A DNA stretch of 64,000 nucleotides from positions 1-64,000 of the forward strand of contig MKVQ01000042.1 in NCBI GenBank assembly GCA_001899635.1, written 5' to 3'. Source of the DNA: Myxococcales bacterium 68-20. Its GTDB lineage: Bacteria > Myxococcota_A > Polyangia > Polyangiales > Polyangiaceae. Positions 1-64,000 of this stretch are shown piece by piece; positions within the stretch are counted from its first letter, which is position 1; every line of letters begins with the position of its first letter. The notes under the pieces were generated by a model. The model had not been told where the DNA came from. It saw only the letters and a program-made list of their open reading frames with translations, and made no database searches. Position numbers and translations under genes: made by a program.

Positions 1-2299
<2,299 letters not shown>

Positions 2300-2855
2300 T
2301 TTCAGTCTCCGTTCCGGCGGGGGTTTTCTTTGGCGGGGGGTTTGGGGGTCGTTCGAGTTTCTCTGGGCGCCAGATGCACGAAACCCCCTCTGGTCCTCCC
2401 GCTGCCATTTTCAGCGGGCCCGGATCGGCCGGGTGTTCCAGAGAGGGTGTCGGGGTACCGCTTCAGCTTTTACGCGACCGCCTTAGCGATCACACTGGGG
2501 CAACCCGATCCTTATGTCGCGTTATACATGCGCCTTCTTGAGCGACCTCTTCCCCCGAGTCCTTTGGGGGAGCGCGTTATTATCAATGCCTGGGTCGAAG
2601 TCAAGGGGCGAGCCACTTTCGCCTTGTCGAAGCCATGCCAGGTGGGGGGTGCGAGGTGCCCGAAGGGGGCGCCAGCGGTCGAGCTCGTCCGGCGCTCTGT
2701 CCTGGGGCGGCGGCACAAGCCCTGATTTATCCCGCCCTCCCCTCCCCGCAAATCCCCGCGACTCCCCGCCCCCGTTCGCTCGGTTCGCGGGGGAAGGCCG
2801 CTTGTTCGCACGCTTGTTTCCGGGCGCGTCCCGCAAGTAACGTCGCGCTGCCGTC
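2300..2855. other. Divergent intergenic region: fusA leader and promoters
   Basis: This 556-base stretch separates fusA (minus) from the membrane protein at 2856 (plus). I see no credible gene. On the fusA side it holds a TTGACT promoter-like element (2577-2604), a hairpin at 2551-2571 (CCCCC/GGGGG arms) and a hairpin at 2398-2418 (CCCGCTG/CAGCGGG arms, 7-base loop). If transcription starts near 2570, the fusA leader is about 270 bases, long enough for leader regulation. Confidence 0.5.
2577..2604 (-). promoter_or_regulatory. Candidate sigma-70 promoter for fusA
   Basis: Reading the minus strand, TTGACT (2604-2599, five of six consensus bases) is followed after 16 bases by TAATAA (2582-2577), a weak -10. 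A second AT-rich hexamer, TATAAC, lies further downstream near 2525 but lacks a good -35. AT-rich hexamers are scarce in this DNA, which supports a promoter here. The exact start is uncertain. Confidence 0.4.
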
Positions 2856-4691
2856 ATGTCGCAGGTCCGTCTCCCCCAGGAAGAGTCGCCCACGTCGGGG
2901 GAAGGTGAGCGCCGTTCAGGTGATCGCATCGCACGCCGGAGCCTGCTCGACCGCGCCCTCGAGAAGGTGCAGAGGCTCCTTGGTTCGCCGCGTTCCCGCT
3001 TCGACCGCACCCGGCGGCTCGTCGCGCCGCTCGTGCTCGCGCTCGTCCCTCTCTACTGGATCGTCGACGCGACCCATCGCGCGCGGCTGACGACGATCGG
3101 GCGCGACCAGGGGATCTTCCAGTACATCGCCTGGGCGGTCCGGATGGGGGACGTCGACTACCGCGACGTCCGCGACGTCAACGGACCGCTCATCCACCTG
3201 ATCCACATGGTGATGCTCGCGCTCGGCGGCGGCGACGAGCATCGCTTCCACGTCCTCGACCTCATCGCGACCGGCGTGTCGTTCGCGATCGTCGGAGCAC
3301 TGCTGCCCGGCATCGTGAGCAAGCGTCCTCCGAAGTGGATCGAGCGCGCGGGATGGGCGCTCGCCGCATGGGTCGTGCTCTCGGGGCAATACGCCCTCTT
3401 CCTCTACTGGAACCAGGCCCAGCGAGAGAGCTTCTGCGATTGGTTCCTCCTCCCCAGTATCGCGCTCCAGATCGCGAGACCGAACGAGCGTGCGACCCAG
3501 GCTTCTTCGTCCCGTCGCATCGTCGCCGTTGCGGCGCTCTCGACGATCACTTGGTTCGGCAAGTCGAGCTTCGTCTTCTTCACGGTGATGCAGCTCGCGG
3601 TGATCCTCATCGACGACAAACTCCTGCTCTCGCGCCGCGCACGCTTGAAGAGCTTCGTCCTCGGCGGCCTGCTCGGCGCGGTCATCCCCCTCCTCTACTT
3701 GCTCCGCTACGGGGACATCCTCGCGTACCTCGAGATCACGCTCCGCGACGTCCCGCGCGTCTACCGCTACATCTGGGCTCGCAGCGCGCCGGAGATCTTC
3801 GGCGACGACGGCCCGCTCGGCACCGCCTCGCTCGGCCTGACGGCCTCGGCAGTGCTCTGCTCGCTCGTCGCGCTTCGGGCGCTACCTCGACGCTTCCTCG
3901 CCCTCGCGCTCGCGCCGCTCGCGGGTCTCGTGTCCGTGGTCGTGCAGCACAAGGGCTTCGGCTACCACTTCCACCCGGTCACCGCGTCGACGCACATGGC
4001 GTTCATGGTGGTCGTCGCCATGCTCTGGGAACGCTTCCGCGACACGCCCAGGCACCGGCAGCTCGGACGCTGGGTCGCGCTCGGCGTGACCGCGGCCTAT
4101 GCGCTCACCATCGCGTCGACGATGCGGGCGAGCCCGCACACGCGCAACGTCTGGATCCTCGCCGGCGGTGAGACGCCCGAGAAGCGCGAGAAGCGGGAGT
4201 TCTTCGACAGCTTCAAGACGCACGACTTCTTTCCGTGGGAGCTCCGCCAGGGCGCGCGCTACCTCACGGACACGCTGCCGGAGAACGCGCGCGTGCAGGT
4301 CTACGGAATGGACCCGTACATCCTGTTCCTCGCCCGCCGCCGCTCGGCCACCCCGTACATCTACGCCTACGATCTCAACGCCGACGCAGCGCTCGAGGGC
4401 GGCTGGTCGAACCGCCCGACGTGGCTGGAGAGCGAGCACATCCGCGCGTGGCGAGCCGCACACGAGCAGGACATGCTGGCGCGACTGAAGGCCGATCCGC
4501 CCGAAGCCTTCGTGTTCATCGATCGCGCGCCGCTCATCACCTGGCAGGACGCGTGGGAGGACTTCAAGCACTGCTGCAAGGAGAGCTCGGTCTGGGTCGC
4601 CACCCACTACCACGCTGCGCGATCCTTCGGAGAGGTGCACGTCTGGCTGCGGGACGACCTGCCGATCCCCGATGCCGAGGGCCTGCCCTGA
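2856..4691 (+). CDS. Integral membrane glycosyltransferase-like protein (GT39/PMT-like fold)
   Basis: A 611-residue protein with a basic, soluble first 50 residues, a first membrane helix near 55-72 and several further hydrophobic segments up to about residue 430, then a soluble C-terminal domain. Between the first helices it has GRDQGIFQYIAW (Asp84) and DVNGPL (about 107-112), matching the first periplasmic loop of family 39-type transferases, which use an acidic residue and a polyprenyl-phosphate sugar donor. The acceptor is unknown. It stands alone between fusA (divergent) and a small lipoprotein (convergent), with no sugar-pathway neighbours. Placement in the C-type glycosyltransferase superfamily is fairly confident; the substrate cannot be inferred. 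Confidence 0.7.
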   Translation: MSQVRLPQEESPTSGEGERRSGDRIARRSLLDRALEKVQRLLGSPRSRFDRTRRLVAPLVLALVPLYWIVDATHRARLTTIGRDQGIFQYIAWAVRMGDVDYRDVRDVNGPLIHLIHMVMLALGGGDEHRFHVLDLIATGVSFAIVGALLPGIVSKRPPKWIERAGWALAAWVVLSGQYALFLYWNQAQRESFCDWFLLPSIALQIARPNERATQASSSRRIVAVAALSTITWFGKSSFVFFTVMQLAVILIDDKLLLSRRARLKSFVLGGLLGAVIPLLYLLRYGDILAYLEITLRDVPRVYRYIWARSAPEIFGDDGPLGTASLGLTASAVLCSLVALRALPRRFLALALAPLAGLVSVVVQHKGFGYHFHPVTASTHMAFMVVVAMLWERFRDTPRHRQLGRWVALGVTAAYALTIASTMRASPHTRNVWILAGGETPEKREKREFFDSFKTHDFFPWELRQGARYLTDTLPENARVQVYGMDPYILFLARRRSATPYIYAYDLNADAALEGGWSNRPTWLESEHIRAWRAAHEQDMLARLKADPPEAFVFIDRAPLITWQDAWEDFKHCCKESSVWVATHYHAARSFGEVHVWLRDDLPIPDAEGLP

Positions 4692-4829
4692 CGCCGCCCT
4701 CGGATGTGCACGACCGCCGCCGTCGATCGGTGAGACGCGGCTTCGTGAGCACGAGCGCACACGCTCAGCACTGAGGTTACTGCCAGACGCGCACGCGGTT
4801 TCGTGCGCACGAGCGCGGGCAGCTCGCCC

Positions 4830-5243
4830 TCACCAGTAATCTGGATGCCGGGCACGCACGCAGCAGCGGTACCAGCCGTCGTACGACGGGATGCGCACCC
4901 AGCGCCAGCCGCGGTGTCCGCGCCGACAGTGCCACGCGTTCCGACGGTCGCAGCGGCGGTGGTAGGCGTCGCTCGCGGTGTCCGGGGCATCGCTGGCCTC
5001 GCCGTCCGCATCGCTGGCCTCGCTCGAGAGCGCGTCCGGATCGGCATCGGCATCGGCATCGGCATCGGCATCGGCATCGGCATTCGCGTCACCGAGCCCA
5101 TCGTCTCGAAGCTCGTCGGACAGCGCGACCTCTCCTTCGTCCGGCAGCGCAACGTCGGGCTCCGCTTCATCGGTGGAGCTGGTGCACGCGACGATCACGA
5201 GGCACGTCCCGACCACGGCCGGTAGGTGTTCGAAGTAGAACAT
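4830..5243 (-). CDS. Small lipoprotein with Ala-Asp repeat linker and Cys/Trp-rich C-terminus
   Basis: A 137-residue predicted lipoprotein. I chose the ATG at 5243 because AAGGAG lies about 8 bases upstream and the following residues form a signal peptide ending in IVAC (Cys20). After an acidic region comes a run of alternating Ala-Asp encoded by a perfect hexanucleotide repeat (5041-5082). The last 50 residues are rich in His, Arg, Cys and Trp (RRCDRRNAWHCRRGHRGWRW), suggesting a small disulfide-bonded or metal-binding domain. No family is recognised. The linker probably spaces the terminal domain from the outer membrane. Confidence 0.7.
   Translation of the reverse strand: MFYFEHLPAVVGTCLVIVACTSSTDEAEPDVALPDEGEVALSDELRDDGLGDANADADADADADADADPDALSSEASDADGEASDAPDTASDAYHRRCDRRNAWHCRRGHRGWRWVRIPSYDGWYRCCVRARHPDYW
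5041..5082. repeat. Seven tandem copies of TCGGCA (hexanucleotide microsatellite)
   Basis: Seven perfect copies of a 6-base unit inside the lipoprotein gene at 4830-5243. They encode alternating Asp and Ala. Copy-number change would lengthen or shorten the linker without breaking the frame. Confidence 0.95.
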
Positions 5244-5340
5244 GGAGCTGCTCCTTCGCTCCACGAGCGATGCATCCGTGGGACCACCTGGCCCCCTTGC
5301 GGCCTGGAACGAGCGTCGAGCTCCTGCACGCCGTCGACCG

Positions 5341-5580
5341 TCAGAGGAGGTGCCTGAACAGCGCACCAGCCACGAACGCGACGAGCACCGTCCCGAGCAG
5401 AAGCACGACGAGCGCGGTCGACAGGACGATATCCGGACGACGAACCCCGACGATCCCACCGAGGCGAGATTGCGTCTCCGAAGCGGCCCAGCCCTCGTTG
5501 AGTCGAACGAAGGCGATGCCGGCAACGAAGGCCACCAGTATCGCCGCGACGAACGGAAGCCAGGCAAGGAGCGGATGCAT
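5341..5580 (-). CDS. Small two-helix membrane protein
   Basis: A 79-residue frame with two clear hydrophobic segments (about 5-25 and 52-75) separated by a short polar loop. Alanine/valine/leucine-rich helices and strong third-position GC bias support a real small membrane protein. No strong ribosome-binding site precedes the ATG. It lies in the same direction as rpsG and downstream of the hairpin repeats, and ahead of the lipoprotein gene at 5243. Function unknown. Confidence 0.5.
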   Translation of the reverse strand: MHPLLAWLPFVAAILVAFVAGIAFVRLNEGWAASETQSRLGGIVGVRRPDIVLSTALVVLLLGTVLVAFVAGALFRHLL

Positions 5581-5674
5581 GGCGCGGATCGAAGCAACGC
5601 AAGTGCCTGGGCGAGACTCCTCATATGGGAGCGGAGACGCTCACGCGCGTGCTGGGCTCGGATGGCCAAGCCCG

Positions 5675-5847
5675 ACGCGCGAACGCCCGCGATCCTCGAG
5701 GACCGCGGGCGCTCTTCAAACGGCTCGAGCGAGCACCGGACGCGCAAACGCCCGCGATCCTCGAGGGACCGCGGGCGCTCTTCAAACAGCTCGAGCGAGC
5801 ACCGGACGCGCGAACGCCCGCGATCCTCGAGGGACCGCGGGCGCTCT
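5675..5847. repeat. Three tandem 65-66 bp units, each with a strong hairpin, downstream of rpsG
   Basis: Copies start at 5675, 5740 and 5806; the third is truncated to about 42 bases. Each carries arms CGCCCGCG and CGCGGGCG around a core containing CTCGAG. In the first copy the core is itself palindromic, giving a nearly perfect 28-bp palindrome at 5684-5711. The array begins about 30 bases past the rpsG stop on the transcribed strand, so it may act as a repeated transcription-ending or 3'-end-stabilising element. No U-run is present. Confidence 0.85.
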
Positions 5848-5876
5848 CTACACGACCGACGTGGAAGCCGAGCGGC

Positions 5877-6347
5877 CTACCAGCGGTAGTGAGCGAAGGC
5901 CTTGTTCGCCTCCGCCATCTTGTGCGTGTCGTCCTTCTTCTTGACCGCGTTGCCACGGCCCTGAGCGGCATCGACGAACTCGGCCGCGAGGCGCTCACGC
6001 ATCGTCTTCTCGCCGCGATCGCGGGCGTAGGTGACGATCCAGCGCATCGCGAGGGCGACACGGCGCTCCGGACGAACCTCGACCGGAACCTGGTAGGTCG
6101 CACCACCGACGCGGCGGCTCTTCACTTCGAGCTTCGGCTTGACGTTGTCGAGCGCCTTGCGGAAGACCTCGACCGGGTCCTCCTTGAAGCGATCGCCGAT
6201 GACGTCGAACGCGCCGTAGAGGATCCCCTCCGCGACCGCCTTCTTGCCATCGAACATCAGCGTGTTCGTGAACTTCGAGACGAGCTTGTCCTTGTACTTC
6301 GGGTCCGGAATGATGCGGCGCTTCGGGACTTCTCTACGTCGGGGCAT
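5877..6347 (-). CDS. rpsG: 30S ribosomal protein S7
   Basis: A 156-residue S7, the usual length, beginning [20 protein letters not shown] and containing the conserved KFTNTLM and [18 protein letters not shown] segments, ending near AFAHYRW. S7 nucleates assembly of the small-subunit head and contacts the 3' domain of 16S rRNA. It follows rpsL after 36 bases and is surely in the same transcript. fusA does not follow directly; instead a triple hairpin repeat does. Confidence 0.98.
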
Positions 6348-6383
6348 AACGGTCTCTTTCTACGAGTCGCTGTGGCAGCTCGA

Positions 6384-6782
6384 TCAAGCCTTCGGGCGCT
6401 TGACGCCGTACTTGGAGCGCTTGCGGTTGCGGTTCGCCTTGTTGGTCGAGGACGGACCGATCGCGCCGGAGGCGTCGAGCGTCCCGCGGACGACGTGGTA
6501 GCGGACACCCGGGAGGTCCTTCACGCGGCCACCGCGGATGAGGACGACCGAGTGCTCCTGCAGGTTGTGCCCCTCGCCCGGGATGTACGAGGTGACTTCC
6601 ATGCCGTTGGTGAGACGGACGCGGCAGACCTTGCGAAGTGCCGAGTTCGGCTTCTTCGGGGTCGTCGTGTACACGCGAACGCAAACACCGCGCTTCTGCG
6701 GGCAGCTCTTGAGAGCGGGCGACGCGGTCTTCACGCGCGCAGCCAAACGCCCGTGGTTGATGAGCTGGTTGATCGTCGGCAT
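6384..6782 (-). CDS. rpsL: 30S ribosomal protein S12
   Basis: A 132-residue S12 of the decoding centre. It contains the invariant [17 protein letters not shown] and [12 protein letters not shown] segments, with the lysines whose mutation gives streptomycin resistance in other bacteria in their wild-type state. It is about eight residues longer than the familiar 124-residue proteins because of an insertion after TLDASG ([11 protein letters not shown]) before the conserved [11 protein letters not shown] tail. AGGA lies about 9 bases before the ATG, and a good promoter is at 6853-6880. First gene of the rpsL-rpsG pair. Confidence 0.98.
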
Positions 6783-6852
6783 CGGAAGGAAATCCTGCGA
6801 GTATTCTGCTGTTCACGCGCCGAGTGCGCGAGAGGGCCTTAGGGGAGCGCGC

Positions 6853-6880
6853 ACTCTAGTCGCGGGCTCTTCCCTGTCAA
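6853..6880 (-). promoter_or_regulatory. Sigma-70 promoter for rpsL-rpsG
   Basis: On the minus strand, a perfect TTGACA (6880-6875) is followed after 16 bases by TAGAGT (6858-6853, four of six consensus). Transcription would start near 6846, about 64 bases before the rpsL start codon. It is the best-formed promoter I saw in the window. Confidence 0.7.
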
Positions 6881-6951
6881 GGGTTTCGGCCGCAGGCGCT
6901 GCCGCGGCAGAGATTGGCGCGTCGCCGGGCGCTGGTCGAACATCCGCGTGC

Positions 6952-7809
6952 TCATCGAACGAGCAGCAGAAATACGAGGGCGCCCAGCAGGATTCGGTAC
7001 ACGCCGAACGGCACGAGGCCACGCTTCTTCAGGTAGGCGAGGAACGCGGCGATGACCGCCCACGCGACCACGAACGAGACGACGAGGCCGATGACGACGT
7101 TCGCCCCGCCGAGCTGCCCGAGGACCTCGCGTGACTTGTGCGCCTCGTAGACGGTCGCCGCTCCGAGCGTGGGAAGACCGAGCAGGAACGAGAACTCGGC
7201 GGCGGTCGCCGTCGACAGGCCCGTCAGCTGACCGGCGACGATGGTGCACATCGAGCGGGACGAGCCCGGCCACATCGATAGGCACTGGCCGAGCCCGATG
7301 AGAAACGCCCGGCGCGGGGTCACGTGCTCGAGCCCCACGAGACCAGCCCCGGCTCCGGCGCCCTTGCCCTCACCCGAGGCGCCGGCGAGCTCGAGGCGGC
7401 TCTTCGCGCGCCCGGCGCGGACGAGCTCGATGACGATCATCGCGATACCGCCGACGACGAGCGCGATCGCGACCGGTCCGGGCCCGAAGAGCAGCGCCTT
7501 GATCTTCTTCCGCAGGAGGAGACCGGCGACGGCCGTGGGAGCGAAGCCGAGCACGAGCGCGAGGAGGAGCTGCGTGCTCGCGCGCTCCCGCCGGAGGAGC
7601 CCGCGAGAGCGCTCGAGCAGCAAGCGCCGGTAGTGAACGAGCACCGCGAGGATGGCGCCGAGCTGGATGACGATGTCGAACGAATCGATCGCGTCGCCCG
7701 TGTGGCCGAGCGCGTGGCCCGCGAGGATGAGGTGCCCGGTCGAAGACACCGGGAGGTACTCCGTCACGCCTTCGACGATCCCGAGGAGCGCTGCGATGAG
7801 CGGATTCAT
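6952..7809 (-). CDS. uppP: Undecaprenyl-diphosphatase (UppP/BacA family)
   Basis: A 285-residue polytopic membrane protein that recycles undecaprenyl pyrophosphate to undecaprenyl phosphate, the lipid carrier for peptidoglycan and surface glycans. It begins with the family signature MNPLIAALLGIVEGVTEYLP and continues VSSTGHL (catalytic Glu13/Glu17 region), and later has PGSSRSMCTI with the essential Arg. Length is slightly above the usual 265-275 because of a Gly/Ala-rich cytoplasmic loop (AGASGEGKGAGAGAG). It stands alone, upstream of and co-oriented with rpsL. Confidence in family is high. Confidence 0.95.
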   Translation of the reverse strand: MNPLIAALLGIVEGVTEYLPVSSTGHLILAGHALGHTGDAIDSFDIVIQLGAILAVLVHYRRLLLERSRGLLRRERASTQLLLALVLGFAPTAVAGLLLRKKIKALLFGPGPVAIALVVGGIAMIVIELVRAGRAKSRLELAGASGEGKGAGAGAGLVGLEHVTPRRAFLIGLGQCLSMWPGSSRSMCTIVAGQLTGLSTATAAEFSFLLGLPTLGAATVYEAHKSREVLGQLGGANVVIGLVVSFVVAWAVIAAFLAYLKKRGLVPFGVYRILLGALVFLLLVR

Positions 7810-7982
7810 CCGGAGCTACCCGAAAAGCCTGAAGCGAGAGTCATGAGGAGCGACAGCACGCGAACCACCGCCCGACTATCTAACACAGCGCCCCCGCGAC
7901 ATCGCTTCACGGTCTCGCGGTGCGATGGTAGCTACGGAGCCGCCGGCGCATGTGCCGCGGCACTGCCGAGGCACGACGGACC

Positions 7983-8504
7983 ATGGCGCTCTTCCCCCCG
8001 ATCGATGCCGACGTCGAGACCGTGCGCGAGGCGCTGAGGCCGCTGCGCAACGACTTCACGGTCGCGCTCCACACGGCAGAGAACGCGTTCGCGGTCGGCG
8101 CCATCATCCGCGTCGCGCACAGCTTCCTTGCGCGCGAGGTCGTCCTCATCGGGGACGCGCCCTATTACGAGAAGGCGTCGATGGGCATGGAGAAATACGA
8201 GACGATCGTACGTGTGCCCACGGACGATGCGTTCCTCGAGCACGTCGGCGGCCGCCCGCTCTGGGCAGTGGAGAAGGACGCGGCGACCACGAGCGTGATC
8301 GCCGTCGATCGCTTCCCGAAGGACGTCGTGCTCCTCTTCGGGAGTGAACGCTTCGGAATCCCCAGGACCTTGCTCGAACGCGCCGACGTCACGATCGGGA
8401 TCCCGATCTACGGCGTGAACCACTCGCTGCCGCTCGCCATCGCGGCCGGAATCGTGATGAACGAGTGGGCGCGGCGTCACTACACGAGCGGGAGCGTCGT
8501 CTAG
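7983..8504 (+). CDS. SpoU/TrmH-family RNA 2'-O-methyltransferase
   Basis: A 173-residue SPOUT-fold methyltransferase. The three family motifs are visible: N-A-F-A-VGAIIR near the N-terminus, VVLLFGSERFGIP in the middle, and IPIYGVNHSLPLAIAAGIVM at the C-terminus forming the knotted AdoMet site. There is no extra N-terminal RNA-binding domain, so it is a compact form. I start at MALFPP (7983) because upstream residues look non-coding. The substrate could be tRNA or rRNA. The last four bases overlap, on the opposite strand, the end of a doubtful short frame at 8501-8644. Confidence 0.85.
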   Translation: MALFPPIDADVETVREALRPLRNDFTVALHTAENAFAVGAIIRVAHSFLAREVVLIGDAPYYEKASMGMEKYETIVRVPTDDAFLEHVGGRPLWAVEKDAATTSVIAVDRFPKDVVLLFGSERFGIPRTLLERADVTIGIPIYGVNHSLPLAIAAGIVMNEWARRHYTSGSVV

Positions 8505-8644
8505 AGCACCGCGGGAGAGACGAAGGCTCCCCCACCCTGGGTCGCGGATCGGGTAGTGGTCGAGGGTGAAGCAGTGTGCACGGTCGTCGGGAGCGAGTCA
8601 GTCAACATCATGTCGTCCTTGGTGGTGATCCGGGCGGCGCGCAT
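8501..8644 (-). CDS. Possible 47-residue peptide overlapping the upstream stop
   Basis: A short frame begins with an ATG that shares one base with the stop of the lipoprotein gene at 8644 (TGATG), an arrangement typical of coupled translation. The peptide starts MRAARITTKDDMMLTDSLPT and ends GGGAFVSPAVL. It is Ser/Thr-rich, lacks Cys and membrane segments, and matches nothing I know. It could equally be chance read-through in GC-rich DNA. Confidence 0.25.
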   Translation of the reverse strand: MRAARITTKDDMMLTDSLPTTVHTASPSTTTRSATQGGGAFVSPAVL

Positions 8645-10014
8645 CAGGGCACCGGGTTCTGCGCGAGGCGACGCGCCTTGTTCATGTCGGCCTGGCTGTC
8701 GACGAACACGACGGTCGCGACGTAGTCGAGAGCGCGGACGCCCGCGGGAAGCGTCGCGTTCGCGAGGAACGCCGTCGGCGAGTAGTTGCCGACGTTGCCG
8801 ACGCCCGCGTTGAGCTGCGTTGCTGCTCCCGCGAGCATCTCGGCTGGCGCGCCCTGCGCCTTGGCGCCGTAGTACTGCGCGAGGCCGTCCATCAGCGGCG
8901 CGACCTGCTCCGCGACCGCGCGGTGCCCCGACGAGAGGCCGCTCGCGTTGCCGGTCGCGAAGACCTTGCCGATGAGCGCGGGGCGCTCGGCCGGCGGAGC
9001 GACGAGGAGGTTCTGGAGCGGCCCTTCGGCGAGGCCGATCTCTCCCTCCGTGGTCGAGACGAGCGGCATCGGCTCGAAGAGCGGGTCGACGCACGCGGCG
9101 CCCTCGGGACCGGCAGCGCGGATCTGCTGCTCGTCGCAGTTCGAGAGCGCGAGCATGTGCCACGCGAACTCGGAGCAGTACATCGGGAGCTTCGTCGTCC
9201 GGTCCTGCTCGAGGATGATCTGACCGAGCTTCGTGACGGTCTGCTTCGTCGTGAGGCCGGTCGCAGCGAAGATCGGCGTGAGGTAGTCCTTCTGGAACTT
9301 CACCTGCGAGCGCTCGCCGTTGATGCGCGCGACGTTCGACTTGAGCGTGCCGATCCACTTGCGGAGGCTCGCCTTGCGTCCGTCGGTCATGTTCTTCGGG
9401 CGGACGATCTGGAGGGCGTCCGTCCCGCTCTCGCGAGCACCCGAGGCGCTGACGCCGCCGGCGAAGTGGAGCGTGTTGAACTGACCGACGTACTCGCCGT
9501 CGAGCGGGCTGTCGATGTTGAAGGCCTCGCCGTTCTGCGTGTAGACGAGGCTCGCGTGCGTGACGCCCATCTGCACGTGCGGGTACGCCATCGTCCCCGC
9601 GAGGTTCGGCCGGAAGCTCAGCGCGATGTCGCCGTCCTCGAGGACCCCCGCACGCGCGAGCTGCTTCGCCATGTCGACGCGAGCGACCTTCTTCTTCGCC
9701 GGCTCCTGACCGCCCTGGTTGATGACGATCACGCGGAGGCCGGCGTCGCTCACCTCGGTCGACGGGTTCCACACCGTCGGGTACGAGTACAGGCGGCGGT
9801 TCAACGGCGTCGTGATCGACGACTTCGGAACCGAGAAGTAGAAGGGCATGTCGAGCAGGCGATCGGCGGCCTGGCTCGTGGTGATCGCGTCGACGGCCTC
9901 GGACTCGGCGCTGTCGTCTTCGGCGGTCTCCGCCGCGCACCCCTGGGTGAACGCGAACGCGGAGCCCACGGCGAGGAGCATCGAGAGGCGAGCGAACCGA
10001 GCGAGAGCAAACAT
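8644..10014 (-). CDS. Lipoprotein with YiiX-like permuted NlpC/P60 (papain-fold) domain
   Basis: A 456-residue predicted lipoprotein with signal peptide and lipobox TQGC (Cys26), then an acidic linker. The segment DGDIALSF (about 128), MGVTHASLVY (His153) and MYCSEFAWHM (Cys280) follow the order His-then-Cys seen in circularly permuted NlpC/P60 enzymes such as YiiX/YaeF (peptidase C92), where the motif YCSE(L/F) carries the nucleophile. The two motifs are unusually far apart. Such proteins are hydrolases or acyltransferases acting on peptides or lipids; the substrate here is unknown. The C-terminal 170 residues are unassigned. AAGGGG lies 5 bases before the ATG. Confidence 0.7.
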   Translation of the reverse strand: MFALARFARLSMLLAVGSAFAFTQGCAAETAEDDSAESEAVDAITTSQAADRLLDMPFYFSVPKSSITTPLNRRLYSYPTVWNPSTEVSDAGLRVIVINQGGQEPAKKKVARVDMAKQLARAGVLEDGDIALSFRPNLAGTMAYPHVQMGVTHASLVYTQNGEAFNIDSPLDGEYVGQFNTLHFAGGVSASGARESGTDALQIVRPKNMTDGRKASLRKWIGTLKSNVARINGERSQVKFQKDYLTPIFAATGLTTKQTVTKLGQIILEQDRTTKLPMYCSEFAWHMLALSNCDEQQIRAAGPEGAACVDPLFEPMPLVSTTEGEIGLAEGPLQNLLVAPPAERPALIGKVFATGNASGLSSGHRAVAEQVAPLMDGLAQYYGAKAQGAPAEMLAGAATQLNAGVGNVGNYSPTAFLANATLPAGVRALDYVATVVFVDSQADMNKARRLAQNPVP

Positions 10015-10326
10015 GGGACCCCTTCTTCCTGACGTCGGCGCAGGATTGCCTACATCAGTGCACTGGGTATGCCTGAAGCTCGCTTACATAATTCCAAGCA
10101 CTTACCCCCGCCTCCGAGGGCTCCACGGGCATCCGCCGAGGGTGGATTGATCCACTTCGGGCTCGGGATCGAGGCACCCGGCGCATCGACGCCTACCGCC
10201 GCTCGCCACGGATGGAGGGCGACGTGTGCCGATCACCGCGAGGCGCGCGATCACGGCGCGAACGCGCGAAAGCGGGAGGCGCCAGCCCGGCACCTTCCCG
10301 CCTTCCGCTCTTCCCGGGTCTGCCGA
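10015..10326. other. Intergenic region between protease and NlpC-like lipoprotein genes
   Basis: Just over 300 bases with no convincing coding sequence. It includes a 10-bp palindrome CAGTGCACTG at 10056-10065 and an AT-richer patch near 10085-10100 that could hold the promoter of the minus-strand lipoprotein gene. I cannot assign hexamers with confidence. Confidence 0.4.
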
Positions 10327-11448
10327 TCAGCGACGACGGCGCGTGACGACGAGCGCCGCGATACCGGCGAGCGCGAGGACGCCGAACGAGCTCGACGACG
10401 TGGTGCGCGGCGCCGCCGAGCAGCCCGTGGTGGTGGTCTTCGTGACGAACGTCTCGGGGGGCTCCGTGACGTCCGTCGCGGTGCAGGTCTCGCCCTCGCA
10501 CACGGTGCCGGTCTCGGGGTCGCCCGCCGTGTCGGGCGAGGCCGAGAGCCACGACGGCCTGTCGTATCCGCCGGCCTTCGCGGCCTTCTCACCCGCCGCG
10601 AGGATCATCTCCGCGTGCGCGTCGGTACGTGAGTAGATCGCGGCGAGGCAGCGATCCTCCGTCTGCGGGCCACGCGAGAGCGCGCCGAGGACGTAGGGCG
10701 CGCCATCGTCGAACGTCTTCTGATCGAAGGCGCCACCACCGGAGTCACCGGAGCAAACGTAGCCCTCGGTGAGGAACTCCTTGTCGCTGTCGAGCATGCG
10801 GGCGTAGGCGCCCTTGCACGCCGCGTAGCTGTCGTCGCCGGGAACGCAGACGATGTCGATCTCCTCGCGGATGCGGCGGACGCCGGAGTCGCTCGCTTTC
10901 GGGCTCGTGATGCCGTAGCCGAGCGCGGTGATCTGACCGCTGATCTTCGTCCGATCCGTCATCGAGAACTGGACGACGGGCGTGACCGGAGTCGCCTCGG
11001 ACGTGGGGATGTTGTCCTCGAGCGTGATGAGGGCAATGTCGTTGCCGCAGAAGCCTCGCGCCTTCGGAGTCGTGATCTCCTTCGCGACGTAGCGCTTCGT
11101 CGCGCGACGAAGGCTGGGCTCGGTGGTGACGAACAGGCTCGAGGGGCTGATGTTCCGCGACGGGAACTGATCGTCGCAGGTGACCGCAGCGGATCCCTCG
11201 GGCGGGACGACGCAGTGGCGTGCCGTGAGGACGAGGTTCGGGGCGATCAGGGTGCCGGAGCACACCGCGCCATACTGGAACGCCATGATGCCGACCGCGA
11301 AGTTGTGAGCCTTCTTGGTATCGGACTGGCCATCCTGAACCGCGCTCGACTGCTGCCCCAACGTCTCGGATTCCGAGGGCTCGGGGGCACTTCCGCAAGC
11401 GATGAGCGCAGGGAGTAGCACCAGTCCGAGCAGGCTCGTGGTCCGCAT
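10327..11448 (-). CDS. Trypsin-like serine protease lipoprotein with MYXO-CTERM-like tail
   Basis: A 373-residue secreted protease of the chymotrypsin (S1) fold. The catalytic triad is intact: His78 in LTARHC, Asp137 in GNDIAL and Ser236 in SGDSGGG. The signal peptide ends in LIAC (Cys18). The C-terminus has a Thr-rich linker, then GCSAAP, a hydrophobic segment and a terminal RRRR, matching the MYXO-CTERM pattern that is processed in myxobacteria for surface display or release. The start at 11448 is favoured over a nearby ATG at 11454 by AAAGGA spacing. Having both lipobox and MYXO-CTERM is notable. Likely extracellular proteolysis. Confidence 0.9.
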   Translation of the reverse strand: MRTTSLLGLVLLPALIACGSAPEPSESETLGQQSSAVQDGQSDTKKAHNFAVGIMAFQYGAVCSGTLIAPNLVLTARHCVVPPEGSAAVTCDDQFPSRNISPSSLFVTTEPSLRRATKRYVAKEITTPKARGFCGNDIALITLEDNIPTSEATPVTPVVQFSMTDRTKISGQITALGYGITSPKASDSGVRRIREEIDIVCVPGDDSYAACKGAYARMLDSDKEFLTEGYVCSGDSGGGAFDQKTFDDGAPYVLGALSRGPQTEDRCLAAIYSRTDAHAEMILAAGEKAAKAGGYDRPSWLSASPDTAGDPETGTVCEGETCTATDVTEPPETFVTKTTTTGCSAAPRTTSSSSFGVLALAGIAALVVTRRRR

Positions 11449-11637
11449 GGTCATCCTTTCCCAGGGTTGCCGGGCTACGGGCCGCTCCATCGAGTGTCCT
11501 GTGGATGGATCGCGCGCGCCCCACCGGCGGGGATGACTGACTGTACCGGACGCCCCCGACGGCGCTCCTCTCGAATGCGTCTCACCGGCCGAGCTCCCGC
11601 GTTTTGGGAACGCCGTAATTTTCGTAAGCTTTCGGGT

Positions 11638-13254
11638 ATGTCGCGTACCGCTGAAGGCCTCTCCGCGCCGCGCCACCCTGCGAAGGACGCTCGCGTCTTC
11701 CTCTTCCACTGCGATGACTACGACGTCGCGCGCATCCGGAAGATCGTCGGCACGGCGATGAAGGAGCTCGGGCTTCACCCATCAGGGCGAACGCTCGTGA
11801 AGCCGAACCTCGTCTGCGCGGGCGAGCCGTTCGCTCATGCGTACACGCGGCCCGAGATCGTGGAGGCTGTGCTCGGCGCGCTCCAGGAGGCCGCGGAGCG
11901 CGAAGGCTCACCGATGACGGAGCTCGCGGTCGGTGAGCGCTGCGCGATCACGATCCCGACGCGCTTCGTCTTCCGTGAGGCGGGCTACGACGCCATGCTC
12001 GAACGGGTCGGCGCGAAGAAGTACTGCTTCGAGGAGGTACCGCAGGTCGAGATCCCGCTCACCCACGAGGGGCGTCTCCGCGACTACGTCTTCACGCCCG
12101 AGCCGGTCGCCAAGGCGGACTTCTTCGTCAACTGCCCCAAGTTCAAGGCGCACCCGTGGACGACGGTCACCTTCTCGATGAAGAACTACATCGGGATCCA
12201 GGACGATCGGCACCGCCTCATCGATCACGATCATGCGCTGAACCGGAAGGTCGCCGACCTCCAGTACATCATCCAGCCGCAGCTCATCGTGATCGACGCG
12301 ATCATCGCCGGCGAAGGACGGATGCTCACGCCGATCCCGCGCAACATGAACCTCGTGATCGTCGGCAACAACCAGGTCGCGATCGACTCGGTAGCGTGTC
12401 GGATCATCGGGCTCGATCCCCTGAGCGTCGAGCACATCCGCCTCGCCCACGAGCGTGGTTTCGGCCCGGTCTCGCTCGACCAGATCCGGCTCGGCGGCGA
12501 CGTCACGGTCGACGAAGCGAAGCAGCGCGCCAAGGGGTTCCAGGTCGGGCTCGTTCGCGTCGAGAAGTACTTCGAAGGGACGAACGTGCAAGCCTACGCC
12601 GGACCGCCGCCGGCGTCCGCGACGGATGACTACTGCTGGGGCGGCTGCCCGGGCGTGATGGAGGAGGTGATCGAGGTCCTCCGCCTCGCCGACGAGTATT
12701 GCGATCGGAAGCTCCCGCGCATCCACCTCGTCTTCGGAAAGTACGAGGGCGCGCTCGACGTCGGGTACGGCGAGAAGGTGATCTTCGTCGGCGACTGCGT
12801 CGAGTGGGACGGAAAGATCGACGGCGAGCTCGTGCAGATCCGGAGCAAGTACGTCGAGCGCGAGAACCTCGATCCGCACGACGCCAAGCACAAGGACGTC
12901 TATGAGCGGATGCTCAAGATGGCGAACAAGCTCCGCGAGCTGAGGACCAAGCCGTACATCCGGCTCGAGGGCTGCCCGGTGAGCGTCGGAGAGCTCATCC
13001 TCCTCCTCGCCGAGCTCGGCGGGATCAACAACCCGTACTTCGATCGCCGGGCCGTCGTCGGCTTCAACCGCTCGTACCTCGCCTGGCGGGCGACCGACGC
13101 CTGGAAGCGGCTCACGGGCTCGAAGTACCAGGTGCCCGGTCCCACCGAGCGCGGCGCGGCACGGCCGAGCGTGACACCGCTCGCGAGCAGCGCCCGCGAG
13201 GACCGGACTGCCTCGACACACGAGCACGCCTCGTCCGAAACGAGCGCCGAGTGA
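11638..13254 (+). CDS. DUF362 domain protein
   Basis: A 538-residue soluble protein. The first 300 residues fit DUF362: LVKPNLVCAG, the central NCPKFKAHPWTTVTFSMKN, and AIDSVACRIIGLDP, the family thought to include metal or iron-sulfur related proteins of unknown reaction. The C-terminal half adds a region with a CWGGCPG motif and further Cys residues, then a disordered Ser/Thr/Glu tail. ATG at 11638 follows an AT-richer stretch. The next gene starts 2 bases after its stop, so the pair is probably an operon. Function is not known; a role in cofactor or redox chemistry is possible only as inference. Confidence 0.75.
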   Translation: MSRTAEGLSAPRHPAKDARVFLFHCDDYDVARIRKIVGTAMKELGLHPSGRTLVKPNLVCAGEPFAHAYTRPEIVEAVLGALQEAAEREGSPMTELAVGERCAITIPTRFVFREAGYDAMLERVGAKKYCFEEVPQVEIPLTHEGRLRDYVFTPEPVAKADFFVNCPKFKAHPWTTVTFSMKNYIGIQDDRHRLIDHDHALNRKVADLQYIIQPQLIVIDAIIAGEGRMLTPIPRNMNLVIVGNNQVAIDSVACRIIGLDPLSVEHIRLAHERGFGPVSLDQIRLGGDVTVDEAKQRAKGFQVGLVRVEKYFEGTNVQAYAGPPPASATDDYCWGGCPGVMEEVIEVLRLADEYCDRKLPRIHLVFGKYEGALDVGYGEKVIFVGDCVEWDGKIDGELVQIRSKYVERENLDPHDAKHKDVYERMLKMANKLRELRTKPYIRLEGCPVSVGELILLLAELGGINNPYFDRRAVVGFNRSYLAWRATDAWKRLTGSKYQVPGPTERGAARPSVTPLASSAREDRTASTHEHASSETSAE

Positions 13255-13255
13255 C

Positions 13256-13936
13256 GTGTCGCGGAACGTGTCGATGATCGAGGCCATGCCGAGCGCCGCG
13301 CCGAACAAGATCGCGGTGCTCGCGGAGGTCCCGCTGCCCGGCCGTTGCCTTCCGGACCTGCTCGCTGCCCACGCGCCGGAGTGGGTCGCGGGGCTGTACG
13401 CGGCGATGCTGCGTGACACGCTCGACGGCCTCCTGTCGATCGACGCGAGCGAATATGTCGTCTACGCGGCCGACGACGAGGCGGCGATCGCGCTCGCGGC
13501 CCACGTGCCCGCGCCCTGGCGCATCGTCGCCGGCGTCGTCGACGCCTCCGCGGCGTTCGCGAGCCTCGGAGCGACGGACGGCAGCGCAATCCTCGCGCGG
13601 AGCGACGCGCCCTCCGCCCCGATCATGCCCATCCTCGAGGCGCTCGCCGCGAGCAGCGCGGCGCGCAGCGTGATGCTCGGCCCATCCGAGGACGGGCGCG
13701 CGTGGCTCGTCGGTGCGCGCGGCCACGACACGCTCGTCGCGGACCTGCCGTGGGGGAGCCCGGAGCTCGTTGCGACGATGCGTGTACGATGCACAAAAGC
13801 GAGCGTCACGCTTCGCGAGCTGCCGATCGCGACGATCGTCGACCAGCCGAGCGCCGTGCTCGCTTTGCTCGAGGAGCTCCGCCGGCATCCAGAGCGCGCG
13901 CCACGCACCGCGCAGTTCGTCGTCACGCACGCCTAG
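13256..13936 (+). CDS. DUF2064-like (TIGR04282-type) nucleotidyl/glycosyltransferase-fold protein
   Basis: A 226-residue protein resembling the CofC/glycosyltransferase-A-like family TIGR04282. Typical features are KIAVLAEVPLPGR at the start, an LRDTLD segment, and LGPSEDGRAWLVGA where the family has GPA-DGG-Y-L-G. The Asp-Asp metal motif is not obvious, so it may be catalytically altered. The frame can start at GTG 13256, two bases after the DUF362 stop, or at ATG 13274. Coupling to the DUF362 gene suggests they work together. Identification rests on one motif and general shape. Confidence 0.6.
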   Translation: MSRNVSMIEAMPSAAPNKIAVLAEVPLPGRCLPDLLAAHAPEWVAGLYAAMLRDTLDGLLSIDASEYVVYAADDEAAIALAAHVPAPWRIVAGVVDASAAFASLGATDGSAILARSDAPSAPIMPILEALAASSAARSVMLGPSEDGRAWLVGARGHDTLVADLPWGSPELVATMRVRCTKASVTLRELPIATIVDQPSAVLALLEELRRHPERAPRTAQFVVTHA

Positions 13937-14283
13937 CGCGAGCTCCCGCTCCGCGAAGTCAGGCGCGTGGCCCATGACGTAGTCCTCCTCGTGCCGCGCT
14001 CGCGTCGTCGCGGATCATCTCCCGACCGAGGTCTACGGATCGGGCTCGCACCGTCATCGTGACACGACACGCAGGGCAGCAACCTGTCGCGCGGGCGGGT
14101 CGCAAGGCCATCGCGTCGCGGCGCCCACGCGCCGGCCGCATCGTGCGCAGCGTGTCGGTGCTTGCCTGGCCTCCACACCCTCGTTTCGCAAACGCGTTGC
14201 TCCGCGCACTCCGTCGCTGGGCACGCGCCCTGCTCACGCGCCGGCGGGGCGCTCGCGCCCCCCCTTTGCGAAACGGAAACCTC
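13937..14283. other. Intergenic region with long inverted repeat before a lipoprotein gene
   Basis: No credible gene in 347 bases. It holds perfect 11-bp inverted arms CGTTTCGCAAA (14182-14192) and TTTGCGAAACG (14265-14275), and inside, close to the second arm, a tight GGGGCGC/GCGCCCC hairpin. The outer arm ends 8 bases before the ATG at 14284, so folding would cover the ribosome-binding region. Confidence 0.6.
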
Positions 14284-14565
<282 letters not shown>

Positions 14566-14569
14566 GCCC

Positions 14570-16243
14570 ATGAGACGAAGGGCTCTCCCGTTGCTCGTGC
14601 TCGTTGCCTGCGCTTCGTCGCACGGCACGGGAGAGCGCCTCGAACGCGCCCCAGCCCCGTTCACGAGCGCCCGAGCCGTCCTGCTCGACTTCGAGCTCGA
14701 CGGCAAGCTCATTGCCGACACCGAAGATCGAGGCGAGCTGCGCTCGCTCGTCGAGGCACAGCTGCTGTTCACGGTCGGACAGCTCAACGGCGAGCGATCG
14801 GTGGGACGGCTCGGGCAGCTCGAGCTGTCGGAGATCGAAGCGAGGCTCATCCCCCCGCCTGCACCGGATGACGACGCGGGCGCCTCGGGCGACGCGGGCG
14901 ACGCGGGCGACGCGGGCGACTCGGAGGACGCGGGCGCGCCCGTCGCAGCACCGCCTCCGCCGCCACGTTATGCCGTGAGCTACAAGGCCAACCTGCCCGT
15001 CGCGTGGGGCGGGGAGACGAGTCCATCGAGCTACACGTTCACGTTGCCGGCGAGCATGTCGCAGGCCGATCAGAAGATCTTCGCGACGAAGTACGGCTCG
15101 AAATGCGCCGACCCGACGGCAGGCTCCACCGACGTCGGTCACCTGTTCGTGGCCTACCGGCCGAAGCAGGGTGGGTGCACGCTGGCCGCCGACGACGTCG
15201 TGACCTTCGAGGCGAAGGTCACCGAGTCACGGGAGAACACGCGCGGGAAGCACCCCGAATACCACCGCATCTGGGCCGACGGAGCGCTCCGGATCGTGGC
15301 GATGTTCACCCGCGAGCTCGAGGTCGGGACCGGCGGCGACGCGGGCATGCAGGCCTACGACGACTTCCTCTGGCGTTCGGAGACGTACCTCGGGGAGCTC
15401 CAGCCGGACGACAGCAAGCGGAGCGAGCCGCCCGGCTACTCGACTACCGGCGCGACGACCGCGACGCTCGCCGCGGTGCTGCCGGACCGTCGCACGATCA
15501 GGATCGACGTCGCGCTTGTGAACGCCTCCCTGGGCGCCGAGGGATCGGCGTTCGATGCATGGTACGACGGCCTCACTCCCGCGGCCGACGTCGTCCTCTT
15601 CAACGGGCACGCGGGCCTCGGCGCGAACGTCCGGTCCCTGATGCGCAAGGGGAAGTTCGAGGCGGGTCAGTACCTGATCTGGTTCGCGAACGGCTGCGAC
15701 ACGTTCGCTTACGTCGATCGCACGCTCGTCGATCGCCGCGCGCGCGTGAACGTCGACGACCCCGACGGCACGAAGCACATGGACACCGTCTCGAACGTGA
15801 TGGCGGGCTACTTCACCGCGCTGGAGGCGACCTCGCTGACGCTCATCCGAGCGCTCGTCGACGTACGCGATCCCTCGCGTCCTCCGAAGACGTACGAGCA
15901 GATCTTCTCGGAGATCGATCCCGAACAGATGGTCGTCGTCTCGGGCGAGGAGGACAACGAGCTCCAGCCGCTACCGCCTGCTCCGCCCGCCCCCCCCGCG
16001 CTACCCGCCACGCCCGAGGGAGAGGCTCCTCCGGCGACGGAGGCTCCCGGGAAGGAGGCTCCGGAAGCGAGCCCGGAGGCGGCCGGTAAGGCTCCCGCCA
16101 GCAAAGGCGGGCAGCGGAATCGAAGCAGCTGCGACGTGGGCCTCGCGCCGGCTGATCCCGACACCGGGCTCGCCGCGTTCGCCATTGCACTGGCCACGCT
16201 CCTCCGGCGCCGCTTCACGCGCCGAACGACGCCGGCCACGTAG
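14570..16243 (+). CDS. Large surface lipoprotein, possible caspase-like fold, MYXO-CTERM-like tail
   Basis: A 557-residue protein starting MRRRALPLLVLVAC (lipobox Cys14). A Gly-Asp-Ala repeat and Pro-rich linker (about 100-130) precede a globular region. In it, ADVVLFNGHAGLG and, about 25 residues on, YLIWFANGCDTFAYVD lie at the ends of hydrophobic strands, as the catalytic His and Cys do in clan CD (caspase/gingipain) peptidases. This is a pattern-based suggestion, not a family match. A Pro/Ala/Glu-rich linker leads to SSCDVG, a hydrophobic stretch and RRRF-TRR, a MYXO-CTERM-like end. ATG at 14570 is 4 bases after the upstream lipoprotein stop. Confidence 0.7.
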   Translation: MRRRALPLLVLVACASSHGTGERLERAPAPFTSARAVLLDFELDGKLIADTEDRGELRSLVEAQLLFTVGQLNGERSVGRLGQLELSEIEARLIPPPAPDDDAGASGDAGDAGDAGDSEDAGAPVAAPPPPPRYAVSYKANLPVAWGGETSPSSYTFTLPASMSQADQKIFATKYGSKCADPTAGSTDVGHLFVAYRPKQGGCTLAADDVVTFEAKVTESRENTRGKHPEYHRIWADGALRIVAMFTRELEVGTGGDAGMQAYDDFLWRSETYLGELQPDDSKRSEPPGYSTTGATTATLAAVLPDRRTIRIDVALVNASLGAEGSAFDAWYDGLTPAADVVLFNGHAGLGANVRSLMRKGKFEAGQYLIWFANGCDTFAYVDRTLVDRRARVNVDDPDGTKHMDTVSNVMAGYFTALEATSLTLIRALVDVRDPSRPPKTYEQIFSEIDPEQMVVVSGEEDNELQPLPPAPPAPPALPATPEGEAPPATEAPGKEAPEASPEAAGKAPASKGGQRNRSSCDVGLAPADPDTGLAAFAIALATLLRRRFTRRTTPAT

Positions 16244-16430
16244 CGAGGTCGGCGACGCGCGGCCGTCGACGATCGGCACGCGCGCGGGTGGTCGTCGGCT
16301 GGCCGACCGTGAACGCCGCTTCGCGGGAGCAGTGAAGCGGCGGTCTCGGACGCGTAGTCGGGTGCGCACGACGGCGGAGAAATCCCGGGAAATTCGAGGG
16401 CGGCAGCGTGGATCGACTCTTGCGACTCAT

Positions 16431-16449
16431 TGAGTGGTTCAACCACTCA
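16431..16449. promoter_or_regulatory. Perfect 19-bp palindrome, possible operator
   Basis: TGAGTGGTT-C-AACCACTCA has 9-bp perfect arms about a single central base, and ends 16 bases before the ATG of the PAP2 gene. Arm length and tight centre fit a dimeric repressor site better than a terminator. No regulator gene is adjacent. Confidence 0.55.
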
Positions 16450-16465
16450 TCCACCAGACGTCACC

Positions 16466-17452
16466 ATGAACTTCCCCGAACGCCGATCCCTCCACCCGAC
16501 CGTCGGGGCCTCCGCGGCGTCCAGCATCTGGCGCGAGCTCGCGCTCCAGGACTGGGTCGCGGTCGTCTACCTCGCCGTGCTCCTCGTCGTCACCGTCGCC
16601 GGTAGCGGTTCGCGACGCCCGACGGCGCTCGCATACCTCTCGCTCGACATCACCGCCTTCGTCCTCGCGATCGGGCTCTCGCGCGGGAAGGTCCTCACCG
16701 GCACGCTCGGCGCGATCGTCTATCGGCTCGGCCTCTTCGCGGCCGTCTTCGGGTCGTTCACGCATCTGCAGTACATCCTGCCCACCGCGCGAGCCGTCAG
16801 CGTCGACGCCGAGATCTACGCATTCGACAAGCTCGTCTTCGGCTTCGAGCCGGTGGAGGTCTTCGATCGCTTCGTCACGACGTCGACGGTCGAGTGGTTC
16901 TCGTTCTTCTACTTCGGCTACTTCTTCATCCTCGCGATCCACATCTTCCCGTTCATGTTCGCGGTGAAGAACATGCGGCTCCTCGCCGAGATCTCGTTCG
17001 GCCTCATCACCCTCTTCTGCGCCGGGCACCTCCTCTACGTCGTCGTTCCGGGCTACGGCCCGTATCAGCACCTCGCGGGGAGCTTCAGCCACGAGCTCGA
17101 CGGATCGTTCTGGTGGCCCCTCGTGAAGGCGACCGTCGACGCAGGTGAGGTCCGCGCGCGCACGGACATCTTCCCGAGCCTCCACACCGCGGCCCCCACG
17201 TTCCTGGCGCTCTTCTCGGTCCGGCACCGGCGCCTGTGGCCGTTCCGCCTGACGTGGCTGCCGATGGTGTTCTTCGCATCGCAGATCGCGATCTCGACGA
17301 TGTTCCTCCGCTGGCACTACCTCATCGACGTGCTCGCCGGGCTCGTCCTCGCGGCCGTCGTCTCGCACCTCTCGGCTCGCGTTGCGACCTGGGAGGACGT
17401 GAAGCGCCGCGGAGCGGGAAAGGAGCCCGTCTTCACGGCGATCGGCAGATGA
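16466..17452 (+). CDS. PAP2-superfamily membrane phosphatase (Aur1-like)
   Basis: A 328-residue protein with about six membrane helices. PAP2-type catalytic motifs are GYGPY (about 198-202), FPSLHTAAPT with the catalytic His, and RWHYLIDVLAG near the C-terminus. The arrangement resembles inositol-phosphorylceramide synthase-like (Aur1/Ipt1) proteins, which transfer phospho-head groups between lipids. Since some relatives of this phylum are known to make sphingolipids, a lipid phosphotransferase or phosphatase role is plausible. ATG 16466 is chosen over a TTG 36 bases upstream because the palindrome at 16431-16449 would otherwise be coding. Its last 118 bases are duplicated at 24501-24618. Confidence 0.8.
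   Translation: MNFPERRSLHPTVGASAASSIWRELALQDWVAVVYLAVLLVVTVAGSGSRRPTALAYLSLDITAFVLAIGLSRGKVLTGTLGAIVYRLGLFAAVFGSFTHLQYILPTARAVSVDAEIYAFDKLVFGFEPVEVFDRFVTTSTVEWFSFFYFGYFFILAIHIFPFMFAVKNMRLLAEISFGLITLFCAGHLLYVVVPGYGPYQHLAGSFSHELDGSFWWPLVKATVDAGEVRARTDIFPSLHTAAPTFLALFSVRHRRLWPFRLTWLPMVFFASQIAISTMFLRWHYLIDVLAGLVLAAVVSHLSARVATWEDVKRRGAGKEPVFTAIGR
17335..17452 (+). repeat. Direct repeat copy A (3' end of PAP2 gene)
   Basis: This 118-bp segment, from CGCCGG through the stop codon, matches 24501-24618 with only four differences and no gaps. Similarity stops sharply at both ends. The two copies bracket the six-gene signalling cluster. Confidence 0.9.
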
Positions 17453-17771
17453 CGCGCGATGAGCAGGCAAGGACAAGCACGCGCGGTACGCCGCCTCATT
17501 CGTTCGTCATCGCGTCACAATCTTGCGTGTCCGGCGTCGGTTGCACCTGGGGCATGCTGCCGCGATCGGAGTAGTATAATCCCCGAATCTACCACTAAGC
17601 TCGATCTGTTGGCCCTCTTGGGATAGTAGCTCGATGAGGGCCATCAGGGATGGCACGGGCATCAAGTCGGAATGAATGCGCATGCGCCGATGAGCAGGCG
17701 AGGATGAGAGACAGCAGCGACGTCGCTACACGTATTCCCTCGCGCCTCGCCGAACACGACGGAGGGACGCC
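17453..17771. other. Leader region of the hybrid-kinase operon
   Basis: No gene. It contains TATAAT at 17575-17580, a rare match here, though its -35 is unclear. Downstream are two overlapping hairpins: arms 17610-17617/17636-17643 (TGGCCCTC/GAGGGCCA) and 17640-17645/17649-17654 (GCCATC/GATGGC), which cannot form together. A good ribosome-binding site, GGAGGGA, precedes the ATG at 17772. Confidence 0.5.
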
Positions 17772-20030
17772 ATGACTGCCAAGCCTCTTCGTGTCCTCAT
17801 CGTGGAGGATTGCGAGCCCGACGCGATCCTCACGCTGCGCGCGCTTCGAGCCGCAGGCTACTCACCGGACCACAAGCGCGTCGAGACGAGCGAGGCGCTC
17901 ATCGACGCTCTCGCGAACGAGACGTGGTCGGTCATCCTCTGTGACTACTCCCTACCCTCGCTCGACGCTCCTACTGCACTGGCGATCGTGAAGGAGTGCA
18001 ACAAGGACATTCCGTTCATCATCGTCTCGGGTACCGTCGGCGAGGAAGCCGCGATCGCTGCCATGCGCGACGGCGCGAACGACTACTTCCTGAAAGGACG
18101 GCTCGCCCGCCTCGGCTCCAGCATCGAACGCGAGCTTCGTGACGCCGACGAGCGACGGCGACGACGCGAGGCCGAGGAGGCCGTCGCCCAAGGACGCGAA
18201 CGGTTTCGTCTGATCGTCGAAAACTCGTCCGACTTCGTCTCGATCGTCGATGCCGAGGGGACGGTGCGATACCAGAGCCCGACGATCGAGCGCGTGCTCG
18301 GCCACGACGCGAGCGCCGTCACGGGCTCCGCCTTCATCGACCTGGTCCACCCGGAGGACCGCGCGGAGGTGAGGCACGTCTTCGAGGAAGTGATGGCGTC
18401 CGCCGGATCAACGCTGCGGGTGGAGTTCCGCGCGAGCGATAGCCAAGGGCTATGGCATCCGATGGAGAGCGTCTGTCACAACCGCGTCGACGATCCAGAC
18501 GTTCTTGGGCTCATCATGAGCACGCGGGACATCAGCGAGCGCAATGCCGCGGCGGAGGCCCAGCGCGCGCTCCTACGAGCCGAGCTCGTCAGTCGAACCA
18601 AGAGCGCCTTCCTCGCCAACATGAGCCACGAGCTGCGTACTCCGCTCAACGCCATCATTGGCTTCTCGGAGCTCATGGAACAGGGACTCGCCGGCCCGCT
18701 TTCGGAACGGCAACGCGAGTACGTAGGAAGCGTCGTCCAGAGCGGTCGCCACCTCCTCAGCCTCGTGAATGACATCCTCGACCTGTCGAAGATCGAGGCC
18801 GGCCGGATGGATCTCGATCGCGAATGGATCCCGCTCGAGACCGTCGTCGAAGCGGTCGCTGGCCCCACGATGGCGCTCGCGCTCAAGCGAGACCTGCTGC
18901 TCTTGACCTCAGTGAGCGAGGACCTGCCCGATGTCTTCGTCGATCCGCTGCGGTTGAAGCAGGTGCTGTACAACGTGCTGTCGAACGCGATCAAGTTCAC
19001 GCCGCCACGCGGCTGTGTCGAGCTGAGGGCGGATCAGAAGGAGGGCGCGATCGAGATCACGGTGAGTGACACGGGGGTTGGCATCCGGTCCGAAGATCTG
19101 CCTCGCCTGTTCAGAGAGTTCGAGCAACTCGAGATGAGCGGTGAGAGGCCCGAGGGCACGGGTCTCGGGCTTGCCCTCACCAAGCGCTTGATCGAAATGC
19201 ACGGCGGCACGATCCGCATCGCCAGTGAGTACGGCAAGGGGACGACCGTCACGCTCACCCTGCCCGTCGTTCGGCGGGTCAACGCGTCCGAGATGCCTCG
19301 AGCCTCCGCGTCGGCCGACGCAGACGACATTCAGGTCCTCATCATCGAAGACGATGCCAGCGCGGCCGAGCTCCTCGCCGGTCACCTGCGCACTGCTGGC
19401 ACTGCCGTCGCGATCACGACGAACGGCGACGAAGCGCTTCGACTGGCCGTGAAGCTGAAGCCGCGTGCGATCACGCTCGACCTTCTCGTCCCGGGCGATG
19501 GCTGGACCATTTTGCGCAAGCTGAAGGAGGCCGAGGTGACATGCAAGATTCCAGTCCTGGTCATCTCGGTGCTCGACGAAGCACCACGAGCGCTGGCGCT
19601 CGGCGCTGCTGGCTACCTCGTGAAGCCGGTCACGCGTGATGCGCTGCTTCACGCCGTCGAGGGGATCGGCGTCCAGCTCCATCGCGTCGTCGGCGTCAGC
19701 GTGCTCCTCGTCGGAGACGATAGCGCGGAGCTACGAGACATCTGGGAGACTCTTCACGAGGTTGGTTGCCATGTCGAGCGGTCGGCCCGGCTAGCGCGGC
19801 CGATGACCGACACGCCGCTCGATATCGCCCTCGTGGTCGCGAGCGAGGGGGCACCCGTGACGCCCAACTCGTGCTCCGCGCTCTCGGTTCCCGTCATGCT
19901 CTTTGGTGCCGACGTCGACCAGGACGGCTTGTTCGCTCTTCGGCCCGAGGACATCCGCCGACCGGAGCTCCTCGTTCGCCGGCTCCGCGCCGTTCTCGAT
20001 CATCGGACTGGAGAGGCGGTGAGCTCGTGA
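17772..20030 (+). CDS. Hybrid sensor histidine kinase (REC-PAS-HisKA-HATPase-REC-degenerate REC)
   Basis: A 752-residue cytoplasmic protein without membrane segments. Order: receiver 1 (about 5-125, phospho-acceptor Asp58 in LCDYSLP), coiled segment, PAS (about 148-270), dimerisation/phosphotransfer domain with His286 in NMSHELRTPLN, ATPase domain (N-box NVLSNAIKF, DTGVGI, GTGLGLAL), receiver 2 (about 523-640, Asp near 570 in LDLLVP), and a third receiver-like domain (about 645-745) whose Asp position reads IALVV, so it is probably not phosphorylated. It heads three plus-strand genes with overlapping ends. Its input may be phosphorylation of receiver 1 or a ligand at PAS. Confidence 0.93.
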   Translation: MTAKPLRVLIVEDCEPDAILTLRALRAAGYSPDHKRVETSEALIDALANETWSVILCDYSLPSLDAPTALAIVKECNKDIPFIIVSGTVGEEAAIAAMRDGANDYFLKGRLARLGSSIERELRDADERRRRREAEEAVAQGRERFRLIVENSSDFVSIVDAEGTVRYQSPTIERVLGHDASAVTGSAFIDLVHPEDRAEVRHVFEEVMASAGSTLRVEFRASDSQGLWHPMESVCHNRVDDPDVLGLIMSTRDISERNAAAEAQRALLRAELVSRTKSAFLANMSHELRTPLNAIIGFSELMEQGLAGPLSERQREYVGSVVQSGRHLLSLVNDILDLSKIEAGRMDLDREWIPLETVVEAVAGPTMALALKRDLLLLTSVSEDLPDVFVDPLRLKQVLYNVLSNAIKFTPPRGCVELRADQKEGAIEITVSDTGVGIRSEDLPRLFREFEQLEMSGERPEGTGLGLALTKRLIEMHGGTIRIASEYGKGTTVTLTLPVVRRVNASEMPRASASADADDIQVLIIEDDASAAELLAGHLRTAGTAVAITTNGDEALRLAVKLKPRAITLDLLVPGDGWTILRKLKEAEVTCKIPVLVISVLDEAPRALALGAAGYLVKPVTRDALLHAVEGIGVQLHRVVGVSVLLVGDDSAELRDIWETLHEVGCHVERSARLARPMTDTPLDIALVVASEGAPVTPNSCSALSVPVMLFGADVDQDGLFALRPEDIRRPELLVRRLRAVLDHRTGEAVSS

Positions 20031-20407
20031 GTCGAATCCTCGTCGTCGAGGACCACCCGCTCAATCGACGGCTCGTCCGCGACATCCTCGAGTTCCACGG
20101 ACATGAGGTCGTCGAGGCGCACGATGTCTCCCAGGCGCACGCGCGGCTGAGCGAACATCGCGTTGAGCTCGTTCTGCTCGACGTTCAGATTCCGGGTGGA
20201 GGCGGTGAAGTCGTACTGCGTACGATCCGCAACGACCCCGCATTCTCGAAGCTTCCGGTGGTAGCCGTGACCGCCGCGGCGATGTCCGGCGACCGTGCGC
20301 GATTTCTCGCTGCCGGCTTCGACGGCTACATCAGCAAACCGATCGACACGAAGACGTTCGCTTCGGTCGTGGAAGGATTCATCGAGAAAGGGGGAACGAA
20401 TGGGTAG
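20027..20407 (+). CDS. Stand-alone response regulator receiver (CheY-like)
   Basis: A 126-residue single receiver domain: acidic pair VEDHP near the N-terminus, acceptor Asp52 in LLDVQIP, TAAAM and the conserved Lys in ISKPID. There is no output domain, so it acts by protein contact or as a phosphate shuttle. It resembles DivK-type shuttles in having LNRRLV after the acidic pair. The GTG start overlaps the stop of the hybrid kinase (GTGA), and its own end overlaps the next gene by 8 bases, so translation of all three is coupled. Confidence 0.88.
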   Translation: MSRILVVEDHPLNRRLVRDILEFHGHEVVEAHDVSQAHARLSEHRVELVLLDVQIPGGGGEVVLRTIRNDPAFSKLPVVAVTAAAMSGDRARFLAAGFDGYISKPIDTKTFASVVEGFIEKGGTNG

Positions 20408-21530
20408 TAGTCCACCGGCGCTCGGCAAGATCCTCGTTGTCGACGACAACCGCCACAACCGGCTCATCGCCGAAGCAAGGCTTGTCGCCGGGGGCTATTC
20501 CGCGGTGACGGTGGAGAGTGGGGCAGCTGCGCTCGCCGCGTTCGAAAAGGAATCGTTCGAGCTCGTCCTGCTCGACATTCTCATGCCCGAGATGGACGGC
20601 TTCGAGACGTGTCGTCGGCTGCGGGCATTGCCCGACGGTGATGACGTACCGATCGTGTTCCTGACGGCGCTCAACGACCTCGTAACGCACGAGCAGGCCC
20701 TGGAGGTCGGAGCGGACGACTTCCTCGGTAAACCCCTCAACGGCACCGAGCTCCTCATTCGCGTGCGCTCGCTGATCCGGATCAAGAGGCTCCAGGATGA
20801 CCTGAGGAAAGAGCGCGACAGGCTCATTCAGGTTCAGCGCCAAAAGGAAGAGCTCTCCGCTCTCCTCGTCCACGACTTGAAGAACCCGCTGGCGAGCATC
20901 CTGGCAAACAGCAACTTCGTCAGCGAGGACCCGTCACTCGAGAACCCCCTGCGCGAGGCGATGCACGACATCCTCACGTCGGCGACGACGATGCATCGAA
21001 TGGTCGTCAACCTGCTCGATATCAACCGGAGCGAAGAGGGGCTGCTCGTCCTCAATCGTGGGGCGATCGATCCGGCGGCGCTGATCGATGACCTCCACCA
21101 CCAGGCTCGTCGCCGGCTTGCCAACCGGGATCAACAGATGGTCGTCGGGTGTATGGGCTCGCGGAAGATCGACGGCGATCGCGAGCTGATCTTTCGCATT
21201 CTCGACAATCTGCTCGACAACTGCATGAAGTACACGCCGAGCCGAGGGACGATCTGGATCGATGTAAGCGACGTCGGTCCGGGCGACATCGAGCTCCGGG
21301 TTCGCGACGAGGGGAAAGGCATTCCCGCCGACTACCGTGAACGGATCTTCGACAAGTTCGTCCAGGTCGAGCGCGATGCCCGCGCCCACGTGCGGACGAG
21401 TCATGGCCTTGGGCTCGTCTTCTGCCGACTCGCGACCGAGGCTCACGGCGGGAAGATCTGGGTCGAGGAGAACCGCCCGCGTGGCAGTAGCTTCTGTGTG
21501 CGACTGCCGGCGGTGACGTCAGTGTGCTGA
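20400..21530 (+). CDS. REC-histidine kinase fusion
   Basis: A 376-residue protein with an N-terminal receiver (Asp59 in LLDILMPEMDG, Lys in LGKPLNG), a helical linker (RLQDDLRKERDRLIQVQRQ), a phosphotransfer helix with His near 158 in VHDLKNPL, and an ATPase domain (LDNLLDNCMKYTP, DEGKGIP, SHGLGLVF). The HDLKNPL form is typical of kinases regulated by their own receiver. No sensor domain is present; the input is presumably a phosphorelay from the upstream genes. ATG at 20400 overlaps the preceding gene. Its 3' end overlaps the convergent HD-GYP gene by 12 bases. Confidence 0.9.
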   Translation: MGSSPPALGKILVVDDNRHNRLIAEARLVAGGYSAVTVESGAAALAAFEKESFELVLLDILMPEMDGFETCRRLRALPDGDDVPIVFLTALNDLVTHEQALEVGADDFLGKPLNGTELLIRVRSLIRIKRLQDDLRKERDRLIQVQRQKEELSALLVHDLKNPLASILANSNFVSEDPSLENPLREAMHDILTSATTMHRMVVNLLDINRSEEGLLVLNRGAIDPAALIDDLHHQARRRLANRDQQMVVGCMGSRKIDGDRELIFRILDNLLDNCMKYTPSRGTIWIDVSDVGPGDIELRVRDEGKGIPADYRERIFDKFVQVERDARAHVRTSHGLGLVFCRLATEAHGGKIWVEENRPRGSSFCVRLPAVTSVC

Positions 21531-22511
21531 GTGTCCCAGGGCCACCCACTCCTGCGGCGGGATCCGGAAGAAGGCCTCGTGAACCTCCGCATCGAACTGG
21601 GAGCCTACATTCGCGGCAATCTCTTCGCGCGCGTGCTGATCGCTGCGTGGTTTGCGGTAGGGGCCTCCGCGAACGATCGACTCGTAGGTGTCGGCGATCT
21701 GGAAGATTCGGGCTTCGATCGGAATGGCCGCGCGCGCGAGTCGACGAGGATACCCGCGGCCGTCGCAGCGCTCGTGATGACATCGCACGATGGGAATCGC
21801 TCGCCGCAGCGCCGGCAATTCGGAGAGGAGCGCTGCGCCGCGCTCGGGATGGGAATGGATCTCGTTCCACTCCAGTTCGTCGAGTCGGCCAGGCTTGAGG
21901 AACACAGCATCACGGATGTCGATCTGGCCAATGTCGTGCAGGAGCGCGCCGAGCTCGACATCGAGCTGCCGTGCCGGCGAGAGCTGAAGCTCGGAAGCAA
22001 GACGTCGCGACCACGCGGCCACGCGCTCGCAGTGCTCGACGGTCTCGTACTCGGGGCGGGCCAGTGCGCTGACGATCGTGCGGGCGAGCCGGCGCGCGTC
22101 GTCGGCGATCGCCGCCTCGTCCATCTCCAGGCGCCCTGTGAGGAGCTCTCTTAGAATTGGAACGAGCCGGGTCGAGAGGTCGCTCTTCCCGACAAACCCG
22201 TGAACGGCGTACGGCACGCTCAGCGCGGTGATGCGCGTGAAGTCCGTCTGGCTCGTCAGCAGTATCCTCGCCGTGCGCGGAGCTGCCTGCGCCGCCATGG
22301 CAAGAACGACGTCGCCTCCCATCTCCGGCATGAGAAGATCGGAGACGAGCGCGTCGACCGGCTCCCGAAGCACCAGAGCCAGCGCTTCCTTCGGCGCCGA
22401 GGTCGCCGTGACGCGAAAGCCGGCCGCGACGAGCGTTCGTTCCAGGGTACGAAGCATCTGCTCGTCATCGTCGAGGCAGACGACGTGTTTTCCAGCAATG
22501 AGGTTCTGCAT
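21519..22511 (-). CDS. REC-HD-GYP response regulator (predicted c-di-GMP phosphodiesterase)
   Basis: A 330-residue regulator. The receiver occupies about 7-125 (Asp58 in VSDLLMPEMGG); its conserved Lys lies in GFVGKSD. The HD-GYP domain follows with HCERVAAWS, LLHDIGQIDI, HSHPERGAALL and CHHERCDGRGYP, the last being a full HHExxDGxGYP signature. Such RpfG-like proteins hydrolyse c-di-GMP to pGpG or GMP when activated by phosphorylation. It is the last of three minus-strand genes that converge on the kinase genes, and is probably phosphorylated by one of them. Confidence 0.92.
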   Translation of the reverse strand: MQNLIAGKHVVCLDDDEQMLRTLERTLVAAGFRVTATSAPKEALALVLREPVDALVSDLLMPEMGGDVVLAMAAQAAPRTARILLTSQTDFTRITALSVPYAVHGFVGKSDLSTRLVPILRELLTGRLEMDEAAIADDARRLARTIVSALARPEYETVEHCERVAAWSRRLASELQLSPARQLDVELGALLHDIGQIDIRDAVFLKPGRLDELEWNEIHSHPERGAALLSELPALRRAIPIVRCHHERCDGRGYPRRLARAAIPIEARIFQIADTYESIVRGGPYRKPRSDQHAREEIAANVGSQFDAEVHEAFFRIPPQEWVALGHSAH

Positions 22512-22528
22512 GAGTCCTCGATAAGCGG

Positions 22529-22924
22529 TTACTCGCCGAGCACCGTGGACACGGCGCGCTGAAGAAGCTCGGTGTCGAACGGCTTCGTCACGTAGAGCGT
22601 CGTCCCGACATCGAGGCCACGGAGGTAGTCGTCCTCCGTGTCACGGGATGTCAAAAGGACGACCGGAAGCTGCGCGTACCGTTCGTACGTTGGATCCGCG
22701 CGGAGCTTCCGGCAGAACTCGAACCCATCCGTGTTGGGCATGTTCACGTCGCAGATTGCCAGGGCCAATCGGTCGGACAGTTGCGCTAGACCTTCGTCAC
22801 CGTCCGCTGCCTCGATGGTCTCATACTCGACGAAGCGAGTTGCCAAGAACCGAATGATGCTCCGGCGCGTCTCCGGTTCGTCGTCGATGACGAGGATGGT
22901 GTCGCGAACGTTGCGGTTGGCCAT
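22529..22924 (-). CDS. Stand-alone response regulator receiver
   Basis: A 131-residue single-domain receiver: VIDDEPE acidic pair, Asp59 in ICDVNMPNTDG, LLTSRD, and the conserved Lys in YVTKPFD. No output domain. It sits between the REC-EAL gene (stop 5 bases upstream) and the REC-HD-GYP gene (17 bases downstream), so all three are almost certainly co-transcribed. It could serve as a phosphate sink or shuttle for the two phosphodiesterase regulators. Confidence 0.88.
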   Translation of the reverse strand: MANRNVRDTILVIDDEPETRRSIIRFLATRFVEYETIEAADGDEGLAQLSDRLALAICDVNMPNTDGFEFCRKLRADPTYERYAQLPVVLLTSRDTEDDYLRGLDVGTTLYVTKPFDTELLQRAVSTVLGE

Positions 22925-22928
22925 GGCC

Positions 22929-24089
22929 TCACCACTCGACTCCGGGGAAAGGCTTCCCCGGACGGGCGTACAGATACCCCTGATGGATCGAGCAGCCGAG
23001 CTCGACGATGGTGTTCCGCTCCTCGGCTGTCTCGACGCCCTCGACCACCATCATGATGCCGAGGTCGCGACAGACTGACGCTATCGATGCCACGAGCTTC
23101 TGCTTGACGGGCAGCCGTTGGACGTCGCGCGTGAGCGACATGTCGATCTTGACGATGTCGGGCTCGAGCTGCGCAAAGCTGGTCAGACCTGCGAATCCGG
23201 CGCCGAGGTCGTCGATCGCGATTCGGAAGCCGAGCTCGCGAAGGCGAGCTATCCGCTCCTTCAGGTCGGCGATCTCGTCAACCGCTCCGCGCTCCGTGAT
23301 CTCGAGGACGACGCGGCGGGCATGCTTAGTGAGCGGCGCGCCCGACGCGTAGAGGGTCTCGTCGAGAAGGTCGCGGACATGAAGGTTCATGAATACGTCG
23401 ACGTCGGGAGAGACCGCGAGCGTCTCGCTCACGAGCTCCCGCACCCTTCGCCCGACATCCTCGCAACGATCAAGACGTTCGGCGGCACGGAGGATCGCCC
23501 CGGGAAACGGCAGCGAGGGTTCGCTCGTTCGCATGAGCGCCTCGTAGGCGAGGACCTTCCGCTCGGCGACGGAGACGATGGGCTGATACGCCATCCACAT
23601 GCCCGCCAGCGCACGTCCGAGACTGGAATGAAGCCCGGCTCGGTCACCCCCTGGCAGAACGTCACCACCGAGGTGGAGGTGCGCCGCACGTCTCAGCTTC
23701 GTCCACCCGTAGAGACGGACGGCGCGCTGAGTCTCGCGGACGAGCATGTCCGACGCGACGGGCTTGATCAAATAACGAAAGGCACCGTGGTGCACGGCCT
23801 CGGCTGCGGTGCTGACGCTCGGCTCTGCCGTGACGAGAAGAATGGGCAAGTCGAGGTCGATCTCGCGCGCGGCTTTCAGGAGGGCAAGGCCGTCCATCCC
23901 CGGCATCGCGATATCGCTGATGACCGCATCGAGGTTTCCCGCCTTGATGCGCTCGACCGCCTGGACTCCATCCGCTGCCGTTTCGACCACGTACCCGGCG
24001 CGGAGGAGAAGACGCTCGTGTGCGCGAACGAGCTCAGGGTCGTCGTCGACTACGAGAACGTAACCCTTGGGCTCCTCGAGTGGTCTCAT
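22929..24089 (-). CDS. REC-EAL response regulator (predicted c-di-GMP phosphodiesterase)
   Basis: A 386-residue protein with a receiver (Asp59 in ISDIAMPGMDG, Lys in LIKPVAS) and a C-terminal EAL domain. Key catalytic and metal-binding positions are present: YEALMR, NLHVRD, LEITERG, IAIDDLGAGFAGL, VKIDMSL and VVEGVET, so it should hydrolyse c-di-GMP to pGpG. The start at 24089 is supported by GGAGGA four bases upstream. It is the first gene of the minus-strand trio. No GGDEF domain is present in the protein or in the cluster. Confidence 0.92.
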   Translation of the reverse strand: MRPLEEPKGYVLVVDDDPELVRAHERLLLRAGYVVETAADGVQAVERIKAGNLDAVISDIAMPGMDGLALLKAAREIDLDLPILLVTAEPSVSTAAEAVHHGAFRYLIKPVASDMLVRETQRAVRLYGWTKLRRAAHLHLGGDVLPGGDRAGLHSSLGRALAGMWMAYQPIVSVAERKVLAYEALMRTSEPSLPFPGAILRAAERLDRCEDVGRRVRELVSETLAVSPDVDVFMNLHVRDLLDETLYASGAPLTKHARRVVLEITERGAVDEIADLKERIARLRELGFRIAIDDLGAGFAGLTSFAQLEPDIVKIDMSLTRDVQRLPVKQKLVASIASVCRDLGIMMVVEGVETAEERNTIVELGCSIHQGYLYARPGKPFPGVEW

Positions 24090-24649
24090 CAAGTCCTCCG
24101 GATCATGCAATTGGCTGAAAACACAAAACTCGAGGGTATCCGGGTGCGAGGAGCGACGAGAACAGCAAACGTCTGGGCGCGCGCAATTCGTCGCACCTAC
24201 GAATACCGGAGGCGCCCGCAGGCTGCGGGCTACTCTAGAGCTTTCACCAACCCGAGCCCGCCGCGACACTGCGTCGCGACACCGCATCGCCCACCGAACC
24301 CGTCATCGGCGTAAGCGGGTCGGCCGTCGGCGTGCCCTCGCGTCCTCGTGCCATGCGGAGAACGGCAAGATGGCGCTCGAGTCCTCAGCGCGAACGAAGA
24401 CGCCGACCTCCTTCGCGGGCAAGGCCCGGCCAGCGATGGTCATGCGGAAACGTCGAAGGCCTCGCTCTCCGTCTTGCCTTTGCGCGACCGGGCTGTCCAT
24501 CGCCGGGCTCGTCCTCGCGGCCGTCGTCGCGCACCTCTCGGCTCGCGTTGCGACCTGGGAGGACGTGAGGCGCCGCGGAGCGGGAAAGGAGCCCGTCTTC
24601 ACGGCGCTTGGCAGATGAAGCGTCGTCGAGGAGCGGCTCCTCGCGCCGG
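24090..24649. other. Right edge of the signalling island, with repeat copy B
   Basis: Upstream region of the REC-EAL gene. Its AT-richer part near 24110-24140 may hold that gene's promoter. The middle (about 24300-24500) has no convincing gene; a short minus-strand frame exists but resembles nothing. The last 118 bases of coding-like DNA are the duplicated PAP2 3' end, annotated separately. The phospholipase D gene ends just after it. Confidence 0.5.
24501..24618 (+). pseudogene. Remnant of a PAP2 gene 3' end (direct repeat copy B)
   Basis: The 118 bases encode AGLVLAAVVAHLSARVATWE and the rest of the PAP2 C-terminus through the stop codon, 96.6 percent identical to 17335-17452 by direct comparison (four substitutions). 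No start codon, catalytic motif or upstream homology is present, so it is a non-functional fragment. It most likely arose by duplication when the DNA between the copies was inserted, or it is the residue of a second PAP2 gene. Confidence 0.85.
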
Positions 24650-26728
24650 TCAGGTCGTGTCCGGGCCGACGGTCGCGAGCAGACACCGCGTGGGCGCAGC
24701 GAGCGGGTAGTAGAAGCCGTTCGGCGCCTGGATGGCGCGTTGCGGATCCTTGTTCGCAAGCTGGCGGCGGGCGTTCTCCTGCGCGACGCCACGGATGTGC
24801 GCGAACCACACGTTCGCATCGTCGGTGTCGGGCACGTCGGGCGCGAGGCTCGCGAGCATGCGGCGGCGGGAGGCGGTCACGAACCCACGGTCGAGGACCG
24901 CCGCGTTCAGCTCGTGCTCGTAGACGAGACCGCGGTTGTTCTTGTTCGCCGACCCGACGCTCATGAAGACGTCGTCGACGACCAGCATCTTCGCGTGCAC
25001 GTCGATGGGCACGTACGCGTCCGAGCGACCAAGCGAGGGGTCGTACGTGTTCAGCATCAGGTACGCGAAGCGGTCGGAGTAGCGCTGCGCGAAGAACGCG
25101 TGGGCCTTGCGCGTCTGGTTGCAGCCCGGATCGCTCATGGTCACGGGCTTCGTCACCACGACGAGCTTCAGCTCCGACCTCTCGTCCATCCGCCGCGCGA
25201 GCTCGTCGTGCAGCATCGGCATCCGGAAGTACTGATCCTCGATGTAGATGAAGCGCTCCGCCTTCCGCACGGCGTTGAACCACGTCTCGGCGATCGCGTA
25301 CTCGTGGTACGGGGCCGGCATGGTGGCGGTGACCTGCACCGTCACGCCGCCCTTCGGCCTCCGGTCGCCGTCGAGCTCTCCCATCGGCGCTCGGCCGGCG
25401 GAGTCGGCGGCGCGGGTCGCGACGAGGTTGTTCCACCGGCGCTCGAAGACGTCGATCGCGTCGGCCACCGACGGACCGTCGATCCGCAGCATGTAGTCCT
25501 TGCGCGGGCCGGGGTCGGTCGGCGTGCACCCCTCGCATCCTTGCTTCGCGGCCTCACGCTCGGCGGCCGTCGCATCGAACTCCAGGCGCCGCGGCTCGAA
25601 CGCCTTGTGCTCGGACGTATCCCAGTCCGTGGCGCGCAGGTTCATCCCGCCGATGTACGCGGTCGTGCCGTCGACGACGGAGAACTTCTGGTGCACGCTG
25701 GCGAGGTCGACGAGCGAGGTCAGCTCGACATCGTGGCTCGGGACCGTCGACGGGATCGGCACGTCGGTGTCGAGCGCTGCGGACGGATCATACGAGGCGC
25801 TCTTCTTCACGCGCTCGTTGAAGCTCACCGGCGGCACCTCGAACCGGAAGCGGCCGCGGCTGTCGTTGCCCTCACGCATGAACAGGAAGTTTGGATCGTT
25901 CGCGTGCTTGCGAAGGCCGGCATCGGAGCTCATCCAGGAGGCGAGGCTCACGCTCCCGAGGAACTGGCCGACCAGCACGCGCTTCTGCGCAGGCGACGCC
26001 TCGAGCGTCGCGAGGATCGTGTTCTTCTCCCGGTGACGCTCGGCGAGGAACGGGTTGTCGCGAACGAGCTCGAACGTCGAGTCCCACCACCACGTCGACG
26101 CGAGCACGCTCGATCGTGCTTCGAGCAGGCGATCGTGGACGTTCCGCCACGCCTCGTCGCCGTTCATGAGGAGCTTGACGGCGTTGCCGCGTCGCGCGGG
26201 GCGCCCCTGCGCCGAGAACCACTCGTGCCGGAGACCGACGAAGAGATCGTGACCGGGCAGCGTGCGCGTGCGCAGCGCCTTGCGACCATGGGCGATGCTG
26301 ACGCCGGCTCGACCGCCGTCCGGTCCCGTCGACGCCTCGCGCACCTCGAGGTTCGTTCCGTCGTACGCGACGGTGAGCGTGAGCGACACGTGATCGGGCG
26401 AGCCGATGTCGACGGCGTAGGTCCCCGGATCGGTGCCGAGCAGGACGCGGAGCGTCTCCGGGGAGTCGCCCTGCTGGGTCGCGGCGGTGATGGGCCGACC
26501 GTCACGCTTGACGATGACGGTCTTCCTCTCGAGGGGCTGCGCCCAGATGTCGAGCACGTGCAGATCGACGACGGCCGCGGCGGTCGCCTCGGAGACCGAA
26601 TCACCCGCCGAGTCGGCGTCGTCCTCGAAGGGCGAAGCGCACGCGGCCGAGGAAGTCGCTCCGACGAAGAGGAGCATGCTGGCTGCGAGGCGAAGTCCCG
26701 TCCCTCGATTCGACACCCGCGGATTCAT
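24650..26728 (-). CDS. Phospholipase D-like secreted lipoprotein
   Basis: A 692-residue protein with two HKD active-site motifs: HQKFSVVD (about residue 344) and HAKMLVVD (about 576), each with the HxKxxxxD pattern and a following Gly-Gly or Gly-Ser-Asn. These enzymes use two His to cleave or transfer phosphatidyl groups. Residues 1-30 are a signal peptide ending SSAAC, with a relaxed lipobox. The first 150 residues after it are a beta-rich region that may bind a surface. Bacterial secreted PLDs act as phospholipases or toxins. It stands alone; the ATG at 26728 is chosen because upstream residues are non-coding in character. Confidence 0.88.
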   Translation of the reverse strand: MNPRVSNRGTGLRLAASMLLFVGATSSAACASPFEDDADSAGDSVSEATAAAVVDLHVLDIWAQPLERKTVIVKRDGRPITAATQQGDSPETLRVLLGTDPGTYAVDIGSPDHVSLTLTVAYDGTNLEVREASTGPDGGRAGVSIAHGRKALRTRTLPGHDLFVGLRHEWFSAQGRPARRGNAVKLLMNGDEAWRNVHDRLLEARSSVLASTWWWDSTFELVRDNPFLAERHREKNTILATLEASPAQKRVLVGQFLGSVSLASWMSSDAGLRKHANDPNFLFMREGNDSRGRFRFEVPPVSFNERVKKSASYDPSAALDTDVPIPSTVPSHDVELTSLVDLASVHQKFSVVDGTTAYIGGMNLRATDWDTSEHKAFEPRRLEFDATAAEREAAKQGCEGCTPTDPGPRKDYMLRIDGPSVADAIDVFERRWNNLVATRAADSAGRAPMGELDGDRRPKGGVTVQVTATMPAPYHEYAIAETWFNAVRKAERFIYIEDQYFRMPMLHDELARRMDERSELKLVVVTKPVTMSDPGCNQTRKAHAFFAQRYSDRFAYLMLNTYDPSLGRSDAYVPIDVHAKMLVVDDVFMSVGSANKNNRGLVYEHELNAAVLDRGFVTASRRRMLASLAPDVPDTDDANVWFAHIRGVAQENARRQLANKDPQRAIQAPNGFYYPLAAPTRCLLATVGPDTT

Positions 26729-27059
26729 GCAGGTGCCCCGAGCACCCGGCGTGCCGCCGAAAGACCGCACCCTCGCAGCTCCCCGAGCCACGTCGCCCCC
26801 ACCCATATCCGACGTCATCCCACACCCTTGTACGACGCCAACGTCGTGCCGCCAACCATCGTCGCGTCGATCGAGAGAGCCGCGCCGAGAAAGGGCGGGG
26901 GACGAAGGATCCACCTCACGGGGTCATCGGAACGCTCCGACGAGCTCCAGGACGACGGGCAACATCGATCCAAACGGACGCCAGGCCTCGCCCCGCAAGG
27001 GACATCGCCGGCCTCGCTCCGGACGCAGGGCGCGGCATCGCAAGTGCATCGCCGTCGTC
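26729..27059. other. Divergent intergenic region (PLD / ESEPND lipoprotein)
   Basis: A 331-base region between the divergent phospholipase D and lipoprotein genes that should contain both promoters. I see no clear hexamers, repeats or gene. Confidence 0.4.
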
Positions 27060-27659
27060 ATGCGCTCCGTCCTGCTTGCTGGTGCAGCGTCGCTCTTCGT
27101 GGTCCTGGCGACGTTCGCCTGTTCGAGCTCGACCCCTGCCGGTCCCGCAGAAGAGGACGCCGGCTCCGTGTTGAAGACCGACGATCCGCCGCCGACCGAT
27201 CCCGATCCCCATCGCGATCCGGTCGACGATCCGGCCCCGACCGATGCCGGTGCGACCGACGATGGTGGCGACTCCACGGACGACGGCGGCTTCGGCACCA
27301 CCAACGGAGACGGCGGCGTGCAGTGTCAGGCGGACTCGATCCGCGAGTCGGAGCCGAACGACACCGAGGCGACCGCAGACGCGATCCCGTGGAAGACGGG
27401 CTCGTTCTGCGGGCGGCTGAGCGGGAACGACGCCGACGTGATGACGTTCACGATCCCGAGCTCGCAGAACGGCTTCAAGTTCTCGATGAACCGGGCGCAG
27501 ACCGGCCCCTACAAGATCGAGTGCTCGGTCGCGGGGAAGAACTTCTCCTTCGACGGCAACTACCCGTACGAGATCAACAAGCCGTACTTCTGCAAGATGT
27601 CGCTGACCGGCGCCGCCGCCGTCGACTACCGCATCGACCTCTCGGTGACGCCGAACTGA
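27060..27659 (+). CDS. Lipoprotein with ESEPND (PPC-like) domain, copy 1
   Basis: A 199-residue predicted lipoprotein (signal peptide to ATFAC, Cys21), followed by an Asp/Pro/Thr-rich linker and a C-terminal domain of about 100 residues. That domain begins IRESEPNDTEATAD, the hallmark of pre-peptidase C-terminal (PPC) beta-sandwich domains that bind surfaces or accompany secreted enzymes, and includes GSFCGRLSGNDADVMTF. No enzyme is attached. It is a paralogue of the next gene: both share lipobox spacing, the ESEPND start, the FCGR motif and the DYRI terminus. Confidence 0.75.
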   Translation: MRSVLLAGAASLFVVLATFACSSSTPAGPAEEDAGSVLKTDDPPPTDPDPHRDPVDDPAPTDAGATDDGGDSTDDGGFGTTNGDGGVQCQADSIRESEPNDTEATADAIPWKTGSFCGRLSGNDADVMTFTIPSSQNGFKFSMNRAQTGPYKIECSVAGKNFSFDGNYPYEINKPYFCKMSLTGAAAVDYRIDLSVTPN

Positions 27660-27880
27660 AGCGGCGTCGCGCCGATGGATGTGGCGCGAGCATGAGTCGT
27701 GACGTTCGCGAGCATGAGGGCGGCACACCGCAGCGCCTGACTCGGTGACGAGGCCGTGATCCGGCCGAAGGACAGCCGTCGATCCAAACGCACATGTCGG
27801 TCGCGCATGCGTTCGCGGCTGTTTTCGTGGGGACCGCGTTGCTACGTGGCGCCGGTATCGCGGGTGCATGAGCGAAGGTC

Positions 27881-28549
27881 ATGCGGTCTGCCCTCCTCAC
27901 CGGTTCGGCCCTGACGTTCATCGCTCTCACCTGCTTCGCGTGCTCCGGCTCGGACTCGGCCGCGTCGAACGGAAGCGAAGACGTGCTCGCGCCGCCGAAG
28001 AACGAGTCGCCCTCGACGGAGGAGAGCAGCTCGGCGGAGAGCAATCCTCCCGAGGACTCCGACCCGACGGGCGGTGGTGGTGGTGGAGACGGCAGCGGCT
28101 TGCCCGATGGCGGCAGCGAGGGCGGTGGCGGTGGTGGAGGGAACGGGAACGGGAACGGCAATGGCGGTGGCAAGGGCGACGGAGGCGGCGGCGGTGGCGG
28201 TGGCGGTGGCTCGCTCTGCCAGGCGGGCTCCGTCGCCGAGAGCGAGCCGAACGACGACGCCGCGAGCGCCGATTCGATCCCCGGTGAGACGGGGACCTTC
28301 TGCGGAAGGATCGGCAGCGACACCGACGTGGACTTCGTCACGTTCACGCTCCCCGCGAACGCGAAGTCGTTCGGGATGAGCCAGAAGACGACGAGCGGCG
28401 CGATCAGGATCGAGCCGAGCGTCGACGGCACCACCTTCCCGTTCGGCGGCGGCAACTACCCCTTCAAGCCGGGCAAGGCCTACACCCTCAAGATCTCCAC
28501 GACCGGCGGCGCCCTCGACTACCGCATCGGCGTCACCATCACGCTGTAG
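27881..28549 (+). CDS. Lipoprotein with Gly-rich linker and ESEPND (PPC-like) domain, copy 2
   Basis: A 222-residue paralogue of the preceding gene. The signal peptide ends TCFAC (Cys21). The linker differs: Ser/Glu/Asn-rich, then a long glycine run with Asn and Lys (about residues 64-110), encoded by GGC/GGT repeats. The C-terminal PPC-like domain begins VAESEPNDDAAS and ends LDYRIGVTITL. The linker probably evolved by repeat expansion. Role likely surface adhesion or display, by inference from the domain. Confidence 0.72.
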   Translation: MRSALLTGSALTFIALTCFACSGSDSAASNGSEDVLAPPKNESPSTEESSSAESNPPEDSDPTGGGGGGDGSGLPDGGSEGGGGGGGNGNGNGNGGGKGDGGGGGGGGGGSLCQAGSVAESEPNDDAASADSIPGETGTFCGRIGSDTDVDFVTFTLPANAKSFGMSQKTTSGAIRIEPSVDGTTFPFGGGNYPFKPGKAYTLKISTTGGALDYRIGVTITL

Positions 28550-28614
28550 AGCGCAAGCCCAACGGCGAGCACGCTGGGCTGGCGTCGCGCCGGCGGTCGA
28601 ACTACGAGGACGCC

Positions 28615-29991
28615 ATGCGCTTCGGGGAGCTCGGTCGCTGGTCTCTCGTCGCCTCGATCGCCGCGGCGGTCTCGGCCTGTGCGCCGCGAGATACGCTCCG
28701 CGGGCCCGTCGGGGAGAGCACGACACGGCCACGCGCCCCCACCGCATCGTCGACGCCGAACGCGAAGAGCACGACGACGAGCGGCGAGACGCTCGAAGCG
28801 CGCGCGGCCAGGCTCCATGAACGCGCGATCGTGATCGACGGCCACGACGACATCCCGTCGGTGATGCATGCCGGCGGCACGAGCATCGTGGACGCGAGTC
28901 CGTGGACGCACACGGACATCGCAAAGATGAAGCGCGGCGGGCTCACCGGCTCGTTCTTCTCGATCTACGTCGAGGGCGAGCTCGCCGAGAAGCCGACCGT
29001 CTCCGGCGGCGGCGCGCTCCGACGCGCGATCGACCTCGTCGATCTCACGTATCGCCAGGTGGAGCGGAACCCCGACGACCTCCTGCTCGCCACGACGGCC
29101 GCAGACGTCCGGCGGGCCAAGCGCGACGGCAAGGTCGCGGTGCTGATGGGCGTCGAGGGCGGCCACGCGATCGAGAACTCGCTCGCGGCACTGCGCGTCC
29201 TCTACCGGCTCGGCTGCCGGTACATGACGCTCACGCACACGAACTCGAACGAGTGGGCCGACTCGGCCGGCTACTCTGGACCGCCGCCCGTCCGCCATCA
29301 CGGGCTCACGCCGTTCGGTGAAGAGGTCGTCCGCGAGATGCAGCGGCTCGGGATGCTCGTCGACGTCTCGCACGTCTCCGACGAGACGTTCGCCGCCGTG
29401 ATGCGGGTCGCCCAGGCGCCGGTCATCGCCTCGCACTCGTCGGCCCGCGCGATCGCCGGCCATCGCCGGAACCTGAGCGACGACATGCTCCGTGCGCTCG
29501 CGAAGAACGGCGGCGTGGCGATGGTGAACTTCTGGGCGATGTTCCTCTCGGACGAGTACGGCGCCGCGTCGCGCGCGTGGCACGAGAAGAACGGCAAGGC
29601 GTACGCCGAGATCCGCGCCCGCCACAAGAACGATCCCCTCGCCTTCCGCGAGGCGCTCGCGAAGCTGCGCGCCGAGACGGAGCCGCTCCCGAAGGTCCCG
29701 CTCTCGGTGCTCGTCGATCACATCGATCACATGGTGAAGGTCGCCGGGATCGATCACGTCGGGCTCGGCTCCGACTTCGACGGCGTCGACATGATGCCGG
29801 AGGGGATCGACGGCGTGGACTCGCTGCCCAAGATCACGCTCGAGCTCCTCCGGAGGGGCTACAAGGACGAGGACGTCCTCAAGATCCTCGGCGAGAACTT
29901 CCTCCGCGTCTTCGAGCGCGCCGAGGCGTTCGCGCAGGCGAAGGGCTCGCGCCTCTCCGGGGACGGGAGCCTGAAGCGGATCGAGCGCTGA
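28615..29991 (+). CDS. Membrane dipeptidase (peptidase family M19) lipoprotein
   Basis: A 458-residue zinc dipeptidase. It has a signal peptide ending AVSAC (Cys22), then IVIDGHDD (first zinc ligands; Asp replaces the common Asn), the bridging Glu in MGVEGGHAIE, LTHTNSNEWADS, VDVSHVSDE and IASHSSARAI with the later His ligands. The C-terminus has VGLGSDFDG, also conserved. M19 enzymes cleave dipeptides, including D-amino-acid forms, with a binuclear zinc site. The lipid anchor puts it in the periplasm or on the surface, where it could act in peptide scavenging. The radical SAM gene follows after 24 bases. Confidence 0.92.
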   Translation: MRFGELGRWSLVASIAAAVSACAPRDTLRGPVGESTTRPRAPTASSTPNAKSTTTSGETLEARAARLHERAIVIDGHDDIPSVMHAGGTSIVDASPWTHTDIAKMKRGGLTGSFFSIYVEGELAEKPTVSGGGALRRAIDLVDLTYRQVERNPDDLLLATTAADVRRAKRDGKVAVLMGVEGGHAIENSLAALRVLYRLGCRYMTLTHTNSNEWADSAGYSGPPPVRHHGLTPFGEEVVREMQRLGMLVDVSHVSDETFAAVMRVAQAPVIASHSSARAIAGHRRNLSDDMLRALAKNGGVAMVNFWAMFLSDEYGAASRAWHEKNGKAYAEIRARHKNDPLAFREALAKLRAETEPLPKVPLSVLVDHIDHMVKVAGIDHVGLGSDFDGVDMMPEGIDGVDSLPKITLELLRRGYKDEDVLKILGENFLRVFERAEAFAQAKGSRLSGDGSLKRIER

Positions 29992-30015
29992 TCGCGACGA
30001 CGAGCACGAACGAAG

Positions 30016-30885
30016 ATGCGTTACGAAGGTCGCCTCTACCGCCCGCCGTCAGAAGCCGACGCGCTGATCCTGCAAGCCACGATCGGCTGCTCGTGGAACC
30101 ACTGCACCTATTGCGACATGTACAGCGACAAGACGTTCCGCGTGCGCGAGCTCGCGGAGACGCTCGAGGACCTCGATCGCGCGGGGGCAGCGGTCGGCGA
30201 CGAGGTCGAGAAGCTCTTCGTCGCGGACGGCGACGCCCTCATCCTCGCGATGGATCACTGGCTGCCGATCCTCGAGAGAGCGCGCGCTCGCTTCCCGCGC
30301 CTCCGCCGCGTGTCCTGCTACGCCATGGCACGGAACGTCCTCGCCAAGAGCGACGACGAGCTACGTGCCCTGCGCGAGGCGGGCCTCTCGCTCCTCTACA
30401 TCGGCCCCGAGTCGGGTGACGACGTCACGCTGAAGAAGATCGCGAAGGGCGACGACGCTGCGGCTCACGTCGAGGCCGCGCGCCGCGCGCATGCTGCCGG
30501 CATGGAGATCAGCGTCATCGCGCTTCTCGGCATCGCGATGGATCGGAGTGAGGAGCATGCGCGCGCCACTGCCGACCTCGTGACGAAGATGGATCCGGAG
30601 TACTTCTCCGCGCTCACGGTCACGATCGTCGAGGGCACGCCGCTCGACAAGCTCGCGAAGAAGGGCCGCTTCGAGGTCCCGCCGATCCCCGCCCTCCTCC
30701 GCGAGCTCCGCACGATGGTCGACGAGGCCCGGCCCACGAACGCGCTCTTCCGCACGAACCACGCGTCGAACTACCTGCCGCTCGGCGGCCGACTCCCGCG
30801 CGACCGCGAGCGGATTGTCCAGGTGATCGACGCCGCGCTCGCCGGAAAGGTGCCGCTCCGCCGCGAATCAATGCGCGGCCTCTAA
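30016..30885 (+). CDS. Radical SAM protein
   Basis: A 289-residue radical SAM enzyme. The cluster motif reads CSWNHCTYC, with four rather than three residues between the first two Cys, a spacing I recall in a subgroup with GCS-N-CTFC. GDALIL, SLLYIGPESGDD and LLGI follow as strand signatures of the partial TIM barrel. There is no B12 or SPASM domain. The reaction is unknown. It follows the dipeptidase by 24 bases in the same direction and ends against the triple 29-bp repeat. Confidence 0.82.
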   Translation: MRYEGRLYRPPSEADALILQATIGCSWNHCTYCDMYSDKTFRVRELAETLEDLDRAGAAVGDEVEKLFVADGDALILAMDHWLPILERARARFPRLRRVSCYAMARNVLAKSDDELRALREAGLSLLYIGPESGDDVTLKKIAKGDDAAAHVEAARRAHAAGMEISVIALLGIAMDRSEEHARATADLVTKMDPEYFSALTVTIVEGTPLDKLAKKGRFEVPPIPALLRELRTMVDEARPTNALFRTNHASNYLPLGGRLPRDRERIVQVIDAALAGKVPLRRESMRGL

Positions 30886-30971
30886 GCGCTGAACAGAGCG
30901 AAACCCGAGTCTGAGCGCTGAACAGAGCGAAACCCGAGTCTGAGCCCTGAACGGAGCGAAACCCGAGTCTG
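30885..30971. repeat. Three tandem copies of a 29-bp unit
   Basis: Copies at 30885-30913, 30914-30942 and 30943-30971. The first two are identical and the third has two changes. The unit reads AGCGCTGAACAGAGCGAAAC plus nine more bases, and starts on the last base of the radical SAM stop codon. There are no spacers and no strong internal palindrome. Confidence 0.95.
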
Positions 30972-31185
30972 AGCACGGACATCGCCCTCGTGCGGGCTGC
31001 CTCGAGCGCCTTGCCGCACCGGGCGTGCCGTCATCGATACGCCCGGGAGCAATCGCGCTCGCGTCCCACACGGCCATGCGAGATAATGGCTTCGTGTGCT
31101 GACCGCGTGAATCGTGAAAGGCTGTCAGTGCCACCGAACGATGACGACCCCGCAGTCCAGAGCGAGGGCCACGAAGGGCACCCCG
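30886..31185. other. Intergenic region after the radical SAM gene
   Basis: Holds the 29-bp tandem repeat in its first 86 bases. The remainder (30972-31185) shows no gene. AAGGG lies about 9 bases before the ATG at 31186. Confidence 0.4.
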
Positions 31186-33354
31186 ATGAAGACCGTCCTC
31201 GAGAAGAGCGTGCTCGGCGCGCTGTTGGTGTCGGCGCTCGTGCTGTTCTCGGCATGCTCGAGCAACGACGACATCTCCGCGACCGACGCTGACGCCGGCG
31301 CTGACGCCAACGCGAGCACCGACGGCGACGACGGCGGCGTGAAGCCCTCGCCGGACGCGGGGAACGATGCGGCGGCGACCGAATGTGGAAGGCTGACGAC
31401 CAAGTGTCCCTTGGGCGCGGCGTGCGACGGACCTCTCGACTGCGCGAGCGGCGCGTGCCGGGAGGGGGTATGCCACCAGGTGTCGCCGGCGAACGGCGTG
31501 AAGGACGGGGACGAGACCGACGTGGACTGCGGCGGCGCGAACGCTCCCGCATGCGCCGACGGCAAGGCGTGCCTCGCTCCCGCGGATTGTCAGAGCAGCG
31601 TCTGCACGGGCAACCAGTGTCAGGCGCCGACGGCCACCGACGGCGTCAAGAACGGGACGGAGACGGACATCGATTGCGGAGGTGGCGCGCCGACGAACGC
31701 ACCTCGATGCCAGACGGGTGACGCATGCGCGATGACGTCGGACTGCGCCGCTGTCCGATGCAACGCGCAGAACAAGTGCGCGGCGCCGGCATTCGACGAC
31801 GGGATCAAGAACGGCACCGAGACGGACATCGACTGCGGAGGCGGCGCGCGCACGCGTTGCGCGACCGGAAAGGGCTGCCTCGTCACGGGCGACTGCGACA
31901 ACGTCCTTTGCAACGCCGGCACGCTCGTCTGCGATCCTCCGACCAGCGGCGACGGAATCAAGAACGGAACGGAGACGGACATCGATTGCGGAGGCGGTGC
32001 GCCGACGAACGCGCCTCGCTGCGACGGCACCAAGAAGTGCGCGGCGGCGACCGACTGCAAGAGCGGCGGCTGCAACCACGTGGGGGTCTGCGCGTTCGGC
32101 CGAAGCTGCACGATGCGCTCCGGCGGCACGACGTGCGGGACGGGCGACACGACCAAGGCGAACCAGCACGAGGACTGCTGCGCGAGCGCGGTCGTCCCGG
32201 TCTACAACCGCGACGGCTACAACAACACGACCGAGTTCCGGCTCGACAAGTACCAGATCACCACCGGTCGCATCCGGCGCTTCCTCGACGCGGTCGGCGG
32301 AAACGTGAAGGGATGGGTGCAAGCCAACCGCGCGAGCATCCTCGCGCCAAACCAGCTCCCCGCCGCGCTCGACCCGTACCTCCCGGCCGGGTTCACGCAG
32401 CCGAACAGCACGGACACCTGCTCCTCCGAGGGAGCGACCTACCCGTGCAACTACGGCGCGCTCAACCACGTGAACGGGTTCCGCTACAACAACAACCCCG
32501 GCGGTGACAGCGGCTACGGCTGTTACATGTCGCCGGATGGCTACGGCTCACGGACGTTCTTCACCACGGCCGCAGAAGACGCCGCCGCCGGCATCGGCGA
32601 GAGCCGCGTGAACGGTGTGTCGCGCGAGCGCGCCGAAGAGAAGGCGATGAGCTGCGCGACGTACTACATCCTCGCGGCGTTCTGCGCGTGGGACGGCGGG
32701 CGCCTCGAGACGATAGACGAATACAACGCTGCCTACGGGGGCACCGCGTCCTCGGGCCGGATCTACCCGTGGGATGCGACGGCGTACAACCAGACGCCCC
32801 CCGCATCGCGTCCGATCGGCTTCGTTGATCTGCGCTCGCCGAGCGTCGCTCCGAGAAACAACTACGGCTACACGCCGCCCACAGACGACTACAGCGTCTT
32901 CAACGCAGCGCTCACCGCCGCGCAGCGCGACACGCTCCTCCTCCGCGTCGACCGGGCAAACCTCCAGTGGAATTACTTCAACCGGATGGTACTCGACTAC
33001 CGCGCCCCGCTGCTCGGTGCCGCCACGATGGCCGTCGCGGCCGAGTCGGGCGTGACCATCGCCAACGATCAGAGCGCGGCGGTCGCGCCGCCGGGGCGCT
33101 ACCCGGCGGGCGAGGGCGTCTACGGGCACCGCGATCTGCTCGGCAACGTCATGGAGATCACCGCGCAGCCGGGGACGGCGGACGTGGGAGGCAACCGGCC
33201 GTGGACGCGCAACGGCAGCTTCGAGACGTCGCACTTCAACGCGGACACGATGCGCGGCAACGCGTACTCCTTCAATCCGCTCACCAAATACGGACGGACC
33301 GGCGGTCGTTGCGCTCGTCCGATCAGCGGCTATCTCGCGAATCCGCTGCCCTAG
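31186..33354 (+). CDS. Lipoprotein with Cys repeats and formylglycine-generating-enzyme-like domain
   Basis: A 722-residue predicted lipoprotein (LFSAC, Cys24). After an Asp/Ala linker there are four repeats of the type NG-xET-D-DCGG (about residues 105-300) with paired Cys, a module common in myxobacterial surface proteins. The C-terminal 370 residues resemble the FGE-sulfatase/SUMF1 fold: FRLDKYQITTGRIRRFLDA, CATYYILAAFCAWDGGRLET, IYPWD, HRDLLGNVMEI and GGRCARP. Such domains oxidise Cys in sulfatases or, when divergent, bind ligands. Here the family's LPTEAEWE reads LETIDEYN, so activity is uncertain. A strong hairpin begins on the last base of its stop codon. Confidence 0.82.
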   Translation: MKTVLEKSVLGALLVSALVLFSACSSNDDISATDADAGADANASTDGDDGGVKPSPDAGNDAAATECGRLTTKCPLGAACDGPLDCASGACREGVCHQVSPANGVKDGDETDVDCGGANAPACADGKACLAPADCQSSVCTGNQCQAPTATDGVKNGTETDIDCGGGAPTNAPRCQTGDACAMTSDCAAVRCNAQNKCAAPAFDDGIKNGTETDIDCGGGARTRCATGKGCLVTGDCDNVLCNAGTLVCDPPTSGDGIKNGTETDIDCGGGAPTNAPRCDGTKKCAAATDCKSGGCNHVGVCAFGRSCTMRSGGTTCGTGDTTKANQHEDCCASAVVPVYNRDGYNNTTEFRLDKYQITTGRIRRFLDAVGGNVKGWVQANRASILAPNQLPAALDPYLPAGFTQPNSTDTCSSEGATYPCNYGALNHVNGFRYNNNPGGDSGYGCYMSPDGYGSRTFFTTAAEDAAAGIGESRVNGVSRERAEEKAMSCATYYILAAFCAWDGGRLETIDEYNAAYGGTASSGRIYPWDATAYNQTPPASRPIGFVDLRSPSVAPRNNYGYTPPTDDYSVFNAALTAAQRDTLLLRVDRANLQWNYFNRMVLDYRAPLLGAATMAVAAESGVTIANDQSAAVAPPGRYPAGEGVYGHRDLLGNVMEITAQPGTADVGGNRPWTRNGSFETSHFNADTMRGNAYSFNPLTKYGRTGGRCARPISGYLANPLP

Positions 33355-33389
33355 TACCTCGACCCATCGATTTCGATGGGTTGAGGTAC
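33354..33389. terminator. 17-bp hairpin between convergent genes
   Basis: GTACCTCGACCCATCGA (33354-33370) pairs with TCGATGGGTTGAGGTAC (33373-33389), one G-T wobble, leaving only two unpaired bases. It starts on the last base of the stop codon at 33352-33354, and the convergent gene ends at 33488. Likely a bidirectional transcription stop, although no U-run follows. Confidence 0.65.
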
Positions 33390-33406
33390 GACCATGAGAC
33401 CGAAAC

Positions 33407-33502
33407 TCCCGGACACGAGGCTGTCCGATGACGGGAGGTTCGTTCCGACCCCTCGCTTGTCGTGGGGTCGGAACGAACCGGTCGCATTCATGGTGTCCGG
33501 GA
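33407..33502. repeat. Nested inverted repeats
   Basis: Outer arms TCCCGGACAC (33407-33416) and GTGTCCGGGA (33493-33502) enclose a perfect 16-bp pair, GGTTCGTTCCGACCCC (33437-33452) and GGGGTCGGAACGAACC (33464-33479), with an 11-base loop. The left outer arm can also fold locally (CGGACA/TGTCCG). The right outer arm lies within the end of the peptidase gene. Confidence 0.85.
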
Positions 33503-34309
33503 ACCAGGGAGCACGAACGACTCCGGATCCTGCTGGTAGAAGTCGGCGAGGGTCGCGTAGAGCTCCGGATGCCGCGCGCGCAGCTGGGCCGGCTTCTCGA
33601 AGAACATCTCGGTGACCACCGCGAAGAACTCGGGCGGGCTCGTCGCGCCGTACGCATCGATGTCGGCGCGCCGCCCGGCATGCAGACGCTCGACGAGGTC
33701 CGCGTACTCCTCCCCGAGGACGTGAGCCCAAGTCGCGTAGCGCGCGCGGCTCCCGAGGTCGGGCGCGCCGTCCATCGTGCCGTCTTCTTGATCGAGCTGA
33801 TGGGCGAACTCGTGGAGGACCACGTTGTGCCCGTCACGAACGTTCGACGTCCCACGCCGGACGGCATCCCACGCGAGGACGACGAGCCCTCGCTCCCACG
33901 ACTCACCGAGGCGCGCGACGTCGCCCTCGATCACGACCGGCCCGTCGAAGGACTTCGTCCGCGCGACGTACGTGCTCGGATACACCACGATCGTGTCGAG
34001 GTCGGGATAGACGGCCGTATCGCGATGGAGGAGCAGGATGCAGGCCTGGGCCGCGATCGTGACGCGGACCTCGTCGTTCATCTCGAAGCCCCCCGCGCCC
34101 TCGAAGTGCTTGTCCTCGATGAACGCGAGGATCAACCGCTCGAGCTCGCGCCGGTCGGTCTCCGACAGCATCTGCGCGAGCGGCACGTTCTGGTCGAGGA
34201 TCTCGGACCACTCCGGAGGAAACGGACGGCTCTCCGGCGAACGCCCGAGCCAGCGCTTGAAGAGGCGGAACACGCTCGAAGCGTATCGCGGAACCGGCGC
34301 CCGGCGCAT
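33488..34309 (-). CDS. MtfA-like zinc-dependent peptidase
   Basis: A 273-residue protein of the DUF980/MtfA family. The zinc motif HEFAHQLD is present with a following Asp and a Glu in EYADLV-type context; upstream are QACILLLHRD and WERGLVVLAWDAV. In enterobacteria MtfA is a peptidase that binds the repressor Mlc. The frame could start at ATG 34309 or at GTG 34273 (FRLFKRWLG), which would better match the usual N-terminus. It is cytoplasmic and adjoins the metallophosphatase gene in the same direction, separated by 30 bases. Confidence 0.88.
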   Translation of the reverse strand: MRRAPVPRYASSVFRLFKRWLGRSPESRPFPPEWSEILDQNVPLAQMLSETDRRELERLILAFIEDKHFEGAGGFEMNDEVRVTIAAQACILLLHRDTAVYPDLDTIVVYPSTYVARTKSFDGPVVIEGDVARLGESWERGLVVLAWDAVRRGTSNVRDGHNVVLHEFAHQLDQEDGTMDGAPDLGSRARYATWAHVLGEEYADLVERLHAGRRADIDAYGATSPPEFFAVVTEMFFEKPAQLRARHPELYATLADFYQQDPESFVLPGSRTP

Positions 34310-34339
34310 CGTCGGTACGAGCGCGGGCGACGGGGCTCG

Positions 34340-35983
34340 TCACTCCTCTGGTCGCTCCGGTGAGGGCAGAGGTGAAGGCGCAGGCGACGGGGGCATACGC
34401 GGCAGGTCGCGCACCGCGTCGGCCTCGGCCCGCGAGATCACGCGGTCGGCGTCGAGATCGATCGCGCCGACGACGAGCTCCGCCAGCACCGTCGGGTGCC
34501 CGTGAGAGGGATCGCGCTCCGTGACCGCAGCTGCGATCTGGGAGGGCGTCACGCGATCGTCCCCGTCCGTGTCGAGCGCATCGAAGCCGCCGAGGTCGCG
34601 CCAGATCCCGAGCGCGAACGACTGCACGAGGAGGATCTTCGGCTCGCGCCCGCTGTCGAGCGGCGGCACCAGCGCGGAGTTCGCCTCGGCCCAACGGACG
34701 AGCGGCTCCACACGGTCGAGCCCGAGGAGCAGCTCACGCACGGTCGCGACACGGTAGAGGCGCTCGAGGTCGATGGGAGCGCCGTCGATCGCGACGACGG
34801 CGTGCTCCGGGCCGTCCGTGACGATCATGCGATCGTCGACCTGGAGGAACGCGCCCGACTCGAGCGGCGCCTTCGCGCGTGACGCGGCAATGGCATCGCG
34901 GATGACCTTACCCGGCATCGGGACGACGACGACCTCGTTGGCGAACGGCACCTCGGCCTCGATGTCGCCATAGGTGAAGCGCTCGGGATAGTCGCGCGAG
35001 GCCCGGATACCGCCGCCGTTGAACACGCACGCCTCGGCATCGAGGCAATCACGGAGACGCGAGCAGATCAGGGAGCCGATCGTCGTCTGCTTCGAGCGCG
35101 TGCCCTTCGACGAGAGCCGCTCACCGGGCGGGACATGGAAGAGGGTCGCCCCCGAGAGCTCGCGCACCGCGACCATGTGCCTGTCGACGCGCGCCCGCAG
35201 GGCCACGTCCTCGACGTAGCCGGACACGTCCTCGAGGCGCGTCGTGACCGTCGGCCCCACACCGTCGGGGAGGCTCCACACCACGTCGGTGACCACGGCA
35301 TGGGTGGCCTCCGAGCCTGCCTTCACGATCCAGGTCCCGTCGACGTCCTCCAGCATCGGCGTGTGCTCGTGCCCGCCGACGATCACCGGGAACGGCGGCG
35401 TCCGCTGCGTGGACGCGAGCGCGCGATCGTCGGCGATCGATTGATGTGTGATCGCCACGACGCCGGTGCAGCCCGCCGCGACCAGCCGCGCCGCCTCCTC
35501 CACGGCGGCGTCGTTCGCACGTACGAGGTCCGCGCCGCCGAAGGGCTTGCCGCGGTACACCGCCGGGTCGGCCATCACCACCCCGACGAGACCGATCGAG
35601 ATCGGCCCCACGCGGACCACGTCGTGACGCGGCAGCTCGAGCCCCGAGCGCACGTTCGTTCCGAGGCACACCGGCGTGAGCTCCTTCAGGCGATTCCGGA
35701 GCTCCTCGGCCGGGAGGTCGTCCTCGTGGTTGCCGAGGACGACGTGCGTCACGCCGACGGCGTTGAGGCAGTCGACCATGCCGCGCCCGGCGTCGATGCT
35801 CGAGAGGAGGCTCGGAGCGAGGAAGTCGCCGGCGAGCACGACGACGAGCGCGTCGCTGTCGGTCCGTGCCTTGTAATGATCGATGAGCGTCTTCAGCCGG
35901 GGGAGGTTCTCGAGCGAATAGACGTCGTTGACGGAGACGATGCGTAGTCTGGGCAAAGCCGGCGCATTGTCGCGCACCCGCAT
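34340..35983 (-). CDS. Metallophosphatase / 5'-nucleotidase-like protein with EF-hands
   Basis: A 547-residue protein without signal peptide. The phosphoesterase domain has SVNDVYSLENLPRL instead of the usual TNDxHG, GDFLAPS, GNHED, ITHQS and GGHEH, matching the CG11883-type branch of UshA-like enzymes, followed by a nucleotidase C-terminal domain (NGGGIRAS). The last 90 residues carry two EF-hand-like loops, DTDGDDRVTPSQI and DLDADRVISRAEA, suggesting calcium binding. I use the ATG at 35983; a GTG at 35995 is possible. Probably a cytoplasmic nucleotide or phosphoester hydrolase. Confidence 0.85.
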   Translation of the reverse strand: MRVRDNAPALPRLRIVSVNDVYSLENLPRLKTLIDHYKARTDSDALVVVLAGDFLAPSLLSSIDAGRGMVDCLNAVGVTHVVLGNHEDDLPAEELRNRLKELTPVCLGTNVRSGLELPRHDVVRVGPISIGLVGVVMADPAVYRGKPFGGADLVRANDAAVEEAARLVAAGCTGVVAITHQSIADDRALASTQRTPPFPVIVGGHEHTPMLEDVDGTWIVKAGSEATHAVVTDVVWSLPDGVGPTVTTRLEDVSGYVEDVALRARVDRHMVAVRELSGATLFHVPPGERLSSKGTRSKQTTIGSLICSRLRDCLDAEACVFNGGGIRASRDYPERFTYGDIEAEVPFANEVVVVPMPGKVIRDAIAASRAKAPLESGAFLQVDDRMIVTDGPEHAVVAIDGAPIDLERLYRVATVRELLLGLDRVEPLVRWAEANSALVPPLDSGREPKILLVQSFALGIWRDLGGFDALDTDGDDRVTPSQIAAAVTERDPSHGHPTVLAELVVGAIDLDADRVISRAEADAVRDLPRMPPSPAPSPLPSPERPEE

Positions 35984-36234
35984 GCTCCGCGTCACCCTTG
36001 CTCGTCATCTCGATGTGCCGCGCGCGTCGATCGATCCGCGCGAGCGGCAGAGCTCGAAACGCTCCGTCGCGACGATCATCGTACGTTCGCGCAGCGTCCG
36101 ACCGCGAAGCGATGTCCGCGTCGGCGCGAGCAGACAGCATGCTCGGATCCGATGAGCAAGCGCTCGCTGCAGAGCGTCGCTGGGGCCGGATGCCCGGTTG
36201 CAGCGCGCGCAGGCGAGGCCGACGTTGAGCGCCC

Positions 36235-36669
36235 ATGAGCACCAATGGCGTGGCCTTCCCTGTTCGTCTCGGAGAGGCTCTCGTCCGGCTCACCCCCGAG
36301 CATCCCGAAGCGATCGAGGAGCTTCGTGCACTCTACACGGACGACATGGTGTTCCGGGATCCGGTCCAGGAGGTCCGAGGCATCGACGACTTCATCGCGA
36401 TGAACCGGCGCCTGATGCGCCGCATGCGTTCGGTCGAGTGGAGCATCACGACAGCGAAAGGCGACGAGAGCGAGGTCTTCCTCGAGTGGACGATGCGAGG
36501 CACGACGAAGCTCGGACTGAAGGTGAAGGTCGACGGCATGACTCGCGCGCGCGCGAGGGACGGCCGGATCTACGACCACCGTGACTACTGGGACCTCGGT
36601 GAGCTGGTGGCGAGCTCGGTGCCGGGCGGTCAGCGCATCCTGCACACGGTGCTCTCTCGCTTCGCCTGA
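36235..36669 (+). CDS. NTF2/SnoaL-like domain protein
   Basis: A 144-residue protein with the cone-shaped NTF2-like fold pattern: helical start, LYTDDMVFRDPVQEVRGIDDFIAM, then strands with FLEWTMRGT and DHRDYWDLG. Members bind small ligands or act as isomerases. No catalytic set can be confirmed. It stands alone with no operon partners. Solid family-level call, unknown function. Confidence 0.75.
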   Translation: MSTNGVAFPVRLGEALVRLTPEHPEAIEELRALYTDDMVFRDPVQEVRGIDDFIAMNRRLMRRMRSVEWSITTAKGDESEVFLEWTMRGTTKLGLKVKVDGMTRARARDGRIYDHRDYWDLGELVASSVPGGQRILHTVLSRFA

Positions 36670-36792
36670 GCTCGATGCGAGACGACCTCCGCGGGGGCTC
36701 GAGCAGGCGAGCCGTCGTGGGACGTCCTCGAGCGGTCACGCCGAGCGCCCCAAGGGACTCGTCATTTCCGGTGGTTCGTCGTCCAATGAGGC

Positions 36793-37986
36793 ATGGCCGA
36801 GGAGGCACCGCAGAAGCCTGGTTCGACGCGAGCGCTGGTGGCGCTGCTGGCGTTCGTGCTCGGGTTCGCGACGGTGCCCCATCGCGTGATGGAGCGGGAC
36901 GCGTCGCGCTGGTTCGACGGCGATCCCTCGAAGACGGACGCCCTCGCGGCCGGAGTCGCGCGCTGGACCGCGTCTCCTGATGAGCTCGCGCCGACGACGT
37001 TCTCGACGGGCTCGGCGCGCTTCGACGGAGAGTGGCTCTTCGCGACGTTCATGATGGCGGCGATGGGGTTCGGCCAGACGGCGCTCGATCGAGACGCGGA
37101 TGCACGCGACGAGAGCATCACACGCATGGAGACCTGCCTCGACGCGATGCTCGAGCCTCGAGTCCGCTCCTTCGATACCAAGGCGTGGGACGACGACGCG
37201 CTCGCATCGCTCGACGCTCCCGCGGGCTCCACCGCCGATCGCGGACATGCCGCGTATCTCGGATACTCCGGCGTCGCGCTCTCGCTCCACCGCATCCTGC
37301 GACCGTCATCGAGGTTCGCGGAGCGCGAGGAGGCAATCGCCCACGCGCTCGAGCGCCGGATCATCGCCTCGCCGACGGGCTTCGCGGAGACCTATCCCGG
37401 CGAGGTCTACCCGGTCGACAACACGGCCGCGCTCGCCGCGCTCGCGCTCCACGCTCGGGCGACGAACCAGCCTCCCTCCCCCGCTCTGCGCCGAGGGATC
37501 GAGGCGCTGCGCTGGAACGGCATCGATCCCTCCACCGGTCTCCTCTTCCAGGCCGTCACCGTCGCCGAAGCGGCGCCGCGCGACGCCGCCCGCGCCTCCG
37601 GCACCGCGCTCGCCGCGTACTTCCTCTCGTTCGCCGACGAGCTGACCTCGAGCGCACTCTTCCGCGCGCTCGAGAAGTCCCAGTTTCGCACCGTGCTCGG
37701 CTTCGGCGGGATGATGGAGTTTCCGCCCGGGAAGCGGACCAACCGCGCCGACATCGACTCCGGTCCGGTGTTCCTCGGATTCGGAGTGTCCGCGAGCGGC
37801 TTCGCGCTCGGCGCTAGCCGCGCGCACGGAGACCGCGAGACGTTCACCGCGCTCTATGCAACTGCACAGCTCTTTGGCGCGCCGCTCGACGAGAACGGGA
37901 CGCTCACGTACGCGATGGGCGGCCCGATCGGCGACGCGATCTTGTTCGCGATGCTCACCGCACCACGCGTGGGGAGGCTCGGTTGA
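36793..37986 (+). CDS. Unrecognised protein, membrane anchor plus predicted helical toroid
   Basis: A 397-residue protein with one N-terminal hydrophobic segment (about 14-28), then an Ala-rich, helix-forming region with evenly spaced aromatic motifs such as AAYLGYSGVALSLHRIL, GEVYPVDNTAALAAL and AMGGPIGDAIL. The spacing suggests an alpha/alpha-toroid as in some terpene-modifying or glycan enzymes, but I cannot name a family. It overlaps the next gene by four bases (TTGA), so the two are translationally coupled. Likely anchored in the inner membrane facing the periplasm. Confidence 0.6.
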   Translation: MAEEAPQKPGSTRALVALLAFVLGFATVPHRVMERDASRWFDGDPSKTDALAAGVARWTASPDELAPTTFSTGSARFDGEWLFATFMMAAMGFGQTALDRDADARDESITRMETCLDAMLEPRVRSFDTKAWDDDALASLDAPAGSTADRGHAAYLGYSGVALSLHRILRPSSRFAEREEAIAHALERRIIASPTGFAETYPGEVYPVDNTAALAALALHARATNQPPSPALRRGIEALRWNGIDPSTGLLFQAVTVAEAAPRDAARASGTALAAYFLSFADELTSSALFRALEKSQFRTVLGFGGMMEFPPGKRTNRADIDSGPVFLGFGVSASGFALGASRAHGDRETFTALYATAQLFGAPLDENGTLTYAMGGPIGDAILFAMLTAPRVGRLG

Positions 37987-38366
37987 GCTTCGACGAAGAG
38001 AGGCGCGCGAGCGCAACGACGACGGACCGCGCCAGCGCCCTCCGCGGGCACCTCCGCGCCAACCGGCGACCGGTCGTCTTCACCGCGCTCTCGGTTGCCT
38101 GCCTCGCGCTCCACCACGTGCTGCTCCGCGCGATGGCGCACGGTCATGTCGCGCACGTGCTGCTCGGAGCGGGCAACGCGCCGCCGCCCGCCGGCGCCGC
38201 GGCCCTCGCGATCACGCTCGTCATCGTCCGCTTCGTCCTCGTCATGCTCGTGCCAGGGCTCTTGCTCGCCGCCGCGGCAGAGATCGTGGCGTACCTCCTC
38301 GTGGGGCCGAAGGGATCGAGCGACCTCGACGACCCGACGATCGAACCCGCCGCCGACGACGGCTGA
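37983..38366 (+). CDS. Small membrane protein coupled to the preceding gene
   Basis: A 127-residue protein with two predicted helices (about 30-50 and 72-107) and a charged tail. The start is TTG within TTGA that also contains the upstream stop, so its translation depends on the gene before it. No family recognised. It may be a subunit or anchor for the toroid-like protein. Confidence 0.55.
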   Translation: MSFDEERRASATTTDRASALRGHLRANRRPVVFTALSVACLALHHVLLRAMAHGHVAHVLLGAGNAPPPAGAAALAITLVIVRFVLVMLVPGLLLAAAAEIVAYLLVGPKGSSDLDDPTIEPAADDG

Positions 38367-38376
38367 CCTCTCCACC

Positions 38377-38589
38377 TCACTCGGGCGACGTCTCGATCTC
38401 GATCTCGGAGGCCGCGGGCGCTGCCGTCACGGGCACGAGCATCGGCATGCGCGGCACCGTGTAGTGGCGCCAGACCGCCCACAAGGCCCCGATCACCGCG
38501 ACCGAGCCGATCAGGAACATCCGGACGAGCACGACGACCGGATACCTGATCCGCTGCGGCTGCGCCGGCAGCCGGCGCTCGTCGGTCAC
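38377..38589 (-). CDS. Small single-helix membrane protein
   Basis: A 70-residue frame starting at GTG 38589, with GGAGGA eight bases upstream. It has a basic N-terminus (RLPAQPQRIRYP), one membrane helix (about 19-40) and a short acidic tail ending EIEIETSPE. Convergent with the membrane gene that ends at 38366. No family recognised. Confidence 0.5.
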   Translation of the reverse strand: MTDERRLPAQPQRIRYPVVVLVRMFLIGSVAVIGALWAVWRHYTVPRMPMLVPVTAAPAASEIEIETSPE

Positions 38590-38695
38590 CTTTCGCTTCC
38601 TCCGTCCGATCACGTTCCAATTGGAACCATAGCGCGCATCGCCGCACGAGGGTGGCGCGCTGCATGAATGCGATCCGTCCGGAGCCTCCAGCGTG

Positions 38696-40573
38696 ATGGG
38701 AGCCGAGAACACGATCCGACGAAGGCTGTCCACCGGCGCCGAGCTCGTCCCTGGTCGCGTCGGCGCGCATTTCCGCGTGTTCGCCCCGAAGCGCAAGCGT
38801 GTCGACATCGTGGTCGAGAGCCCGGTGACGACGACCATACGCCTCGAGCGCGAGGCGGACGGCCACTTCTCCGGGCTCGGTGAGGGCCTCGGCCCGGGCA
38901 CGCTCTACCGCCTGCGACTCGACGAAGACGACCGGTTGTTCCCCGATCCGGCGTCGCGCTTCCAGCCCGAAGGCCCCCATGGCCCCTCGGAGATCGTCGA
39001 TCCGTCGTCCTTCGTCTGGACCGATCAGACGTGGCCCGGCCCGTCGCTCCGCGGGCAGGTCGTCTACGAGCTTCACCTCGGCACCTTCACCCCGGAAGGG
39101 ACGTACGCGGCCGCTGCACGCGAGCTCGAAGAGCTCCGCGACGTCGGCATCACGCTGATCGAGCTCATGCCGGTGGCGGAGTTCGCGGGCCGCTTCGGCT
39201 GGGGATACGACGGCGTCGACCTCTACGCGCCGACCCGGCTCTACGGACGCCCCGACGACCTCCGCGCCTTCGTCGATCGCGCGCACGCGCTCGGCCTCGG
39301 CGTCATTCTCGACGTCGTCTACAACCACCTCGGTCCGAGCGGCAACTACCTCCGCGAGCTGTCGGACGACTTCTTCACCGATCGACACCCGAACGAGTGG
39401 GGTGAGGCGATCGACTTCGAGACCGCCCGCGGCGCGCGCGAGTACTTCGCCGCGAACGGAGCCTACTGGGTCGACGAGTTCCACATCGACGGGCTCCGCC
39501 TCGACGCCACGCAGTGCATCTACGACGACTCGGCCGACCACATCGTCGGCGAGATCGGCTCTCGCGCGCGTGCAGCCGCGGCGCAGCGTTCGATCGTGAT
39601 TTTCGCCGAGACCGAGTCGCAAGAGTCGAGGCTCGTCCGTCCGCTCGACCAGGGCGGGCGTGGTCTCGACGCGATGTGGAACGACGACTTCCACCACGCC
39701 GCGCGGGTCGCCGCGACCGGACGGAACGAGGCGTACTACGAACCGACCAAGGGCACGGCGCAGGAGCTCGTCTCCGCGGTGAAGTGGGGCTTCCTCTTCC
39801 AGGGACAGCGCTCCACCTTCCACGATGCGCCGCGCGGAGAGCCGGCGCTGGATCTGCCGGCCCCCGCGTTCACGCTCTACCTCGAGAACCACGATCAGGT
39901 GTCGAACTCCCTCGAAGGCGCGCGGCTCCACCAGCTCACGAGCCCGGGCGTCCATCGCGCGCTCACCGCGCTCCTCCTGCTCGCCCCCGGCACGCCGCTG
40001 CTGTTCCAGGGTCAGGAGTTCGCTGCCTCGGCACCGTTCGTCTTCTTCGCGGACCACGAACCCGAGCTCGCGAAGCTCGTGGCCGAGGGGCGGCGGAAGC
40101 TCCTCGCGCGCTTCCCGAGCCTCGCGGGGGAAGAGGCCCAGCGGCGGATCCCCGAGCCTCACGCCCCGGCGGCATTCGAGCGCTGCAAGCTCGACCACTC
40201 GGAGCGCACGAAGAACAAGGCGACCTACGACCTGTTCAAGGACCTTCTCCGGCTACGACGGGAGGACCCCGTGTTCGCCGCGCAGGACAGCACGCGGCTC
40301 GCCGGCGCCGTCATCGGCCGACGCGCGTTCGCGCTTCGCTTCGGCCTCGGCAGCGGAGACGAGCGCCTCGTGCTCGTGAACCTCGGCGACGACATGGTCG
40401 ACGTCGAGACGATGGCCGAGCCGCTCGTCGCCCCGCCCATCGGCACCTCGTGGAAGCTCCTCTTCGACACCGAAGAGCCCAGATACGGGGGCGAGGGCAT
40501 GCCTCCCCGAGCCCCGAACGGAGGGCTCTGCGTTCCGGCCGGCGCCACGCTCGTGCTTGCTCCGTCGTCGTGA
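38696..40573 (+). CDS. treZ: Malto-oligosyltrehalose trehalohydrolase
   Basis: A 625-residue GH13 enzyme that releases trehalose from maltooligosyl-trehalose. It has an N-terminal carbohydrate-binding-like domain (HFRVFAPKRKRVDIV), then the GH13 barrel with YELHLGTFTPEGTY, DVVYNHLGPSGNYL, the nucleophile Asp in FHIDGLRLDATQ (about 272), acid/base Glu in IVIFAETES (about 304) and the transition-state Asp in LENHDQVSN (about 399). This pattern, especially HLGTFT and NHLGP-GNY, is typical of TreZ rather than a branching enzyme. A GTG three bases upstream is the alternative start. The usual partner treY is not in the window. Confidence 0.93.
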   Translation: MGAENTIRRRLSTGAELVPGRVGAHFRVFAPKRKRVDIVVESPVTTTIRLEREADGHFSGLGEGLGPGTLYRLRLDEDDRLFPDPASRFQPEGPHGPSEIVDPSSFVWTDQTWPGPSLRGQVVYELHLGTFTPEGTYAAAARELEELRDVGITLIELMPVAEFAGRFGWGYDGVDLYAPTRLYGRPDDLRAFVDRAHALGLGVILDVVYNHLGPSGNYLRELSDDFFTDRHPNEWGEAIDFETARGAREYFAANGAYWVDEFHIDGLRLDATQCIYDDSADHIVGEIGSRARAAAAQRSIVIFAETESQESRLVRPLDQGGRGLDAMWNDDFHHAARVAATGRNEAYYEPTKGTAQELVSAVKWGFLFQGQRSTFHDAPRGEPALDLPAPAFTLYLENHDQVSNSLEGARLHQLTSPGVHRALTALLLLAPGTPLLFQGQEFAASAPFVFFADHEPELAKLVAEGRRKLLARFPSLAGEEAQRRIPEPHAPAAFERCKLDHSERTKNKATYDLFKDLLRLRREDPVFAAQDSTRLAGAVIGRRAFALRFGLGSGDERLVLVNLGDDMVDVETMAEPLVAPPIGTSWKLLFDTEEPRYGGEGMPPRAPNGGLCVPAGATLVLAPSS

Positions 40574-40626
40574 AGATCGGCTCGAGTTGGGCCGCCCGGA
40601 GACGCGCGTAGTATCCTCCGCCCATC

Positions 40627-42978
40627 GTGGGCCGGGGGATCTACGCCGCTTTCGCTCGCTCGAACCGACGGCGCACCCGCTCGGGCTCTTGGATCGCCGT
40701 CGCCATCGCCGCGATCGCGACGTCGTGCGCGCCGGCCGCGCCCCGCTCATCGACGGTCCCCCCCGCCCCGCGTCTCGCGGAGGCGAAGGCTCGCGTCCGG
40801 CGAGCGCCGGCGCCGCCCGAGTGGTTCTGGGAGCCGGTCGATGCCGACGTGCGAACGCCGTCGCGAAAGGCAATCGACCTGCCCATCGCCGAGAGCTCGA
40901 TCGCGAAGCTCGAAGGATCGGCTCGCCTCTGGGACGCGCTCGGCCCCGAGGCGCGCTACCGCCTCCGGCGCGACGGCGCGCTCGTACTCGGCTCCGGGAT
41001 CGGGGGCGCGGAGACGTCCGCGGGGCGGCAGAAGCGCAGCCGCTCGATGGGTGCGTTCTACATGGATCTCCGCGAACAGCGGATCCCGCACATCGTCACT
41101 CTCGACGCGCTCTTCTCCCTCGTTCATCTCGGGCTCGTCCAGGCGCTCGCACACGTCGAAGACGTCGAGCTCGCGCCGGCGCTCGCGACACTGCTCGAGA
41201 AGCTCGAAGCCCGCCTCCGCGCCGAGAGTACCGGCGCGAGGACGGAGCTCCAAGCTGGCTACCGCATCGCCCGCGGCGTGGTCGCCGTTGCCCGCGCGCT
41301 CGCCGCGGCCGACGCACCCCACGCGTATGCGCCGCCGCCCGAGCTGGCGAAGATCGTCGCAGAGGAGCGCGGCAACGTCGAAGGACTCGCCGGCGCTACC
41401 CGAAGCCCTCTGCTCGGCGTCACGTTCGACTACGCTCGCTTCGCCGTGCCGAGCTCGGCGGCGCGGCCAGGCACCTTTCGCGCGCTCGCGTGGCTCGCGG
41501 CGGCGCCGCTCGGCCTCGTCGCTCGAAGCGAGGGCGCGCCCACCCCTACCGGCGTCGCCGGAGCGAGGACGAACGCCCGCGCGGCGATGTTGCTCGCGCG
41601 CCTCTGCGATCGCGACGTCGACGCGACGATCAGCGCGACGTACACGCGGATCTCACGCCTGATCGCGTTCGTATGGGGACCACCCGACGACCTCTCACTC
41701 ACCGAGCTCGACGATCTCGCGGACATCGCCGGCGTCGATCTCACCAAGCTCGAGAACATCGCCAACGTCACGCGCGTCGACAGGCTCCGCACACGGGCGC
41801 TCGCGGGGCGGACGCCCGCGCTCTTCGACGGCTCCGGGAGCATCGGACGCGGCGGCGTCAACGTCCGCATCCTCGGCGGCCATGCAGCGGCAGACTCGGT
41901 CGTGCTCCAGTCGCTCGTCGGGTCGTCGATCGGGCTCGCGCAGGAGTCGGCGGCGGCGGCGCCGGTCGATCGGCTGCGGAGCGGCCTCCGTGTCCTGCCG
42001 TCCTCGCTCGACGTGGCCGCATGGCTCGGTGCGTCCGAGGCTCGGGCGCTCCTGCGCGAGTCGAACGCCGACGCCTTCGACGGCTACGACGCGACGCTCA
42101 CGAACCTCCAGCACGTGCGGTCGCTCCTCGAGCAGCACGGCGCGCTCCATGCGTCCGTCCATGGCTCGCTCGTCGATGCGCTGATCGCCTGGGCGAACGC
42201 CGGCGCCGAAGGCGCGGCTTCCCGATCACCGGCAGCCGATCGGATGCGGGTCGAGTCGCTCCTCGGCTCTTGGACCCTCGTGCGCCATACGGGGCAAGCG
42301 ATGGCACGCGCACGGCCGCCACGCGCCACGACACCGACGGAGCTCCGCGTCACCGGTGCGGCGCTCCCCGTGTTCGTCGAGCCGCTCCCCGACGTCGTCG
42401 CTCGTCTCGTCTCCGCCGTTCGTCAGGCCCGTCGAGGCCTCGAGGCACTCGGCGCTCTCGCTCCTTCGTCGAGCGCGGCGACGACGCTCGTCGAGATCGA
42501 GGACATCCTCCGCGTTGCGCTGAAAGGAGCGGAGCGCCACGCGAGCGACGAGGGGCCGTCGGCGGAGGAGGCGACGGAGCTCGCGGCGCTGCCGGCGCGG
42601 CTCGCGAAGCTCGAGGACGATACCTCCGAGGAGGTCGGACCGATCGTCGCTGTCGTCTACTCCGATCCCCGGAGTCGGCGCCTGCTCGCGAGCGCAACGG
42701 GCAAGATCGAGCCGGCGCTGATGCTGGCGCGCGATCCGACGAGAGACGAGCCCGTCCTCGTCGTCGGCGCGCACATCGCTCATCACGAGATCGTCGACGG
42801 GTTCGAGCAAACGCCGGGCGTCCTCCACGCCGTTCGTCCGGCCCTCACCGATCGGTCTTGGCGAGCTCGTCTCGAGAACGGCCCCGCGACATCGTCAGGC
42901 ACCGTCGCCGCGGGCTCCGTCTCCGCGAGTGCTCCCGCGCGGGCGCCGTGGGTCGCATCGTTTCGCTGGACGCGCTGA
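40627..42978 (+). CDS. DUF3160 domain lipoprotein
   Basis: A 783-residue secreted protein starting at GTG, with a basic N-terminus and a signal ending IATSC (Cys34). The segment FYMDLREQRIPHIVTLDALF and the LHLGLV-like continuation match DUF3160, a large helical domain found in surface lipoproteins of several phyla, including proteins next to sugar and trehalose genes. Most of the chain is helix-rich with few Cys. Function unknown. It follows treZ after 53 bases, so the two may be co-expressed. Confidence 0.78.
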   Translation: MGRGIYAAFARSNRRRTRSGSWIAVAIAAIATSCAPAAPRSSTVPPAPRLAEAKARVRRAPAPPEWFWEPVDADVRTPSRKAIDLPIAESSIAKLEGSARLWDALGPEARYRLRRDGALVLGSGIGGAETSAGRQKRSRSMGAFYMDLREQRIPHIVTLDALFSLVHLGLVQALAHVEDVELAPALATLLEKLEARLRAESTGARTELQAGYRIARGVVAVARALAAADAPHAYAPPPELAKIVAEERGNVEGLAGATRSPLLGVTFDYARFAVPSSAARPGTFRALAWLAAAPLGLVARSEGAPTPTGVAGARTNARAAMLLARLCDRDVDATISATYTRISRLIAFVWGPPDDLSLTELDDLADIAGVDLTKLENIANVTRVDRLRTRALAGRTPALFDGSGSIGRGGVNVRILGGHAAADSVVLQSLVGSSIGLAQESAAAAPVDRLRSGLRVLPSSLDVAAWLGASEARALLRESNADAFDGYDATLTNLQHVRSLLEQHGALHASVHGSLVDALIAWANAGAEGAASRSPAADRMRVESLLGSWTLVRHTGQAMARARPPRATTPTELRVTGAALPVFVEPLPDVVARLVSAVRQARRGLEALGALAPSSSAATTLVEIEDILRVALKGAERHASDEGPSAEEATELAALPARLAKLEDDTSEEVGPIVAVVYSDPRSRRLLASATGKIEPALMLARDPTRDEPVLVVGAHIAHHEIVDGFEQTPGVLHAVRPALTDRSWRARLENGPATSSGTVAAGSVSASAPARAPWVASFRWTR

Positions 42979-43388
42979 GTGACGCGCCCTCGCCAGGGAG
43001 TCGCCAATCCGCAGTTGCGATCGTCGGCTGCCTTTCATCGGGCAGGTGCTCACGCCGTTCCTGGGCCCGGTCGCAGGTCTCGGAATGGCCTGCTCGGTCG
43101 CTGGGTCCGAGCGCCCCGCTCGACACGGCGCCGCGCGATCGAGCGCGGTCACCGACCGCGTCGATGACGCATTTGCATCGCCACTCGCAACATCGCGATC
43201 TCGAACGAAGTGTGTACGTGCGCAAGCGACCCCGTCTGTGTCGATCATGCAGACGTCGTGGCACTTCGACTCGCACGAGGCGCGAGGATCCGTCGAGTTC
43301 CGCGAGCATCCCTCGGTGGTACGGCCGATGCTCGCGGCCGCGCCCGTGCTGACGTCTCGTCGGCTCGATCGAAGGAGAACGCGCAATC
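42979..43388. other. Intergenic region upstream of Hsp20
   Basis: No credible gene in 410 bases. AAGGAGA precedes the Hsp20 ATG at a good distance. I looked for the CIRCE heat-shock inverted repeat (TTAGCACTC and its partner) and did not find it, nor a clear sigma-32 site. Confidence 0.4.
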
Positions 43389-44267
43389 ATGAACAGCCTT
43401 TTTGCTTCGGGACACCAGTTCCTCAACATCATCCGCCGCGAGCTCGAGGACTTGTTCGACGATCTCAACATGCCGCGGCGTATGCGGCACGAACTGGAGC
43501 GCGCTTTCGCGCAGGCACCGTCGCCGATGTGGCTCTGGCGCGAGGTGGATCACATTCTCGAAGCGTTCATGTCGCCGCCGGGAGTCCGTCGTCGCGTCGA
43601 GCGCACCTTCGACCGCGTTCTGTCCCAGCGCGGCTTCTCGATGTACAACCAGAACTTCGGCTCGCCGTTCTCGCAGTTCCGTGGCAATGAGATCGGCTCG
43701 CCGTTCTGGCGGAACGACTTCGACGCGTTCAACACGTTCAACACGTTCAACCCGATCAACACGTTCAACCCCCTCCAGGCGCGTGGTGCGTTTGGCTACG
43801 ACGCCTTCACGCCGCCCCTCGAGCTCGTCGAGACGCAGGGCGAGTACGTCGTGCGCGTGGATCTGCCGGGCGTCCGCGAGACGGACGTCGAGACCACCAT
43901 CACGCAGGACAACGTGCTCATCATCCGTGGCGAGCGTCGGGACTTCGGCACGACGCGCAACACCGTCTTCGGGAACGGCTGGAACACGTTCACGCGTGGC
44001 TTCTCCGGCAACCCCGAGTACAGCGAGCAGAGCTACGGCGTCTTCACGCGCACCCTGCCGTTGCCCCGCAACGTCAACCCGCTGCAGATCCTGGCGTTCT
44101 TCCGCGACGGGGTGCTCGAGGTCCGCATCGCGAAGTTCGACAGCGTCAACTCGTTCAACTCGTTCAACTCGTTCAACGGCATCCGCAACCGCAGGGTCCC
44201 CGTCGGGCGCGACGAGTCGCGCGTGGCGTTCGGCTCCTCGTTCGGGAACAACATCCACGTGAGCTGA
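43389..44267 (+). CDS. Hsp20/alpha-crystallin protein with Phe-Asn repeats
   Basis: A 292-residue small heat-shock-type protein, about twice the usual bacterial length. Residues about 140-258 form the alpha-crystallin domain (YVVRVDLPGV, DVETTITQDNVLIIRGER, FTRTLPLP, DGVLEVRIAKF). The N-terminal 110 residues are helical and unlike typical Hsp20. Just before the domain is FNTFNTFNPINTFNP, and just after it NSFNSFNSFNG; both are encoded by 9-base DNA repeats. RVPV near the C-terminus resembles the IxI motif used in oligomer assembly. It may be a self-assembling shell or storage protein as well as a chaperone. Confidence 0.85.
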   Translation: MNSLFASGHQFLNIIRRELEDLFDDLNMPRRMRHELERAFAQAPSPMWLWREVDHILEAFMSPPGVRRRVERTFDRVLSQRGFSMYNQNFGSPFSQFRGNEIGSPFWRNDFDAFNTFNTFNPINTFNPLQARGAFGYDAFTPPLELVETQGEYVVRVDLPGVRETDVETTITQDNVLIIRGERRDFGTTRNTVFGNGWNTFTRGFSGNPEYSEQSYGVFTRTLPLPRNVNPLQILAFFRDGVLEVRIAKFDSVNSFNSFNSFNGIRNRRVPVGRDESRVAFGSSFGNNIHVS

Positions 44268-44568
44268 CGGGCCAAGCGCGGCCCGGACGGTCGCCTTCAG
44301 CGTTGTTGGTGCGGAGTCAGGGAGCCCCGGGAGAGTTGCCTTCCCGGGGCCCCCGCCCCGTTGGGACGGCTCGTTCGACCCCAAGGTCACGAGGGTCACG
44401 ACCTGACGTCACGACCAAGGACCTCGAGCAACGCGACCGCTGCGTTCGGACCTGAGCCGCCGCCGCCCCGAGCTGTCTGTCGCGAAAACGCCTGAAAACC
44501 GCCTGTTCTGTCGTCGACTTGCGTCGAAGGAGCGCCCAGCCGTGATTCGCGCTAGATAGCGGCCCACG
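44268..44568. other. Intergenic region with GC-rich hairpin
   Basis: No gene in 301 bases. Arms GCCCCGGGA (44324-44332) and TCCCGGGGC (44342-44350) form a 9-bp hairpin about 57 bases after the Hsp20 stop, a possible terminator without U-run. The promoter of the next gene is not recognisable. Confidence 0.45.
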
Positions 44569-47514
44569 ATGGCTCTGTCTTCCTCGCCTCATCCGTACGC
44601 GGAGTTCGTCCACCGCGTGGAAAAGCCTGCTCGCTACCTCGGCGGCGAATATGGCGCCGTGAAGAAGGAGTGGGACGCGGCCCAGGCGCACGTGTGCCTG
44701 GCGTTCCCCGACGTCTACGACATCGGGATGAGCCATCTCGGCTTCAAGATCCTCTACAAGATCTTGAACGACGACCCGCGCACGCTCGGCGAGCGCTGCT
44801 ACGTCCCCTGGGTCGACATGGAGAAGGAGCTCCGCACGCGAGAGCTTCCGCTCGTGTCGCTCGAGAGCGCCCGACCGCTCGTGGACTTCGACGTCGTCGG
44901 CTTCTCGCTCCAGTTCGAGCTCACGTACACGAACATCCTCACGATGCTCGACCTCGGGCGGATCCCGCTCCTCTCGTCGGAGCGCGGCGAGGACGACCCG
45001 CTCATCATCGCCGGTGGCCCGACCGCCACGCACCCCGAGCCGCTCGCGACCATCATCGACGCGTTCGTCATCGGAGACGGCGAGGAGCGCGCAACGGATC
45101 TCGCGATCCTCTGGACCGACCTCAAGAAGAAGGGCGTGCCGCGCAAGGAGCGCCTCCTCGAGATCGCGAAGCTGTCCGGCATCTACGTGCCGTCGCTCTA
45201 CGCGCTCGCGATCGATCCCGACACCGGGTTCGAGGTCGTCGATCGCCCCGAGGTCCCCGGGCTCGCGCTTCCGGTGCGACGGAACATGCTCGACGATCTC
45301 AACAAGTTCCCCTTCCCGCACGACGGTCCCGTCGGCGGCCCGGAGGCGATCTTCGACCGGATGTCGATCGAGATCGCGCGCGGCTGCACCGAGGGATGCC
45401 GCTTCTGCCAGGCCGGGATGATCTACCGCCCGGTGCGCGAGCGCGATCCGGAGCAGGTCGTCGACACGCTCGTCAGGGCGGTGAAGGAGTCGGGCTACGA
45501 CGGCGTGAGCCTCACGTCGCTCTCGACCGCGGACTACTCCTGCATCGCACCGCTGATCCAGAAGGTCACCGAGAAGCTCGCCCCGGAGAAGGTGTCGCTC
45601 GGCGTCTCCTCCCTCCGCGCCTACGGCCTCAGCGAGGACGTCCTCGACGACATGCGCAAGGTCCGCGCGAGCGGCGTCACCTTCGCGCCCGAGGCCGGCA
45701 GCCAGCGCATGCGTGACGTCGTGAACAAGAACGTCACCGAAGAGCAGCTCATGACCACCGCCGAGCGCATCTTCTCGCGCGGGTGGGACAGAATGAAGCT
45801 CTACTTCATGATCGGCCTCCCGACCGAGGAGGAGGCCGACGTCCGCGAGATCGTGAAGGTGGGCAAGCGCGCCCGCGAGGTCGGAAAGCGCGTCCGCAAG
45901 GAGAAGAGCAACGCCGGGCCGCCGATGGTCACGGTGAGCGTCTCGACCCACGTGCCGAAGCCGCACACGCCCTTCCAGTGGTGCGCGATGGACACGGAGG
46001 ACCACGTCGTCGAGAAGCAGCGCTGGCTCAAGGATGAGGTGAAGACGGCCAAGGGCGTCGACCTCCGCATGCACGACAGCCGTACGAGCTGGCTCGAGGG
46101 CGTCTTCGCGCGCGGTGATCGCAAGCTCGGACGCGTGCTCGTTCGCGCGTACAAGAACGGCGCGCGCTTCGACTCGTGGGAAGACCAGCTCAAGATCGGC
46201 GTCTGGGAAGAGGCGTTCCGCGAGGAGGGGATCGTCCCCGCCGACTACCTCGGCACGCTCCCGGTGAGCGCCCGCCTGCCGTGGAGCCACATCGACGTCG
46301 GTCTCGAAGAGGGCTTCCTCCTGCGTGAGTACAGGAAGGCGCTGAAGAGCCGCCTCAGCCCGCCCTGCGGAAAGGCCGCCGGCGCGTTTGTCCATCACAC
46401 GAACCTCGAGGACTCGGAGAAGGATCAGCGAAAGCTGGTCTGCTACGACTGCGGCGTCGCCTGCGATCTCTCCGCGATGCGCAGCGAGCGGCTCGTCTAC
46501 CTGACGCGGCTCGGAGCGAAGAAGCCGCGCGTGAAGGAGCAGCCGCCCGCGCCCGAAGCTGCGCCGCCCGCTGCACCCGAGCCCGCGATCGCGTCGAGCC
46601 CGGCTCCGTCTGCCGACGCGAGCACGCTCGACGTCGCCGCCCCGCCGAAGAAGAAGGGGCCCGCCCCGCCGCCGCGGATCGTGCAGGGAGACGCCCGCCG
46701 TACGCGCTTCATCTACGCGAAGGTCGGGCCGATGGCCTACCTCTCCCATCTCGACCTGATCCGCGCGCTTCCGCGCTCGTTCCGGCGGATCAACGTCCCG
46801 CTCTATTACACGTCCGGCTTCCACCCGAAGCCCGACATGACGTTCTCCCCTGCCCTCTCGCTCGGCGTCGCGAGCCTCGCCGAGATCCTCGACGTGAAGC
46901 TCACCGTCGACGTCGATCCGATGGCGCTCGCCGCCGAGCTCACGCGCAACTCGCCCGAGGGCCTCGTCTGGAGGACGGGCACCCTGCTCGGTCCGACCGA
47001 CCGTGGCGTGTCCAAAGCGATCGACGGCGCGCGCTACGCCGTCGGCATCCCGCGGCGCGCGCTCGACGCGATCGGCGGCGAGGAGCGCCTCCGAGCCGAG
47101 GTCGAGCGCGTGCTCGCTGCGCCGGAGGTCCGGCTCGTTCGCCGCTTCGAGCGAGGGCTCGCGAAGGCGGTCGACGTCAAGCGCTTCCTCAAGGAGCTCT
47201 CCCCGCTCGATCCCCGCGCGGCTGTTTTCCTCGACGAAGGCCGCGTCGCTGGCGATCTCGTCCCGCTCCTCGTCGACGTGTCGATCACGGGCGAGGGAGG
47301 CGTGAAGATCTCCGAGGTGATGGAGGCGCTCTTCGGCAAGAACGAGGACGGCGACGTCGCGATCCCGTACCACGCCGTCCGCGCCGAGCTCGGGCTCTGG
47401 CACGAAGGCCGGATCGTCTCCCCGGGCGATCTCGCCATGCTGCGCGAGCTCGCACCGCCGCCCGCTCCCAAGCCGGTCGCGGCATCGAGCGCCGTCGCCG
47501 AAGCCTCTCAGTAA
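44569..47514 (+). CDS. Fused radical SAM (TIGR03960-like) and DUF2344 protein
   Basis: A 981-residue protein. Residues 1-200 form a B12-binding-like domain (FPDVYDIGMSHLGFKILY). Radical SAM motif RGCTEGCRFCQAG has normal CX3CX2C spacing, followed by LTSLSTADYSC and APEAGSQRMR. A Cys-containing region (KLVCYDCGVACDL) leads to a Pro/Ala-rich linker (about 655-700) and a C-terminal DUF2344/TIGR03936 domain (FIYAKVGPMAYLSHLDLIRA, YTSGFHPKPDM). In many bacteria the two parts are fused or adjacent and associated with ribosomal genes. The exact substrate is unknown. ATG 44569 follows a long non-coding stretch. Confidence 0.92.
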   Translation: MALSSSPHPYAEFVHRVEKPARYLGGEYGAVKKEWDAAQAHVCLAFPDVYDIGMSHLGFKILYKILNDDPRTLGERCYVPWVDMEKELRTRELPLVSLESARPLVDFDVVGFSLQFELTYTNILTMLDLGRIPLLSSERGEDDPLIIAGGPTATHPEPLATIIDAFVIGDGEERATDLAILWTDLKKKGVPRKERLLEIAKLSGIYVPSLYALAIDPDTGFEVVDRPEVPGLALPVRRNMLDDLNKFPFPHDGPVGGPEAIFDRMSIEIARGCTEGCRFCQAGMIYRPVRERDPEQVVDTLVRAVKESGYDGVSLTSLSTADYSCIAPLIQKVTEKLAPEKVSLGVSSLRAYGLSEDVLDDMRKVRASGVTFAPEAGSQRMRDVVNKNVTEEQLMTTAERIFSRGWDRMKLYFMIGLPTEEEADVREIVKVGKRAREVGKRVRKEKSNAGPPMVTVSVSTHVPKPHTPFQWCAMDTEDHVVEKQRWLKDEVKTAKGVDLRMHDSRTSWLEGVFARGDRKLGRVLVRAYKNGARFDSWEDQLKIGVWEEAFREEGIVPADYLGTLPVSARLPWSHIDVGLEEGFLLREYRKALKSRLSPPCGKAAGAFVHHTNLEDSEKDQRKLVCYDCGVACDLSAMRSERLVYLTRLGAKKPRVKEQPPAPEAAPPAAPEPAIASSPAPSADASTLDVAAPPKKKGPAPPPRIVQGDARRTRFIYAKVGPMAYLSHLDLIRALPRSFRRINVPLYYTSGFHPKPDMTFSPALSLGVASLAEILDVKLTVDVDPMALAAELTRNSPEGLVWRTGTLLGPTDRGVSKAIDGARYAVGIPRRALDAIGGEERLRAEVERVLAAPEVRLVRRFERGLAKAVDVKRFLKELSPLDPRAAVFLDEGRVAGDLVPLLVDVSITGEGGVKISEVMEALFGKNEDGDVAIPYHAVRAELGLWHEGRIVSPGDLAMLRELAPPPAPKPVAASSAVAEASQ

Positions 47515-47723
47515 GAGGGGGGCGCTCGAACATCGCGCTGAGCACCGAGCGCATCGGGGCCGGTTGCAATGCGCTCGAGCTCTTCCATGGCGCGGGCCAA
47601 GGGACCTCCCGTGAGGGTGAGCCGGTCTTTCTCGGAAGCCGGCTCCATCCGGTGCAGGCGGTCGATCGCCTCGTCAGACGCAGTCTGCAGACGACCATAA
47701 AGCTCTGCCTTTGTTTGCTCCAA
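47508..47723 (-). CDS. Possible small helical protein
   Basis: A 71-residue frame starting at TTG, with a regular amphipathic pattern (EAIDRLHRMEP, ARAMEELERIATGPDALG). It overlaps the end of the fused radical SAM gene by 7 bases tail to tail. Composition looks coding, but the start codon and ribosome site are weak. No family recognised. Confidence 0.35.
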   Translation of the reverse strand: MEQTKAELYGRLQTASDEAIDRLHRMEPASEKDRLTLTGGPLARAMEELERIATGPDALGAQRDVRAPPSY

Positions 47724-47810
47724 CCCCGACGCGGCGGGGCCGGTGACGAGGCGACCTGCCGGCTCGAAATTCCGAGGAGCAGGGCCCCGCCCGACGTATG
47801 GTGCCGGACC

Positions 47811-48857
47811 ATGCGTTCGCTCAATCTGCTCTCTGTCTTCTGCTTCGTCTCGCTGTCCGCCGCGTGCCAGCCGCGCAAGCCCCCCGCCCCCGTCGCTCCC
47901 GTGTCGAGCGTGAGCCCCGAATTGAAGGCGGCGCTCGAGAAGGCGATCGCGTGCAAGTACGAAGAGGGCGCCTTCGACAAGGAGTGCGAGGGCATCAAGG
48001 CTTGGGAAGCGAACACCGAGCTGGCGAATGCGCAGCTCCTCGAGTTGCTTCCGAGCGACGACGCGAAGGTGCGCACGCTCGTCGCCGAGAGGCTGGCTGT
48101 TCAGCTCACGGCCGACAACGCCGACAAAGAGTCACTCACGGTCTTCTTGGATGTGGCCGAGAAGGAGAAGGTCGACTCCATCGCCAAGACGCTCGCAGGC
48201 GGCGCTGCCAAGATCGACCTCGGAAAGTTCGGCCTCCTCGATCGCGGGATCGCAATCGCCAAGGCCCATGGCGTCCATGACTATCAGGAGACCTACGCGA
48301 ACGGGCTCAAGAGCGAGAGCGAGCCCGACAAGGTCGTCGCCTATGCAGGCGACCTCGCGAAGTCCGAAGACAAGGCGCTGCGCAACGCGGCGCTGAGCAT
48401 GTACGGAAATCTGAAGGCGACGCGGCCCGAGGCTGCGTGCACGGGCATGGAGGCCCTGCGCGCGGACAAGGATGCCTCCCTCGCCCAGCTCGCCACGTCG
48501 GAGCTCGCGCGCGAGGGTAAGTGCGCTCCCCAGCACGACGGCATCTTGACCAGCCTCGAGGAGATGAAGCTCCCGAAGAATCCTGCCGCCGCGGAGCCGT
48601 TCGTGGGCGTCGTGGTCGAGAGCATCTGCCAGAACGAAGGCAAGACGCCCGCGCAGCGGGATCGTTCGCTGGCTCTTGCCAAGCAGGTCTCCGAGACGGC
48701 CGCCATCCACGCAGACACGCGCGTCCACACGCTCGCTGCCGTTCTCGCGTGCGATCCCAAGGGTGGCCCTGCGTTCCTCAAGAAGCTTTCGAAGGACAAG
48801 GACGCGACGGTCTCCGCCCGCGCCAAGACTCTGCTCGAAGGCATCTCGAAGAAGTGA
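47811..48857 (+). CDS. HEAT-like repeat lipoprotein
   Basis: A 348-residue lipoprotein (LSAAC, Cys19) with a short Pro-rich linker. The mature part is almost wholly alpha-helical, with repeated units of the kind DAKVRTLVAERLAVQL, KALRNAALSMYGNL and DATVSARAKTLLEG, which resemble HEAT/armadillo solenoids. Such proteins usually bind partners. The codon mix is a little less GC-biased than its neighbours. Convergent with the sigma-factor block that ends at 48921. Confidence 0.72.
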   Translation: MRSLNLLSVFCFVSLSAACQPRKPPAPVAPVSSVSPELKAALEKAIACKYEEGAFDKECEGIKAWEANTELANAQLLELLPSDDAKVRTLVAERLAVQLTADNADKESLTVFLDVAEKEKVDSIAKTLAGGAAKIDLGKFGLLDRGIAIAKAHGVHDYQETYANGLKSESEPDKVVAYAGDLAKSEDKALRNAALSMYGNLKATRPEAACTGMEALRADKDASLAQLATSELAREGKCAPQHDGILTSLEEMKLPKNPAAAEPFVGVVVESICQNEGKTPAQRDRSLALAKQVSETAAIHADTRVHTLAAVLACDPKGGPAFLKKLSKDKDATVSARAKTLLEGISKK

Positions 48858-48920
48858 TCCTCGGGCGGCGTCGCAGGGCGTGTCCGCCCTTGCGACGCCG
48901 CCGCGCTCACGTGCGACTCG

Positions 48921-50723
48921 CTAGTTTACGACCGGGACCTGCGTGTCGTTGATCGGCCGGCTGCCCATGCCACCGGCGTAGCCGTAGCTCGCGCAGTAGC
49001 CCGTTCCCCAGACGGAGACCGAGAACGGCCCGGTGCTCCGCGCCTCGTGCCGGCCGTAGCCGCACGTGCCTACCCCGAACGGCTTCGGAACGCCGCCCTC
49101 GGTCACGTGGACCCACGCGTACTCGTACTGTCCCGCGTTACCAAGCGGCTTCCAGTCGGTGATCTCACCGGCGCACTCGACCGTGACGGGGTGAAATCCC
49201 TTCGTCGTCCTGCGACGCACGAGAGTGAGGGTCGTCTCCGGATACGTGTAGTCCGTAAAGAAGACGTATCGGTCCAGGAACTGGTCCGACGGGACGACGT
49301 TGACGAAGTCCGGATCGCCGAGGTTGTTCCCGCCGACCATCTGCGCGCCCGTCATGAACACGGCGGCGTAGAACGGGTGCTGGGAGTCCTGCGACCTGAC
49401 GGTCACGAGCTGGTCGGTCATGAAGTTCACGACCTGACCGGCTTCGAGCGTCTCGGGCGCACCGAGGGGGCGTGCGGGATCGTACGTCAGCTTCGTGCCG
49501 TTCACGGCGCCGACGAGGCGCCACGGGACGGTCTCACGTGCCTCGATGTTCGTGCCGACGCCCGAGCCGATGCGCGGCCGATACGGCACGAGCGCATATT
49601 CGCTGCCCCACGCCGAGATAGGCGGGATCTGCTGCTGCGTCGCATCGCACGCCTGCTGGCTCGCCGGGATGTACGTGCACTCCGAGCCGCCGAACACCCC
49701 GACGGGCTTCGTCGTCTCGATCGGACTACCGCTCGTCTCCTCGGGCTGCGTAATCTGCAAGACCTCGCCACGCGAGAGCGTCCACGTCTGCGTAGCGCCC
49801 TTGGCGGTCCCGGTCACGCCGTTGCCGTCGTAGACGTCCACGCCGGGGCGCATTCGCACCTCCGTGTCGTCTTCGTCGGCGACGATCTGGAGCGTCGGCG
49901 AGCCAATCTTCGACGCGGCCCAGGCGTTCACCGCGAGGTAGTTCTTACCCCACGAAGAGATCGGCAAGAGGAGGGTCGCTGTCGGGAAGTACGAGTCGGC
50001 TCCACCGTACGGATAGATCGAATACGCGCTCACCGGCGCGTCAGTCGTGAGGCGGAAGGCGCGCGTGCGGGCCGTTCCGTGGGCGATGGGATCTCCTGCG
50101 AACGCGGGGACGACCGTCGGCGGACATGGGGAGTGCGAGCTACTTCGCCCAGGGCTCGGCCCCTGCGCCAAGAAGACGAGCGCCACCTTGCCCGGTGGAA
50201 GCGGCCCTTCGACACGCGTGTACGTGATGGTGCCGCCAGTCTTCTCGGCGAAATAGGTCGAGGCGGTGATATCGAGCGGCTCGGCCCCGAGCGCTGCAGA
50301 GATCGTCACCGGCCGGTCCCACGTGTTCGCGATCATCGCCGCGAAGCACGACCCAGCGCTGCCAGAGAGGCTGTTGTCGGGAGGCAGCGTCCGGAACGAG
50401 CAGCCGATCGAGCCCTTCGAAAGCTCCGCGCTCGTGCAGGGATCGACGCAGTTGCCGTCACCGCATCCCTCGTCGGGGCCGCACTCTTTGACGACCTCCT
50501 CTTCGCCCTCGCAACCTCGGAGAACCTTCTTGAGGTCGCGGGAGCATCGAAGCCCCTGGCACGAGGGCGGCGGCGGCGGGCTCGCGTCCTGATCGACGAG
50601 CCCCGGGCCGGGCGGCGCGTCACCGAGGAATTGTCGTTCGCTCGCCGCGCACGCGACGGCGGTGAGCGCCATCGCCCCGGAGGCGACCAGCAGAGCACGA
50701 AGCATGGGAGGCACGGTTCGCAT
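48921..50723 (-). CDS. IgGFc-binding domain lipoprotein
   Basis: A 600-residue surface lipoprotein (TAVAC, Cys25). After a Pro-rich linker and a Cys-rich part (CQGLRCSRDLKKVLRGC; about 40-85), the long C-terminal region matches the IgGFc_binding N-terminal-like domain family: SCFAAMIANTWDRPV, AYSIYPYGG, ATLLLPISSWGKNYL, EVLQIT and SGSPI. These beta-rich domains occur in large adhesive proteins. ATG 50723 is chosen for GAGGG five bases ahead. It is the last gene of the ECF-led block and starts 8 bases after the RCC1 gene stop. Confidence 0.82.
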   Translation of the reverse strand: MRTVPPMLRALLVASGAMALTAVACAASERQFLGDAPPGPGLVDQDASPPPPPSCQGLRCSRDLKKVLRGCEGEEEVVKECGPDEGCGDGNCVDPCTSAELSKGSIGCSFRTLPPDNSLSGSAGSCFAAMIANTWDRPVTISAALGAEPLDITASTYFAEKTGGTITYTRVEGPLPPGKVALVFLAQGPSPGRSSSHSPCPPTVVPAFAGDPIAHGTARTRAFRLTTDAPVSAYSIYPYGGADSYFPTATLLLPISSWGKNYLAVNAWAASKIGSPTLQIVADEDDTEVRMRPGVDVYDGNGVTGTAKGATQTWTLSRGEVLQITQPEETSGSPIETTKPVGVFGGSECTYIPASQQACDATQQQIPPISAWGSEYALVPYRPRIGSGVGTNIEARETVPWRLVGAVNGTKLTYDPARPLGAPETLEAGQVVNFMTDQLVTVRSQDSQHPFYAAVFMTGAQMVGGNNLGDPDFVNVVPSDQFLDRYVFFTDYTYPETTLTLVRRRTTKGFHPVTVECAGEITDWKPLGNAGQYEYAWVHVTEGGVPKPFGVGTCGYGRHEARSTGPFSVSVWGTGYCASYGYAGGMGSRPINDTQVPVVN

Positions 50724-50731
50724 GGGGGCCC

Positions 50732-52096
50732 TCACTGGAATACGACGGTCACCGGCGTGAGCTGAGCGCTGTTGCCGCGCGTCCCCTGACCGAGCTCACC
50801 GTTGGGGTTGCCGCCCCAGCAGACGACCTTGCCGCCCTGCACGAGGGCACACGTCGCGGAGTTGCTCGTGGCGACCTGGACGGCGTGCTCTTCGAACGCC
50901 GTGGCCTTGCCGAAGAAGGCGGTGAGCAGGCCCGAAGTGCCTCGCCCGAGCTGCCCGAGCCGATCGTCGCCGGTGCACTGGATCGAGCCGTCGGTCATGC
51001 GCACGCACGTCGTGTTCGCGGAGACGGCGACCTGCTGTGGGAAGGCCTTCTCTTTTTCGTCCGTGACGACCCCGGTGCGCGTGGGGAAGCGCTCCATGTC
51101 GGGAAGGCCCGTTCCGAGCGCGCCCTGCCTGTTGGTGCCCCAGCAGAAGACTTCGCCGTCGGCGATCGCGCACGCGTGGGCAGGACCAGCGGCGAAGCTC
51201 GTGACCTTGCTCAAGGTCGGGATGGGGAACGGGACCGGGTCGGGGTTGATCGAGCCCTCGCGTCCCGAGACCGCGCCCCAGCCAAGGAGCCGGCCGTCGT
51301 TCGTGAGCCCGAAGACCGACGTGAGCCCGCCACCGGTGCGGGTGACCTGGAACCCGTCGAGGTCGGCGGCGCCGGGGCCGCCCGCGGTGATCGCTCCAGC
51401 GTCCGGCCGAGCGAGCTGCTTCTGGTCGTTGCCGCCCCAGCAGTAGGCGTCGCCGCCCGCGCCGAGCGCGCAGACGCTCCGATGGCCGACGTCGACGCGA
51501 GCGACCTCCGCGTCGAGCGCGACGTCGGTAGGCGTGGGATGTCGGAGCGTGTCGACGAGCGCGGGTGCCTCTCTCAGCCCGAGCTGCCCCTGCCGATTGC
51601 CGCCCCAGCACAGGACGCCTCCGTCGGCGTTGCGCGCGCACGTAGCGAACTCCGCCGCGCTGATCTGCGTGGCGTTCGACACGCCCACGACGGCGGTCGG
51701 GCGGAAGCCCGCATCGGCGCCTCCGTCGATGTCGCCGATGCCGAGCGCCCCCCTGCTGTTGTCTCCCCAACAGCGGATGGTGCCGTCGTCGAGGAGCGCG
51801 CAGAAGTGACTCTCTCCGGCCACGAGCTGCGTCGCGCAGGGAGTCGTCGCGCAGATCACGGCTTCATCCGAGGCGTCGTAATCGGGCTTCGGTGGCGGTG
51901 CGGCGTCGGCCTCGGCGTCGCTCGTCCCGCCATCGCTCTCCTCCACCACGGGCGGAAGCGAAGCCTCGGGCGTGCTCGCCGAGTCTGGCGTCTCGACGAA
52001 CGACTCGCGAGGATCGTCGGAGCTGCACGCGATGAGCGCTGCGGTGGAGACCGACAGCACGGACGAGAAGAGAAGGAACGCGCGAAGACGGATCAT
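50732..52096 (-). CDS. RCC1-repeat lipoprotein
   Basis: A 454-residue lipoprotein (LIAC, Cys24) with an acidic linker and then RCC1-type blades, each with a xxHxCAL...G-xxCWGxNxxGQLG pattern: GESHFCALLDDGTIRCWGDN, GGVLCWGGNRQGQLG, GGDAYCWGGNDQKQL, DGEVFCWGTNRQGALG, GSIQCTGDDRLGQLG, GKVVCWGGNPNGELG. This should fold as a seven-bladed propeller on the outer surface and bind a partner. The ATG at 52096 has AAGGAG about 9 bases upstream. The preceding gene's stop lies 14 bases away. Confidence 0.85.
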   Translation of the reverse strand: MIRLRAFLLFSSVLSVSTAALIACSSDDPRESFVETPDSASTPEASLPPVVEESDGGTSDAEADAAPPPKPDYDASDEAVICATTPCATQLVAGESHFCALLDDGTIRCWGDNSRGALGIGDIDGGADAGFRPTAVVGVSNATQISAAEFATCARNADGGVLCWGGNRQGQLGLREAPALVDTLRHPTPTDVALDAEVARVDVGHRSVCALGAGGDAYCWGGNDQKQLARPDAGAITAGGPGAADLDGFQVTRTGGGLTSVFGLTNDGRLLGWGAVSGREGSINPDPVPFPIPTLSKVTSFAAGPAHACAIADGEVFCWGTNRQGALGTGLPDMERFPTRTGVVTDEKEKAFPQQVAVSANTTCVRMTDGSIQCTGDDRLGQLGRGTSGLLTAFFGKATAFEEHAVQVATSNSATCALVQGGKVVCWGGNPNGELGQGTRGNSAQLTPVTVVFQ

Positions 52097-52110
52097 TGTT
52101 CGATGCTCCT

Positions 52111-53322
52111 TCAAAGCGACTCAGGAGCGCCTTTGTGGAGGGCGATGCCTTCGCCGACGGCCCAGACGTCGCTGGTGCCCGTGCCCCAGATCGCGTTGAA
52201 CGTCTTGATGACCGGGAGGAGGTCATCGAGCGCGATCTGCCCGATGCTCCATTTCACGCCGTCCCAGTGGCGAAGGCGCCCGAAGATGCCGCCGAGCCAG
52301 ATGTCGTTCGCGTCGGCGCCCCAGACGGCGATGTGCGCGTAGTCGACCGTGTCGTACTTGGTCCAGGTGAACGTCGCGCCGTCATCGGCGCTCGCGCCCC
52401 TGTAGTACGTCCCCGCTGGACCGAACCCGAGGAGGAAGACGTCGGTCCGCGAGATCGAGGCGGCGCCCCTGAAGTTGCTGCTCGCGGCGGCTGGGCCGGC
52501 CGAACTCCAGGTGAAGCCGCCAGCGCCATCCGGCCTCCGGTGGAGCGCCCGTCCGCTGCTGTATCCGGTATCACCGGCGACCCACACGTCGTCGGCCCCC
52601 GTTCCCCAGACCTTGCTGAAGCGACCGGGGAACTCGGTCGAGACGGGATCGCTCGTCCAGTCCGTATCCGGGTCGGGGCCCGCGCCAGGCCCCGCGTAGT
52701 GAAGGATCCGACCGCCGTTGAAGGAGCTCGCCGGCACGGCCGTGTAGCCGACGGCCCAGACGTCGGCAGCACCGGTACCCCAGATCGAATACACGGGCAC
52801 CGAGGCCGGGACCGCGGTCCACGTGATCGTGCTCGGGCTCGTCCCGGTCCCGTGGAGGAGACCATTCGCTCCGCCGACCCAGAGGTCCGTCGGGCCACTT
52901 CCCCAGACAGCATGCAGCGCGGTTCCGGCCGCGTGGCTCTGGACCCAAGCCTTGCCGTCCCAGCGCAGGATGTTGCCTTGCGTGCTGACGGTCCAGACGG
53001 TGCCTTGCCCGTCACCCCACACGTCGCGCAGCGTCTGAGCGTCCGGCACCACCGTGTGGCACCAGCCCTGCTTCGTGCACGTCGGCTTCGTGACCGAGGC
53101 GTCGGAGGCGTCGGAGGCGTCCGCGCCCGCGTCGGTCGGGCTCGGATCCGCATCCGGTACGCTGCCGTCTTCGTCGGAGGGGATCGGCGAAGGCTGAGTG
53201 CCAGAGTCCTCCTGCCCGTCAGGTCCGTCTACGACGCGGACGCCGCTCGCATCGCTGCATGCGACGGCGACGGGAACGAGCGCCGTCGCGAGGACGATGA
53301 GTCGGAGAATCGCGGCCTTCAT
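52111..53322 (-). CDS. Beta-propeller-like surface lipoprotein, copy 2
   Basis: A 403-residue lipoprotein (VAVAC, Cys22), with an Asp/Ser/Ala linker and Cys pair (PTCTKQGWCH), then six or more repeats centred on VWGxGxxDvWxxG: LRDVWGDGQGTVWTV, HAVWGSGPTDLWVGG, YSIWGTGAADVWAVG, SKVWGTGADDVWVAG, AVWGADANDIWLGG, NAIWGTGTSDVWAVG. These make a propeller. It is paralogous to the next gene upstream, with which it shares an ATGA start/stop overlap. AAGGAG precedes its ATG. Confidence 0.82.
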   Translation of the reverse strand: MKAAILRLIVLATALVPVAVACSDASGVRVVDGPDGQEDSGTQPSPIPSDEDGSVPDADPSPTDAGADASDASDASVTKPTCTKQGWCHTVVPDAQTLRDVWGDGQGTVWTVSTQGNILRWDGKAWVQSHAAGTALHAVWGSGPTDLWVGGANGLLHGTGTSPSTITWTAVPASVPVYSIWGTGAADVWAVGYTAVPASSFNGGRILHYAGPGAGPDPDTDWTSDPVSTEFPGRFSKVWGTGADDVWVAGDTGYSSGRALHRRPDGAGGFTWSSAGPAAASSNFRGAASISRTDVFLLGFGPAGTYYRGASADDGATFTWTKYDTVDYAHIAVWGADANDIWLGGIFGRLRHWDGVKWSIGQIALDDLLPVIKTFNAIWGTGTSDVWAVGEGIALHKGAPESL

Positions 53323-54578
53323 TGTGCAGCTCCTTGCGCTCGCGGCTTGGGGCCCGAGAAGTGAAGAACGATCCCATCCCCGACGGCCCAGACGTCGTTC
53401 GGGCCGCTGCCCCACACGCCGCGGAGATGCGGCTTCGGACCGACGGCGAAGGCGGCCGTCGAGGTCGTCCAGTGCGTGCCGTCGTAGTGGAGGAGCATTC
53501 CGTGATCGCCGACGGCCCAGATGTCGTTCGGGCCGGTCCCCCAGATCGCGTTGAGGTGTTCCTTGGTGGGCGACGCGACGATGGTCCAGCGCTCGGCGCC
53601 GGTCGTGTAGCGCCGGATCGTCCCGCCCGCGCCGACCGCCCACACGTCGCCGGGACCGCTGCCCCACACCGAACGGAGCTCGCCACTGGCCTGGCTGTCG
53701 AACGCCGTCCAGTTGGGAACGCCTCCATCCCCCGCCGCGATGCCCTTCGTGTGAAGCGCCGCGCCCGAAGGTCCGACCGCCCAGATGTCCTCCGGTCCGC
53801 TCCCCCACATCGCCGAGATCGACGGGCAGGTTCCGGTCGTGGGGCAGTTCGACATGGGCTTCCAGGCGGCGCCGCCGTCGACGATGACGCTCCGCCAGCT
53901 GCTCTCCTGCGGCTGACCCGACTTCTGGGTGAAGTTCTCTCCGCTGATCCAGACGTCGCTCGCCGAAGTTCCCCAGATCGTCCGGAGGAGCTTGCCTCGC
54001 GATCCCGACACGAGCGCGTAGTCCGCGATGGGCGGGAGCGGCGACCAGATCGCCGTGCCGCCCGAGAATCCGGTCCCGTGGAAGATCACGCCCGGAGAGC
54101 TCGCGATCCACACGTCGTTCGGCCCGCTGCCCCAGACCGCATAGAGCGTCTGAGTCGTCGGCGTCGGGGCCGGCGTCCAGTCGGCGCCGTTCCAGTGGAT
54201 GACCCTCCCCTGAGCGCCCACGACCCAGACGTCGTTCTTTCCGCTCCCCCAGACGGCAGCGAGCCCGAGGCGCGGGTCGAGGTTCGTCTTCGACGGGCAC
54301 CACTCGGCTTCGTCGCAGGTGAGCTCGTGCGTCGTGCAGGTCTCGGCGTCGCCCTCGCATCCGCCGTCGGCGGCATCGTCCGCCCCTGCGTCGCTCGCCC
54401 CGCCGTCGCCGTCCGACGGGATCGTGCTGGTCCCAGCGTCGGTGTCATCGGCGACGCTGGGCTCTTGGGCCGACTCGGCGCAGCTCGCAGAGATCATCAT
54501 GATCCCGCCGAGCGTTGCGAAGCCGAGCATCGCCGTCGCGATGGGTTTGCGGTGCTGACCACGGACCGAAGCCTTCAT
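53319..54578 (-). CDS. Beta-propeller-like surface lipoprotein, copy 1
   Basis: A 419-residue paralogue of the preceding entry, with signal and lipobox SASC (Cys33), Asp/Gly/Ala linker and repeated VWGSGxNDVWxVG blades (AAVWGSGKNDVWVVG, YAVWGSGPNDVWIAS, RTIWGTSASDVWISG, SAMWGSGPEDIWAVG, RSVWGSGPGDVWAVG, NAIWGTGPNDIWAVG, RGVWGSGPNDVWAVG). Several repeats keep a Cys-rich insert. ATG at 54578 is chosen for the signal peptide. The stop overlaps the start of copy 2. Confidence 0.82.
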   Translation of the reverse strand: MKASVRGQHRKPIATAMLGFATLGGIMMISASCAESAQEPSVADDTDAGTSTIPSDGDGGASDAGADDAADGGCEGDAETCTTHELTCDEAEWCPSKTNLDPRLGLAAVWGSGKNDVWVVGAQGRVIHWNGADWTPAPTPTTQTLYAVWGSGPNDVWIASSPGVIFHGTGFSGGTAIWSPLPPIADYALVSGSRGKLLRTIWGTSASDVWISGENFTQKSGQPQESSWRSVIVDGGAAWKPMSNCPTTGTCPSISAMWGSGPEDIWAVGPSGAALHTKGIAAGDGGVPNWTAFDSQASGELRSVWGSGPGDVWAVGAGGTIRRYTTGAERWTIVASPTKEHLNAIWGTGPNDIWAVGDHGMLLHYDGTHWTTSTAAFAVGPKPHLRGVWGSGPNDVWAVGDGIVLHFSGPKPRAQGAAQ

Positions 54579-54622
54579 GGGCTCTACCTCTTCACCGGTT
54601 ACGCGGCGTCGTCGGGGGATGC

Positions 54623-55876
54623 TCACTTCGTCACCGGATCGCCGCCATCGCACTCGACCATGTGGCACTTGCCGGCGATGCAGGGCTGACCGGCGCCGGT
54701 GTCACAGCGGTTTCCGCACGCTCCGCAGTTGGCGCCGTTGATCATGAGATTCGTCTCGCAACCGTTGAGTGGGTTGCCGTCGCAATCACCCCAGCCTTCT
54801 TCGCACTCGTAATCGCAGAAGCCCTTCCGGCAGACCGGGGCGCCGTGGGCGCTGGCGCTGGTGCCGCCTGGGCACCTACGCCCGCAGACCCCGCAGTTCG
54901 CGGGATCGGTCAGCAGGTCGTTGCACGTGAGAGCCGTTCCCGTTCCGCACAGCGCCTCGTTCGGAGCGCAGCCGCACCTCGGCATGCTCGTACCGTCGGC
55001 AATGCAGGGCACGCCCGGGGCGCACTTGTTCCCGCACGTCCCGCAGTTGTTCGGATCGGCGGAGGTGTTGGTCTCACAGCCGTCGAGCTCGACGTCGTTG
55101 TTGCAGTCGGCCCACGTCTGCTTGTAGCCGCTCTTGCAGCGGAGCTTTCCGCACTCGCTTCCGACGCAGCCGTACTCCATGTTCTTGGGAGGCGGCCCGG
55201 CATCGGCGGGGGGTGCACACTTGTTGTCGCACGATCCGCAACGGGAGTCGTTGCTCGAGAGGTCGAAGCAACCGGTGGCGCCGTTCGAATCACACCAGGT
55301 CAGTCCGCTCTTGCACCCGCACTTGCCGGCGAGGCACGGCTGGCCGTCCGGACACTTGTTCCCGCATGCGCCGCAGTTGTTGGCGTCGAAGGAGATGTCG
55401 ATCTCGCAGCCGTCGTCGACGAGCCCGTTGCAGTCCTTGAAGTAGTGGCTCGCCTCGGGGTTGAGGCTGATCTCGGGAACGCACTCGCGCGCGCACGCCC
55501 CTTGGACGCATCGCGTGGCCATGTGCAGGGAGCCGAACATGTCGGGCGGGCACTCGTTCCCGCACGCTCCGCAGTTGGCGTTGTCCGTGAGAAGGTTGTT
55601 CTGGCACTTGTAGCCAACCGAGCCGTAGCTCGGACACGTCGCGTACGGGTACGGGCACTCGGTGCCGATGCAAGCGAGCTCAGGCTCTGGATCGGGCAGG
55701 GAGGCCGCGCCGTCGGCGCCCGCTTCCGGCGTGGGCGGCACGAAGCTCGGAGGCCCCTCGACGCTATCCGATCCTGCGTCGAGCTGCGCGACGACGTCAA
55801 CACCGTCGGTCGCGCACCCGGCATACGCGAAAAGCGTCACTGCCAGCACGCTGCCCACCAGCCAACTTCGCTTCAT
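54623..55876 (-). CDS. Cys-rich NCGxCG-repeat lipoprotein
   Basis: A 417-residue lipoprotein (AYAGC, Cys21). It contains about six copies of a unit like DxxNCGxCGxxCxxGxxC, for example DNANCGACGNECP, DANNCGACGNKCP, DPNNCGTCGNKCA, DPANCGVCGRRCP, NGANCGACGNRCD, plus units without NCG. The even Cys spacing implies disulfide-braced small domains, a common myxobacterial outer-surface design of unknown ligand. It is the first of five consecutive lipoprotein genes, 44 bases from the next. Confidence 0.82.
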   Translation of the reverse strand: MKRSWLVGSVLAVTLFAYAGCATDGVDVVAQLDAGSDSVEGPPSFVPPTPEAGADGAASLPDPEPELACIGTECPYPYATCPSYGSVGYKCQNNLLTDNANCGACGNECPPDMFGSLHMATRCVQGACARECVPEISLNPEASHYFKDCNGLVDDGCEIDISFDANNCGACGNKCPDGQPCLAGKCGCKSGLTWCDSNGATGCFDLSSNDSRCGSCDNKCAPPADAGPPPKNMEYGCVGSECGKLRCKSGYKQTWADCNNDVELDGCETNTSADPNNCGTCGNKCAPGVPCIADGTSMPRCGCAPNEALCGTGTALTCNDLLTDPANCGVCGRRCPGGTSASAHGAPVCRKGFCDYECEEGWGDCDGNPLNGCETNLMINGANCGACGNRCDTGAGQPCIAGKCHMVECDGGDPVTK

Positions 55877-55905
55877 GTGACGTCCTAGTAGCGTCAGGGC
55901 TACGA

Positions 55906-55919
55906 ACGGATCGATCCGT
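55906..55919. promoter_or_regulatory. 14-bp perfect palindrome in the gap before the lipoprotein run
   Basis: ACGGATCGATCCGT lies in the 60-base gap between the secreted barrel-like gene and the Cys-rich lipoprotein gene. A run of six A follows on the plus strand, so on the minus transcript the U-run precedes the palindrome and it does not look like a terminator of these genes. An operator or internal promoter element is possible. Confidence 0.4.
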
Positions 55920-55936
55920 CACGAAAAAAGGTACCG

Positions 55937-57076
55937 CTAGGGGACCGCGATGCCGAGCAGGAGGAGCGGTCGCACCGTCCACGGAGCGAGCAGAAGCGTT
56001 TGGGTCTCGCCACGCGCAACCGCGAACGAGCGCACGAACGGGGCGACGTCGACGGCGAGCTCGAGCTCGAGCACAGGCCGATTGGCAATCATGAGCGGAA
56101 CACGACCGAGGACTCCGGCGCGCATGACGGGGTCGACACGCGAGACGGGGGTGAGCGTCGCATCCACGACGTGAACGAGGCCGGGATCGGCGCGTACGAC
56201 GTCGACGCCCCCGCCGAGAGTCGCGCGCAGATCGAGCGGTGAGCGGATGACCTGAGCGACAGCGGCGAGTCGCAGCGCCCCGGACTCGACCCGGAGCGTG
56301 ACGGGACCGGAGGCCGCCTGCATGGGGAAGCGGTACTGCCCCGAGAGCGTCACGCCGAAGACGCGACGGTCGAACGGGCGCTCGAGCGAGAGAGCCACGA
56401 CGGGCCCGTGCTCGATCGCGTTGTTCGCATATCCACCGATCTCGTAGGCCACGCCGAGGCCGAGCGCGATCTCCTCGCGAGGCGGGCGGCCCGCAGGCGC
56501 CGCGAGCTTCACGCGATCGGGCGACGGACGCGGGCGCTCGGCTTCGCCGACAGACGTCGCTGGAGCCTCGGGCGCAGGCGCCGGCACACCGAGCTCGACC
56601 CGTGCTTCCTCGCGGCTCACGCCGATCTGCCCTCCATGAAGGAGCGCGTCCACGGCCGTCTGCAGCGCCGCCATCGTCGCTTCGCGCGCGATCTCGACGC
56701 GTCCCGCGCGCGGAAAGCGCCGAATGAGGACGCGCGATCCGGAGCGATCGGCGACGTAGAGGATCGTCTCCGACGGCGACGTCGAGTCGATCCACACGCG
56801 CGCGACCATGCCCGCTTCGCCTTCTTCTGCGGCGACGACCTCGTCGGGGCGCACCGAACCGCTCCGACTCGTCTCTGCGCGAACGCCGAGCCGCTCGAGC
56901 TGCTCGACGACGCTGGCATCGATGATCGCCGCTTCGTTGTCGTCGCCGGCGACGATCACCTTCGCGGTCGACGGCCTCGCGATCGCGGGCTCGTCACGTG
57001 CGCTCGCCCGCGTCCCACCACACAACGTGGCGAGCACGGCGCACACGAGGGTCAGACGAGAGAGCGCACGCCGCAC
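55937..57076 (-). CDS. Secreted protein with beta-barrel-like C-terminus
   Basis: A 379-residue protein with a GTG start and a cleavable signal peptide (to about residue 27, ASA-R). Residues 30-155 form an alpha/beta region with a helix-rich end, then a Pro/Ala linker with conserved charge, and from about 200 a series of alternating strands (IALGLGVAYEIGGYA, RRVFGVTLSGQYRFPM, ATLGGGVDVVRA, ELELAVDVAPFV) ending LLLLGIAVP, compatible with an outer-membrane barrel. No family recognised. It lies 44 bases after the membrane/TPR gene and 60 before the Cys-rich lipoprotein. Confidence 0.65.
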   Translation of the reverse strand: MRRALSRLTLVCAVLATLCGGTRASARDEPAIARPSTAKVIVAGDDNEAAIIDASVVEQLERLGVRAETSRSGSVRPDEVVAAEEGEAGMVARVWIDSTSPSETILYVADRSGSRVLIRRFPRAGRVEIAREATMAALQTAVDALLHGGQIGVSREEARVELGVPAPAPEAPATSVGEAERPRPSPDRVKLAAPAGRPPREEIALGLGVAYEIGGYANNAIEHGPVVALSLERPFDRRVFGVTLSGQYRFPMQAASGPVTLRVESGALRLAAVAQVIRSPLDLRATLGGGVDVVRADPGLVHVVDATLTPVSRVDPVMRAGVLGRVPLMIANRPVLELELAVDVAPFVRSFAVARGETQTLLLAPWTVRPLLLLGIAVP

Positions 57077-57120
57077 ACCGATAGATTATTCGCTACCGGC
57101 GCGATAGTGGACGCCCGACG

Positions 57121-57957
57121 TCAGGGTTGAGTCGAAAGCCGCTGTTTTGCGTGAGGCGCGAAGAGCGAGCTCGGGTACGCGGCGAGGAGCGCCTCCCAGG
57201 CACGCCGTTCCTCTTCACGGCGACCGAGCCCCTCGAGCGCGCTCGCGCGCCCGGCGAGCGCGTCCTCGCGGAGCTCGAGCGCCCCCGAGGCGAGGTAGCG
57301 GTCGTACTGGGCGAGCGCGGCGTTGGCTCGACCGTGATCGAGCTCGAGCCGTCCGAGCGTGACGTAGGACGTGGAGGCCTCGGGCGAGCGCGGATGCAGC
57401 GTCTGCAGCTCGCTGTAGAGCGAGCGCGCCATCGCGACGTCGCGCTTGCGGCGCGCATCGTTCGCGAGAGCGAAGATCTCGGCGGCAGAGCGCGTCTCGA
57501 CTACGCGCGCGGCCACGCGTGCAGGAGCGCTTGGCGCCGTGGGGAGCGACGAGACGTCGAGCGTCGGGACGCTCTCGTCCGGCGGCGGGCTCGCCTGCTC
57601 ATGCGCCACGCCGATCGGAGACGGAGACGGAGTCGGCTCCTCGAGCGAAGGCACCGCCGGCGCGGGCGTCGACACCTGCTCGTGGTGTCGGCCGAAGAAG
57701 GCCATCGCCGCCGCGGCCACGAGCAGCGTCGCGGCCGCCGCGAGCGGAACCCATGACCGAGGTCGAAGGACGGTCCGGCTCGCGGCCGGTAACCTTGCGT
57801 GCGCGGCGCGCCGCGCAAGCACCCGATCGGCGACCCGAGCGATCATCGCCCGGTCGCCGGACTGCTCCTCGTCCGCCGGCAGCGCGGCCATGAGCCGACC
57901 AAGGACGCGATCGGCGACCTCGTCCGTCGGGATGTCTTCTTCAGTGCTCATGCTCAT
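57121..57957 (-). CDS. Membrane protein with TPR-like C-terminus, possible sigma-factor partner
   Basis: A 278-residue protein with a cytoplasmic acidic N-terminal part (about 1-67), one membrane helix (about 69-88), a Pro-rich periplasmic linker and a C-terminal TPR-like region (about 165-275: AEIFALANDARRKRDVAMARSLYSELQ, YVTLGRLELDHGRANAALAQYDRYL). Its ATG is 17 bases inside the sigma-factor gene end. The arrangement is typical of an anti-sigma or regulator co-expressed with its sigma factor, but a zinc anti-sigma motif is absent, so the role is inferred from position only. Confidence 0.7.
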   Translation of the reverse strand: MSMSTEEDIPTDEVADRVLGRLMAALPADEEQSGDRAMIARVADRVLARRAAHARLPAASRTVLRPRSWVPLAAAATLLVAAAAMAFFGRHHEQVSTPAPAVPSLEEPTPSPSPIGVAHEQASPPPDESVPTLDVSSLPTAPSAPARVAARVVETRSAAEIFALANDARRKRDVAMARSLYSELQTLHPRSPEASTSYVTLGRLELDHGRANAALAQYDRYLASGALELREDALAGRASALEGLGRREEERRAWEALLAAYPSSLFAPHAKQRLSTQP

Positions 57958-58567
57958 CGACTTCCAGGAGCTCCGACAGCTCGGGATGGACGAGGATCCT
58001 CTCGCGCAGGGCTTGCTTCGCCGTCTGGAGCCGCCCTCGAACGGTGTTCAACGGGACGCCGAGGATCTCGGCGGTCTCCGCGAGCGAATGACCGAGAACG
58101 GCCGTGAGCACCAGCGTCTGCGCCTGCGCCTCCGACAGCGAGCCGAGCAGCTCGTGCAAGAGGCGCTCGCGGCGCCGCGCCTCGAAGGCGCTCCCCGGCC
58201 CCGGCTGGGTCTGATGGGCTTCGTCCGCAGCGAGCACTTCGAGCTTGCGACTACGCGTTCGCGAGTTGCGCAGCGCCTCGAGCGCGCGGAGCGTAGCGAC
58301 CCGTCGCGTGTAGTGACGAATCGAGCTCTCGCTTCTGAAGTCCGGCAGTCCGTCGAGCACGGCGATGAGCGTGTCCTGGAGAAGATCCTCGAGATCGGGA
58401 TGGCTGGCACCGAGCAGGCGACGGAGCGTCTTGAGCGCGACCGGACCGAGCTCCACACAAAGACGGCGCGCGGCGGCAAGGTCGCCATCGAGCGCAGCAC
58501 GGATCTCCCCCTCGAGGGGATCCGGCCCAGCGTGATGCATCGAGCGAGGCGCGGCCAATGCCAGCAT
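57941..58567 (-). CDS. ECF-type RNA polymerase sigma factor
   Basis: A 208-residue group IV sigma factor. Region 2 includes LEDLLQDTLIAVLDGLPDFR, with SSIRHYTRRVATLRALEAL; region 4 reads SEAQAQTLVLTAVLGHSLAETAEILGVPLNTVRGRLQTAKQALRE, the helix-turn-helix that binds the -35. It heads eight minus-strand genes. Its stop lies 17 bases within the next gene. It probably controls its own block. Confidence 0.92.
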   Translation of the reverse strand: MLALAAPRSMHHAGPDPLEGEIRAALDGDLAAARRLCVELGPVALKTLRRLLGASHPDLEDLLQDTLIAVLDGLPDFRSESSIRHYTRRVATLRALEALRNSRTRSRKLEVLAADEAHQTQPGPGSAFEARRRERLLHELLGSLSEAQAQTLVLTAVLGHSLAETAEILGVPLNTVRGRLQTAKQALRERILVHPELSELLEVDEHEH

Positions 58568-58722
58568 CCGTATACCTGGTAGCGTGAGGTCCCGAAACGG
58601 ATCGCCCGGGGAGCGAAAATCGTCGCCCCGGCTCGAACGGCCGAGCTTGGCGCATTGGAGGGCCGGCGGCCCGGCGCGACAAAGCTGGACGGAAAGCGCC
58701 GCGTTCGGGCAACGTCGGGCGA

Positions 58723-59412
58723 ATGCCTGAGTGTCTCGTCCTTGCTCCCACCTCCGATCCTCGTGTGTTCATCGCGCCCGACGGCACGCGCTGCTCGCCG
58801 CCGGACAGCTGGGCGTGCCTGCCCCCCGGCGACGCCGGGCTGACGCGCCGAGTGAAGCTCGCCGGGCCGTCCTGGTCGGTGATCGAGAAGCGGGGCCGGA
58901 AGGCGTTCTCGAAGGGCCTCTGGGCGCCGCGCGAGAACATCGAGTCGCAGCGCGCGGCGATCGAGGCCGAGCGGTCGACCGAGGGCTACGCGAAGAAGCG
59001 TCAGGCCGACGTCGCGCGACGCGAGCGAACACAAGCCGAGTACGTCGTGACGTTCGAAGCGGAGGTGGAGGGCTTCCTCCAGTTCTCGCCGAAGTGGGCC
59101 GAGCTTGGTCGCGCGATGGCCAAGCAGGTCGCCGCCCACGCCACTCCGGTTGGAAGCGGGACCGTGGCGCGCACCAAGCGCATCTCGGTCGCGGAGCGGG
59201 CAGAGGCGGCCGTCATCGCGTGGATGCGCCACCAGACGACGGCCTACGACCAGATGAAGATCCCGCGCATCGCCGGCAAGCGGCGCGAAGTGCGACGCGA
59301 GCTCGCGAGCATCTCGCGCAGCGTGCTCGACCTTCATCGTCGCGACGTCCCGCACGGGATCGCGGCCTGCCCGCTCTGTGCTGCGATCGTGAGCTCCGCC
59401 GCGCGCTCGTGA
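58723..59412 (+). CDS. DUF2293 domain protein
   Basis: A 229-residue protein. The C-terminal half contains AVIAWMRHQTTAYDQMKIPR followed by GKRREVRRELASISRSVLDLHR, the DUF2293 signature. The N-terminal part is specific, with a small Cys-containing region (GTRCSPPDSWACLPPG). A CPLC pair near the end may bind metal. Function unknown; the basic helices suggest nucleic-acid contact. It is divergent from the sigma-factor gene. Confidence 0.8.
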   Translation: MPECLVLAPTSDPRVFIAPDGTRCSPPDSWACLPPGDAGLTRRVKLAGPSWSVIEKRGRKAFSKGLWAPRENIESQRAAIEAERSTEGYAKKRQADVARRERTQAEYVVTFEAEVEGFLQFSPKWAELGRAMAKQVAAHATPVGSGTVARTKRISVAERAEAAVIAWMRHQTTAYDQMKIPRIAGKRREVRRELASISRSVLDLHRRDVPHGIAACPLCAAIVSSAARS

Positions 59413-59522
59413 CGAGCTGATCTGCAGCGCGAGCGAGTCGCCGCTCTTCCGTGTGATTCGTCCAGCTCAGCATGACGGGCGGCTCTGCGATGGCGAAAGT
59501 CGCGTGTATGAACCGCGGCTGC

Positions 59523-60206
59523 ATGCGGAAGGAGCTTCGAGCTGGAGCGTTCATCCTCTCCATCGCCGTCGGTGCGTGCACCGTGACGGCCGGAGAGGAG
59601 AACATTGGCGTGACGTCGCTGGCCTACGAGGCCGCCTCCGTGGTCGTTCCCGAGGGGAGCTCGCTACCGTCACTCGACCTCCCGAGGCCGACGGAGCGCG
59701 GAGCTCCCGTACCGCTGCCCTTGCCCGGCAGCGGTCTCGAGCCCATCGAAGCGATCCCCGACCATTGCCACGCACCCGCGGAGCACGCCTTCGTGGGCGA
59801 TGCGCTGGCGGACGGAGAGGTCCACCTTCCATTCATCGACGAGGCAGCCAACGCGCACATCTTCACCGTCCTCTATGACGTCGGCGATGACGACTGCTTC
59901 CTCGCGAATGACTGGAGCTCGTTCCTCGACGAGTGGGTGACCAGCACCTGCACGCACTTCGTGACGGTCGGGGGGAACATCACGGCGCCGCCGTTCACGT
60001 CGGGCTCGTTCCACGTCTGCTCGGACGAGAACGGCGCACCGATCACGCCGTCGCTCTGTTCGGACAGCCCCGTCCTCGAGAAGTGCAAGGGCCCGGCGGC
60101 TCCCCCGCTGGATCCCGGCGCGCCGACCGTCACCGGCCCCAACGCCATCGCCTACCCTCCGGGGATGGAGACGGAGCCCGAAGAGCAGTTGGCCAGCCGC
60201 GACTGA
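59523..60206 (+). CDS. Unrecognised lipoprotein
   Basis: A 227-residue predicted lipoprotein. I chose MRKELRAGAF (59523), which gives a signal ending AVGAC (Cys19); ATGs at 59472, 59490 and 59508 are alternatives. The mature region is Pro-rich at first, then has six Cys in segments such as IPDHCHAPAEHAFVG, DDDCFLANDWSSFLDEWV, STCTHFVTVGGN and FHVCSDENG, likely disulfide-linked. No family recognised. Confidence 0.65.
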   Translation: MRKELRAGAFILSIAVGACTVTAGEENIGVTSLAYEAASVVVPEGSSLPSLDLPRPTERGAPVPLPLPGSGLEPIEAIPDHCHAPAEHAFVGDALADGEVHLPFIDEAANAHIFTVLYDVGDDDCFLANDWSSFLDEWVTSTCTHFVTVGGNITAPPFTSGSFHVCSDENGAPITPSLCSDSPVLEKCKGPAAPPLDPGAPTVTGPNAIAYPPGMETEPEEQLASRD

Positions 60207-60263
60207 CGCGCGCTGCCACTCCGTTGAAGCTCGACCCGCGCCGAGGCTTGCGGGGGCGAGCGA

Positions 60264-60776
60264 TCAGAACGGGCAGTCGACGAAGCGCCATTTGATCTTC
60301 ACGCGGCCGGCGCTCTTGTCGGCGATTTTCGTGAAGGCCGTGATGCTGAGATCGAGATCGCCCGAATCGCAGCCCGGGCACTTGTCGATGATGCGCACGA
60401 CGACGGTCCCCTTCGGACCGGTCACGGATACGCAGCGCCCGCAGTTCGCCTTCGAATATTGCTCGTCGTTGATCGCAGCCACGAGATAGTCGGGCGGAGT
60501 CTGGATCCCGCACGCGCCGAGGCCCTCGGCGTTGTAGTACGTCGCCTCGCCGGACTCCTCCGGCTCCTGCGGATCGTCGGGCGGGTCGCCGGCGTCCGGC
60601 TTCGAGCCTGCGTCGTCCTCTTCTTGCTCCGTGTCGGTGTCGGTATCGGTGTCGGTGCCGCCGTCGCGCGGTGCGCTCGCATCCGCCGCGCGCAGGCGGC
60701 CGCCGGTGCCGGGCTCGTCGTCCGAACCGCATGCCGCGACGACGAAGGCGAGCGTGAGCAAGGCCAGGCGCATCAT
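60264..60776 (-). CDS. Expansin-like double-psi beta-barrel lipoprotein
   Basis: A 170-residue lipoprotein (VVAAC, Cys16) with a linker of Asp-Thr and acidic repeats. The C-terminal 100 residues have GEATYYNAEGLGACGI, NCGRCVSVTGPKGTVVVRI, DKCPGCDSGDLDLS and AFTKIADKSAGRVKIKW, which match the expansin / barwin-like double-psi barrel, including the HFD-type catalytic Asp in GDLDLS. Expansins loosen plant wall polymers without cutting; bacterial ones may bind peptidoglycan. The second expansin domain is absent. Confidence 0.8.
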   Translation of the reverse strand: MMRLALLTLAFVVAACGSDDEPGTGGRLRAADASAPRDGGTDTDTDTDTEQEEDDAGSKPDAGDPPDDPQEPEESGEATYYNAEGLGACGIQTPPDYLVAAINDEQYSKANCGRCVSVTGPKGTVVVRIIDKCPGCDSGDLDLSITAFTKIADKSAGRVKIKWRFVDCPF

Positions 60777-60897
60777 GGGGCGATTGTACGCGAGCTCGAC
60801 CGATTGGCGGAACAGCGGTCGAGCTCATGCCTCCCAGTCGAGGCGGACCGCGCGCGATGGGCCCGCACGCGGCCGCGTCACAGGATAGAGTGCGTCC

Positions 60898-61653
60898 GTG
60901 CCCCCGCCCGAGCTCTGGACGATCGCCCTGCTCGTGCTCGCCGCATTCGGCGCAGGGCTCGTCGACGCGATCGCCGGAGGCGGCGGCCTCGTCACCGTCC
61001 CCGCGCTCCTCGCCGCAGGCTTGCCGGTCCCCATCGCGCTCGCGACGAACAAGGGTCAGGCCTCGTTCGGCTCCATCTCTTCGTTCTTCTCCTTCTGGAG
61101 CCGGAAGGGCATCGACCGCGCACGTGCGCCGCTCGCCTTCGTGTGCGGATTCGTCGGATCGCTTGCGGGCGCTCAGGTGCTCTTGCTCGTGAAGCCCGAG
61201 CCGCTCAAGCCCGTCGTCCTCGTGCTCCTGCTCGTCGCCGCAGGCATCGTCGCATATCCGCGAAAGCCGACGACGGGCGAGGCCAAACCTTGGGCGATGC
61301 TCGCGCTCGGCCCGATCGCGTTCGTGCTCGGCTTCTACGACGGCTTCTTCGGTCCAGGAGTCGGATCGATGCTCATCGTCGCGTTCGTCCTCGTCTTCGG
61401 CGACACGCTCACGCGAGCCTCGGGGAACGCGAAGGTGGTCAACCTCGCATCGAACCTGGCCGCGCTCCTCCTCTTCTCGATCAAGGGCGCGGTCCTGTGG
61501 CGCGTAGCAGCGCCGATGGCGGCCGCGAACGCCGCGGGCGCCTTCGTCGGTGCACGTCTCGCCGTGAAGCGCGGCGACGGCTTCGTGCGCGTCGTCGTTC
61601 TCTGCGTGGTGAGCGCGCTCGTCCTGAAGATGGCCTACGACCTGCTCCGCTGA
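60898..61653 (+). CDS. TSUP-family (TauE/SafE) membrane transporter
   Basis: A 251-residue protein with about seven or eight membrane helices. The two halves carry the repeated signature: AGLVDAIAGGGGLVTVPALL in the first half, and GFYDGFFGPGVGSML plus LASNLAALL in the second, as in sulfite/taurine-type exporters. It starts with GTG 60898. Substrate could be sulfite or another small organic anion; no sulfur genes are adjacent. Confidence 0.9.
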   Translation: MPPPELWTIALLVLAAFGAGLVDAIAGGGGLVTVPALLAAGLPVPIALATNKGQASFGSISSFFSFWSRKGIDRARAPLAFVCGFVGSLAGAQVLLLVKPEPLKPVVLVLLLVAAGIVAYPRKPTTGEAKPWAMLALGPIAFVLGFYDGFFGPGVGSMLIVAFVLVFGDTLTRASGNAKVVNLASNLAALLLFSIKGAVLWRVAAPMAAANAAGAFVGARLAVKRGDGFVRVVVLCVVSALVLKMAYDLLR

Positions 61654-61757
61654 CGCGAAGACGGCGCGGCGGGCGCCCCAGGGCATCGACCGAGAGGTCG
61701 CACCAAGCGGCCCCCCAAGACGCCCCGAGGTCGTAGTACGATCCGGGGTCGCTTCAC

Positions 61758-62576
61758 ATGAGCTCCTCGAGCCAGTCACGGATCGCCTTCGGCCTCGTCG
61801 TCCCCTCCGCCGGGAGCGGCAGCGGTGAACATGTGGACCAGCTCGTGAGCTGGATGAGCGAGCACTCCGGGGTACGGATCGAGCGCCGCGACGCTGCCTC
61901 GTACGAAGCGCTCGCGACCGACGTCCGAGAGGGGCGCACCGACATCGCCTGGCTTCCTCCGATCGTCTACCTACGCCTCGGCGAGCACGTGACGCCGATC
62001 GGCAGCGTCCTCCGCGGCGGCGCGTCCGCCTACGAGGCGGCCCTCATCGTGCGCGAGAGCTCGAACATCCTCTCGATCGACGCCCTCCGCGGCACGAGGG
62101 CCGGATGGGTGGACCCGTGGAGCGCCGCCGGCTTCGTCCTTCCGCGGGTGAAGCTCGCGCTGCTCGGCGTCGATCCACGCACGCTCTTCCGCACCGAGAC
62201 CTTCCACGGCTCGCATCGAAGCGCGATCCAAGCGCTCCTCGACGGCGCGTGTGACGTCGCGGGCACGCATGCGCGAGCCGACGAGAAGGGCGACATCACC
62301 GCCGGCGCATGGTCCGACATCGAAGGCGCCGACGTCCGGGTGCTCGCCACGTTCGGCGCCATCCCGCCGGACGTGCTCGCGGTGCGCACCGGTGTCGCCG
62401 ATGAGGTCCGCGAGAAGGCCTTCGCTGCCTTCAAGGACGCCTGCTCCGACGAGACCAAGCGCGTCCTGATCCGTCAGGTCTTCGGGGGCGACGACCTGAC
62501 CGAAGGGCTCGCTCCCGGCTACGACGGGCTCCAGAAGGCCCTCGACATGGCCTCCTCGCGCGGCATCTTCGACTGA
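61758..62576 (+). CDS. PhnD-like substrate-binding-fold protein without signal peptide
   Basis: A 272-residue protein of the PhnD/phosphonate-binding-like fold (PF12974-type): EHVDQLVSWMSEHSG, the hinge region DIAWLPPIVYLRL, and a second lobe with GTRAGWVDPWSAAGFVLPR and CDVAGTHARAD. Such proteins normally start with a signal peptide and work with an ABC permease. Here the N-terminus (MSSSSQSRIAFGLVV) has none and no transporter genes are adjacent, so it may be a cytoplasmic ligand-binding or enzymatic variant. Confidence 0.82.
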   Translation: MSSSSQSRIAFGLVVPSAGSGSGEHVDQLVSWMSEHSGVRIERRDAASYEALATDVREGRTDIAWLPPIVYLRLGEHVTPIGSVLRGGASAYEAALIVRESSNILSIDALRGTRAGWVDPWSAAGFVLPRVKLALLGVDPRTLFRTETFHGSHRSAIQALLDGACDVAGTHARADEKGDITAGAWSDIEGADVRVLATFGAIPPDVLAVRTGVADEVREKAFAAFKDACSDETKRVLIRQVFGGDDLTEGLAPGYDGLQKALDMASSRGIFD

Positions 62577-62657
62577 CCGGAACTTCTCGCGAGGGCAGGC
62601 CCCCCGCGCGCCCCCCGAAAGGCCTTCACGTATCTCGCGCGCGGCGCCCTCTGCGGC

Positions 62658-62912
62658 ATGGACTTCGGCGGAAGCGATCTCGCCAAGGCCGGGCGCCGCT
62701 CGATCAAGAGCGAGCGCGCCGCCTGCTGCGGAGGCCTCTCCTGCGAGCGCGGCTGCGAGAGCGAGTGTACGCAGGCACTGGAGCAGGTCCGCGCCGAGCT
62801 CGAGCTCGCGTGGTCGACGCGGGATCGACGAACCTCAGGTCTCGTGCCCGAGAGCGCAGCCCAAGAGGACGGATCGCGTCGCGCTCAGCAGGTGACGTGC
62901 AGGATCGCGTGA
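62658..62912 (+). CDS. Doubtful small Cys-containing protein
   Basis: An 84-residue frame with CCGGLSCERGCESEC near residues 23-37 and a helical segment after it. Its last 28 bases overlap the convergent Mth938-like gene. No ribosome-binding site is clear and no family recognised. It may be real or a shadow. Confidence 0.25.
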   Translation: MDFGGSDLAKAGRRSIKSERAACCGGLSCERGCESECTQALEQVRAELELAWSTRDRRTSGLVPESAAQEDGSRRAQQVTCRIA

Positions 62913-63238
62913 GCTCGCCCAACGCCTCGGTTGATCCGTTCGATCGCGCGAGCCGTGGGCTCGATGACGAGCTCGACGCCGCGACGCTTGGCCTCTCGCT
63001 TGACGTCGTCCATCACGGGAAGTCGACCGTAGGCGCCGGTGCCGATGATGAGGCGATCGCACCCGGCCCAGGGGATGTCTTCTTCGCTGGAGAGAGGCGT
63101 GTGCCCGAGCTCGCCCTTGAAGCGCTTCGACGGTCCCTTCTTGCGCTTTCTCACCGAGCCCTTCGCCAGAACGACGTCGTGGTCGAAGGTCTCGCCATCG
63201 ACGCGGATGTGCCCGAACTCGAACTCGTCGACGTGCAT
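62885..63238 (-). CDS. Mth938/AAMDC-like domain protein (DUF498)
   Basis: A 117-residue protein of the Mth938 fold: MHVDEFEFGHIRVDGETFDHDVVLA-type start, DRLIIGTGAYGRLPVM (conserved GTG-xG loop), VELVIEPTARAI. Relatives occur near respiratory and assembly factors in eukaryotes and bacteria; the biochemical role is unknown. GGAGG lies before the ATG at 63238. It stands alone. Confidence 0.82.
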   Translation of the reverse strand: MHVDEFEFGHIRVDGETFDHDVVLAKGSVRKRKKGPSKRFKGELGHTPLSSEEDIPWAGCDRLIIGTGAYGRLPVMDDVKREAKRRGVELVIEPTARAIERINRGVGRAHAILHVTC

Positions 63239-63596
63239 GATGCCTCCACTGGATTGCCGTCGTAGGCGCCGGCCCCGAAGCCGCAGACGCGCTCGCCCAA
63301 TCGTCGAGGCGCGCTCACAGCCGGGACCTTCGTCTTCGCCACACCGGACGTCGAGCGCGGCGGCAGGGCGGCCGACTTGGATCAGCCAAGGCGAATGGCG
63401 AACGGTCCGAACGGGGGCACGACCGAACAAACACGATGCTCTGCTATCGACAGGCAGTCGACTCGTCGGCATTTCGAACGCGACCAAAGCGAAGGAGAAG
63501 CCGGAGTCGGGCGCGGCTCGATTCACCCGAGCGATGAAGTCATCCGGTTCTTGGTCCTCAGCTCGCTATCGAGGCCGCCTGCGCTACGGCGTCGTC
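63239..63596. other. Intergenic region before the Imm33-like gene
   Basis: About 358 bases with no convincing gene, repeat or promoter that I can recognise. The DNA becomes visibly less GC-rich towards 63500 and beyond. Confidence 0.4.
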
Positions 63597-63944
63597 TCAG
63601 ACATCGAGCAGGGTCGGGTCCTCCCACACGTCCTCGTAATCTCCGGCCATGAGGAACCGCCAACCTGGCGGAAGACCGAGAAATCTGAGTACTGCCGGAC
63701 ACCATTCGGCAAGGTGCAAAACGTGGAGTGGCTCGAAGAAGTCCGGTGCCGTGGAGAGTTCCTCACCAGCCCAGATGTACCACCCCGATGTATCTCCCTG
63801 CGGCGGATGGCGCAATCCGTTGAGCGGCATCAAGCCAGTGCGGACATTGCGCGCGATCCCCACCTTCAGATGGTCAGGCGCCCCTACCCACTGCGCACCG
63901 TGCTTCTTGCAAACCGCTTGCTGGTCTTGGATTGCGGCATTCAT
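63597..63944 (-). CDS. Imm33-like immunity protein
   Basis: A 115-residue protein. The segments [52 protein letters not shown] and [12 protein letters not shown] match what I recall as the Imm33-domain immunity proteins that neutralise polymorphic or type VI-delivered toxins. The start is ATG 63944. Third-position GC is lower than in neighbours, consistent with transfer. A gene upstream in the same direction ends 28 bases before it, the position expected for a cognate toxin. Confidence 0.7.
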
Positions 63945-63972
63945 GGTCCGAACGCGGATATCGAGATGGCTG

Positions 63973-64000
63973 CTACTTCGCGATGTAGAAGTTGCTTGGC
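63973..64000 (-). CDS. C-terminal end of an upstream gene (cut by window edge), possible toxin
   Basis: On the minus strand the last 28 bases read ...PSNFYIAK followed by TAG. The stop is 28 bases upstream of the Imm33-like start codon, in the same direction. Only eight residues are visible, so no product can be named; the position suggests the toxin partner of the immunity protein. Confidence 0.35.

Follow-up and report, generated by a model that had tools for sequence, protein, structure and literature searches.

A cassette of an ECF sigma factor trio and five predicted lipoproteins, repeated more than a hundred times in one myxobacterial genome, appears to consist of two reassorting modules

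Overview

The window (the whole stretch of DNA analyzed, 64,000 nucleotides of Myxococcales bacterium 68-20) contains a block of eight genes that the first-pass annotation regarded as a single cell-surface apparatus; this is not borne out, as the genome carries some 115-130 paralogous cassettes, of which the block is one. Judged by the sequences of the copies, from which their order and their reassortment among paralogues are likewise read, the cassette is composed of two separately evolving modules, one for signalling (X, S and T, encoding a barrel protein, an ECF sigma factor and a candidate regulator) and one for cargo (N, P, P, R and I, encoding five predicted lipoproteins). With a probability of about 0.55, the cassettes form a repertoire of surface displays in which each cargo set stands behind its own sigma switch, similar to FecA/FecR/FecI and lacking a TonB receptor.

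Gene block in the window

The eight genes at positions 48921-58567 were confirmed to share one direction, with the longest gap of 60 bp and several overlaps, S, T and a barrel gene B preceding the cargo (Table 1). The product of S matches PF08281 (45 bits) and PF04542 (36 bits), both above the cut-offs (25.7 and 24), as well as TIGR02937 (77 bits). The Pfam matches of the cargo proteins are PF04885 (STIG1-like, 34 bits, cut-off 24.1) for N, RCC1 PF25390 (182 bits, cut-off 150) and PF13540 (136 bits, cut-off 22, seven stretches) for R, and PF17517 (IgGFc_binding, 361 bits, cut-off 25.6) for I. N has NCG/Cys-rich repeats in common with MXAN_6577-like proteins (NF041328), its score of 82.4 bits being short of the curated cut-off of that family, 100. 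For P1 and P2 the Pfam scan gives no family above the cut-off, and the propeller assignment is based on sequence repeats. A lipobox-like motif, as read by eye, is located near the start of all five cargo proteins (ISASC in P1, AVAC in P2). I starts either at GTG, with a 4-bp overlap with R, or at ATG 50723, with an 8-bp gap.

Table 1. Genes of the cassette in the window
Gene	Coordinates	Strand	Predicted product	Location relative to the preceding gene
S	57941-58567	-	ECF sigma-70 factor, regions 2 and 4	
T	57121-57957	-	Candidate membrane anti-sigma/sensor protein	17-bp overlap with S
B	55937-57076	-	Secreted barrel protein	44 bp after T
N	54623-55876	-	Cysteine-rich NCG-repeat (STIG1-like) predicted lipoprotein	60 bp after B
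P1	53319-54578	-	Propeller-repeat predicted lipoprotein, repeats of the WGSGPNDVWAVG type	44 bp after N
P2	52111-53322	-	Second propeller-repeat predicted lipoprotein	4-bp overlap with P1
R	50732-52096	-	RCC1-repeat predicted lipoprotein	14 bp after P2
I	48921-50735	-	IgGFc_binding-domain predicted lipoprotein	Downstream of R

Copies of the cassette in the genome

The fetched stretches of the 11.9-Mb genome contain 130 distinct N genes (131 before the removal of one duplicate ORF), accompanied by both S and T in 122 cassettes and by X in 106. S and T were detected by profile matches on six-frame ORFs, which recovered most of 31 cassettes seemingly devoid of these genes, so that this class was largely rejected. 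The order of the window (S, T, N, at least two propeller genes, R and I) is observed in 115 of the 130 cassettes, and 98 are complete with the barrel gene X before sigma as well; the cassettes span about 1.18 Mb, or ~9.9% of the genome. Being repeated that often, this order exceeds chance, and the suggestion that the block is a real unit including its sigma factor has held, with strong conservation of the gene order. PF17517 has 141 matches in the genome, the window gene I among them, with about a dozen IgGFc genes located outside cassettes. The lipobox-like motif near the start is found in only 93/130 N proteins, compared to 126/534 other genes; like the IgGFc genes outside cassettes, this count speaks against the preferred explanation. 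A scan of a genome-contig collection with N, which may not include the genome of the window, gave 20 relatives, with the best-segment identity of 29-39%. For M. rosea, 44% of genes are reported to be paralogous in the part of the source consulted (PMC8436480).

Cassettes at or near the ends of contigs C29, C40, C45 and C51, as well as the contamination estimate of 4.2%, could point to an artefact of assembly or binning of repeats. The copies, however, are too diverged for easy confusion (the median cargo identity is 0.34), and two other genomes have the same order and orthologous cassettes; an artefact is thereby largely excluded and is almost certainly not the explanation. The median identity of nearest paralogues ranges from 0.48 to 0.70, depending on the gene. 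The size and divergence of this surface-protein repertoire, together with the swapping of modules, would also be consistent with a variant-surface system, where few cassettes are on at once and the surface varies from cell to cell or in time (e.g. against phages or in kin recognition), with no ligand-specific induction; still, a one-at-a-time switch has no obvious need for the separate sensor trio that every copy retains, and we regard this explanation as decidedly unlikely.

Two modules and their reassortment

Correlations of pairwise identities were calculated for 115 cassettes, leaving out any that lacked S, T, two P, R or I. They are 0.35-0.41 within X/S/T and 0.67-0.82 within N/P/P/R/I, while between the modules they range from -0.01 to 0.08; in the permuted cross pairs, S-I has a correlation of 0.025 (maximum of 99 permutations 0.101) and X-N of 0.017 (maximum 0.065). 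Trees of 99 cassettes (16 of the 115 lacked one alignment and were dropped) have 58 strong splits for X-S-T and 72 for the cargo, with one split in common and 98-99% contradicted, the label-shuffled trees sharing 0.08 splits on average and one at most. Pairs whose cargo identity exceeds 0.70 (n = 34) have a median signalling identity of 0.275, compared to 0.276 in all pairs. At the DNA level, N is aligned in 71 pairs; alignment extends to the remaining cargo genes in 94% of these, and to X/S/T in 1-3%.

Some linkage of sensor and cargo is retained, as the mutual information is 1.43, compared to 1.27 after shuffling (the observed value was reached by 0 of 1000 shuffles), and cargo identity is 0.473 in the 23 pairs whose signalling identity exceeds 0.6, compared to 0.344 overall, which counts against the preferred explanation. 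So does the replicate from the congener G003, comprising 12 of its fetched loci, in which the modules are not clearly separated (0.04-0.41 across modules, 0.15-0.48 within X/S/T, 0.72-0.87 within the cargo).

The independent evolution of the modules could also mean that they are mere neighbours, X-S-T controlling something else and the lipoproteins using their own promoters. S and T are indeed divergent from the cargo at C23:241946, at C44:197267 and in locus L165, and for six N genes, of which one lies at a contig edge, two P, R and I are present while X, S and T went undetected where they would be expected. On the other hand, the 115 ordered cassettes have their cargo downstream of S and T in a shared direction, and the T-N gap is -4 bp in many cassettes, making mere adjacency highly improbable.

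Distribution in other genomes

Conservation of the eight-gene order across Myxococcota, suggested as a check of the block, was found in two congeners, where the full order is seen in 11/14 loci (G003) and 4/6 loci (G006), but was not seen throughout Myxococcota: it occurs in none of the 20 loci sampled around IgGFc genes in nine other genomes, two of them from congeners. Among the loci sampled, the five-lipoprotein cargo behind X-S-T was seen in this genus only. The X-S-T trio itself is widespread in the family, carrying other cargo, and was called in order in 15/20 T loci, which come from 13 genomes representing 12 other genera, while the same-strand order S-T-B is found in 14/18 B loci (the window included).

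Whole-cassette orthologues are present in congeners (e.g. loci L161, L163 and L174), and between species the best own matches agree in 108/193 cross-module gene pairs, many cassettes being intact, which is a further point against the preferred explanation. This persistence of whole cassettes bears on the explanation that the amplification of the cargo is for the most part neutral or selfish, N-P-P-R-I recombining in behind pre-existing X-S-T trios with no distinct function of each copy. The cargo does behave as a bounded block, since in 95 close-cargo pairs the DNA similarity starts a median of 162 bp into the N match and stops a median of 4 bp beyond the I match, and the number of IgGFc copies among 12 congeners ranges from 0 to 141. 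Nevertheless, apart from the persistence between species, S, T, N, two P, R and I are all present in most copies (115/130), and dN/dS in close pairs is 0.27-0.48 (the S pairs limited to 40), corresponding to purifying, though not strict, selection; hence neutral spread seems unlikely.

Barrel proteins and the candidate regulator

The domain architectures described here are models. B was modelled by AlphaFold2 (mean pLDDT 84.7, alignment of 18 rows) as a TolB-like N-terminal domain (residues 36-161), a Pro linker and an OmpA-like eight-strand outer-membrane barrel (204-378). The fold matches of the barrel are VIA Z 18.0 (3dzm_A), 17.0 (4rlc) and 16.1 (9fzd_A), and residues 34-147 match the TolB structure 7mx5_A with Z 8.4. 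X and B probably have one architecture, with eight-strand OmpA-like barrels of ~175 residues in the models, and the profile comparison of B and X gives 97% probability (E 1.2e-10, 131 barrel columns). TolB is the best fold match of their N-terminal domains among the matches listed (Z 8.4-9.1, weakly tested). No Pfam match to the STN domain was found in B or X, though an N-terminal domain is present, and no Pfam receptor family was found in B (E up to 1) or in 24 X proteins (E up to 0.01).

In the window, as in the X-S-T family, a protein with a TolB-like domain and an eight-strand barrel adjoins S and T, but its gene is located between T and N instead of the usual place before sigma, where the window has no barrel gene and no X match. 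That B is an insertion unique to the window was rejected: it represents a diverged X whose gene lies after T, and the window copy is a hybrid of the rare S-T-B trio and the common cargo. Since the evolution of X is coupled to that of S and T but not to that of the lipoproteins, a role of the barrel as a sensor component is the better reading than one as a platform for several lipoprotein scaffolds.

T begins with a short basic stretch, followed by a single hydrophobic segment (identified by eye), a Pro-rich linker and a TPR-like C-terminus. The linker contains an LP motif (VSSLPTAP), in which L138 is invariant and P139 is kept in at least 90% of 25 aligned T proteins. The TPR/BamD-like matches of the window T are sub-threshold; in the 25 T proteins the Pfam scan (E up to 0.01) gives matches to TPR/YfiO and a few other families, and none to the FecR or zinc anti-sigma families. 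T may be an anti-sigma factor, although the lack of a match to any Pfam anti-sigma family counts against this role.

Proposed mechanism

The first module (X-S-T, or S-T-B in the window) would act as an envelope signalling trio, with an OmpA-like barrel in the outer membrane carrying a periplasmic TolB-like domain, and the membrane-spanning TPR protein T holding the sigma factor. An event outside the cell would alter the barrel, whose periplasmic domain would then act on T, so that the freed sigma would transcribe its own cassette and the lipoproteins of that copy, the second module, would be displayed as a surface set of five. Such autoregulation by the cassette sigma is presumed, as are the surface location of the lipoproteins and the possible assembly of the cassette proteins into a joint complex with its own ligands. 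Recombination of the modules at the T|N junction would account for the sensor-cargo pairings that differ between copies.

No promoter motif was established upstream of sigma, which counts against the preferred reading. CGATTTT and related words are enriched there (present in 41/108 stretches if one mismatch is allowed, and as exact copies in 13), but they were rejected as a promoter, being mostly, by eye, the coding end of X. The window sigma has one exact copy of the CGATTTT type upstream, although there is no X in that place.

Comparison with known systems

Bacteroidota SusC/SusD loci also have many copies per genome, a private sigma/anti-sigma pair, an outer-membrane barrel and surface lipoproteins. 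Unlike them, the cassette proteins have no SusC/SusD family match in Pfam, the lipoproteins belong to other families, and the sensor and cargo modules reassort. The two modelled domains of X and B have the folds of OmpA/OmpX-type eight-strand barrels and of the TolB N-terminal domain, which in the matches listed from PDB are found in different chains; OmpA has a C-terminal domain instead of an N-terminal one.

The FecA-FecR-FecI and FoxA-FoxR-FoxI systems, as described in the consulted parts of PMC9249621 and PMC11637429, combine an outer-membrane barrel, extended N-terminally by a periplasmic domain, with a membrane-spanning regulator and an ECF sigma factor. The cassette shares this N-terminally extended barrel, a candidate membrane-spanning regulator and the sigma factor, but its barrel is modelled as eight-stranded and OmpA-like with a TolB-like N-terminal domain and is not a TonB receptor, its regulator carries TPR with no FecR family match, and its cargo is five lipoproteins in more than 100 copies. 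Consistent with the first-pass annotation, which knew of no described system with this composition, none was found in the consulted parts of the open-licence literature, including PMC6403173, PMC8436480, PMC9249621 and PMC11637429.

Implications

About a tenth of a bacterial genome is taken up by one repeated eight-gene device with reassorting regulator and product halves, which gives a concrete reason for part of the excess of sigma factors and lipoproteins in this large genome. The more than 100 co-evolving X-S-T trios are a natural experiment on the specificity of sigma factors and their regulators. More tentatively, and with the odds somewhat against it, the cassettes could form a combinatorial receptor-display repertoire of more than 100 surface complexes per cell, each made of five lipoproteins under a private sigma switch and diversified by swaps of whole sensor and display modules. 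Such complexes may recognize prey, kin or surfaces, making the cassettes a candidate molecular basis of recognition in this bacterial group.

Cassette copies in the source genome

The eight genes lie on the minus strand where the first-pass annotation placed them, with gaps of at most 60 bp and several overlaps (two or three, according to which start of I is taken). Family scans identify S as an ECF sigma factor and find STIG1-like cysteine repeats in N, RCC1 repeats in R and an IgGFc_binding domain in I; TPR matches in the membrane protein T are sub-threshold. The propeller proteins P1 and P2 both carry clear WGSGPNDVWAVG-type repeats and match no Pfam family over the cut-off. N, P1, P2, R and I, all predicted lipoproteins, are referred to as the cargo.

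The IgGFc_binding family PF17517 has 141 matches in the source genome of the window (the own genome; 11.89 Mb, 52 contigs) versus none in 14 control genomes. We took 136 stretches, nearly all surrounding these matches, for a six-frame search. The search profiles were derived from the window's proteins, except that of X, which was built from genes before sigma. X is secreted, measures about 345 residues and lies ahead of the sigma gene in most cassettes. Among 130 distinct N genes, S is found upstream in 122, T in 122 and X in 106, with at least two propellers in 124, R in 124 and I in 128. The arrangement S-T-N-P-P-R-I is present for 115 of the 130, for 98 of them together with X, and the strict order X-S-T-N-P-P-R-I with two propellers is seen in 93 of 131 ORFs (one duplicate still counted). 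N-containing groups cover 1.18 Mb (9.9%) of the genome, and about 12 IgGFc genes lie outside cassettes. A lipobox-like motif occurs near the start of N (93/130), P (234/257), R (114/124) and I (114/128), compared with 126 of 534 other genes, for which a shorter stretch was scored. At least 150 sigma-70/ECF matches exceed the cut-off (150 of 280 candidates scored). As cassettes stand at or close to the ends of contigs C29, C40, C45 and C51, the assembly may undercount them.

The earlier view of the block as one unit is thus partly retained: the unit is real, but it is not a single apparatus, since it is one of more than 100 copies and consists of two exchangeable halves, X-S-T (signalling) and N-P-P-R-I (cargo). 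The modules can also stand divergently, as at two own-genome sites (see the table) and at L165 of the congener G003, where X, S and T point away from the cargo.

Coordinates of the features discussed (C, contig of the own genome)
Feature	Position	Observation
Eight-gene block	window 48921-58567	S-T-B-N-P1-P2-R-I
GACGATTTTCG	window about 58610-58640	upstream of sigma; similar to a word that is over-represented ahead of other sigma genes
DUF2293 protein	window 58723-59412	adjacent to the cassette in divergent orientation; 70 bits
Nearest to window P1, P2, R, I	C48:680553	identity 0.57-0.68
Nearest to window N	C5:78345	identity 0.55
Divergent cassettes	C23:241946; C44:197267	S and T point away from cargo
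Clade common to both joint trees	C48:540743; C40:484856	
Second B match	C47:5727-6731	part of S-T-B trio without cargo
Solo S-T-B trio (C47)	L159:3935-7909	no five-lipoprotein cargo; followed by 243-aa predicted lipoprotein

Reassortment of signalling and cargo modules

In 115 cassettes, pairwise protein identities correlate within X/S/T (0.35-0.41) and within N/P1/P2/R/I (0.67-0.82), the values across modules being -0.01 to 0.08. Gene trees of 99 cassettes have 19-22 strong splits common to X, S and T and 24-35 common to the cargo genes, while cross-module trees conflict (1-2 strong splits in common). The joint X-S-T and cargo trees, with 58 and 72 splits, have one in common (label-shuffle control: mean 0.08, maximum 1). 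At the sequence level, X, S and T have evolved jointly, and the cargo separately. The sole common clade looks like a whole-cassette duplicate, because its DNA similarity also extends 1380 bp upstream of N. Signalling identity is 0.275 in the 34 pairs whose cargo identity exceeds 0.70, versus a background of 0.276. In 95 close-cargo pairs, DNA similarity sets in a median of 162 bp into the N match and ends a median of 4 bp beyond the end of the I match.

Between species, the same best own-genome cassette is found for 37 of 47 signalling, 80 of 102 cargo and 108 of 193 cross gene pairs; swaps are visible in L162, L171 and L177. A test on 12 cassettes of G003 alone gave no clear separation of the two modules. 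A weak residual sensor-cargo link is present, and many cassettes are whole between species; swapping therefore looks slower than the divergence of the own species and its congeners, yet it has left the paralogues scrambled.

The window combines a rare S-T-B trio, whose nearest S, T and barrel identities among the 115 cassettes are only 0.25-0.36, with ordinary cargo, and thus, judged by protein identity, is a sensor-cargo hybrid.

Distribution in relatives

Across 12 genus genomes PF17517 matches range from 0 to 141, with 45 of 47 scored candidates in G003 and 17 in the congener G006. Of 14 G003 loci, 11 contain the full cassette, as do 4 of the 6 from G006; in one of these four, L177, an additional RCC1 gene stands between X-S-T and the usual cargo. 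The remaining G003 loci are L172 (one propeller detected), the divergent L165 and L168 (cargo without X-S-T), and the other two G006 loci have IgGFc alone. A further 20 loci, sampled around IgGFc genes in nine other genomes of which two are congeners, all lack the full cassette. Best matches of G003 and G006 modules are mostly within the own genome, not in each other, so the repertoire seems to predate the species split.

X occurs in 11 of the 12 genomes of the genus (E ≤ 0.001). With just 18 candidates per genome scored, X matches at 1e-10 in at least 16 of 112 genomes of the phylum, 13 of which belong to the same class. Of 60 family genomes, 58 contain T, though here its TPR part may pull in unrelated proteins. 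In 12 other genera, 20 T loci were taken from 13 genomes. Calls of X, S and T in that order were made at 15 of them; three others have X-S without a called T, one has a divergent X and one S only. The N-P-P-R-I block follows in none of these 20, different genes standing there.

Barrel proteins X and B

In the window no X precedes sigma, despite GACGATTTTCG upstream of it; the secreted barrel protein B instead lies between T and N. The own genome has two strong B matches, and B is present in 12 of 98 family genomes (E 1e-6). In 18 B loci, window included, T always adjoins B, S is seen in 15 (flanks being short), and S-T-B order on one strand is found in 14 and a divergent one in one. The B and X profiles match across the barrel (97%, E 1.2e-10), and one X is matched by the B profile across almost its full length (E 4e-22). 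AlphaFold2 models (mean pLDDT 84.7 for B, 84.2 for X) have a common architecture of alpha/beta N domain, Pro-rich linker and 8-strand barrel, the latter similar to OmpA-class proteins (best rows Z 16-18 in the fold search). The N domains resemble that of TolB with middling scores (B to 7mx5_A: Z 8.4, 103 residues, 3.0 A; X to 2ivz_C: Z 9.1, 98 residues, 2.6 A).

T protein and possible signalling

In the T protein of the window, a basic N-terminus precedes the hydrophobic stretch, and the TPR end is thus probably periplasmic. In 25 aligned T proteins (alignment A2), the variable linker has an invariant Leu followed by a Pro conserved in at least 90%; a loose LP motif matches 84 of 115 T, a count taken without chance control. 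This Leu-Pro, probably periplasmic too, is a possible docking or cleavage site. The dN/dS values of close pairs (Nei-Gojobori; X from 3 pairs, T from 11) are 0.27-0.48, corresponding to moderate purifying selection.

The FecA-FecR-FecI trio is laid out alike, with a barrel bearing a periplasmic domain, a membrane protein and a sigma factor. However, the trio described here misses two defining Fec features, the receptor type and the FecR domain, and is therefore not filed in the Fec family. We propose that it functions like cell-surface signalling, with putative T-sigma binding, autoregulation, surface location and ligands: X would sense the outside, T would relay the signal from X and hold sigma, and sigma would drive transcription of the cassette.
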